From Myxococcota bacterium (lineage in GTDB: Bacteria; Myxococcota_A; UBA9160; SZUA-336), in assembly GCA_035498015.1 (NCBI GenBank), contig DATKAO010000038.1, positions 1 through 36,036 on the forward strand: a stretch of DNA of 36,036 nucleotides, read 5' to 3'. The position numbers and the translations under genes are program-made. Of the stretch, positions 1 through 36,036 are shown piece by piece. Numbering within the stretch: the first letter of the stretch is position 1; the number at the start of each line of letters is the position of its first letter. The notes beneath the pieces were generated by a model, which saw only the letters and a program-made list of their open reading frames with translations, had not been told where the DNA came from and made no database searches.

Positions 1-378
1 CGGCGCGAGAACATGACGCGCATGTGGAAGGACCTCGTGCACTTCCAGACCGCGCTGCGCGACTCACAGGAGCGCAGCGACCGCACGACCACCAACGCGC
101 TGGCGTTCTTCATCGGCTCCTACATGAACATGCACCTCGACCCGCTGCTCGACGGCGAGTGGCAGAGCCGCCACCCCGAGCTCTGGGGACTCGACGCCGA
201 CCTGCGCCTGGCCAAGGCCGACGTGCTGATCCGCATGAACGACGGCAGCCGCGCCAAGAAGACGCTCGACGAGATCGTGAGCCGCTACAAGGGCCGCGAC
301 GACATGCTGGTCCACTACCCGCTGGGCTCCGAGAGCCCGCTCGGCAAGGCGCTCAAGCTCTTGCGCGAACGCACCTAG
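1..378 (+). CDS. C-terminal part of an unrecognised protein (5' end outside window)
   Basis: The frame is open from the first base, and the codons before the first ATG at 13 read Arg-Arg-Glu-Asn, so the gene probably begins upstream. The visible part is about 125 residues, soluble and rich in charged residues. It has no signal peptide or membrane segment. A stretch around residues 65-95 (LAKADVLIRMNDGSRAKKTL) has the alternating small/large helical pattern of a tetratricopeptide-like repeat, but one repeat is not enough to assign it. It ends 42 bases before the MotA/ExbB-like gene on the same strand, so the two may be co-transcribed. I do not recognise the family. The start could also be ATG 13 or ATG 22; the sequence upstream needed to decide is missing. 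Confidence 0.6.
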   Translation, partial: RRENMTRMWKDLVHFQTALRDSQERSDRTTTNALAFFIGSYMNMHLDPLLDGEWQSRHPELWGLDADLRLAKADVLIRMNDGSRAKKTLDEIVSRYKGRDDMLVHYPLGSESPLGKALKLLRERT

Positions 379-420
379 AGCGCACGCCTCACCCGCACCG
401 GAACTTCAGAGGAAATCGCG

Positions 421-1035
421 ATGGCCCTACCCTCGAGTCAAGTCACCATGGTCGCGTTCATGAGCGTGCTCTCGCTCATGGCGATCTGCGTCCCGCTCTG
501 GCGCGGCCTCGCGCTGGCCCTGCGCGCGCGCCGCGCCACGCGCCACTACACGCGCGCGGGGCTGGAGAAGGTGCTGCAGTACGGCCCGAAGGACCCGGGT
601 GACTCGCTCGCGCTGCTCATGCTGCGCGTGCTCACCAAGTCACTGCGCTCGAAGGAGGCGCGCGAGGTGTCGAGCGACTTCGTGGTCGACGCCACCAAGC
701 AGTACGTGGTGCACGAGTACGAGTCGAACTACGCGCGCCCGATCGGCATGTACGCGAACCTGCTGCCGCCCGTGGGCCTCACCGGCAACGCGGTCGGCAT
801 GCTCGTGCTCATGGTCTCGAAGCACATCCAGGGCACGCCGCTCGAGCTCGGGGCGCTGGGCCTCGCGCTGATCTCCACGATCTGCGCGCTTCTGGGCTAC
901 GCGCTGCTCGAGGCGCTGCGCCTGCGCATCTACGGGCGCCTCCTGCGCTGCCTGGACGAGGTCGTCGGTCTGCACCGCGCCTTCGAGGAGCGCCAGGAAG
1001 CCAGCCAGCCGCGCACCGCGCCGCAGCCCGCCTGA
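421..1035 (+). CDS. MotA/TolQ/ExbB-like proton-channel family membrane protein
   Basis: A 204-residue protein with an N-terminal membrane segment (about 8-34) and a pair of hydrophobic segments (about 108-135 and 141-165). The segment around PIGMYANLLPPVGLTGNAVG resembles the MotA/TolQ/ExbB signature, where a Pro-containing helix is followed by a Gly-Leu-x-Gly-x-x-x-Gly-Met turn and a second helix. Family members form inner-membrane proton channels that power flagella, TonB or Tol. No ExbD/TolR or MotB partner is in the window, so the energised system is unknown. A good ribosome-binding site (gaggaaa, 409-415) precedes ATG 421. The tail is charged and proline-rich. The gene ends one base before the stop of the convergent secretin gene. 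Family assignment is by motif only and is moderate. Confidence 0.6.
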   Translation: MALPSSQVTMVAFMSVLSLMAICVPLWRGLALALRARRATRHYTRAGLEKVLQYGPKDPGDSLALLMLRVLTKSLRSKEAREVSSDFVVDATKQYVVHEYESNYARPIGMYANLLPPVGLTGNAVGMLVLMVSKHIQGTPLELGALGLALISTICALLGYALLEALRLRIYGRLLRCLDEVVGLHRAFEERQEASQPRTAPQPA

Positions 1036-1036
1036 G

Positions 1037-3280
1037 CTACTGCGGGACTCCGGCGATCTCGAGCCGCGGAGTGAAGCCGCGCTCGCGCAGCCGCACCGCT
1101 TCGTAGCCGAGTGACGCGATCTCGCGGAAGCCCGTGAGATACACGTCGTAGCGCTGCGCGCCGAACTCGTTCCACTCGACCACCAGCGGGTCGCCGGGCA
1201 GGTCGGAGATCTCGGGCAGGAGCTTCTCCGCGGCCTCGCGGCTGTCGCGCGTGGCGACCAGCAGCGCATAGGGCTCGGTCACGAGTGAGCGCAGCGGCTG
1301 GATGCGCTGGTTGCGGCGCTGGAACGCCAGCGTGCGCTCCATCTGCTCCGCGCGCTCTTCCGACGGCGAGTGCAGCTGCGTGGCCTGCAGCGAGATCACG
1401 AGCCGGCGGCGCTGCACGCGGTCACTCGTCGACCTGAACAGCCAGCCGAGCACGGGGATGTGCCCGAACCAGGGCACGAGCTCGGCGTCGTTCGTGGTCT
1501 CGTCGTGCGGCGCCGAGGCGACCAGCACGACCGAGCCGTCGCTGAGCCGCAGCGTGGCTTCGAAGCGGATCTTGTTCACCGTGGGTCCGATGTCGTTCGC
1601 CCCGGAGGTCGACGCGGTCGCGGCGACCGCGGAGACCTCGACCGCGACCTCGACCAGCACCAGGTCGTCGGAGACCGAGACCGGCTTCACGCGCAGATCG
1701 ATCCCCAGGTCCTGGCGCGTGATGTTGAGATTGGTCTGGAAGGCGCTCGACACCACGCCGGGCGTGGTCGTGCTGGTGCTGGGCGGCGGTGTCTGGCTGC
1801 CCGTCGCGGAGGTGTTCGCCGCGCCGTTCGTGACCGGGATGGGCACGTTCTCGCCCGCGAAGACGTGCTGCTCCTCGCCGCTCGCGGCGAGCAGATACGG
1901 GCTCGACAGCGCGCTGAACTGCACCTCGCCCTGGGCGGCCGTGAACTGCGCGCCGCCGGCGGGCGCGACGATCGTGGTCGGCGTGCCGTCGGGGCCGATC
2001 ACCGGCAGGAGCAGCGGCTTGCGCGTGAAGCGGGCCAGGAACGGGCCCGCCTTGGTGACTTCCTGCTGGATCAGCGGCGCGGGGTTGCCGAAGGCCGCGA
2101 ACGCCACCACGTCGTTCACGCTGTCGGGGATGAGCAGCGGCAGGAGCGCGTCGAAGCCGAGGTCGAGCGCGTGAGTCGTCTGCACGTCCCACACGTGCGC
2201 CTCGATCGCGATGCGCGCGGGGATGCGGTCGATCTCGGCGATCACCTCGGACAGCAGCGCGAAGGTGCCCGCGTCGGCGAAGATCAGGAGCGAATTCGTC
2301 GCCGGGTCCGCCGTGACCGTGAAGGTCTTGCCGGGCAGCTGGCTGACCGAAGCCGTGCGCGCGACCGAGCTCGCGCCCGCCACGCTCGTGCGCGGCGGCT
2401 CACCCAGCGAAATACTCGACAGCTGCTGCGCGAGCTGGCTGGCGTCGGCGTTCATCACGCGCACCACGTGCACCTTGCTGTTCGAGCGCTTGGGCACGTC
2501 GATCAGCTCGACGTACTTCCGCACCTCGGCCAGGCGCGCGGGACGTGACTGGACGATCAGCGAGTTGGTGTGCGGGTCGACCACCACCTTGAACGGCACC
2601 TCGGGCCGCGTGTCGTTCTTGCCGCTCTTGCCCGGCTCGAACACGGTGTCGAGCTGCGTGGCCACCTGGCCGGCGTCGGCCCAGCGCAGCGGGATCACCT
2701 GGATCCGCGTCGCGGCGGACTGGTCGAGCGCGCGCATGAGCTCGAGCAGATAGGCGATGCGGTCCTCCGCCGCCGCGATGATCAGGCTGTTGGTCGGCGG
2801 GTAGGGGATGACCAGGCTCGAGCGGTCCGACGGCGCCAGCAGCTTGGCCAGGTCGGCCGCGTTGGCCGAAGTCAGACGCACCATGGTGGTGAGCATGCGC
2901 TCCGACTGCTCCGACACCGAGCGGTGTGCCCAGGGCGCGCTGCCCTTCGCGGCCTCGATCGGCAGCACCGTGAAGCCCCCGCCGGGCCGCGGCACCGGCG
3001 CGTAGCCGATCGACAAGAGGGCTGCGTTCAGCACCTCGAGCGCCTCGGCGCGGCTCACCTTGTCCTCGAGCGCGATCGTCAGGTTGCCGCGCATGCCGGG
3101 GTCGACGATGAAGCTCGTGTGAGTCGCGCGTGCGATCGACTCGATGATCGCGCCGGGCTGCGCGTCGCGGAAGTTCAGCAGGAGCTGATCGTCGCCCGCG
3201 TCCGAGATGGGCGGAGGCTCCTGCGCGCGCAGCACGGCCGGCGCGAGCGCGAGGCAGAACGCCAGCCAGAACCGCAGCAT
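1037..3280 (-). CDS. gspD: GspD-type secretin with a SPOR-like C-terminal domain
   Basis: A 747-residue outer-membrane secretin, the exit channel of type II secretion. Residues 1-19 form a signal peptide. Residues about 30-110 match the N0 domain, followed by three N-domains (about 130-187, 190-265 and 268-360), each with the recurring DPxTNSLxI pattern. The secretin barrel spans about 355-636. It contains FAGENVPIPV, equivalent to the GspD VGxxVP segment, and PWFGHIPVLGWLF near 603-615, the usual secretin end motif. Residues about 670-744 look like a SPOR fold: a YALLVA strand, a helix, then YDVYLTGF and a second helix ending ERGFTPRLEI. Typical GspD proteins lack this. No other gsp gene is adjacent; a GspC-like gene lies at 12445-13236. 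No Shine-Dalgarno is present, but TACTCT lies six bases before the ATG, suggesting a leaderless message. Confidence 0.88.
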   Translation of the reverse strand: MLRFWLAFCLALAPAVLRAQEPPPISDAGDDQLLLNFRDAQPGAIIESIARATHTSFIVDPGMRGNLTIALEDKVSRAEALEVLNAALLSIGYAPVPRPGGGFTVLPIEAAKGSAPWAHRSVSEQSERMLTTMVRLTSANAADLAKLLAPSDRSSLVIPYPPTNSLIIAAAEDRIAYLLELMRALDQSAATRIQVIPLRWADAGQVATQLDTVFEPGKSGKNDTRPEVPFKVVVDPHTNSLIVQSRPARLAEVRKYVELIDVPKRSNSKVHVVRVMNADASQLAQQLSSISLGEPPRTSVAGASSVARTASVSQLPGKTFTVTADPATNSLLIFADAGTFALLSEVIAEIDRIPARIAIEAHVWDVQTTHALDLGFDALLPLLIPDSVNDVVAFAAFGNPAPLIQQEVTKAGPFLARFTRKPLLLPVIGPDGTPTTIVAPAGGAQFTAAQGEVQFSALSSPYLLAASGEEQHVFAGENVPIPVTNGAANTSATGSQTPPPSTSTTTPGVVSSAFQTNLNITRQDLGIDLRVKPVSVSDDLVLVEVAVEVSAVAATASTSGANDIGPTVNKIRFEATLRLSDGSVVLVASAPHDETTNDAELVPWFGHIPVLGWLFRSTSDRVQRRRLVISLQATQLHSPSEERAEQMERTLAFQRRNQRIQPLRSLVTEPYALLVATRDSREAAEKLLPEISDLPGDPLVVEWNEFGAQRYDVYLTGFREIASLGYEAVRLRERGFTPRLEIAGVPQ

Positions 3281-3286
3281 GCCGCG

Positions 3287-3292
3287 AGAGTA
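3287..3292 (-). promoter_or_regulatory. Candidate -10 hexamer (TACTCT) for a leaderless gspD transcript
   Basis: On the minus strand TACTCT ends exactly six bases before the secretin ATG (3280). There is no purine-rich ribosome site between them. This fits the TANNNT placement seen before seven other genes in this window. No convincing -35 element is visible. Confidence 0.45.
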
Positions 3293-3372
3293 CCGCCGCA
3301 GCCGCAGCCGGCTACCACGCCCCAGTCAGGCCGAGCGAAGCCCCGCCCTCCGCGAGGCCCGCAAGCGCCGGA

Positions 3373-3393
3373 GCGTGGGTCGGGTGCCCACGC
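3373..3393. other. 7-bp perfect hairpin between the DUF1501-like gene and gspD
   Basis: GCGTGGG (3373-3379) pairs with CCCACGC (3387-3393) across a seven-base loop. It lies in the 157-base gap between two minus-strand genes. No T-run follows on either strand, so it is not a standard intrinsic terminator. It could be a partial terminator, a processing site or a protein-binding site. Confidence 0.4.
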
Positions 3394-3437
3394 GATCATC
3401 TGTCAGCCGCGCGCAGTGAGCCGCAGGCGAACGTAGC

Positions 3438-4928
3438 TCACACGATGGGCTGGAAGGCGACGAGCGCGTCCAGTGCGGCGCCCGAGCCCAGGCCGTTCAT
3501 CGGCAGCACGCTCGCGAAGTCACCCACGCGGTTGTGGATGGCCAGGTAGTTGAGCACCGCGGCCTGCGCCAGGAGCTCGACGTTGTTCGCGATCGGCGTG
3601 GCGGCGGTCTCGACCGATGCGTCCGGTCGCATGTAGCCGATCTGGTGCGCGGTCGCGGTCGTCATGGCCGGGCGGGCGGTCGGGCTGTAGACCAGCATGA
3701 AGGTCGCCGCCGTGTCCGAGTTGTCACCCGTCCACTGACCCTTGCCGCGGCCGCCGGTCGAGTTGTCGATCTGGCCGTTCGAGGCGAGTGACCCGTCGGT
3801 GATCACGTAGAGCATGAGCGGGGTCGCCTTGCGCGCGGCGTACTCGAGCATGGCGCCCATCATCTGGCCCGCCTGGAAGTCGCGGTCCTCGCCGGTGGCG
3901 CGCGTGCCGTCGTGGTAGTCGTAGCCGCCGTTCTCGATCGTGCCCGCGCCCGCGTAGCCCTGGACCACGAGCTTCATCACCGCCGCGGTCTTCTGGAAGC
4001 GGCCCTGGTTCATGTCGGCCGCCGTGAAGATCGAGGTGCCGGTGCCGACGATGTCGGTGTCGAGGTTCGGATTCACCACGTCGGGGTTGCCGAATTTCGA
4101 GATCAGGTCCGTGGTCTGCACGTAGCCGCAGTGCACGAGCTCCTCGAGGTTCGGATCCTCGGCGATCTTGGTGAGCTTGAGCGCCGTGATGTCCTCGGCC
4201 GCCTTGGCGACCTGGCCCGCCTGCGTCTGGTTGAGCAGTGACACGAGCTGGCCGGTGTCGACCAGGCCCGTCGCGTCCTTGGCCGACGTGATCGTGGTCG
4301 GCCGCACGGTGGGGTCGATCTGACTCATGGGCGCGGCCGAGTTTCCGCCCGAGTCACTCGGGTCGGTGCCGACCAGCGCGACCAGGTCGCCGTTCGCGCC
4401 CGCCTTGTTGATGCCGTACATCGGGTTGTGCGGGTTGTTGCCCGTGTCGTTGTCGGAGCGGGCCACGAAGATGGTGCCGTTCACGTTGGCGCGCGTGGTG
4501 GTCGCGGTCTTCGACTGCATGCCGCGCAGGAACGCGCTGTCGGCGTGGAAGGCCAGGCCGAACTCGGTGTTCACCTGGTTCGCGTTGCCCGGCGTCATGC
4601 TCGAGGGCAGGCCGAGCTTCGAGTAGCCCGAGGCGGTGAGCAGGTCGAGCTGCCCGCCGGGGCCGCCCACCAGCACGTTGGAGCCTGCGACGTTCGCGCC
4701 GCCCGCCAGGTCGAGCACGATGAACGGCACCAGGCCCGCGCCCGCGCGCACCGAGCACACGAAGGTCTGCGCGTTGGCCGAGCGCGCGCCGAACATGCCG
4801 AGCACGGTCGGCGCCATGACCAGGCCCAGGCCGCCCAGGAAGCCCTGCGCCAGCATCTGCCGGCGAGTCACCGGCCGCGGGTGTTCGCACAGGTAGAGCG
4901 GCGAATCGGGGTGTTTTCGAGTCTTCAT
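3438..4928 (-). CDS. DUF1501-like Tat-exported protein
   Basis: A 496-residue protein. The N-terminus has a twin-arginine motif (VTRRQMLAQGFLGGLGL, about residues 20-36) and an Ala-rich stretch ending SANA about residue 53, so it is probably exported folded by Tat. After the signal come LDLAGGANVAGSN and, later, a GGYDYHDG segment (about 335). These resemble the GG-Asp and GGYDTH landmarks of DUF1501 proteins. DUF1501 proteins are usually encoded with DUF1800 or cytochrome-like DUF1549/1553/1588 proteins, and here the two upstream genes are haem-c proteins, which supports the call. The biochemical function is unknown. It lies 33 bases after the LamG lipoprotein gene in one operon. A purine-rich GAGAGGA about 10 bases upstream of the ATG may be the ribosome site. 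Confidence 0.65.
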   Translation of the reverse strand: MKTRKHPDSPLYLCEHPRPVTRRQMLAQGFLGGLGLVMAPTVLGMFGARSANAQTFVCSVRAGAGLVPFIVLDLAGGANVAGSNVLVGGPGGQLDLLTASGYSKLGLPSSMTPGNANQVNTEFGLAFHADSAFLRGMQSKTATTTRANVNGTIFVARSDNDTGNNPHNPMYGINKAGANGDLVALVGTDPSDSGGNSAAPMSQIDPTVRPTTITSAKDATGLVDTGQLVSLLNQTQAGQVAKAAEDITALKLTKIAEDPNLEELVHCGYVQTTDLISKFGNPDVVNPNLDTDIVGTGTSIFTAADMNQGRFQKTAAVMKLVVQGYAGAGTIENGGYDYHDGTRATGEDRDFQAGQMMGAMLEYAARKATPLMLYVITDGSLASNGQIDNSTGGRGKGQWTGDNSDTAATFMLVYSPTARPAMTTATAHQIGYMRPDASVETAATPIANNVELLAQAAVLNYLAIHNRVGDFASVLPMNGLGSGAALDALVAFQPIV

Positions 4929-4961
4929 CCCAGTGTCCTCTCAGAGTCTCGAATCGAAATC

Positions 4962-7127
4962 TCAGTTGATCAGCATGGCGCCGCTGGACAGCACCGCCGA
5001 GCACACGCCTTTGACGACGTTGCGCGTCGTGCCCGCCGGGCAGGTCGCCGCCGTGCAGCCAGCCGTGAGCTGATCGAACAGCGTGTTCAGCACCGGCCGC
5101 ACGTCGGTCTGCGCCGGCTGATCGTTCAGGCCCGTGCCGAACATCTTGTCGACCAGCGGGTCGATGATCAGGTCGCGCTTGGCCTGCGAGTTGAACGCCA
5201 CGTCCGCGGTCGCCGTGAAGTCGAAGCCGGGGAACATCGCGTTGCGCAGCGCCGGCGTCTCGACCATCTGGTCGCAATAGTCGAGTGACAGGCGTGCGAT
5301 GCCGACCTGCTGCGCGGACACGAAGCTGAACGGGTCGTTGCCGACCGGCAGCTGCGTGATCACGTCGCCGAAGGTGCCGCGCACGGTCGTGTTCGACTGA
5401 GTCACGCCGGTGAGCTTCGACATGGTGTCGTTGATCTCGGCGAAGTCGCGCACGCCGATGCCCGGGAAGGGCGTCGCCGGACCCGGAGCCGGCGGCGGGT
5501 TCGGACCGAGGTCCGCGATCGGCAGGCTGTTCGAGCCCAGCGTGTCGAAGAACACGAAGAACGTGTCCTGGTCGGCGCCCAGGTCCTTGGGCACGACCTG
5601 GCACTGGTTCGAAAGCTGCGTCTGACCGCCGCTCGTGATCGGGATGTTCAGGGTGCGGAAGCTCTGGCTGGCGACCGGCGCGACGCCGTTCACTGCGATG
5701 CGGATGGTCTGCACCGAGAAATTGCTCTTGCCCTGGGCGTTGAGCAGCGGCGCGCAGAACAGGTAGCTGTACGCGTCGAACTCACTCACCTGGAACTGGA
5801 TCCAGGAGCCGTTGCCCAGCGCCGTGTCCAGGCCGAAGCGCAGCGTGAACTTCTGACTCGCGCCCGCGAGGTAGTTCTGCATGATCTGCGCGTCGGTCAG
5901 CGCGGCCTTGAAGATCGCCACGGACTTGACCACGCCCGCCCAGCGGCGCGAGCCGTTGGTCTCGCTGCCGATCGAGAAGTTGTAAGTCGGGTTCCAGTTG
6001 ACGAGCAGGTCGGCGCCCGTGGCGTCGGCGTCGTCGGTGAAGACGCCGTTCACGTACATGCGCCGGCCGTGCGTCTGGTCGTAAGTCAGCACGGCGTGCT
6101 GCAGGTTGGCCTGCAGGTCCTGGTCGTCGGGGTTGGTCGCGAACTGCGGCATGCCGTTCGCGTCGACCTTCATCGACTTGGAGCGGTTGCGCGCCACGTA
6201 CTGATACATCGCCTGGCCCAGCATGACGTTGTGCTTGTCGCCGCCGCCGCCATAGCTCAGGATGCGCGCGGGCGCGTCGACCGTGCCCTGCGTGGTGTTC
6301 GCCGGAATCACCCAGGCCTCGATCGAGTACTCCTGCGAGCCGCTGCCCGAGGCGATCTCGTTGTAGATCTTCACCGCGTCGTTCGGATCGGCCATCGCGG
6401 CGCCCTTGGTGAACGCCACGCCGCCGCCGGACTGCCAGGCGTAGTCACCCGACAGGGTCAGGTTCATGGTCGGGCCCACCGTCGCGCTGTCCGAGGCGAT
6501 CGTCCCGGTGCCTTCCTCGAACTTCCAGTGCGCGATCATGCCGCCCTGGAAGCGCCCGCTGTCCATGCGCGTGGCGTTCAGGAAGGTGCGGCCTTCGCTG
6601 GTGACCACGCCCTGCGGAGTCACGGCGTTCGGGTCGTTCGGGTCGGGCGGGGTCGTGCTGACCACCGCGTCGGCCCAGGCCTGGATCGCGGCCTGCATGT
6701 CGGCCGCGTTCGAGTCGCAGTTGCTCCAGCAGAAGTGCTTGTCGTCCGCGAGCCGGCGCACGAGGCGCGAACGGCCCGGGTTGAGCAGCTGCACCTTCTG
6801 GTTGTCGACCACCGCGCGGAACGCAGTCTCCGGGTCGGGGTGGGCGATGTGCGGGAAGCCCGGGCCCGAGCCCGCGTGACACTGCACGCAGTACTTGCGA
6901 GTCAGTACGTAGACACCGGCCTCGAACGCGGCCTCGCCCGCGGCGCCGCCGCCGCCGGGCACGCCGATGCCGACGCCGGCGCCGCCGGTGCCGCTGCCGC
7001 CTTCGTTCGCGTTGGTCGGGGCCGCACCGATCGAGCGGCCGTCGCCGCTTCCGCCGCCACCGCCGCAGCCCGCCGCCACGAGGGCGAGGGCCAGCGCCGT
7101 GAGAATGACTGCTTTTCGCGTGGTCAT
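4962..7127 (-). CDS. LamG-domain lipoprotein with one c-type haem motif
   Basis: A 721-residue protein. The signal ends in LVAAGC with lipidation predicted at Cys21. A poly-Gly linker follows to about residue 66. CVQCH at 80-84 is a c-type haem attachment site, and HPDPETAF nearby is typical of planctomycete-style cytochromes. Residues about 197-415 form a LamG/concanavalin-like lectin domain, starting at MIAHWKFEEGTGT and containing a YVNG strand. The C-terminal 300 residues are unassigned and contain several Cys (for example DYCDQM, GCTAATC). The protein would be anchored in the envelope. The gene lies four bases after the DUF1588-like cytochrome gene and 33 before the DUF1501-like gene, so all three are probably one transcript. 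Pairing of LamG with a CXXCH recalls the LamG cytochromes of Planctomycetes. The electron partner and ligand are unknown. Confidence 0.75.
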   Translation of the reverse strand: MTTRKAVILTALALALVAAGCGGGGGSGDGRSIGAAPTNANEGGSGTGGAGVGIGVPGGGGAAGEAAFEAGVYVLTRKYCVQCHAGSGPGFPHIAHPDPETAFRAVVDNQKVQLLNPGRSRLVRRLADDKHFCWSNCDSNAADMQAAIQAWADAVVSTTPPDPNDPNAVTPQGVVTSEGRTFLNATRMDSGRFQGGMIAHWKFEEGTGTIASDSATVGPTMNLTLSGDYAWQSGGGVAFTKGAAMADPNDAVKIYNEIASGSGSQEYSIEAWVIPANTTQGTVDAPARILSYGGGGDKHNVMLGQAMYQYVARNRSKSMKVDANGMPQFATNPDDQDLQANLQHAVLTYDQTHGRRMYVNGVFTDDADATGADLLVNWNPTYNFSIGSETNGSRRWAGVVKSVAIFKAALTDAQIMQNYLAGASQKFTLRFGLDTALGNGSWIQFQVSEFDAYSYLFCAPLLNAQGKSNFSVQTIRIAVNGVAPVASQSFRTLNIPITSGGQTQLSNQCQVVPKDLGADQDTFFVFFDTLGSNSLPIADLGPNPPPAPGPATPFPGIGVRDFAEINDTMSKLTGVTQSNTTVRGTFGDVITQLPVGNDPFSFVSAQQVGIARLSLDYCDQMVETPALRNAMFPGFDFTATADVAFNSQAKRDLIIDPLVDKMFGTGLNDQPAQTDVRPVLNTLFDQLTAGCTAATCPAGTTRNVVKGVCSAVLSSGAMLIN

Positions 7128-7131
7128 CGGC

Positions 7132-8322
7132 TTAGTTCCCCATGCAATACGCGGCGGTCTCCGCGAAGACCCGCTTCATGCTGTAGTTGTTGGCCTCGAA
7201 CACGTCGGCGATCTGTGAGACCGCCGTGAAGTCCGCGGCCGACTGAGGCGCGTGCTGACACACGCGCGTGAAGACCTTCTGCACCTGGCACTCGGAGAAG
7301 GCGCGGCTCATGCCGACCTCCTGGCCGAGTGTCTGCGCGCCGTGACCCATGGCGTTCGGGCCGCGCCAGCCCAGGTTCGAGTTCGGCCCCACGCGCCACA
7401 GGTTCCACCAGGTGTCGTCGGTGGTGACGTGTCCGCCGGGGAAGTTCGTCGCGTTGATCAGGAACTTGGGCTGCACCTGGCCGCGCGTGAACACCATGCG
7501 CATGGCCTGGTCGTCCCACTGGTAGTAGGCGAACGCGCCCGCGAGCGCGTCCATGCCCGAGTGACAGCCCACGCAGGTGTTGTGGAAGATGCGCGAGTCA
7601 CCGCCCGGGCTGCGCGTCACGTCCTGGCGGATGTAGTCCGCGGGCCGGGTGATGTCGTTCAGCTGCTCCATGTCGCGACACAGGAAGTTGATCGCGGTGA
7701 AGCGCCACATGCGGCGGTTGGTGCCGGCCGAGAAGTAGGCCTGGGCGCCGGCGCGGGTCGTGATCACGCCCGCCGCCTCGGTCGACATGATCTGCGCGCC
7801 CGGCAGCGTGGACTGCGGCACGCCGTGCAGGTTGGCCGGGTTCGACAGGTCCACCATCTGCTGCTGGAGCTGCAGATAGTGGTTGTTGTCGGTCGGCGAG
7901 TACGGCGCGGAAACCACGCCGTTGGGCGCCACGTAGATCAGGTCCGCCGACAGCACCGTGTTGAACGGGACGTCGTCGCGGATCATGCCGATCACCGTGG
8001 CGGTGTAGTCGTTCAGGTCCACGAACACCGACCGCGGCACGTTCGTCCAAGGCGCCGCGAAGTTCTTCAGCGCCGAGTTGTAGAAGGTGGGGTCGGCCAT
8101 GGCGGTGTAGGCGGCGGCGATCGGGTCACCGCCGACGATCTGAGACTCCATGGTCGACAGCACGGCGTCCGAGGGCGGCGCACCCACGATGCGGTCGTGG
8201 ATGCGCTTGGCCTGGTCCCGCTCGGTAGGGCCGGCAACCGCGGACTGGGCGAAGAGCACGGTCAGGCTCAACGCCAGCACCGCGCCGGCTCCCCGGCTGC
8301 ACAAACTCGAAAGGCGATCCAT
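7132..8322 (-). CDS. DUF1588/DUF1585-like c-type cytochrome, exported
   Basis: A 396-residue protein when started at ATG 8322, chosen because AGGAG lies six bases upstream and the next residues form a clear signal peptide ending SAVA. An in-frame start at 8376 would put 18 non-signal residues in front. The haem-c motif CVGCH (250-254) is followed by SGMDALAGAFAYYQWD, matching the DUF1588 pattern CxxCHxxxDPxGFALExxD. The preceding AGVITTRA and NFLC segments also fit DUF1588. The last 60 residues (AFSECQVQKVFTRVC and VFEANNYSMKRVFAETA) look like DUF1585. The canonical DUF1592 N-terminal half is not recognisable. Such proteins are periplasmic cytochromes of unknown donor. It heads the likely three-gene operon with the LamG lipoprotein and the DUF1501-like protein. 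Confidence 0.72.
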   Translation of the reverse strand: MDRLSSLCSRGAGAVLALSLTVLFAQSAVAGPTERDQAKRIHDRIVGAPPSDAVLSTMESQIVGGDPIAAAYTAMADPTFYNSALKNFAAPWTNVPRSVFVDLNDYTATVIGMIRDDVPFNTVLSADLIYVAPNGVVSAPYSPTDNNHYLQLQQQMVDLSNPANLHGVPQSTLPGAQIMSTEAAGVITTRAGAQAYFSAGTNRRMWRFTAINFLCRDMEQLNDITRPADYIRQDVTRSPGGDSRIFHNTCVGCHSGMDALAGAFAYYQWDDQAMRMVFTRGQVQPKFLINATNFPGGHVTTDDTWWNLWRVGPNSNLGWRGPNAMGHGAQTLGQEVGMSRAFSECQVQKVFTRVCQHAPQSAADFTAVSQIADVFEANNYSMKRVFAETAAYCMGN

Positions 8323-8576
8323 CACTGCTCCTGGCGCACGTGTCGGCGTCTGTGCACCGATTGCGCTCGGACCCACTCATCGGCCTGGCGCACACGTCAC
8401 CTTCGTGAGACAGGTCACCAAATTGGCGACAGCGAACCCGGCCCTGCAGATAGGGCCGGAGTTGCGCGCCTGCTGCTCGGAAAGCTCCGTGCAACTGCGG
8501 TGAGGCGAGTCACAAGCCCCACGCCAATTCGGTCGATGAACACGGAATCGCAGTCTCACGAAGAGGCCGGCAATCC
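8323..8576. promoter_or_regulatory. Divergent intergenic region between the cytochrome operon and tlpA
   Basis: This 254-base gap must hold promoters for both directions. I see no convincing -35/-10 pair. It contains an 8-bp inverted repeat (8438-8459), a GAGTCAC copy at 8507-8513, and Shine-Dalgarno sequences at each end (AGGAG toward 8322 and aagagg toward 8577). Confidence 0.5.
8438..8459. repeat. 8-bp perfect inverted repeat (CCGGCCCT-N6-AGGGCCGG)
   Basis: CCGGCCCT at 8438-8445 and AGGGCCGG at 8452-8459 are perfectly complementary around gcagat. It sits in the divergent promoter region, so an operator for a dimeric regulator is one option. A hairpin in the leader is another. No T-tract follows on either strand, which argues against a terminator. 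Confidence 0.45.
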
Positions 8577-9128
8577 ATGTGCAAGAACCGAGGACTCGTC
8601 CGCGCGCTGTTGCTTTCCGCCGCCCTGCTGGCGTTCGGGCTCGCGCCCGGCGCGGCGCGGGCCGTCGAGGCCGGGCAGACCGCCCCGTCCTTCTCGGCGC
8701 ACGCCCTGGAGGGTGACTCGACCCTGAGTCTCTCCGCCTACAAGGGCAAGGTGGTGTTCCTCGACTTCTGGGCCTCGTGGTGCGGGCCGTGCCAGAGCGC
8801 GATGCCGGTGATCGAATCACTGCGCAACGAGTTCCCCGCGGACCAGTTCCAGGTGCTGGCGATCAACGTCGACCAGGACCCGAGCAAGGCCAAGGCCTTC
8901 CTCGAGCGGCGCAAGGTCGGCTACCCGAGCGTCTCGGACCCCGAGGGCCGGCTGCCCGCGACCTACGGGCTCAAGACCATGCCGACCTCCTATCTGATCG
9001 ACCGCAACGGCGTCGTTCGTTACGTGCACGCCGGCTTCCGCGCCAGCGACGTCGAGGGCCTGCGCAACGAGATCCGCGCGCTGCTGGGCTCGCCCGCGCT
9101 GCCGGCTTCGCCCGAGGCCAAGCGATGA
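8577..9128 (+). CDS. TlpA/ResA-family periplasmic thioredoxin
   Basis: A 183-residue exported thiol-disulfide oxidoreductase. The signal peptide ends ARA at about residue 29. The thioredoxin fold carries WCGPC at 68-72, preceded by FLDFWAS, and the cis-Pro loop TMPTSYLID near 137. Family members reduce specific envelope substrates such as apocytochromes, copper proteins or partner lipoproteins and are themselves reduced by CcdA/DsbD-type carriers. A DsbD/ScsB gene lies 4 kb away at 13229-15430. The stop overlaps the start of the DUF4266 gene in an ATGA tetranucleotide, so the two are translationally coupled, which makes DUF4266 the most obvious client. A ribosome site (aagagg) lies 11-16 bases before ATG 8577. 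Confidence 0.92.
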   Translation: MCKNRGLVRALLLSAALLAFGLAPGAARAVEAGQTAPSFSAHALEGDSTLSLSAYKGKVVFLDFWASWCGPCQSAMPVIESLRNEFPADQFQVLAINVDQDPSKAKAFLERRKVGYPSVSDPEGRLPATYGLKTMPTSYLIDRNGVVRYVHAGFRASDVEGLRNEIRALLGSPALPASPEAKR

Positions 9129-9469
9129 AGAGACTCACTCGCGCCGCACTGCTGGGGCTGTGTCTCGTGTCGCAGAGCGGCTGCGCGAGCCTGGGCTGGC
9201 AGTGGGACAAGTGGTGGTCCGACGTGAAGCTCCCGGACTTCCCGGCCTTCGACGAATACACGGAGAGCCCCAAGAGCTACGTGACGATCGCGCTCGAGCA
9301 CGACTTCTTGGTGCGCGTGAAGCCCTGGGAGCGCGCGGTCCTGGCGCGCCACGACATGGCCTGGGATCCGGACGCGCTCGAGGCGGCGCGGCGCAATCAC
9401 ACGTTCTTCAGCAAGGAAGCCTCGATGCCCGGCGGCAGCGCCGGCGGCGGGGGCTGCGGCTGCAACTAG
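9125..9469 (+). CDS. DUF4266 small lipoprotein with C-terminal CGCN
   Basis: A 114-residue protein starting at the ATG of the ATGA overlap with tlpA. The signal ends SQSGC with predicted lipidation at Cys20. The mature part is acidic and aromatic at first. It then shows the DUF4266 core: VKPWERAVLARHDMAWDPD (65-83), an NHTFFSKEAS segment (91-100) and a Gly-rich tail ending GGGGCGCN. The only mature Cys besides Cys20 are 111 and 113 in that tail. DUF4266 proteins have no established function. They are known next to DUF3570 barrels and ApbE-like proteins, exactly as here. The paired terminal Cys next to a thioredoxin gene suggest a redox, metal or modification site, which is inference. The lipobox has Gln at -3, which is unusual but tolerated. 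Confidence 0.85.
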   Translation: MKRLTRAALLGLCLVSQSGCASLGWQWDKWWSDVKLPDFPAFDEYTESPKSYVTIALEHDFLVRVKPWERAVLARHDMAWDPDALEAARRNHTFFSKEASMPGGSAGGGGCGCN

Positions 9470-9507
9470 CAGCCGAGTGACCGGGACCGCGACGGAGGGG
9501 TGGTGAG

Positions 9508-10746
9508 ATGAGACGCTCTCGCAGGGAGAGCCGCCGGGAACGCGCGGCGCTGCGCGCGCTGACCTCGAGCGCGCTCGCGCTGCTCGGCGCGGCCGGCAAG
9601 GCCTCGGCCGACACGGCCATCGACCACTACGAGACCTCTTACAGCTTCTCGACCTACTCCGAGGACAAGCTCGAGAGCTCGAAGACCATCCCCGGCGGCG
9701 AGCGCAAGCGCTACGACATCCAGACCCAGCAGGCCTCGCTCGCCGCGCCGATCACCGAGTGGCTCGACATGTCGATGCTGGTCACGCACGAGACCATGAC
9801 CGGCGCGAGCCCCTGGTACACCACGCCCGACGCGGCCGGCTCACCGATCCAGATCATGTCGGGCGCGACCATCCAGGACACGCGCAACGACCTCTCGCTG
9901 CACGGCAACTACTACACCGACGAGGGCCGCCTGGGCTTCGGCGGCGGCTACTCGAAGGAGAACGACTACACGGCGCTCTCCTTCAACACCGATGGCGAGC
10001 TGCACTTCAACGAGAAGAACACCACGCTGTCCGGCGGCCTGGGCTCGTCGTTCGACACCATCCAGCCCACCGACGCCGACAAGTACCCGACGCGCCCCGA
10101 CTACAAGTCGAAGCAGAGTTACTCGGGCTTCGTGGGCCTGTCGCAGGTCTTCGACCGGCGCTCGATCCTGGAAGGCAGCTTCACCTACAACTACAACCGC
10201 GGCTATCTCTCGGACCCGTACAAGCAGGTGTTCCAGATCGGCGGCGTGCAGAACTACGGCGACTTCCGGCCGGACTCGCGCCACCAGTTCGCCTTCCTCG
10301 CGCGCTTCAACCGGCACCTCGAGGAGACCGAGTCGACGATCCACCTGTCGTACCAGTACTACATCGACACCTGGGGGATCTCGTCGCACACCGGCGAGCT
10401 CGACTGGTACCAGAGCTTCGGTGACTCGCTGCAGATCGCGCCGCACGTCCGCTACTACTCGCAGAGCAAGTCGGACTTCTACGTGCCGTACCTGAAGTTC
10501 GGGCAGAAGGCGCCGGAGAACATGTCGAGCGACTACCGGCTGTCGGCGTACGGCGCGCTGTCGTTCGGCGTCAAGGCCGAGTATCTGTTCCACACGCCCT
10601 GGTTCCGCGACATCGAGTGGCGCGGGAACGTCTCGGTCGAGCGCTACCTGTCGAGCGGAGACTTCTCGCTCACCAGCGTGTCGGTGGCCGCGCCGGGCCT
10701 GGTCAGCTTCACCGTCTTCAGCGTCGGAATAGACGCCAAGTTCTAG
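9508..10746 (+). CDS. DUF3570 outer-membrane beta-barrel protein
   Basis: A 412-residue protein with an Arg-rich n-region, a short hydrophobic stretch and a cleavage-like KASA at about 32-35. The rest alternates polar and aromatic residues in many strands (for example YSFSTYSED, GNYYTDEGRLGFGGGY) and ends in GIDAKF, the terminal Phe expected for BAM insertion. Order and neighbours (TlpA, DUF4266, ApbE) match the DUF3570 gene group. Function is unknown. Two segments, TGAS at 98-101 and SGAT at 118-121, resemble the (S/T)GA(S/T) core where ApbE attaches FMN in NqrC/RnfG. Whether they are used here is untested. GGAGG lies 9-13 bases before ATG 9508. Only a TAG and two codons separate it, in the same frame, from the ApbE-like gene. 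Confidence 0.85.
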   Translation: MRRSRRESRRERAALRALTSSALALLGAAGKASADTAIDHYETSYSFSTYSEDKLESSKTIPGGERKRYDIQTQQASLAAPITEWLDMSMLVTHETMTGASPWYTTPDAAGSPIQIMSGATIQDTRNDLSLHGNYYTDEGRLGFGGGYSKENDYTALSFNTDGELHFNEKNTTLSGGLGSSFDTIQPTDADKYPTRPDYKSKQSYSGFVGLSQVFDRRSILEGSFTYNYNRGYLSDPYKQVFQIGGVQNYGDFRPDSRHQFAFLARFNRHLEETESTIHLSYQYYIDTWGISSHTGELDWYQSFGDSLQIAPHVRYYSQSKSDFYVPYLKFGQKAPENMSSDYRLSAYGALSFGVKAEYLFHTPWFRDIEWRGNVSVERYLSSGDFSLTSVSVAAPGLVSFTVFSVGIDAKF

Positions 10747-10752
10747 CGGCCG

Positions 10753-11709
10753 ATGCTGCTCGGCCACTACCCGTTCCGAGCGCTGGGCAGCCCGTGCGAG
10801 CTGCACCTGTGGGGTGAGTCGCGCGGCGAGGTCGACGCCGTGGCCGAGGCGGCCCGGGCGCTGGTGCTGCGCATCGAGCGCAAGTACTCGCGCTACCGCG
10901 ACGACAGCGTGGTGAGCGAGATCAACCGGAGCTCGGGTGACTCGCGCGGGGTCGAGGTCGACGACGAGACCGCGAAGCTCCTGGACTACGCCGCCACCGC
11001 TTGGCAGCACAGCGGCGGGCTGTTCGACGTGACCTCGGGCAGCCTGCGCAAGGTCTGGGACTTCAAGTCGGGCCGCGTGCCGCAGCAGGACGAGGTGGCC
11101 GACGCGCTCTCGCGCGTGGGCTGGGCGCGCGTGCGCTGGCGCCGGCCGCGCATCGTGCTGCCGGTCGCGGGCATGGAGCTCGACTTCGGCGGCTTCGGCA
11201 AGGAGTGGGCAGTCGACGCCGTCAGCGATCTGTGTCGCGCGCGCGGCGTGCGCCATGGCCTGGTCGACCTGGGCGGCGACCTGCGCGCGATCGGCCCGCA
11301 CCCCGACGGCCGCCCCTGGCTCGTGGGCATCCGCGACCCGCGCGCGCCGGAGCGCGCGCTCGCCAGCCTGCCGCTCGTAGACCACGGGCTGGCCACCAGC
11401 GGCGACTACGAGCGCTGCATGGTGGTCGACGGCGTGCGCTACACGCACATCCTCGACCCGCGCACCGGCTGGCCCGTGCGCGGCCTGCGCAGCGCGAGCG
11501 TGATCGCTCCGCAGTGTCTCGTGGCGGGCACGGCCACGACCATCGCGCTGCTAAAGGGCGCGCCCGAAGGCGAACGCTTCCTCGATGGCCTCGGCCTGCC
11601 GAGCCTGCGCGTGGACGAGGACGGGCGAGTCAGCGGGTCCCTGGCTTCCCGAGCTCCGGGCAGTGCACCCCGGCGCACTGCTCCTTCACGCGCTTCGCGA
11701 GGTCCGTGA
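10753..11709 (+). CDS. apbE: ApbE-like FAD:protein FMN transferase, DUF3570-linked type
   Basis: A 318-residue protein. ApbE enzymes move FMN from FAD onto Thr/Ser of target proteins. Landmarks are LDFGGFGKEWAVD (143-155), DLGGD (172-176), ATSGDY (214-219) and THILDPRTG (231-239). There is no signal peptide or lipobox, and an upstream extension is impossible because the DUF3570 stop lies in the same frame nine bases before the ATG. In the C-terminal metal loop, where ApbE usually has Ala-Asp-x-x-Ala-Thr, this protein reads AGTATT (258-263), so the Asp is Gly259. That may alter catalysis. The last 25 residues are low-complexity Arg/Ser/Pro and overlap the convergent lipoprotein gene by 80 bases, so the native stop may have drifted. 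The gene is in one operon with tlpA, DUF4266 and DUF3570. Confidence 0.87.
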   Translation: MLLGHYPFRALGSPCELHLWGESRGEVDAVAEAARALVLRIERKYSRYRDDSVVSEINRSSGDSRGVEVDDETAKLLDYAATAWQHSGGLFDVTSGSLRKVWDFKSGRVPQQDEVADALSRVGWARVRWRRPRIVLPVAGMELDFGGFGKEWAVDAVSDLCRARGVRHGLVDLGGDLRAIGPHPDGRPWLVGIRDPRAPERALASLPLVDHGLATSGDYERCMVVDGVRYTHILDPRTGWPVRGLRSASVIAPQCLVAGTATTIALLKGAPEGERFLDGLGLPSLRVDEDGRVSGSLASRAPGSAPRRTAPSRASRGP

Positions 11710-12070
11710 CTCCGCAGCGGCTCTGGACCAGGAGCGTGACTTCCCGCATCTGGTCGCGCATGCGTCCCAGCAGCGCGACCGGCGCGTCGCGCTCGGCCCA
11801 GCCGTAGTGCGCGAAGAACGGCGGCGTGCCGCGGGGAGAGACCTGCATGCCGTATCTCGTGCCGCCGCGCAGATACTCCACGATCCAGTCGCCGCGCTCG
11901 TCGCGCTCGGATACCGAGCCCGGATCGGCCACCGACTGCGCGACCTCGCGCACGCAGGCGCGCTCCGGCGGCGCGGGGATCTCGGCGAACTGGAAGAAGC
12001 CCTGGTGGGGCGGAGCGCAGGCGGCGAGCGCAACGCTGCCTGCGAGCCCGAGGACGATCCGGCGAACCAC
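11630..12070 (-). CDS. Small Cys-containing lipoprotein, unrecognised
   Basis: A 146-residue protein starting at GTG 12070. The signal peptide ends VALAAC, a good lipobox with lipidation at Cys18. The mature part includes a conserved-looking GDWIVEYLRGGTRYGMQVSP core and four more Cys (about 39, 119, 132 and 137), so disulfides are possible. I do not recognise the family. There is no Shine-Dalgarno; TAGAAT ends six bases before the GTG and overlaps the stop codon of the VOC gene. Its 3' end overlaps the convergent apbE-like gene by 80 bases (11630-11709). Coding is supported by the clean lipobox and by typical codon use, but the overlap means one of the two 3' ends may be non-native. Confidence 0.7.
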   Translation of the reverse strand: MVRRIVLGLAGSVALAACAPPHQGFFQFAEIPAPPERACVREVAQSVADPGSVSERDERGDWIVEYLRGGTRYGMQVSPRGTPPFFAHYGWAERDAPVALLGRMRDQMREVTLLVQSRCGVTDLAKRVKEQCAGVHCPELGKPGTR

Positions 12071-12076
12071 GCGGCG

Positions 12077-12082
12077 ATTCTA
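12077..12082 (-). promoter_or_regulatory. Candidate -10 hexamer (TAGAAT) for the lipoprotein gene
   Basis: On the minus strand TAGAAT ends six bases before GTG 12070. Its first three bases are the TAG stop of the upstream VOC gene. No Shine-Dalgarno lies between hexamer and start, which fits a leaderless message. Confidence 0.45.
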
Positions 12083-12424
12083 GCGCCGGGTCGAGTGTCC
12101 GATGCGCAGCAGGTGGCCGTCGGGGTCGCGCAGCGAGAACTCGCGCGTGCCCCAGGGCGTCGACGCGATCGGCTCCTCGATGTCGGCGTTGCGCTCGCGG
12201 CACAGCGCGTAGGCGAAGTCGGCGTCGTCGACCAGCACGCAGCAGGTGGCGGAGGCGCGCGGCGCGTCCGAGCGCGCGAGAAAGAGCTCGACGCCGCGGC
12301 CGCGCATGGCGCCGAAGCTCTCGCCGCGCGTCCAGGCGATCTCCAGCCCCAGCACGTCGCGGTACCACGCCTGCGAGCGGGCCACGTCGGCCACCGGCAG
12401 CTGAGGCGCGATCCCCCTCCACAT
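12080..12424 (-). CDS. VOC-fold (glyoxalase/bleomycin-resistance-like) protein
   Basis: A 114-residue single vicinal-oxygen-chelate domain. It opens with PQLPVADVARSQAWYRDVLG, the standard first beta-alpha unit, and closes with TREFSLRDPDGHLLRIGH, the usual VOC ending with the DPDG turn. Such proteins bind metals or small hydrophobic ligands as dimers; substrates cannot be read from sequence. The gene lies between a GspC-like gene (20 bases upstream) and the lipoprotein gene, all on the minus strand. No clear ribosome site precedes ATG 12424. A GATAGT at 12431-12436 lies six bases upstream and is a weaker member of the leaderless -10 set. The call is secure at family level only. Confidence 0.85.
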   Translation of the reverse strand: MWRGIAPQLPVADVARSQAWYRDVLGLEIAWTRGESFGAMRGRGVELFLARSDAPRASATCCVLVDDADFAYALCRERNADIEEPIASTPWGTREFSLRDPDGHLLRIGHSTRR

Positions 12425-12444
12425 GTCTCGACTATCGGCTGCGG

Positions 12445-13236
12445 TCAGGGTCGCTGGAGTGACCCGGGCTGCACGATGACCACGGTGGGCATGCCATGGC
12501 GTTCGATGTCGAGCTTCACCGGCTGGCTGAAGGTCAGCCCGCGCGCCACGTTCATCGCGCGGCCGCTGGAGTCGATCGGCGTGCCCTGGATCGCCACGAC
12601 CACGTCGTCGCTCTGCAGGCCGAGTCTCTCGATCATGCTGTCGGGCATGATGTTCATGACCGCCACGCCGCGCAGCTTGCCGTCGTTGTCCATCACCGGC
12701 GCGAAGCGCGCCTGAGCCGCCAGGTCGGCGAGCACCTGGTCGTTGCTCCGAGCCTGGTCGCGCTCGCTCGGCTTGGAGCCGGGCGCGCTGGCGGCGCCGC
12801 GGCGCGCCGAAGCGCCGCTGGCGGCGCGGGCCGAGGGCCGGCTCGGGATTCCGGCGCCGGGGCGTCCGCCCGGGGCGCTGGCCGGCGGATTGGGGCCGTA
12901 GGCGGCGGGCGCGGGCGCCGCGGGCAGGCTGCCCCCGCCGCCGACCGCGCCGACCGAGACACTGGCCAGGGTGAGTGTCTCGTTCTGCCCGCGGCGGCGC
13001 AGCACGACCGCCTCGGGCTGGATCTCGACCACCTCGGCGCCGGCCACGTCCATGCCGATGCGCACCACCTGCTGGCTGCCGCCGACGCTGATCACGGCCT
13101 GCGAGCTGCGCGGGTCGCTCGAGACGATCGTGCCGAGCAGGCGCGCGCCGGAACGCGATTCGGCCGCGCGCGCGCCGTCGAGTGCCGCGAGCGAGAGCAC
13201 GGCCACGAGCGCCGCCCGCGCCAGCGAGTCACGCAC
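12445..13236 (-). CDS. gspC: GspC-like type II secretion protein (HR + PDZ)
   Basis: A 263-residue envelope protein. Residues 1-25 are a signal or anchor segment ending ARAA. Residues about 31-92 match the GspC homology region: LLGTIVSSDPRSSQAVI, then IGMDVAGAEVVEIQPEAVVL and an NETLTL strand. Residues about 98-165 form a Pro/Ala/Gly/Ser-rich linker. Residues about 187-258 form a PDZ domain with GVAVMNIMPDSMIERLGLQ and DDVVVAIQGTPID. GspC links the inner-membrane platform to the GspD secretin through its HR region. A GspD-type secretin is present at 1037-3280, nine kilobases away on the same strand, with no other gsp gene between. The start overlaps the DsbD gene end by eight bases, so it is translationally coupled to DsbD. 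Confidence 0.75.
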   Translation of the reverse strand: MRDSLARAALVAVLSLAALDGARAAESRSGARLLGTIVSSDPRSSQAVISVGGSQQVVRIGMDVAGAEVVEIQPEAVVLRRRGQNETLTLASVSVGAVGGGGSLPAAPAPAAYGPNPPASAPGGRPGAGIPSRPSARAASGASARRGAASAPGSKPSERDQARSNDQVLADLAAQARFAPVMDNDGKLRGVAVMNIMPDSMIERLGLQSDDVVVAIQGTPIDSSGRAMNVARGLTFSQPVKLDIERHGMPTVVIVQPGSLQRP

Positions 13237-15430
13237 CGCGGGCGTCTCCGGGCTGCAGCGCCTCGAGCAGCGCGTCGATCGTGAGCAGCTCCGAGAGCAC
13301 GCGCGGCGCCGCGGGTGACTCGGGCCGGTAGACGAGATACATGGGCACGCCGGCGCGCCCGAAGCGCGCCAGCTCCTGGCGGATGCCTTCGTCGCGCAGG
13401 GTCCAGTCGGCCTTGAACAGCGCGAAGCCGCCGCGCGCCAGCTCGGCCTGCACGCGCGCGTCGCGGATCACCGTGTGCTCGTTCAGCGCGCAGGTGAGAC
13501 ACCAGGCCGCTGTGAAATCCACGAACACCGGCCGGCCCTCGCGCAGCTCGGCGGCGATCGCCTGCCGGTCGAAGGCGCGCCAGCCCGCAGCCGACTCCGA
13601 GCGACTCGGGTCGGGCGCGGCGGCCTGCGCGCGGAAGACCGGGCGCCCGACGAACAGCGCGAGCGCGGCGACCCCGGCGGCGAGCGCGAGCCCGCGGCCC
13701 GCGCGGTCCGACGCTTGCTGCAGCCCGTAGAGCCAGCACGCGAGCGCGAGCGCGAGACACAGGCCGAGCGCGCCCGCGAGCGCATCGGCGCCCGCCGTGC
13801 GGCCGAAGATCGAGACCGTCCAGAGCGCGCTCGCCAGCAGCGCGAAGCCCAGCCCCGTGCGCAGCGTGCCCATCCACGGGCCCGAGCGCGGCATGAAGCG
13901 CGCAGTCACCGGCGCGAGCGCCACCAGACACACCGGCGCCGCCAGACCGAAGCCGATCGCCAGGAAGATGGCCGCGATCGTGACTCCCGAGCCCGCGAAC
14001 GCGAAGCCCACGGCCGTGCCCAGGAACGGCGCCGTGCACGGCGTGGCCAGCACCACGGCCAGCAGCCCGTCGAAGAAGCTCCGGCCCACGCCGGTCGCGT
14101 TCTGACCCACGTGGGCGAGCGACGACGGCGAGCCGATCTCGAACACGCCGAACAGGTTGAGCGCGAAGCCGACCAGGAGCAGCGTGATGGCCAGCGTGAA
14201 GCGCGGCTCCTGGAACTGGAAGCCCCAGCCCACGTAGGTGCCCGCGGAGCGCAGCGCCAGCACCACGCCGGCGAGCGCCAGCATGGTGAGCTCGATGCCC
14301 GCGAAGTAGCCCGCCGCGTGCGCGACGGTCTCGCGGCGGCTCTGCCGGCCGATGTCGGCCAGCGCGAACACCTTGAGCGCCAGCACCGGCAGCACGCACG
14401 GCATGCCGTTCAGGATCAGCCCGCCGAGCAGCGCGAGCGCGAACGCGTAGCCGAGCGAGTGCGATGCCCCAGCCGCCGAGTCACTGGCCGCGAGCGGCAG
14501 GTCGAGCTGCACGAAGCGCGCGCCGCCGCCACTCTCGCGCAGCTCGAGCACGCCCGCGACGCGCGCGTCGGGCAGCCGGTCGGCGAGTGACTTGCCCAGG
14601 ACCGCGAGCGTGAACGCGCGCGCGCCGGGCGTGGCTGGCCCGCTGGTCGTGTCCGAGAACGCGAGCCCCTCGCTGGCCTCGGGAATGAACGCCGCCGACT
14701 CCACGCCGCACTCGACGCCCGAGTCACTCGTGCCGCACGGGTGCACCGTGAGCCGCGCCGACACGGGCTCGCCCGCGCGCGCCGCCAGCTGCACGTCGTT
14801 CACACCCACCGCCACGCCCAGCGCCGCCGCGGGCCGGGGCACGCGCGCGGCGAAGCGCTCGAACAGCGCGTGCGTGCGCCGCGCCAGCTCGGGCGAGCCG
14901 GAGCCCGCCAGCGCGCGGTCGAGGTCGCGCGAGAGCGAGACGCGGCCGGGAATGCACTGGTCCTTGCAGACGAGGAAGTCGGTCTCGACCCGCACGGCGC
15001 GCGGCCCGCCCGGGGGCGCGAGCCGCACCAGGTCACTCGCCAGGAGCACCGAGTCGGTGTAGCCGTAGCTCGACTGGGCGAGCTCCTCGTCGCGGAACAC
15101 TTCGGGCGCGGGCCAGGCCAGCGGCCCGAGCTCGGCGCCATCCACCTGCCAGCGCACGCGCGTGGCCAGGCCCGAGTCTCCGGGGTTGCGCCAGTACACG
15201 TGCCAGCCGGGGTCCATGTGGAACAGCGCGCCCACGCGCGCCAGCCGCCCCGGGGCGGGCGTGGCGTCGATCAAGAGCCGCACCTCGACGCGCGGCTTCA
15301 CGTCGTCGGAGCCGGAGACGGCGACCGCGGCGGGCGGCACGGGGATCGGCGGCTCGGCGCGCGCGCCCAGCGGCGCAGAGAGCGCCCAGGCGGCGGCGAG
15401 CAGCCACAGGCGAGTGACGGGTGCTCCCAT
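13229..15430 (-). CDS. dsbD: DsbD/ScsB-type protein-disulfide reductase
   Basis: A 733-residue protein that passes electrons from cytoplasmic thioredoxin across the inner membrane. After a signal peptide (1-25), the N-terminal periplasmic domain has HVYWRNPGDSG (77-87), typical of the ScsB/DsbD-2 type, and the CKDQC pair (155, 159). The membrane domain has about eight segments (325-595) with the exchange cysteines in MPCVLP (Cys345) and TPCTAPF (Cys465). The C-terminal periplasmic thioredoxin domain has WCLTC (643-647). All cysteines expected for three-domain relay are present. The gene is divergent from pepP and coupled to the GspC-like gene by an eight-base overlap. Likely clients include the TlpA protein at 8577-9128; that link is inferred. 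I see no good ribosome site before ATG 15430. Confidence 0.9.
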   Translation of the reverse strand: MGAPVTRLWLLAAAWALSAPLGARAEPPIPVPPAAVAVSGSDDVKPRVEVRLLIDATPAPGRLARVGALFHMDPGWHVYWRNPGDSGLATRVRWQVDGAELGPLAWPAPEVFRDEELAQSSYGYTDSVLLASDLVRLAPPGGPRAVRVETDFLVCKDQCIPGRVSLSRDLDRALAGSGSPELARRTHALFERFAARVPRPAAALGVAVGVNDVQLAARAGEPVSARLTVHPCGTSDSGVECGVESAAFIPEASEGLAFSDTTSGPATPGARAFTLAVLGKSLADRLPDARVAGVLELRESGGGARFVQLDLPLAASDSAAGASHSLGYAFALALLGGLILNGMPCVLPVLALKVFALADIGRQSRRETVAHAAGYFAGIELTMLALAGVVLALRSAGTYVGWGFQFQEPRFTLAITLLLVGFALNLFGVFEIGSPSSLAHVGQNATGVGRSFFDGLLAVVLATPCTAPFLGTAVGFAFAGSGVTIAAIFLAIGFGLAAPVCLVALAPVTARFMPRSGPWMGTLRTGLGFALLASALWTVSIFGRTAGADALAGALGLCLALALACWLYGLQQASDRAGRGLALAAGVAALALFVGRPVFRAQAAAPDPSRSESAAGWRAFDRQAIAAELREGRPVFVDFTAAWCLTCALNEHTVIRDARVQAELARGGFALFKADWTLRDEGIRQELARFGRAGVPMYLVYRPESPAAPRVLSELLTIDALLEALQPGDARGA

Positions 15431-15588
15431 TCAGGAACACATCGGCGCGGCGTGGGGCGGCGCTTGTGATCCATGAACGCTCAGCTCGGGTCATTCCGTG
15501 CGCAAGTCGGCGGAGGGAAACGACGATCCGAAAGGGTGAAGTGGCCGCGCCGCCTTGGTAACCTCGCGCGCTACCCACGGGAGGATCC
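15431..15588. promoter_or_regulatory. Divergent promoter region, dsbD (-) and pepP (+)
   Basis: A 158-base gap between divergent genes. TAACCT (15559-15564) is a TANNNT-type -10 candidate for pepP and would give a leader of about 18 bases containing the gggagg ribosome site. I see no matching -35 element and no clear promoter on the dsbD side. Confidence 0.4.
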
Positions 15589-16899
15589 GTGCCCAGCTTC
15601 GACCCGATCTCGCGCGGCGAGCTCAGCGACCGCCGGCGCCGCTTCCAGAGTCAGCTCGGCGAAGGCGTCGCGCTGGTCGCCGGCGCGCGCCCGCGCATGC
15701 GCTCGCACGACACGGACTACCCCTTCCGTCAGGACTCCGATCTCTGGTATCTGACCGGCTGGGAGCAGCCCGAGGCGGTCGCGGTGTTCACGCAGAGCCG
15801 CTTCACGCTGTTCGTGCAGCCGCGCGATCCGCTGCTCGAGACCTGGAACGGGCGCCGTCCCGGCACCGAGGGCGCGGTGAGCCGCTTCGGCGCCGACGAG
15901 TCATTCCCGATCGCGGAGCTCGCGACGCGCCTCGCCGGGCTGCTCGAGAACCGGCCGCGCCTCTGGCACAGCTTCGGCCGCGACCGGGCGCTCGACGACC
16001 TGGTGGTCGCGGCGCTGGCCGACGTGCGCGCGCGGGCGCGCCGCGGAGTCACTGCGCCGGGCGAGGTTCTCTCGCCCCACGACGCGATCCACGACATGCG
16101 CCTGCGCAAGTCGGCGGGCGAGCTCGAGATCATGCGCGGCGCGTCGGCGATCTCGGCCGAGGCGCACCACTGCGCCGCGCACCTGTGCCGCCCCGGCGTG
16201 CGCGAGTACGAGCTCGAGGCCGAGCTCCTGCGCGCCTTCCGGCGCGGCGGCGGCGCGGGCCCGGCCTACAACCCGATCGTCGGCGCGGGCGACAACGCCA
16301 CCATCCTGCACTACGTGGAGAACCGCGACGCGCTCGAGGCCGGCCAGCTCGTGCTGATCGACGCCGGCGTCGAGCTGCAGGGCTACGCGTCGGACGTGAC
16401 TCGCACCTACCCCGTGGGCGGCCGTTTCACGGGGGTGGCGCGCGACGTGTACCAGGCGGTGCTCGACGCGCAGAGCGCGGCGTTCCGCGCGGTGCTGCCG
16501 GGAGTCACTCTGCCCGAGATCCACGCCGCCGCGCTGCGCCAGCTCGTGCTGGGCCTGATCGCGCTGGGCGCGCTCTCGGGCGACGTCGACGAGCTGATCA
16601 AGACCGAGGCGTACCGGCCCTTCTACATGCACTCGACCGGCCACCTGCTCGGACTCGACGTGCACGACGTCGGCAGCTACTACGTCGACGGCAAGCCGCG
16701 GCCGCTCGAGCCGGGCATGTGCTTCACGATCGAGCCCGGGCTGTATTTCAGCTCGACCGAGCCCAAGTCCCCCCCGCACCTGCGCGGCATCGGCGTGCGC
16801 ATCGAGGACGACGTGGTGATCACGCCCACCGGCCACGAGAACCTCACGGCCGCGATCCCCAAGGAGATCGCCGACGTCGAGGCCTGGATGAGGAGCTAG
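15589..16899 (+). CDS. pepP: Xaa-Pro aminopeptidase (aminopeptidase P)
   Basis: A 436-residue M24 metallopeptidase that removes N-terminal residues preceding proline, in the cytoplasm. The N-terminal AMP_N domain covers about 5-140 with [17 protein letters not shown] (41-57), a strong aminopeptidase P marker. The catalytic pita-bread domain follows, with all five metal ligands visible: Asp258 (LIDAG), Asp269 (SDVTRTY), His352 ([12 protein letters not shown]), Glu382 (IEPGLY) and Glu406 (RIEDDVVIT). Length and spacing match the E. coli enzyme closely. The start is GTG 15589, supported by a gggagg ribosome site at 15579-15584. It ends eight bases before the acetyl-CoA synthetase start, so the two are probably co-transcribed though metabolically unrelated. 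Confidence 0.95.
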
Positions 16900-16907
16900 C
16901 TACCCCC

Positions 16908-18872
<1,965 letters not shown>

Positions 18873-18932
18873 TTCGAGTCTTGTAATTCAGACGGACTCC
18901 GTTTCTCACGGGCGCATGCCGAGGGGGGTGTA

Positions 18933-20261
18933 ATGCGCATCGTTTGGTTGATCGTTCTGTTGCTGCTCGGTGGGGCGGCCTACTACTCGTACACGCGCCT
19001 GGAGCGCACGCCGCCCGTCGTCTCGACGCTCACCACCCAGGGCTTCGTGGGCGCCGAGTACCACCACCTGTTCCGCTTCAAGGACGACGGCTCGGGCGTG
19101 CGCCACGCGCGCATCTGGCTCGAGTCGGGCGGAAAGACCTACCCGCTGGCCGACCAGGAGTACCCGGGCGGCCTGCTCACCGGGGCGGAGCTCGGGCTCG
19201 AACGCGAGATCGAGGTCGTGGTGAAGCCCAAGGAGCTGGGCGTTCCGGACGGCAGCGCCAGCTTGAACGCCGAGGTGACCGACTATTCCTGGGTCGCCAA
19301 CAGCGCCAACGTCGAGGTGCCGCTCTCGATCGACACCACGCCGCCGCGCGCCTCGCTTGCGACCGGACTCACCTACGTGCGCCGCGGCGGCTCCGAGCTG
19401 GCCGTGTACACGGTCGAGGACAAGGTCGAGAAGCACGGCATCGCCGTGGGCGACAAGTTCTTCCCGGGCTTCGTCGACCCGGCGGAGCCTTCGCGCCGGC
19501 TGGCCTTCTACGCCATTCCGACCGACGCGCCGCCGAACGTGAAGCCCGTGCTGGTCGTGACCGACCGCGCGGGTAACTCGACCCGGATCGAGCTCGTGAC
19601 CACGCTGCTCGAGCGCCAGTTCCCGACCGACACCATCCCGCTCAGCGACGAGTTCATGGCGTCGAAGGTGAGTGAGATCCTGGGCGGCTTCAACGGCTCC
19701 GCGCTCGACGGCTTCCTGAAGATCAACCGCGAGACACGCAAGGAGAACGACGCCGCGCTGGTCGAGCTGTGTCAGAAGTCGAGCGTCGACCGCATCTGGT
19801 CGGGGCCGTTCGCGCAGATGCCGAACACGCACGCGGGCGCGAGCTTCGCTCAGCGCCGCAGCTACATGTACCAGGGCAAGGTCGTCGACCAGCAGACCCA
19901 CATGGGCTACGACCTGGCCTCGACCTCGCACGCCGACGTGCCCGCCGCCAACGACGGCGTGGTGGTGTTCGCGGGGCCGCTGGGCATCTACGGCAACGCC
20001 GTGGTGCTCGACCACGGGCTCGGCCTGTTCAGCCTGTACGGCCACCTGTCGGAGATCGGCGTGAAGAACCACACGCCGATCGTGAAAGGTGAGAGCCTGG
20101 GCAAGACCGGCACGACGGGCCTGGCGGGCGGCGACCACCTGCACTTCGCGATGCTGCTCGACGGGGTGTTCGTCGATCCGCTGGAGTGGTTCGACAAGAA
20201 ATGGATCGACGACCACATCGAGGCCAAGCTCGGCAGCGCGAAGACGGCGCAGGGCGGCTGA
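18933..20261 (+). CDS. Membrane-anchored M23 (LytM/lysostaphin-like) peptidase
   Basis: A 442-residue protein anchored by one N-terminal segment (about 3-20) with the bulk in the periplasm. Residues about 30-230 are an all-beta region with Ig-like spacing (STLTTQGFVGAEYH, SIDTTPPRASLAT). The M23 domain occupies about 310-425 with ligands His323 and Asp327 (THMGYD) and His402/His404 (GDHLHF). These are the zinc ligands and catalytic His of active M23 enzymes, so it probably cleaves peptidoglycan cross-links rather than being an EnvC-like activator. A strong ribosome site (gagggggg) lies just before ATG 18933. Its stop overlaps the region where mutY begins, so the two are likely coupled. The substrate bond is unknown. 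Confidence 0.88.
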   Translation: MRIVWLIVLLLLGGAAYYSYTRLERTPPVVSTLTTQGFVGAEYHHLFRFKDDGSGVRHARIWLESGGKTYPLADQEYPGGLLTGAELGLEREIEVVVKPKELGVPDGSASLNAEVTDYSWVANSANVEVPLSIDTTPPRASLATGLTYVRRGGSELAVYTVEDKVEKHGIAVGDKFFPGFVDPAEPSRRLAFYAIPTDAPPNVKPVLVVTDRAGNSTRIELVTTLLERQFPTDTIPLSDEFMASKVSEILGGFNGSALDGFLKINRETRKENDAALVELCQKSSVDRIWSGPFAQMPNTHAGASFAQRRSYMYQGKVVDQQTHMGYDLASTSHADVPAANDGVVVFAGPLGIYGNAVVLDHGLGLFSLYGHLSEIGVKNHTPIVKGESLGKTGTTGLAGGDHLHFAMLLDGVFVDPLEWFDKKWIDDHIEAKLGSAKTAQGG

Positions 20262-21295
20262 CTCCCGAGGAGCTGGCCGAGAGACTGCTCGCCTGGTACC
20301 GGCGCGCGCGGCGTGACTTGCCGTGGCGCCGCACGAGTGACCCGTACCGCATCTGGCTGTCCGAGACGATGCTGCAGCAGACGCGCGTCGAGACCGTGAT
20401 TCCCTACTACGAGCGCTTCCTGGCGCGCTTTCCGACATTGGACGCGCTCGCGGCCGCCGACTCCGAGGACGTGCTGCGCGCGTGGGCCGGGCTCGGCTAC
20501 TACGCGCGCGCGCGCAACCTGCAGCGCGCCGCGGCGGCGGTCGTGCGAGACCACGGCGGCCTGCTGCCGCGCGACCCGGCCGCGCTCGCGGCCTTGCCGG
20601 GCGTCGGCCGCTACACCACGGGCGCGCTGCGCAGCATCGCCTTCGGCGAGCGCGCGGCGCTGGTCGACGGCAACGTGAAGCGCGTGCTGGCGCGGCTCTC
20701 GGCCTGGCGCGCGCCGACCGACGCCGAGCTCTGGCAGCGTGCCGAGGCCTGGGTGCCCGAGAAGGACGCCGGCGACTGGAACCAGGCGCTGATGGAGCTG
20801 GGCGCGACCGTCTGCACGCCGCGCGGGCCGACGTGTCTTCTGTGTCCGGTCGAGTCGCTCTGCGGCGCGCGCCGGGCTGGCGACCCCGAAGCGTTCCCCG
20901 CCCCGCGCAAGCGCGCCCTCGTGCGCACGGTGCGCTGGATCGCGGGCGTGGTCGAGCGCCGCGGGCGCGTGCTGCTGGTGCGGCGGCCCGGCGAGGGGCT
21001 GTTCGCCGGGCTGTGGGAGCTGCCGACCCTGGAGGGCGGCGACGCGGCCAGGCTGGCTGCGGCGCTGCTCGCGCGCACGGGCATCCGCAGCGCGCCGGCC
21101 GGCCCGCTGGGCCGGGTCCGCCACCTGCTCACTCACCGCGACCTGCGCCTCCAGGTCGTGCGGCTCACTGACTCCGGCGGGCGTCTCGAGCGCGCGGCCC
21201 GCCGCGAGGCGCGCTTCTGCGGCGCCCGCGAGCTCGATCGGCTGCCGCTGTCGGCCCTGGCCAAGAAAGCTCTGGCGCTCCGCCGTCCGATGTAG
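20201..21295 (+). CDS. mutY: Adenine DNA glycosylase MutY (start uncertain)
   Basis: Removes adenine opposite 8-oxoguanine. Conserved parts are DLPWRR, SETMLQQTRVETVIPYY with the catalytic Glu, the helix-hairpin-helix LPGVGRYTTGAL, VDGNVKRVLAR with the catalytic Asp, and the 4Fe-4S cluster Cys-x6-Cys-x2-Cys-x5-Cys (20813-20863). A C-terminal NUDIX-like domain (about 20925-21270) recognises 8-oxoG and contains GLWELP. The homologous region begins only around LTPEELAERLLAWY, at a CTG (20258) that overlaps the M23 stop as CTGA. No ATG, GTG or TTG lies there. Starts upstream inside the M23 gene are GTG 20186 and ATG 20201; I report the ATG, but a CTG start by coupled reinitiation is equally possible. 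Confidence 0.9.
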   Translation: MDRRPHRGQARQREDGAGRLTPEELAERLLAWYRRARRDLPWRRTSDPYRIWLSETMLQQTRVETVIPYYERFLARFPTLDALAAADSEDVLRAWAGLGYYARARNLQRAAAAVVRDHGGLLPRDPAALAALPGVGRYTTGALRSIAFGERAALVDGNVKRVLARLSAWRAPTDAELWQRAEAWVPEKDAGDWNQALMELGATVCTPRGPTCLLCPVESLCGARRAGDPEAFPAPRKRALVRTVRWIAGVVERRGRVLLVRRPGEGLFAGLWELPTLEGGDAARLAAALLARTGIRSAPAGPLGRVRHLLTHRDLRLQVVRLTDSGGRLERAARREARFCGARELDRLPLSALAKKALALRRPM

Positions 21296-21321
21296 GAAAA
21301 GCGAGGTGTCCGCGAGGTCCC

Positions 21322-21870
21322 ATGGCGCACGAGCCCGACGACGACGAGGCGCTGTTCGAAGCGGCCGTGGCCGGCGTCGCCCGGCTGACGCAGACCCGGC
21401 GCCCTCCCGCGCCCGTCTACCGCGACCCCGTTCCGCTCTCGGAGCGCGAGCGCGAGGTGATTCGCGAGCTCGACGCCCTGGTGAGTGGCGAGTCGCCCTT
21501 CGACGTGCGCCACTCCGACGAGTTCATGGCCGGCTGCGTGCCCGGGCTCGACCCGCGCGTGCTGCGCCAGCTGCGCAAGGGAGAGTTCACGCCGCAGGCC
21601 GACCTCGACCTGCACGGCAGCGACGCCGAGTCGGCGCGCGAGCGCGTCGAGTCATTCGTGGTGACCGCGCACGCGCGCGGCCTGCGCTGCGTGCGCATCG
21701 TGCACGGCCGCGGCAAGCGCTCGCCCAACGGCGAGGCCGTGCTGAAGCCCGCGCTGCCGCGCTGGCTCGGGCGCGGACCCGCCCGCACGATCGTGCTGGC
21801 CTACTCCAGCGCCCCGCCGACCGACGGCGGCACGGGCGCGACCTACGTGCTCCTGCGCCGGGGGCGTTAG
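21322..21870 (+). CDS. Smr-domain protein (YdaL/SmrB type)
   Basis: A 182-residue protein. The first 90 residues are charged and linker-like. The Smr domain spans about 93-180 and shows the two signature motifs LDLHG and IVHGRGKRSPNG, followed by VLKPALPRWL and a Gly-rich GGTGATYVLL ending. Stand-alone Smr proteins are nucleases; in E. coli SmrB cleaves mRNA at collided ribosomes, and MutS2 carries a related domain. Which role applies here is not visible. A ribosome site is weak (gcgaggt about 10 bases before ATG 21322). It lies between mutY and aroC on the same strand. The family call is secure. Confidence 0.9.
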   Translation: MAHEPDDDEALFEAAVAGVARLTQTRRPPAPVYRDPVPLSEREREVIRELDALVSGESPFDVRHSDEFMAGCVPGLDPRVLRQLRKGEFTPQADLDLHGSDAESARERVESFVVTAHARGLRCVRIVHGRGKRSPNGEAVLKPALPRWLGRGPARTIVLAYSSAPPTDGGTGATYVLLRRGR

Positions 21871-21884
21871 CCCGCCGCCGGCCC

Positions 21885-21890
21885 TAGAAT
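21885..21890 (+). promoter_or_regulatory. Candidate -10 hexamer (TAGAAT) for leaderless aroC
   Basis: TAGAAT ends six bases before the GTG start of aroC. No Shine-Dalgarno lies in the 20 bases upstream. The hexamer is identical to the one before the lipoprotein gene at 12070. No clear -35 element is visible. Confidence 0.5.
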
Positions 21891-21896
21891 GACGCC

Positions 21897-22976
21897 GTGA
21901 GCTCGACGTTCGGCCACCTGTTCCGGATCCACACCTGGGGTGAGTCCCACGGTGGCGCGGTCGGCGTGGTGATCGACGGCTGCCCGCCGCAGATCCCTCT
22001 GTCCGTGGAGGACCTGCAGGTCGAGCTCGACCGGCGCCGGCCGGGCCAGAGCCGACTCACGACCCCGCGCCAGGAGGCCGACCGCGCGGAGATCCTGTCC
22101 GGCGTGTTCGAGGGCAGGACGCTGGGCACGCCGATCCTGGTGCTGGTGCGCAACGAGGACGCGCGCCCCGAGGCCTACGCCGACATGCGCGACGTGTACC
22201 GCCCGTCGCACGCCGACTACACCTACGAGGCGAAGTACGGCATCCGCAACTGGCAGGGCGGCGGGCGCGCGAGCGCGCGCGAGACGATCGGGCGCGTGGC
22301 CGCCGGCGCGCTGGCGCGCAAGGTGCTGAGTCACTTCGGCGCCGGCGAGATCGTGGGCTACGTGTCGGCGGTGCACACGATCGAGGCCAAGGTCGACCCG
22401 GTCGAGGTGACCCGCGCGCAGGTCGAGGCCTCGATCACGCGCTGTCCCGATTCCGTCGCCGCGGAAGAGATGATCCGCCGCATCGACGACGCGCGGAAGG
22501 CCGGTGACTCGCTGGGCGGCGTGGTGACTTGCGTGGCGCACGGCGTGCCGACCGGGCTGGGCGAGCCCGTGTTCCACAAGCTCGAGGCGGAGCTGGCCGC
22601 GGCGCTGCTGTCGCTGCCGGCGTGCAAGGGCTTCGAGATCGGCTCGGGCTTCGCCGGCACGCGCATGCTCGGCAGCGAGCACAACGACGCCTTCGTGATG
22701 GCAGGCGACCGCGTGCACACGCGCACCAACCGCTCGGGCGGCGTGCAGGGCGGCATCTCGAACGGCGAGCCGATCGTGGTGCGCGCCGCGTTCAAGCCGA
22801 CCGCCACGATCCGCAAGGAGCAGGACACGGTGAACCGCGAGCACGAGGCGGTGAAACTCGAGGCGCAGGGCCGCCACGACCCGTGCGTCTTGCCGCGCGC
22901 GGTGCCGATGGTCGAGGCGATGGTGGCGCTGGTGCTCTGCGACCACCTGCTGCGCCAGCGCGCGATCGCCCCGTGA
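21897..22976 (+). CDS. aroC: Chorismate synthase
   Basis: A 359-residue enzyme converting EPSP to chorismate with reduced FMN, the last step of the shikimate pathway. Near-full signatures are present: [20 protein letters not shown] at the N-terminus, [18 protein letters not shown] in the middle with the basic active-site residues, and [18 protein letters not shown] toward the C-terminus. Length matches the family. GTG 21897 is the start that gives the conserved N-terminus ([11 protein letters not shown]). No ribosome site precedes it, but TAGAAT lies six bases upstream, suggesting a leaderless message. No other shikimate gene is in the window. The segment is longer than 20 residues in the protein, so only parts are quoted. 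Confidence 0.96.
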
Positions 22977-23020
22977 CTCGCTAGCGTCAAGCGCGCTGTT
23001 CCCGGCGCCGATGTCGTGGC

Positions 23021-24004
23021 GTGCTCTTCGACGCCATCGGACTGTGCCTGGCCGCGCTGTTCATCGGCCTGGGCGCGTGGCGCGGCAGCTTCGCCGGCTT
23101 CCTGCGCCTGGCCACGGTGGTGTGCGCCTATCTCGCGGGCTACTTCGCGGCGACCACGTTCGGTCACGTGCTGGCGTTGCTGGCCGGCATGCCCCGCATC
23201 GTGGCGTCGGTGCTGCTGGGCAGCGGCGCGTTCACGCTGGTGTATCTGGCCTGCAGCATCGGCTCGTCGCTCTTGATCCGCCACGAGCGCGAGCGGCGCG
23301 ACGACGTGCCGCGCGGCAGCTACGACCGGCTCGGCGGAGCGTGCTTCGGCGTGATCCAGGCGGCGGTGGCGCTGCTCCTCTTGGCGGTGCTCGGCAGCGT
23401 GCTCGACGCGGCCTACCGCGCGGGCCTGCCGCAGGGCATGGACCAGAGTCACTCGTTCCTGATCGCCAGCACGCGGCGCGTGGTGGCGTCGGGCGTCGAG
23501 TCCGCGCTCGGTGACTCACCGGGCGCGAAGCTCGCGGTGAAGCTGGTCGCGGACCCGGGCGCGGCGCTGGGCGCGACCCAGAAGCTCCTGTCCGGGCCGC
23601 GCTTCGCCGAGCTGCAGTCCGACAGCCTGTTCTGGGAATGGGTCGCCGACGGCCAGGTCGAGCGCGCGCTCACGCGCGACAGCTTCGGCGCGCTGATGCG
23701 CGACGATGCCACGCGCGCGGGGCTCGCGGATCTGGGTCTCGTGCCCGAAGCCGCGCGCGCCGACCCGCAAGCGTTCCGCGCGGCCATGCGCGCGACGCTC
23801 GAAGGCGCGGCGCCGCGCATCCGCGCGATCCGCAACGACCCCGCGCTCTCGGACCTCGCGCACGACCCGGCCGTGCGCGCCGCCATCGAGTCGGGCGATC
23901 ACGCCGCGCTGCTCGCCAACCCGCAGATCCGCGCGCTCTTGAACCGCGTGCTGCGGGACTTCGACAGCGAGCCCGCTGCTCCGCCCGCCGCGCCGAAGGC
24001 CTAA
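23021..24004 (+). CDS. CvpA-like membrane protein with an extended C-terminal region
   Basis: A 327-residue protein starting at GTG 23021. The first 130 residues hold four hydrophobic segments with a Gly-rich G-x-x-R-G-x-x-x-G motif (GAWRGSFAG) and DRLGGACFGVIQAAVA, both typical of CvpA proteins (colicin V production family). CvpA proteins are usually about 160-180 residues. Here another 190 soluble residues follow, with a patterned end (DPALSDLAHDPAVRAAI, NPQIRALLN) that suggests a helical repeat. The function of CvpA is not settled; it affects envelope and stress traits. TAGCGT at 22982-22987 is a possible -10. The stop overlaps the convergent DUF4079-like gene by four bases. Confidence 0.78.
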   Translation: MLFDAIGLCLAALFIGLGAWRGSFAGFLRLATVVCAYLAGYFAATTFGHVLALLAGMPRIVASVLLGSGAFTLVYLACSIGSSLLIRHERERRDDVPRGSYDRLGGACFGVIQAAVALLLLAVLGSVLDAAYRAGLPQGMDQSHSFLIASTRRVVASGVESALGDSPGAKLAVKLVADPGAALGATQKLLSGPRFAELQSDSLFWEWVADGQVERALTRDSFGALMRDDATRAGLADLGLVPEAARADPQAFRAAMRATLEGAAPRIRAIRNDPALSDLAHDPAVRAAIESGDHAALLANPQIRALLNRVLRDFDSEPAAPPAAPKA

Positions 24005-24408
24005 GGCAGAATTGCGAGCCCGGCGATCGCCGCGGCCAGGCCGAGCAGCAGCCCCACGCTGGCAGTGACTGCGTGCACGGCGCGCAGGGGCTCGATGCGC
24101 ATGCGGCGCTCGAGCCACAGCCCCGCCGCGCCGCCCAGCGCGAACCCGAGCAGCGCGCCGCTCGCGAGCCAGGCGTGCACAGAGCCGTAGAGCGGCTTCC
24201 CGCGCAGTCCGGCCATCGAATAGAGGCCCGAGCCGAAGCCCGCAATCACGAGCAACACCAGCACCTTCGCGACCCGCCGGTGCCGGCGCGAGCTGACCGG
24301 CCGCCGCACGAGCCGCCCGTTGCGGATGCGCAGCCCCTCGCGCAGCACGAACAAGCCCAGCGCGAGCACGGCCACCATGGCGATGGGATGCAGATACGCG
24401 AGGCGCAC
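24001..24408 (-). CDS. Four-helix membrane protein, DUF4079/cytochrome b561-like
   Basis: A 135-residue protein with four hydrophobic segments (about 8-25, 47-65, 78-98 and 110-132). His residues lie near helix ends: YLHP (7), SRRHRR (43), SVHAWL (78) and RAVHAVTA (112). This arrangement, with the LHP start and SxH in the third helix, resembles DUF4079 proteins and distantly the b561 fold, so haem binding is possible but not shown. The start is GTG 24408. TAGCCT lies six bases upstream and no Shine-Dalgarno is present. The gene is convergent with the CvpA-like gene (four-base overlap) and divergent from the PAS gene. Family call by pattern only. Confidence 0.6.
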   Translation of the reverse strand: MRLAYLHPIAMVAVLALGLFVLREGLRIRNGRLVRRPVSSRRHRRVAKVLVLLVIAGFGSGLYSMAGLRGKPLYGSVHAWLASGALLGFALGGAAGLWLERRMRIEPLRAVHAVTASVGLLLGLAAAIAGLAILP

Positions 24409-24414
24409 GTCCCG

Positions 24415-24420
24415 AGGCTA
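24415..24420 (-). promoter_or_regulatory. Candidate -10 hexamer (TAGCCT) for the DUF4079-like gene
   Basis: On the minus strand TAGCCT ends six bases before GTG 24408, in the TANNNT position seen at other starts here. No Shine-Dalgarno is visible. Confidence 0.35.
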
Positions 24421-24473
24421 TCGGCGGGGCCGTGACTGGTCCAGCCGCGGAGAAACTGTTATCTCGTTTTCCA

Positions 24474-25235
24474 ATGGGGATGGATGAGGGAGCCGTGCTC
24501 CGGGCGGCGGTCGCTCACCTGGAGCGCTACCGGAGCGCGATCGAGGCCGAGGTCAACCGGCGTCTCGGCCGCGCGGAGCCCGCGCCCGAAGTCCGCGCCG
24601 AGGTGATCCGCCGCTTCCGCACTTACTGCCGTCTCGCGAGTCTCTCGCTCGACACCGCGCGCGTGTCACTCGACGGCCTCGGCGGCAACAGCGCGCTCGC
24701 GCTCGAAGCCACCGTGCGCGCCGCCGTCGAAGTCGCCAACTCGTTCTCCGCGCCGCCCGACGTCGCGGGAGCGCTCGGCGACATGGAGGCGCGTTTCCGC
24801 GCCGGCGTGCGCCGCATCCTCGCGCCCGAAGAGGCCGAGCCCAAGCGCGAGCGCAGCAAGAACCGCCCCACGCCCAACGCCGGCAGGCGCGTGCGCGGCG
24901 CCATCGACCGCATCTCCGACACCTACGTGGCGGTGAACCTCGACACCAACACCATCTACGACGTGAACCCTGCTGCCGAGGCGCTGTTCGCGAGCGACGC
25001 CGCGCGCCTGGTGGGCTCGGAGCTCACGAGCTACATCGCACCCCAGGACCAGGTCGCCTGGCGCGAGCTCGAGTCACGGCTCGATGCCGGCGAGGACAGC
25101 GGCCCGCTCGATCTCACGATCGCGCGCCCCAACGGGGACTTCGTGCCGGTCGAAGTCACGATCGCGAGTCACATGATCTCGGGCCGGCGGCTCGCGATCT
25201 TCCTGGTGCGCGAGCGGCTCAAGCGCATCGCCTGA
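24474..25235 (+). CDS. PAS-domain protein
   Basis: About 253 residues from ATG 24474. The N-terminal 115 residues are helical with no recognised domain; a basic linker (KRERSKNRPTPNAGRR) follows. The C-terminal PAS domain begins DRISDTYVAVNLDTNTIYDV, continues with NPAAEALFASDAARLVG and ends RRLAIFLVRERLKRIA. PAS domains sense ligands or light or mediate dimerisation. No kinase, cyclase or DNA-binding domain is attached, so it is a stand-alone sensor or adaptor. Start choice is uncertain: GTG 24432 and ATG 24480 are also in frame. TTATCT (24459-24464) lies nine bases before ATG 24474 and may be a -10 element; no ribosome site is visible. Confidence 0.8.
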   Translation: MGMDEGAVLRAAVAHLERYRSAIEAEVNRRLGRAEPAPEVRAEVIRRFRTYCRLASLSLDTARVSLDGLGGNSALALEATVRAAVEVANSFSAPPDVAGALGDMEARFRAGVRRILAPEEAEPKRERSKNRPTPNAGRRVRGAIDRISDTYVAVNLDTNTIYDVNPAAEALFASDAARLVGSELTSYIAPQDQVAWRELESRLDAGEDSGPLDLTIARPNGDFVPVEVTIASHMISGRRLAIFLVRERLKRIA

Positions 25236-25294
25236 GCGCGACTCACTCTGCGACGAAGCGCCGGATGTCCTCGAAGGCCTCGGGCACGCACGGC

Positions 25295-26026
25295 TCACTC
25301 CACCCGCACCACGCTCCCGGGCGGCATGCGCTTCACGAGCGCCGCGGCGGCGCGCTCGGCGAGCTCGCGGTCGCGAGATTCCAGCGTCAGCAAGGTCATG
25401 TAGTCGACCTCGGCCGAGGTGCGCGGGTAGCTGCCGAAGGCCACGCTCTGGAACTCCGCGACCACCGCGTTCAGGTCCTCGGCAATGTCGCTCTCGATCA
25501 GGCTCATGTACACGCGGTGCAGGTAGACCGGGCTGCCCTTGAACAGCTCGCGTGCCGACTCGAACTTCATCTGCAGCAGCCGCGGGATGCCTGGAAACAC
25601 GAACACGTTGCGCATCTGCACCAGCGGGAACCACAGGTCCTTCGAGGTGATCAGGCTCGCGCCGGCCGGCAGCATGCACATCTTCAAGTGACTCGCGTTG
25701 GGCTCCTTGCCGCGCAGCGCGCCGCGCAGCATGCCCAGCATCTCCTCGTTCACCACCAGCGGCACGTCGAAGGCCGCGGCCACGCCGTCCATGGTGAGGT
25801 CGTCGTGAGTGGGGCCGACGCCGCCCGAAGTCAGCACGTAGTCGTAGGCGGCGCTGAACGCGCGCACGTCGCGCGCGATGTCTTCGATCACGTCGGGAAT
25901 CACGTGCACGCGGGGCACGTCGACGCCGTTGCGCCGCAGCTCGCGCAGGAGATACGGCGTGTTCTCGTCCTGGATCTTCCCCGTCAGGATCTCGTTGCCG
26001 ATGATCACGATCCCGGCGGTGGACAT
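25295..26026 (-). CDS. CinA N-terminal / MoaB-like molybdopterin-binding-fold protein
   Basis: A 243-residue protein with the MoCF_biosynth fold. GIVIIGNEILTGKIQDENT at the N-terminus and VLTSGGVGPTHDDLTMDG at about 65-82 are the two hallmark loops. CinA proteins normally add a C-terminal nicotinamide-nucleotide deamidase domain, which is absent; the second half (about 165-243) instead fits the short COG1058 form. That form occurs as a stand-alone protein linked to pyridine nucleotide or FAD hydrolysis. The exact substrate here is not known. TAGACT lies eight bases before ATG 26026 and no Shine-Dalgarno is seen. The gene is divergent from the ferredoxin gene, 59 bases apart. Confidence 0.88.
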   Translation of the reverse strand: MSTAGIVIIGNEILTGKIQDENTPYLLRELRRNGVDVPRVHVIPDVIEDIARDVRAFSAAYDYVLTSGGVGPTHDDLTMDGVAAAFDVPLVVNEEMLGMLRGALRGKEPNASHLKMCMLPAGASLITSKDLWFPLVQMRNVFVFPGIPRLLQMKFESARELFKGSPVYLHRVYMSLIESDIAEDLNAVVAEFQSVAFGSYPRTSAEVDYMTLLTLESRDRELAERAAAALVKRMPPGSVVRVE

Positions 26027-26034
26027 CGCCGCGC

Positions 26035-26040
26035 AGTCTA
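26035..26040 (-). promoter_or_regulatory. Candidate -10 hexamer (TAGACT) for the CinA-like gene
   Basis: On the minus strand TAGACT ends eight bases before ATG 26026. No Shine-Dalgarno lies between. Together with TATCCT at 26074-26079 on the other strand, it makes a very compact divergent promoter pair. Confidence 0.45.
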
Positions 26041-26052
26041 GCAGAGCGCTCT

Positions 26053-26069
26053 GGCCGGCCGGGCCGGCC
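26053..26069. repeat. Two GGCCGGCC palindromes one base apart
   Basis: GGCCGGCC occurs at 26053-26060 and again at 26062-26069, between the divergent -10 candidates of the CinA-like and ferredoxin genes. It may be a regulator site, or simply GC-rich sequence; the position between two back-to-back promoters is the only support. Confidence 0.3.
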
Positions 26070-26073
26070 GTCG

Positions 26074-26079
26074 TATCCT
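26074..26079 (+). promoter_or_regulatory. Candidate -10 hexamer (TATCCT) for the ferredoxin gene
   Basis: TATCCT ends six bases before GTG 26086. There is no Shine-Dalgarno. It fits the TANNNT spacing of the other leaderless candidates. Confidence 0.45.
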
Positions 26080-26085
26080 CGGCGC

Positions 26086-26367
26086 GTGCCCACGCTGCGC
26101 TTCCTGCCGTCGCAGATCACACGCGAGGTCGCGCGGGGCACCCGCCTGATCGACGCGGTGCGCGAGGCGGGGCTGCCGATCGCGCGCGCCTGCGGTGACG
26201 ACCTGGTGTGTGCGAAGTGCGGGGTGCGCATCCTGGCGGGCCGGGTGGCGCGTGAGAAGGCGATCGAGCGCCGGGCCAAGGAGCGCAACCGCGTGCCGGG
26301 CGAGCTGCGGCTGGCGTGCGCGCTGCGCGTGCAGGGCGATCTCACGCTCTCGGCGGACTACTGGTGA
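26086..26367 (+). CDS. 2Fe-2S ferredoxin (adrenodoxin-like spacing)
   Basis: A 93-residue soluble electron carrier. Ligands Cys36, Cys42, Cys45 and Cys78 follow the Cys-x5-Cys-x2-Cys-x(n)-Cys pattern of plant/vertebrate-type 2Fe-2S ferredoxins (ACGDDLVCAKCG and RLACAL). The N-terminal strand TLRFLPSQITREV and the GTRLIDAVREAGLPI helix are standard. The last third is unusually Arg/Lys-rich (VAREKAIERRAKERNR), giving a basic surface. It starts at GTG 26086. Its stop overlaps the start of cbiX in a GTGA, so it is coupled to a chelatase; whether it serves that enzyme, the P450 at 29941 or another partner cannot be told. Confidence 0.88.
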   Translation: MPTLRFLPSQITREVARGTRLIDAVREAGLPIARACGDDLVCAKCGVRILAGRVAREKAIERRAKERNRVPGELRLACALRVQGDLTLSADYW

Positions 26368-26726
26368 GCCGGGCGCTCCTGGTCGTCGACCACGGCAGCC
26401 GCGAGCCCGAGGCCGCGGCAGCGCTCGAGAAGCTCGCGGCCGAGCTGCGCGCGCTGCGACCCGGCCTGCGCGTGTATGTCGCCCACCTGGAGCAGGCGCC
26501 TCCCTCGATCGCCGAGGCGCTGGCGGCCTGCGCCGCGGACGGTGTCTCGGAGCTGTTCGTGCACCCGCTGTTCCTCGCGCCGGGCAGACACGCCGCGCGC
26601 GACCTGCCGCGGGCCGTGGCGGCGGCCGCGGCCGCGCACCCGGGGCTGCGCGTCCAGGTGACTCCGGCGCTCGGCAGCGCCCCTGGAATCGCGGCGCTGG
26701 TTCTGGCTACGCTCCCGGCGGAGTGA
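26364..26726 (+). CDS. CbiX/SirB-family chelatase (short, single-domain)
   Basis: About 120 residues from GTG 26364, which overlaps the ferredoxin stop (GTGA). The family inserts Co2+ or Fe2+ into sirohydrochlorin for cobalamin or sirohaem. The N-terminal [13 protein letters not shown] carries the catalytic His, and [19 protein letters not shown] carries the second metal-binding His segment. The length suits the small CbiX-S or one half of a two-domain enzyme. No other tetrapyrrole gene is in the window, so metal and pathway are open. An upstream in-frame ATG at 26316 lies inside the ferredoxin gene and is unlikely to be used. Confidence 0.85.
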
Positions 26727-26736
26727 GGAAGCCGCC

Positions 26737-27978
26737 ATGGCCCTGATCAACGACCACTACCTGAAGCTCGCCGCCGGATATCTCTTTCCGGAGATCGGCC
26801 GGCGCGTGAAGTCCTACGCCGACCGGAACCCCGACGCGAAGCTGATCCGGCTGGGCATCGGCGACGTAGTGCTGCCGATCGGCGAATCGATCCGCGCCGC
26901 CATGCACCGCGCGATCGACGAGCTGGGCGCCGAGGCCACCTTCAAGGGCTACGGCCCCGACCAGGGCTACGACTTCCTGCGCGACGCGATCGCCGAGCAC
27001 GAGTACAAGGCGCGCGGGGCGGCGGTGTCTCCCGACGAGATCTTCGTGTCCGACGGCAGCAAGTGCGACAGCGGGAACATCCAGGAGATCTTCGCGCAGA
27101 ACGCGCGCGTGGCGGTGCCCGACCCGGTCTACCCCGTGTACGTCGACACGAACGTGATGGCCGGGCGCAGCGGCCCGGCGGGCCCCGACGGGAAGTACGC
27201 GGGCATCGTGTATCTCCCGTGCACCGAGAAGAACGGCTTCAAGCCGGCGCCGCCCGACGAGCCGGTCGACTTCGTGTATCTCTGCTTCCCGAACAACCCC
27301 ACGGGCGCGGCCGCGACCAAGGCCGACCTCGAGCGCTGGGTGTCCTGGGCGAAGCAGCACGACGCCGTGCTGCTCTACGACTCCGCGTACGAGGGCTACA
27401 TCTGTGACTCGAGCCTGCCTCACTCGATCTACGAGATCGACGGCGCGCGCGAGGTCGCACTCGAGTTCCGCAGCTACTCGAAGCTCGCCGGCTTCACCGG
27501 CCTGCGCTGCGGCTTCGTGGTGGTGCCCAAGGAAGTCGTGGGCAAGGACGCGAAGGGCAACGCGGTGAGTCTCCACCGGCTCTGGGGCCGGCGGCAGAGC
27601 ACCAAGTTCAACGGCGCGAGCTACCCGATCCAGGTCGGCGCCGCGGCCTGCTACAGCGACGCGGGCCGGCGCGAGGTGCGGGCCAACATCGACTACTACA
27701 TGGAGAACGCGCGCCTGATCCGCACCGGCATTGCCGAGGCGGGTCTCAAGGTGTTCGGCGGCGAGAACGCGCCCTACGCCTGGATCGCCACACCCAAAGG
27801 TGTCGGCTCCTGGGACATGTTCGACCGCCTGCTGAACGAGGCGCACGTGGTGTGCACGCCGGGCGCGGGCTTCGGCGCCTGCGGCGAGGGGTATCTGCGG
27901 CTGTCGGCCTTCGGCAAGCGCGACCAGGTCGAAGAGGCCGTCGCGCGCGTGCGGAAGACACTCGGGGGGAAGACCTGA
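26737..27978 (+). CDS. dapL: LL-diaminopimelate aminotransferase
   Basis: A 413-residue PLP-dependent class I/II aminotransferase that converts tetrahydrodipicolinate directly to LL-diaminopimelate, a one-step route to lysine and peptidoglycan. DapL markers are [19 protein letters not shown] at the N-terminus, [30 protein letters not shown] and CFPNNPTGA. The PLP lysine is Lys249 in [12 protein letters not shown]. Length matches plant and bacterial DapL (about 410). The DapL route is found in plants, chlamydiae, some Deltaproteobacteria and others. A gaggaag ribosome site lies 7-13 bases before ATG 26737, and TACGCT (26708-26713) is a possible -10. Downstream is a small His-rich frame overlapping the stop. 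Confidence 0.95.
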
Positions 27979-28091
27979 GCGCGGCCGGCCGTTCCGCGCC
28001 GGAGACGCGCCACAGCCACCTCCACCGGCACGAGCCGCTCGTGCACACACACCGGCGCTGGGCCGGCCCGCACCACCGCCACGGTCACTAG
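27975..28091 (+). CDS. Possible His-rich micropeptide (38 residues)
   Basis: The frame after dapL encodes a tail with ten His in its last 27 residues, patterned as [14 protein letters not shown] followed by PHHRHGH, ending TAG at 28089-28091. Similar short His-rich ends with a HEPLVH core occur, as I recall, in other bacteria, which argues against chance. It could bind Zn, Ni or Cu. The start is unclear: there is no ATG. CTG 27975 overlaps the dapL stop as CTGA and has a ggggggaag purine run just upstream, but very close. GTG 27852 lies inside dapL. The frame occupies most of the gap before the acyl-CoA dehydrogenase gene. I report it at low confidence as a candidate only. Confidence 0.35.
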
Positions 28092-28092
28092 G

Positions 28093-28098
28093 TATGAT
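28093..28098 (+). promoter_or_regulatory. Candidate -10 hexamer (TATGAT) for the acyl-CoA dehydrogenase gene
   Basis: TATGAT, five of six bases matching TATAAT, ends eight bases before ATG 28107. No Shine-Dalgarno lies between. It is the best -10 match of the leaderless set. Confidence 0.5.
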
Positions 28099-28106
28099 CT
28101 CGCGCG

Positions 28107-29264
28107 ATGGATTGGCGGGACACGGAAGCGCAGGCGCGGCTGCGCAGAGAGGTGCGGGCGTTCGCGGCGAACGACCCCGCGCTGGCCGCCCGGCGCGTGC
28201 TGGAAGACGGCTGGATCGCGGGCTTCGACCGCGAGTTCTCCAAGCGCCTCGCCGCGCGCGGCTGGATCGGTATGACCTGGCCCAAGCGTTTCGGCGGCAG
28301 CGAGCGCAGCTACATGGACCGACTGATCGTGACCGAGGAGCTCCTGCTCGCGGGCGCGCCCGTCGCCGCGCACTGGTTCGGCGACCGCCAGATCGGCCCC
28401 GCGCTGCTCGCACACGGCAGCGACGCGCAGAAGAACGAGCTCGTGCCCCGCATCGCGCGCGGCGAGATCAGCTTCTGCGTCGGCATGAGCGAGCCGAACG
28501 CGGGCAGTGACCTGGCGGCGCTCGGCACGCGCGCCGACCTCGACGGCGACGAGTTCGTGATCCGCGGCCAGAAGATCTGGACCAGCTTCGCGAGCGAAGC
28601 CGACTACTGCTATCTGGTTGCGCGCACCGATCCCGACGCGCCGAAGCACAAGGGCATCAGCGAGCTCCTGATCTCGATGCGCGCACCGGGACTCACCGTG
28701 CGCCCGATCCGCGACATGGTCGGCGAGTCACACTTCGGCGAGCTGTTCTTCGACGACGTGCGCGTGCCGAAGAGCACGCTGATCGGAAAGCTCCACAACG
28801 GCTTCTACCAGATCATGCAGCAGCTCGACTTCGAGCGCAGCGGCATCGAGCGCCTGGTCTCGAACGCCCCGCTGTGGCGCGCCGCCAAAGCCCACGCGCG
28901 CGAGTCCGGCCGCAGCGCGCGCGACCCCGCGCTGCGCGACCGCATCGCCGAGCTCGAGATCGCCTGGCGCGCCGGCCGCGGCCTGATCTACCGCGTGGCC
29001 GAGATGCTCTCGCAGGGGCGCGTGCCCAATCACGAGGCCGCGGTCGCCAAGACCTTCTGCACCAGCCTCGAGCAGCGCATCACGAGCACGGTGTGCGAGA
29101 TCTTCGGCGCCGTGTCGTCGCTCGACGGCGCCGACCCGCACGCGCCGCTCGCCGGCCGCGTCGCGCGCACCTTCCTCTACGCGCCCGCGTACACCATCCA
29201 GGGCGGCACGAACAACATCCTGCGCAACATCATCGCCACGCGCGGCCTGGGCCTGCCGGCATGA
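28107..29264 (+). CDS. Acyl-CoA dehydrogenase
   Basis: A 385-residue flavoprotein that introduces a double bond into acyl-CoA. The N-terminal helical domain is followed by ISFCVGMSEPNAGSDLAAL (about 127-145), the family signature for FAD and substrate. The middle beta domain includes GQKIWTSFASEADYCYLVART, and the C-terminal helical domain ends in YTIQGGTNNILRNIIATRGLG, with the usual QGGTxxIxRN flavin-contacting segment. The position of the catalytic Glu is not obvious, so chain length or substrate class is open; such isoforms often act on branched or steroid-side-chain acyl-CoAs. ATG 28107 has TATGAT eight bases upstream. The stop overlaps the first Bor-like gene as ATGA. Confidence 0.93.
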   Translation: MDWRDTEAQARLRREVRAFAANDPALAARRVLEDGWIAGFDREFSKRLAARGWIGMTWPKRFGGSERSYMDRLIVTEELLLAGAPVAAHWFGDRQIGPALLAHGSDAQKNELVPRIARGEISFCVGMSEPNAGSDLAALGTRADLDGDEFVIRGQKIWTSFASEADYCYLVARTDPDAPKHKGISELLISMRAPGLTVRPIRDMVGESHFGELFFDDVRVPKSTLIGKLHNGFYQIMQQLDFERSGIERLVSNAPLWRAAKAHARESGRSARDPALRDRIAELEIAWRAGRGLIYRVAEMLSQGRVPNHEAAVAKTFCTSLEQRITSTVCEIFGAVSSLDGADPHAPLAGRVARTFLYAPAYTIQGGTNNILRNIIATRGLGLPA

Positions 29265-29572
29265 TTCGGCGCGCGCTGCTCTCTATCGCCGCCGTGCTGC
29301 TCACGGGCTGCTACGTGGTGCGCTTCACCGTGTCCTACGACGATTCGGAGCCAGAGCCGGTCGTGAAGCACAACGCGTACTACTTCTGGGGACTCACTTC
29401 GCAGGACGTCGACGTCAGCCAGTACTGCGCCTACGGGGCGGTGGCCGTCGACGAGGAGCTGGCGTTCTGGGACAGCGTGCTCGGGACGGTCACGGCCGGG
29501 ATCTACGCCCCCCGGACCGCGTACTACTGGTGCCGGCTCGAGCCCGGTCATCGCATGAGGCCCAAGCCGTGA
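29261..29572 (+). CDS. Bor/Iss-like lipoprotein, first of a tandem pair
   Basis: A 103-residue lipoprotein. The signal ends LLTGC with lipidation at Cys17. The mature part follows the lambda Bor / E. coli Iss pattern: an aromatic YYFWGLTSQ where Bor has HHFFVSG, then VDVSQYC, a TVTAGIYAPR turn equivalent to Bor GIYTP, and a Cys near the end (YYWCR). Bor and Iss are outer-membrane lipoproteins that raise serum resistance; orthologues outside enterics are of unknown role. Start ATG 29261 overlaps the acyl-CoA dehydrogenase stop (ATGA). The stop overlaps the next Bor-like gene (GTGA), so three genes are coupled. The family call is by eye and moderately firm. Confidence 0.7.
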   Translation: MIRRALLSIAAVLLTGCYVVRFTVSYDDSEPEPVVKHNAYYFWGLTSQDVDVSQYCAYGAVAVDEELAFWDSVLGTVTAGIYAPRTAYYWCRLEPGHRMRPKP

Positions 29573-29901
29573 CGCTGCGCGCGCTCAGCGTGCTCTCGTG
29601 CCTGTCGCTGGGGGCCTGCTTCCACACGGTGTACCGCAACCTGCAACCGGTGGGCGCACCCCGGCCGGCAGAGACGCCTCAGACCCTGAGTCACTGGCGG
29701 AACACGGCCTGGCACCACTACTTCGAGAACGGCTTCCTGCCGCGCGAGCGCCAGATCGATGCGGTCGCGATCTGCGGCGGCGAGGGGCACGTGAAGAGCC
29801 TCGAGACGGGCCGCACGTTCCTCCAGTCACTGGTGTCCTACGCCCAGATCTACACGCCGTGGGACCAGCACGTGACGTGCGACCACTCCATGGAGCCCTG
29901 A
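29569..29901 (+). CDS. Bor/Iss-like lipoprotein, second of a tandem pair
   Basis: A 110-residue lipoprotein starting at GTG 29569 in the GTGA overlap. The lipobox is LGAC with Cys17. It is closer to lambda Bor than the first copy: WHHYFENGFLP for HHFFVSG, IDAVAICGGEGHV for VDAAKICGGAENV, TFLQSLVSYAQIYTPW for TFVNGLLGFITLGIYTP, and a final VTC. The order and spacing of all four landmarks agree. The two copies differ strongly from each other outside these motifs, so duplication is old. It ends 39 bases before the P450 gene. Its role in this organism is unknown; bor is best known from phage lambda, but no phage genes are near. Confidence 0.78.
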   Translation: MTLRALSVLSCLSLGACFHTVYRNLQPVGAPRPAETPQTLSHWRNTAWHHYFENGFLPRERQIDAVAICGGEGHVKSLETGRTFLQSLVSYAQIYTPWDQHVTCDHSMEP

Positions 29902-29926
29902 TTGGACCCGGACCGCTCGCAGCCAC

Positions 29927-29932
29927 TACGAT
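29927..29932 (+). promoter_or_regulatory. Candidate promoter for the P450 gene (TTGGAC-N19-TACGAT)
   Basis: TACGAT ends eight bases before ATG 29941. TTGGAC at 29902-29907 is a fair -35 match with a 19-base spacer, the only leaderless candidate here with a plausible -35. No Shine-Dalgarno is present. Confidence 0.5.
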
Positions 29933-29940
29933 CTCCGGCC

Positions 29941-31161
29941 ATGACCGAAACCGCAGCTCCCTCGTCGCCGATGCTGACCGAAGAGTTCATGCTCGATCCG
30001 TACCCGGTGATCGCGCGGCTGCGCGTCGAGGATCCGGTGCACTTCGTGCCCGGGCTCGGCTTCTGGTTCGTCACCCGCTACGACGACGTGCGCAACCTGT
30101 TCACGGACCCCAACGTCACCAACGACCCGCGCGCGTACGAGCACTACGTGCCGCCCGCGCCCGGCACCTACATGGCCAAGGTCGAGGGCCAGGGGCTGTT
30201 CTCGCTGCCGCCCGAGGAGCACGCGCGCGTGCGCCGGCTGGTGTCGGCCGCGTTCACGCCGCGCGCGATCTCGCGCATGGACCAGCAGGTGAAGGACGTG
30301 GTCGAGCAGTTCGCGGCGCCGCTGCGCGGGCGGCGCGGCGTGGTCGACCTGATGAGTGAGTTCACCGATCCGATCCCCAACGCGGTGATGAGCCGAGTCA
30401 CCGGGGTGCCCGCGAAGACCGGCGAGGAGGTGCGCTTCCGCGAGCTGGCGCAGGCCACGATCCGCGGCTTCTTCTCGTTCAGCGACGCCAAGCTGCGCGA
30501 GCTCGGCAACGCCGCGTTCCTCGAGCTGGCCGAGTGGGTGCGCAAGATGGCCGACGACCGCAGACACTCGCCGCAGGAGGACCTGATCACCGACCTGGTG
30601 CGCGCCAGCGACCGCGGCGACGCGATGAGCGACGACGAGATCGTGAACCTGGTGGCGGGACTGATCGGCGCGGGCAGCGAGACCACCGCGATCGGCGGCA
30701 TGGTCACCGTGACCACGCTCCTGGCGCACCCCGAGGCCGCGGAGAGACTGCGCCGCGATCGCACGCTCATTCCCGGCGCCGTGAACGAGATCCTGCGTTA
30801 CTCGTTCGGCGGCCAGGGCGGCCTCCCGCGCTACGCGGTCCGGGACTTCGAGCTGCGCGGAAAGCCGATCCGGAAGGGCCAGATGCTGATGCTGTCGTTC
30901 AGCGGCGCGCACCGCGACCCGTCGGTCTTCCCCGACCCCGACCGCTTCGACGTCGAGCGCGACAACACCGACCTCACCATCTTCGGCCGCGGCCCGCACT
31001 ACTGTCTGGGCGTGCACCTCGCCAAGGCCGAGATGGGCTTCATGCTCGATGCCACGCTCGACCTCATGCCCGCCAACGCGCGCATGCGCGACGACTTAGT
31101 GCGGTGGCAGCAGATGGGGTTCTTCCGGCGGCCCGAAAACCTCCCGGTCGAGTTCCCCTGA
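29941..31161 (+). CDS. Cytochrome P450
   Basis: A 406-residue soluble bacterial P450 that hydroxylates an unknown, probably lipophilic, substrate. The I-helix AGLIGAGSETTAIG carries the oxygen-activating acid-Thr region in altered form (Gly-Ser-Glu-Thr-Thr). The K-helix ExxR is in NEILRYSF. The haem loop FGRGPHYCLGVHLAKAEM has the Fe-ligand Cys355. The start is ATG 29941; an upstream in-frame TTG at 29902 lies in the -35 candidate and adds no homologous residues. A 2Fe-2S ferredoxin at 26086 could supply electrons, which is inference. The 3' end overlaps the convergent patatin gene by 66 bases. It begins a run of oxidases and hydrolases. Confidence 0.95.
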   Translation: MTETAAPSSPMLTEEFMLDPYPVIARLRVEDPVHFVPGLGFWFVTRYDDVRNLFTDPNVTNDPRAYEHYVPPAPGTYMAKVEGQGLFSLPPEEHARVRRLVSAAFTPRAISRMDQQVKDVVEQFAAPLRGRRGVVDLMSEFTDPIPNAVMSRVTGVPAKTGEEVRFRELAQATIRGFFSFSDAKLRELGNAAFLELAEWVRKMADDRRHSPQEDLITDLVRASDRGDAMSDDEIVNLVAGLIGAGSETTAIGGMVTVTTLLAHPEAAERLRRDRTLIPGAVNEILRYSFGGQGGLPRYAVRDFELRGKPIRKGQMLMLSFSGAHRDPSVFPDPDRFDVERDNTDLTIFGRGPHYCLGVHLAKAEMGFMLDATLDLMPANARMRDDLVRWQQMGFFRRPENLPVEFP

Positions 31162-32304
31162 GATCAGCGCCTCGATCTCGCCGATCTGCTTGTCCGCGTC
31201 GCGGTAGCCGATGTCGACCAGCGTGCTCGTGTACGCCGAGTCGAACAAGAGGTAGCTCATCAGGTCGGCGCTCTGCGCGTCGGGCGTGCCCAGACCGTCG
31301 AGCACGAAGCGCAGCAGCCGCGGCATGCGGTGCGCGAAGCGCTGCGCGACGAGCGCCAGGTCTTCCGACGGGCTGACCGCGAGCGGGGTGATGCGCCGCA
31401 TGGGCTCCTGCACGCCCTGGCTGTTGTGCGCCGCCACCAGCTCGTTCATGCGCCGCAGGTGGTCCAGGTCGGTGTCGAGGTGGTCCAGGAAGATCGCGTT
31501 CAGGAACACGCCGCAGACCTGCGCGAGCGGCGGGCAGGGCAGCGGGTGATCGGCCGCGGCCTCGTGCTGCGCGAGGGCGCTCGCGGCGCGCGTCGAGCGC
31601 ACGCCGATCGCGAGCAGCCGGCGCGCGCCGAGCCGGATCGCGGGCGAGAGCGGCGCGACCAGCCGCATGCCGCCGTCGCCGAACCAGCGGTCGCCCGAGC
31701 CCGAGTCGAGCCGCACCGGCGGGAACACGATCGGAATCGCTCCCGACGCCAGGATGTGCTTGTGAGTCAGAGTCACCGGCAGCACCACGCGCCGGCTCTT
31801 GCTCCAGATTGCGTGCCCCTGCCGGCCCTGGATGAAGGTGTACGAGCGGCCCGAGTGATAGCTCGTGGCCGACACCGCCACCGCGTAGAGCTCGCCGCGC
31901 TCGATCGCAGAACGCACGCCGTTCGGCGGCAGGGCGCTCTGGAGCAGGGCCTCGAGCGGGCTCGGGTCGAGCAGCCCGTAGGTGCCCGTCCGGCCGAGTA
32001 GTCCGCCGATCGTGAAGTCGCACAGGAGCGACGCGCCGCCCAGCGCCAGGGCCGCGAGGTCGGTGCGGAACACGCGGTCCACCGCGAGCTCGCCCCACAC
32101 GCGCGCGACCTCGCTCGCGGCGACGCCGAAGCGCTCGCTGTGCGCCGCGAGGATGGTGCCGTTGATCGCGCCCGCCGACGCGCCGGCGATGATCTCGAAG
32201 GGCTGCGGCCGCTCCCGCAGATAGGGCAGCTCCGAGATCCGCTTCAACACACCCGCCTGGTACGCGCCCCGCGCGCCCCCTGCGGTCAGCACCAGCCCGA
32301 GCAT
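31096..32304 (-). CDS. Patatin-like phospholipase
   Basis: A 402-residue lipid acyl hydrolase. The oxyanion loop is TAGGARGAYQAGVL (7-20), the nucleophile elbow is GASAG with Ser43, and the catalytic Asp is Asp210 in WFGDGGMRL, together forming the Ser-Asp dyad. LASGAIPIVFPPV (185-197) is another patatin landmark. There is no signal peptide, so it is probably cytoplasmic unless secreted by another route. The start is ATG 32304; GTG 32310 is also in frame. The frame stays open far upstream, a GC-rich artefact. I see neither a ribosome site nor a -10. It is divergent from the flavin monooxygenase gene and convergent with the P450 gene (66-base overlap). Confidence 0.88.
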   Translation of the reverse strand: MLGLVLTAGGARGAYQAGVLKRISELPYLRERPQPFEIIAGASAGAINGTILAAHSERFGVAASEVARVWGELAVDRVFRTDLAALALGGASLLCDFTIGGLLGRTGTYGLLDPSPLEALLQSALPPNGVRSAIERGELYAVAVSATSYHSGRSYTFIQGRQGHAIWSKSRRVVLPVTLTHKHILASGAIPIVFPPVRLDSGSGDRWFGDGGMRLVAPLSPAIRLGARRLLAIGVRSTRAASALAQHEAAADHPLPCPPLAQVCGVFLNAIFLDHLDTDLDHLRRMNELVAAHNSQGVQEPMRRITPLAVSPSEDLALVAQRFAHRMPRLLRFVLDGLGTPDAQSADLMSYLLFDSAYTSTLVDIGYRDADKQIGEIEALISGELDREVFGPPEEPHLLPPH

Positions 32305-32369
32305 GCTCACTTGGACGAGCAAACCGGGTGCCACGGTGCGCTGCGCGCGGGCTGCCGATTCCCGGACCC

Positions 32370-32390
32370 GCTGCCGAATTCGAAGGCAGC
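32370..32390. repeat. Inverted repeat at the monooxygenase promoter (possible operator)
   Basis: GCTGCC (32370-32375) and GGCAGC (32385-32390) flank gaattcgaa. It ends seven bases before the TATATC -10 candidate, overlapping the expected -35 position, and lies between divergent genes. This is where a repressor of the TetR/MarR type would bind. No regulator gene is adjacent. Confidence 0.4.
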
Positions 32391-32397
32391 CGCGTGC

Positions 32398-32403
32398 TAT
32401 ATC
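32398..32403 (+). promoter_or_regulatory. Candidate -10 hexamer (TATATC) for the flavin monooxygenase gene
   Basis: TATATC ends six bases before GTG 32410, with no Shine-Dalgarno. It is a slightly off-consensus member (last base C) of the leaderless set. Confidence 0.4.
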
Positions 32404-32409
32404 TGTGGC

Positions 32410-33879
32410 GTGGCAAGCTCTGGTCGGACCCCGGCGGTGGCGATTCTCGGCGCAGGCGTCTCTGGCCTGTGCATGGGCATCCAGTTGAAGAAGGCCGGTA
32501 TCTCGTCGTTCACGATCCTCGAGAAGAACGATCGGATCGGCGGAACCTGGAACGAGAACCAGTACCCGGGCGCGGCGTGCGACGTGCCCTCGCACTTCTA
32601 CTGCTACTCGTTCGAGCCCAACCCGGACTGGACGCGAAAGTTCTCGGGGCAGGCCGAGATCCGGGAGTATCTGCAGCGCACCGCGGAGAAGTACGGGATC
32701 CTGCCGCACATCCGCTTCGGCACAGAGGTCTCGGGCGCGAGCTTCGACGAGGGCGCCGGCCAGTGGCGCGTGCGCACGAAGTCGGGCGAGGAGATCGTGG
32801 CCGACGTGCTGGTGAGCGGCACCGGCCAGCTCAACCGGCCCTTCGTGCCCGACCTGCCGGGCCTGCAGGACTTCGACGGGCCGAAGTTCCACTCCGCGCG
32901 CTGGGACACGAGCCACGACTTCACGGGCAAGAACGTGGTCTGCGTGGGCAACGGCGCGAGCGCCATCCAGTTCATTCCCAAGGTCGCGGCGCAGGCGAAG
33001 AAGCTCACGATCCTGCAGCGCTCGGCGAACTGGGTGGTGCCGCGCGGTGACTACGCCTACAGCGAGCGCGCCAAGCGCTTCTTCCGCAGCTTCCCGGCGC
33101 TCGCGCGCATCTACCGCTGGTTCTTCTACTGGCAGCTCGAGAAGAACTTCATGGCGTTCGCGCGCGAGGGCTTCTACGCGCGCCTGTTCCAGAAGGGCGC
33201 GCGCATGTATCTCGAGGCGTCGATCCCCGACCCCGAGCTGCGCAAGAAGCTGACGCCCGACTACCGCGTGGGCTGCAAGCGCATCCTGATCGACGACGAC
33301 TTCTACCCGGCGCTGGCGCGGCCCAACGTCGACGTGGTGACCAGCCCCATCCAGCGCATCGTGCGCGACGGCGTGGTGACTGCCGACGGCGTGCACCACC
33401 CGGCCGACACGCTCCTGCTCGCGACCGGCTTCCAGGCCACGTCGTTCCTGGCGCCGATGCAGATCGAGGGCCTGGGCGGCCGCAAGCTCGAAGAGCTGTG
33501 GCGCGAGGGCGCCGAGGCGCACCTGGGACTCACGATCGCGGGCTTCCCGAACCTGTATCTGATGTACGGGCCGAACACGAACCTGGGTCACAACTCGATC
33601 ATCTTCATGATCGAGTGCCAGGTGAGCTACGCGCTGCAGTGCATCCAGGAGCTGATGCGCCGCAACCTGCGCTATCTCGACGTGCGCCCCGAAGTCATGC
33701 GCAGCTACAACGAACGGGTGCAGCGCGAGCTTTTGGACACCGCCTGGGCCGCCGGCTGCAAGAGCTGGTACAAGACGGCCGCGGGCAAGGTCACGAACAA
33801 CTGGTCGGGCTTCACCGTCGCCTACTGGTGGCGCACGCGCCGGCCGGACTTCGCGCAGTTCAACTCGGCGCCGCGCTAG
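32410..33879 (+). CDS. Flavin-containing (Baeyer-Villiger-type) monooxygenase
   Basis: A 489-residue FAD/NADPH enzyme that inserts oxygen into ketones or oxidises heteroatoms. The first Rossmann motif is GAGVSG (14-19), followed by ILEKNDRIGGTWNENQYPG. The Baeyer-Villiger fingerprint F-x-G-x3-H-x3-W is FDGPKFHSARWD at 155-166, with Asp where many have Pro. The second Rossmann GNGASA lies around 181. The C-terminal LLATGFQAT motif is present. The start is GTG 32410, directly before the Rossmann strand; no ATG is available. Its stop overlaps the start of the downstream hydrolase (TAGTG), suggesting that the ester formed could be hydrolysed by that enzyme. That pairing is inference. Confidence 0.92.
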   Translation: MASSGRTPAVAILGAGVSGLCMGIQLKKAGISSFTILEKNDRIGGTWNENQYPGAACDVPSHFYCYSFEPNPDWTRKFSGQAEIREYLQRTAEKYGILPHIRFGTEVSGASFDEGAGQWRVRTKSGEEIVADVLVSGTGQLNRPFVPDLPGLQDFDGPKFHSARWDTSHDFTGKNVVCVGNGASAIQFIPKVAAQAKKLTILQRSANWVVPRGDYAYSERAKRFFRSFPALARIYRWFFYWQLEKNFMAFAREGFYARLFQKGARMYLEASIPDPELRKKLTPDYRVGCKRILIDDDFYPALARPNVDVVTSPIQRIVRDGVVTADGVHHPADTLLLATGFQATSFLAPMQIEGLGGRKLEELWREGAEAHLGLTIAGFPNLYLMYGPNTNLGHNSIIFMIECQVSYALQCIQELMRRNLRYLDVRPEVMRSYNERVQRELLDTAWAAGCKSWYKTAAGKVTNNWSGFTVAYWWRTRRPDFAQFNSAPR

Positions 33880-35027
33880 TGGAGGTCGGGGGTCACTGCT
33901 CCGCCCGCTTCGCGCGGGTCCAGGACGCCTTCGCGAAGAACTTCGCGGTCGAGAACGAGGTGGGCGCCTCGTTCGCCGCCACCGTGAACGGCGAGCTGGT
34001 GGTGGACCTGTGGGGCGGCCACGCCGACGCCGCGCGCACGCGGCCCTGGCAAAGGGACTCGCTGGCGAACGTGTGGTCGACCACCAAGGCCATGACCGCG
34101 CTGTGCGCGCACGTGCTGGCCGACCGCGGCGGGCTCGACTTCGACGCGCCGGTGGCGCGCTACTGGCCGGAGTTCGCGGCCGCCGGCAAGGGCGCGATCC
34201 CGGTGCGCTACCTGCTGTCGCACCAGTCGGGTCTCGCGGGTCTCTCCGAGCCCATGCCGGCCGAGGGCGTGCTCGACTGGCAGGGCTTCTGCGCGGCGCT
34301 CGCGGCGCAGAAGCCGCTGTGGGAGCCGGGCACGCGCAGCGGCTATCACGCGATCACCTTCGGGCACCTGGTGGGCGAGGTGCTGCGGCGCATCGACGGC
34401 CGCACGCTGGGCGCGTTCTTCCGCGACGAGGTCGCCTCGAAGCTCGGCGCGGAGTTCTGGATCGGCCTGCCGGAGTCCGAGGAGCCGCGCGTGGTCGAGA
34501 TGGTGCCGCCCGATCCGCCGGCCCCGCTGGCCGAGCCGCCCAAGCCCGGTGACTCGAGCTACGAGCTGCGGCGCGCGCTCGCCAACCCGAGCGTGACCCA
34601 GACCATCGCCAACACGCGCGCCTGGCGCGCGGCCGAGGTGCCGGCGGCCAACGGCCAGGCCAACGCGCGCGGCGCGGCGCGCATCATGGCGGCGCTGGCC
34701 TGCGGCGGGTCACTCGACGGCGTGCGGCTGCTCCGCGAGGCCTCGATCGCGCGCGCCATCGCCGAGCAGTGCTACGGCAAGGACCTGGTGCTCGGTCCCA
34801 TGCGCTGGGGCCTGGGCTTCATGCTGGCCAGCAAGGACCTGCCGCTCTCGCCCAACCCGCGCACCTTCGGTCACGGCGGCTGGGGCGGCTCTTTCGCCCT
34901 GGCCGACTGCGACGCGCGCGTCTCGCTCGCCTACGTGATGAACCGGATGAGCCCGGGCACGACCGGCGACAAGCGGCTCGGCCGACTGATTCGCGCGCTG
35001 TACGGCGGGCTCTCCTCGAGTCCCTGA
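33879..35027 (+). CDS. Beta-lactamase-fold serine hydrolase (class C / family VIII esterase-like)
   Basis: A 382-residue protein starting at GTG 33879, which shares a base with the monooxygenase stop. Catalytic motifs are S67-T-T-K70 (WSTTKAM), Tyr156 (GYHAITFGH) and HGGWGG near 332 in place of KTG. The SxxK, Y-x-x and HGG set is typical of family VIII carboxylesterases and the lactamase-like hydrolases of the EstB type. There is no signal peptide, which favours a cytoplasmic esterase over a resistance beta-lactamase. Coupling to a Baeyer-Villiger-type enzyme suggests hydrolysis of its ester product. The substrate is not known. No ribosome site is needed if it is reinitiated from the upstream stop. 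Confidence 0.88.
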   Translation: MEVGGHCSARFARVQDAFAKNFAVENEVGASFAATVNGELVVDLWGGHADAARTRPWQRDSLANVWSTTKAMTALCAHVLADRGGLDFDAPVARYWPEFAAAGKGAIPVRYLLSHQSGLAGLSEPMPAEGVLDWQGFCAALAAQKPLWEPGTRSGYHAITFGHLVGEVLRRIDGRTLGAFFRDEVASKLGAEFWIGLPESEEPRVVEMVPPDPPAPLAEPPKPGDSSYELRRALANPSVTQTIANTRAWRAAEVPAANGQANARGAARIMAALACGGSLDGVRLLREASIARAIAEQCYGKDLVLGPMRWGLGFMLASKDLPLSPNPRTFGHGGWGGSFALADCDARVSLAYVMNRMSPGTTGDKRLGRLIRALYGGLSSSP

Positions 35028-35037
35028 CTGTGATCCG

Positions 35038-35583
35038 ATGATCCTGCGCGCGGACGAGCGCACGTCGCTCCGCTCGCTCGCCGCCGAGGACGCCGGGCCG
35101 CTGTTCGCCCTGGTCGACGCGAACCGCGCGTACCTGCGCGCCTGGCTGCCGTGGCTGGACGCGGTGCGCGAGGTCGCGCAGATCGGGATCTTCATCCGGG
35201 CCGTGGCCGAGCGCGAGCACGCGGGCACGTCGCTCGAGCTCGCGGTCGTGCACGAGGGCGAGCTGGCCGGCGTGTGCGGCTTCCGCCGCATCGATCACGA
35301 CAACCGCAGCGGCGAGCTGGGCTACTGGCTGCGCGCCGACCGGCAGGGCAGGGGCATCATGAGCGCGTGCTGCCGCGCGTGCGTGCGGCACGGCTTCGAG
35401 TCACTGGGCCTGAATCGCATCGAGCTCGTCGCGGCCAGCGAGAACGCGCGCAGCCGGGCGCTGGCGGAGGCCCTGGGCTTCCGGCTCGAGGGCGTGCTGC
35501 GCCAGGCCGGATGGCTGTACGATCACTACGTGGACCACGCCGTGTACGCGCGCCTGCGCAGTGAGGGACCGCTGGCGCAGTGA
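35038..35583 (+). CDS. GNAT acetyltransferase, RimJ/RimL type
   Basis: A 181-residue GNAT-fold protein. The order fits RimL-type ribosomal-protein or small-molecule acetyltransferases: LRSLAAEDAGPLFALVDANR at the start, LPWLD, then GVCGFRRIDHDNRSGELGYWL, the acetyl-CoA loop RQGRGI (R/Q-x-x-G-x-G/A) and NRIELVAASENARSRALAEALGF. The last strand ends YVDHAVYARL. Substrates range from ribosomal L7/L12 N-termini to antibiotics and cannot be told here. It starts at ATG 35038, 10 bases after the hydrolase. Its stop overlaps the glycosyltransferase start as GTGA. Confidence 0.9.
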   Translation: MILRADERTSLRSLAAEDAGPLFALVDANRAYLRAWLPWLDAVREVAQIGIFIRAVAEREHAGTSLELAVVHEGELAGVCGFRRIDHDNRSGELGYWLRADRQGRGIMSACCRACVRHGFESLGLNRIELVAASENARSRALAEALGFRLEGVLRQAGWLYDHYVDHAVYARLRSEGPLAQ

Positions 35584-36036
35584 CTCGCCGCGCGCTCGCC
35601 GTCGCGCTGTTCGCGGCCGTGGCGTTCGGATTGTTCTGGCGCCTGGGAGAGCCGCCCCCGCACCACCGCGGCGAGCAGCGCAGCGACGCGATCGTGCGCG
35701 AGATGCTGGCCAGCGGCCAATGGCTGTTCCCGCCGCTGCACGGCACGGCGCGGCTGCAGAAGCCGCCGCTCTTCTACTGGGCGGCCGCGGCCACGGCCGA
35801 GCTCGCGGGCGGCCCGAGCGGCATCACTCTGCGCAGCGTGTCGGCGCTCGCGGGGCTCGCCACGCTGGCGGTCGTGCTCGCCTGGGGCTCGCGCGCGCTC
35901 GAGCCGGCGAGCGGGCTCGCCGCGGCGGCGGCGCTCGCGGCCATGGCGCAGTTCTGGCTCTCGGCCCGGCTGGGCACGGCCGACATGCTGCTGGTGCTCT
36001 TCACCACCGCCGCGCTCGCCGCGTTCGAGAGACTCG
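35580..36036 (+). CDS. ArnT-like family 39 glycosyltransferase, 3' end outside window
   Basis: The N-terminal 152 residues of a polytopic membrane protein. It starts at GTG 35580 in a GTGA overlap with the acetyltransferase. The first membrane segment (4-18) is followed by REMLASGQWLFPPLHG and QKPPLFYW, the periplasmic loop of ArnT/PMT-type GT-C enzymes (IxREMLxSGxWxxPxxxGxxxxxKPPLxYW), with ArnT's preceding acidic pair as GEQRSD. Several more hydrophobic segments follow to the window edge. Such enzymes move a sugar from a polyprenyl phosphate to lipid A, protein or another acceptor in the periplasm. Acceptor and donor cannot be read from this part. Confidence 0.85.
   Translation, partial: MTRRALAVALFAAVAFGLFWRLGEPPPHHRGEQRSDAIVREMLASGQWLFPPLHGTARLQKPPLFYWAAAATAELAGGPSGITLRSVSALAGLATLAVVLAWGSRALEPASGLAAAAALAAMAQFWLSARLGTADMLLVLFTTAALAAFERL

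Follow-up and report, generated by a model that had tools for sequence, protein, structure and literature searches.

A group of four closely packed genes at 8577-11709 of the window, which is the whole stretch of 36,036 nucleotides analysed here from a Myxococcota bacterium, raises the question of whether it produces an outer-membrane barrel with covalently bound flavin, and on which side of the inner membrane that flavin would be attached. Pfam matches and the sequence confirm the gene order proposed in an initial sequence-only reading. A TlpA-like thioredoxin of the Redoxin/AhpC-TSA type (8577-9128, forward strand; Pfam Redoxin, 98.7 bits), with a signal peptide and a WCGPC active site, has its stop codon overlapped by the ATG of a DUF4266 lipoprotein (9125-9469, forward; PF14086, 69 bits); these are followed by a DUF3570 protein, which is predicted to fold as a 16-strand outer-membrane barrel and to be the substrate of ApbE (9508-10746, forward; PF12094, 240 bits), and by an ApbE flavin transferase without a signal peptide (10753-11709, forward; PF02424, 250 bits), in which the active-site motifs GGD and THILDPRTG are recognizable. 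A DsbD-like transmembrane thiol reductant donor with DsbD_N, DsbD_TM and Thioredoxin_7 matches is encoded nearby on the reverse strand (13229-15430).

Clusters of DUF3570, DUF4266, thioredoxin-like and ApbE genes, with and without DsbD, have been described previously (Meheust et al., 2021, eLife; PMC8238504); DsbD occurs in about half of the published DUF3570 clusters, and the DUF3570 protein of Chlorobium luteolum acquired flavin when co-expressed with its cognate ApbE, with two conserved [S/T]GA[S/T] motifs of which both serines had to be replaced before flavinylation was lost (PMC8238504). The window shares with the DsbD-type clusters of this survey the complete gene set, two [S/T]GA[S/T] motifs in DUF3570 that can be aligned with those of relatives, a C-terminal CXC in DUF4266, and a DsbD gene in the vicinity; unlike them, its dsbD is convergent and lies approximately 1.5 kb off the operon, and the N-terminal part of its DUF4266 is longer. 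Since the cluster has already been described (PMC8238504), the locus is a new member of the published DUF3570/DUF4266/thioredoxin/ApbE (DsbD-type) extracytosolic flavinylation system and not a new system, and the gene cluster itself is ordinary. The initial impression that its function was undescribed has to be revised in this respect, as cluster and two-motif flavinylation had both been published; it remains accurate in the sense that the module is still poorly understood.

The motif pair and the predicted barrel

The two candidate flavinylation motifs of DUF3570 are located exactly where they were first noticed, TGAS at 9799-9810 (residues 98-101) and SGAT at 9859-9870 (residues 118-121), both on the forward strand; Glu95 stands three residues ahead of the first motif and six ahead of Ser101. 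When the DUF3570 protein was shuffled, at least two [ST]GA[ST] motifs appeared in 75+2 of 20,000 shuffles, and two within 25 residues in 13 of 20,000; close pairs are so rare in the shuffled protein that the motif pair is not a product of chance. In a set of 80 DUF3570 loci from named genomes, motif 2 was present in 75 and motif 1 in all 80, the latter a biased figure because the scan pattern itself contained motif 1. In window-type DUF3570 proteins of the Myxococcota, which were found by profile and are free of this motif bias, motif 1 is invariably present (23/23) and motif 2 nearly so (21/23); these proteins thus provide the conservation on which the proposal of a flavinylated protein had been made to depend.

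The accompanying expectation that the motifs would be confined to DUF3570 proteins with a linked apbE failed. Eight window-type DUF3570 loci without an adjacent apbE (5.8 kb or more available downstream of each) retain both motifs, and seven of the eight genomes encode an ApbE of the window clade, without signal peptide, elsewhere; adjacency does not discriminate, because unlinked DUF3570 proteins keep site 1 and have an ApbE elsewhere in the genome. Other Myxococcota contain a divergent class made up of paired DUF4266 and DUF3570 genes, around which the sequence, as far as it was read, showed neither TlpA nor ApbE; in this class, site 1 is kept in the form DxVSGAS or DxITSAS (DxxSGAS or DxxTSAS), site 2 is often present as DAITSAT, and the ApbEs of the same genomes mostly carry a signal peptide, as judged from those with resolved N-termini. 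What differs between the window and divergent classes is the type of ApbE.

The AF2 model of DUF3570, based on 66 sequences, has 16 strands as counted from the DSSP string and a mean pLDDT of 92.3; the even number of strands, the signal peptide with its AxA site ahead of residue 35, and the C-terminal Phe are all features of an outer-membrane barrel. The best 50 Foldseek matches of the model were outer-membrane proteins, nearly all of them beta-barrels, and included FadL, TonB receptors, OmpG, Occ channels and the MtrB-containing Mtr complex; since TM-scores were only about 0.3-0.6, they support the fold class and no specific relative. No sequence relative of DUF3570 was found in the PDB, NCBIfam had no model for DUF3570 or DUF4266, and scanning viral contigs yielded no relative. 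Burial of the motifs within a membrane strand, which would have spoken against their use, is not what the model predicts; TGAS and SGAT are placed outside the membrane core, at the ends of the beta3-beta4 loop that they frame (9805-9870, residues 100-121, forward strand). This loop is predicted to be extracellular because both termini are taken as periplasmic, following standard outer-membrane-protein topology, and the flavin motifs would then face the outside of the cell. The flavinylated outer-membrane barrel that had been proposed is thereby upheld as to the flavinylation of a homologue at both motifs and as to the predicted fold; flavinylation of the window protein itself is a prediction.

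Thiol partners and a proposed route of electrons

The window DsbD scores 1090 bits against a profile of operon-encoded DsbD from relatives, and is probably the ortholog of the DsbD whose gene, in Myxococcota relatives, stands immediately before tlpA within one operon; on a Vibrio plasmid, the genes for TlpA, DUF4266, DUF3570, an ApbE without signal peptide and DsbD are consecutive. The DUF4266 protein had been introduced as a Cys-ended lipoprotein, a description that is borne out by its lipobox QSGC (with Ala at position +2, which fits outer-membrane sorting) but not by its last residue, since the C-terminus (GGGGCGCN) finishes with CGCN and hence in Asn. The CGCN tail is conserved in relatives, and the segment between lipobox and domain is about 30 amino acids longer than in most of them. 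In a model of an in-frame DUF4266-barrel read-through (locus L105, stops rendered as Gly), the DUF4266 core reached a pLDDT of 84-88, whereas the CGC tail remained below 50 and was disordered, which does not favor its proposed part in electron transfer. In one gammaproteobacterial group, recurring neighbors of the cluster, for example miaB, look like local synteny.

The module probably functions in thiol-to-flavin electron transfer, from DsbD to TlpA, to DUF4266, to the flavin, and finally to an external acceptor; the suggestion of an electron conduit fed through TlpA and DUF4266 is plausible. Alternatively, the ApbE without signal peptide would flavinylate DUF3570 to yield a surface enzyme or sensor, such as a reductase of metals or quinones, which would be supplied by external donors and not by DsbD, TlpA and DUF4266. 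The most invariant DUF3570 residues are found mainly on the predicted extracellular side of the barrel, divergent DUF4266-DUF3570 pairs exist without TlpA, and the flanks of relatives revealed no shared acceptor gene, all of which is compatible with such a surface protein; against it stands the tight linkage of TlpA, and often of DsbD, to the window type, and we regard this alternative as unlikely, although it deserves consideration.

An ApbE clade without signal peptides

The reading frame of the window ApbE is closed by a TAG three codons upstream of its ATG and therefore cannot encode an N-terminal signal peptide; neither a signal peptide nor a lipobox, as expected for an exported (lipoprotein) ApbE, is present. 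The ApbE frames of the 80-locus set begin at the domain or at most 24 residues before it, with the qualification that in three of them the chosen start fell inside the domain. Among 145 ApbEs, a hydrophobic N-terminus, used as a hydropathy proxy for signal peptides in place of SignalP, was found in 0/85 window-type proteins (defined by at least 270 bits to the window-type profile) versus 53/60 others. Gammaproteobacterial ApbEs that were drawn by profile, blind to the DUF3570 motif, likewise had no clear signal peptide, with a top hydropathy of 1.83 versus the 2.3-3.6 usual in exported ApbEs. The window-type ApbEs form one branch in a tree of 104 sequences (SH-aLRT 93, rising to 96 when the ApbE of Vibrio is included; quick search, no bootstrap), and KE replaces KG in the FAD (D-GG-K) loop of 83 window-type and 0 signal-peptide-bearing proteins; aligned to an ApbE from the PDB, the window protein retains GGD and H-x-x-[DN]P-x-TG. 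Among Myxococcota relatives, co-occurrence of strong ApbE and strong DUF3570 matches was seen in 15/15 versus 0/45 cases (Fisher 2e-14), and among Gammaproteobacteria in 21/23 versus 2/162 (Fisher 3e-23); these Fisher values ignore shared ancestry and are inflated by it.

The window ApbE thus appears to be a cytosolic enzyme, and with such a location the barrel would probably receive its flavin before export. The DUF3570 signal peptide is of interest in this context. Its core LRALTSSALALLGA (9550-9591, residues 15-28, forward strand; family consensus LxALTxSALALPGI, core ALTxSALALPG) includes, at residues 16-27, the segment of highest conservation within DUF3570, with a mean top-residue frequency of 0.73 versus approximately 0.5 in the barrel (66 sequences), whereas the signal peptides of TlpA (0.41 vs. 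0.60) and DUF4266 (0.49 vs. 0.75) are less conserved than the mature parts. A position-specific scoring matrix of this core gave window-type DUF3570 proteins, under leave-one-out scoring, a median of 35.6 bits (tenth percentile 23.1, minimum 12.5), as against at most 10.9 for divergent DUF3570 proteins and at most 14.8 for 2003 background ORFs; separation from the background was almost complete. Another gammaproteobacterial subgroup, also with an ApbE without signal peptide, has a different recurring DUF3570 core that resembles LAxATCSLLG. We infer that the signal core may be recognized before export by some factor, for which ApbE is one candidate. Tat export of the barrel was ruled out, since an RR motif is absent from most relatives.

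Attachment of flavin in the periplasm would be the customary arrangement, and it would apply here if the ApbE arrived there without a recognizable signal peptide, by non-classical export or by piggybacking. Most characterized ApbEs do act in the periplasm (PMC12052999), and DUF3570 is served by exported ApbEs in Bacteroidota, as is probably also the case in the divergent class; the barrel as such consequently does not depend on being loaded before export. This explanation has to contend with an entire clade devoid of signal peptides, with the stop codon that closes the frame shortly before the window ApbE, with exported ApbEs of the same genomes that have normal signal peptides, and with the precedent of a cytosolic ApbE in Klebsiella (PMC12052999), so that we consider it quite improbable. 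A different cytosolic target of the ApbE, its linkage to DUF3570 being incidental, would account for the apparent location of the two in different compartments, but is very hard to reconcile with the flavinylation of a DUF3570 homologue by its cognate ApbE (PMC8238504), the near-perfect co-occurrence of the two proteins in genomes, and the conserved motif pair.

Proposed loading pathway and known flavin systems

Loading in the cytosol, followed by export, is the reading preferred here, and it takes up what is seen at the sequence level: the missing ApbE signal peptide, the ApbE clade, its co-occurrence with DUF3570 in genomes, the conserved signal core and the conserved motifs. In the cytosol, the ApbE without signal peptide would take FMN from FAD and attach it to the DUF3570 precursor at Ser101 and Thr121; the flavin-loaded precursor would be exported by Sec and is predicted to form the 16-strand barrel with its flavin loop facing outward. 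Electrons from cytosolic thioredoxin would pass through DsbD to TlpA, from there to the CGC tail at the C-terminus of DUF4266, the outer-membrane lipoprotein, and on to the barrel FMNs, which would deliver them to an external acceptor, if the direction of flow is as supposed. Polypeptides that carry attached molecules of considerable size can reportedly be passed by Sec (Bonardi et al., 2011), and FMN on an unfolded chain should for this reason present no physical obstacle to export. The model as a whole, with cytosolic FMN loading, export, an outward flavin loop and electron supply through DsbD, TlpA and DUF4266, has in our estimate a reasonably good chance of being correct. The more specific proposition that a dedicated clade of cytosolic ApbEs loads the barrel ahead of Sec, coordinated by a sequence-specific signal peptide, and that two surface flavins terminate a thiol-to-flavin route, is offered tentatively, with prospects slightly short of even.

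Three features merit further attention: the ApbE clade without signal peptides, the way in which it pairs with DUF3570 of the window type, and the conservation of the DUF3570 signal peptide. The literature searched did not mention this clade, its genome-wide pairing or the conserved signal peptide; in the main text of PMC8238504, no mention was found of an ApbE without signal peptide beside DUF3570, of a barrel fold, or of a conserved signal-peptide core, and DUF3570 is not among the subjects of a structural survey that appeared later (PMC11334425). Flavinylation by ApbE is usually described as a periplasmic or extracytosolic process for which FAD is needed outside the cytosol; if the present model holds, attachment of the flavin would precede the passage of the loaded chain through Sec and BAM, an unusual and testable sequence of events for an outer-membrane barrel that is widespread. 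Zhongshania and Hydrocarboniphaga effusa are culturable hosts of such proteins.

With NqrC and RnfG the module would share ApbE-dependent, covalent attachment of FMN at [S/T]GA[S/T], as predicted here for DUF3570; those proteins are inner-membrane FMN_bind domains served by an exported ApbE, whereas for DUF3570 an outer-membrane barrel is predicted, and its ApbE lacks a signal peptide. The latter property is shared with the ApbE of the soluble fumarate reductase in Klebsiella pneumoniae (PMC12052999), yet the Klebsiella substrate remains in the cytosol and the DUF3570 substrate is exported. As an analogy only, the proposed electron route resembles MtrCAB in combining an outer-membrane barrel with redox carriers; unlike MtrCAB, the window module contains no multiheme cytochrome and the flavins would be on the barrel itself, and, if the model is true, covalent flavins displayed at the cell exterior would represent an alternative to cytochrome conduits for the reduction of external acceptors.

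Divergent DUF3570 loci and DUF3570 fusions

At loci L182-L195, DUF4266 is paired with a DUF3570 of the divergent class, and neither apbE nor TlpA was found in the stretch read around these pairs; some genomes of this group carry as many as six DUF3570 copies, and most of the DUF3570 proteins retain DxxSGAS, the motif of site 1. At L158, L161, L196 and L253, the divergent DUF3570 is adjoined by an ApbE with a signal peptide; three of these four loci also have a TlpA-like gene.

The genome that harbors the window module (G000) contains two further DUF3570 modules, L156 (contig C86, 1364-3934) and L157 (contig C56, 685-3222). Both encode a DUF3570 with an extra, Met/His-rich C-terminal domain of ~300 aa, which in one of them weakly matched Phenol_MetA_deg; in both, a window-type ApbE comes after the fusion.

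Neighboring genes and the window DUF4266

The window DUF4266 has ~30 additional residues (9188-9310) between lipobox and domain, in which the L027 DUF4266 resembles it. The module is flanked by a GspD-like secretin (1037-3280, minus strand) and a PDZ/T2SSC protein (12445-13236), which may belong to one secretion system, and by a divergent cluster of three proteins (3438-8376, minus strand). One of them, 414 aa long, contains CVGCH; the LamG protein contains CVQCH; the third, of 496 aa, is twin-arginine-like at its N-terminus. LamG was the sole domain that Pfam and NCBIfam named in this cluster. In L071 (8153-9106) and 12 further gammaproteobacterial loci, an uncharacterized ~300-aa protein without Pfam match is often located immediately upstream of tlpA.

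Record labels and a Vibrio plasmid

Two modules (L069 and L098) come from MAG records titled Klebsiella pneumoniae, labels that may be wrong. Plasmid pTHAF191d_b of Vibrio sp. THAF191d (L223) carries the full TlpA-DUF4266-DUF3570-ApbE-DsbD series, unannotated in the plasmid record, with a DUF4266 of 154 aa.
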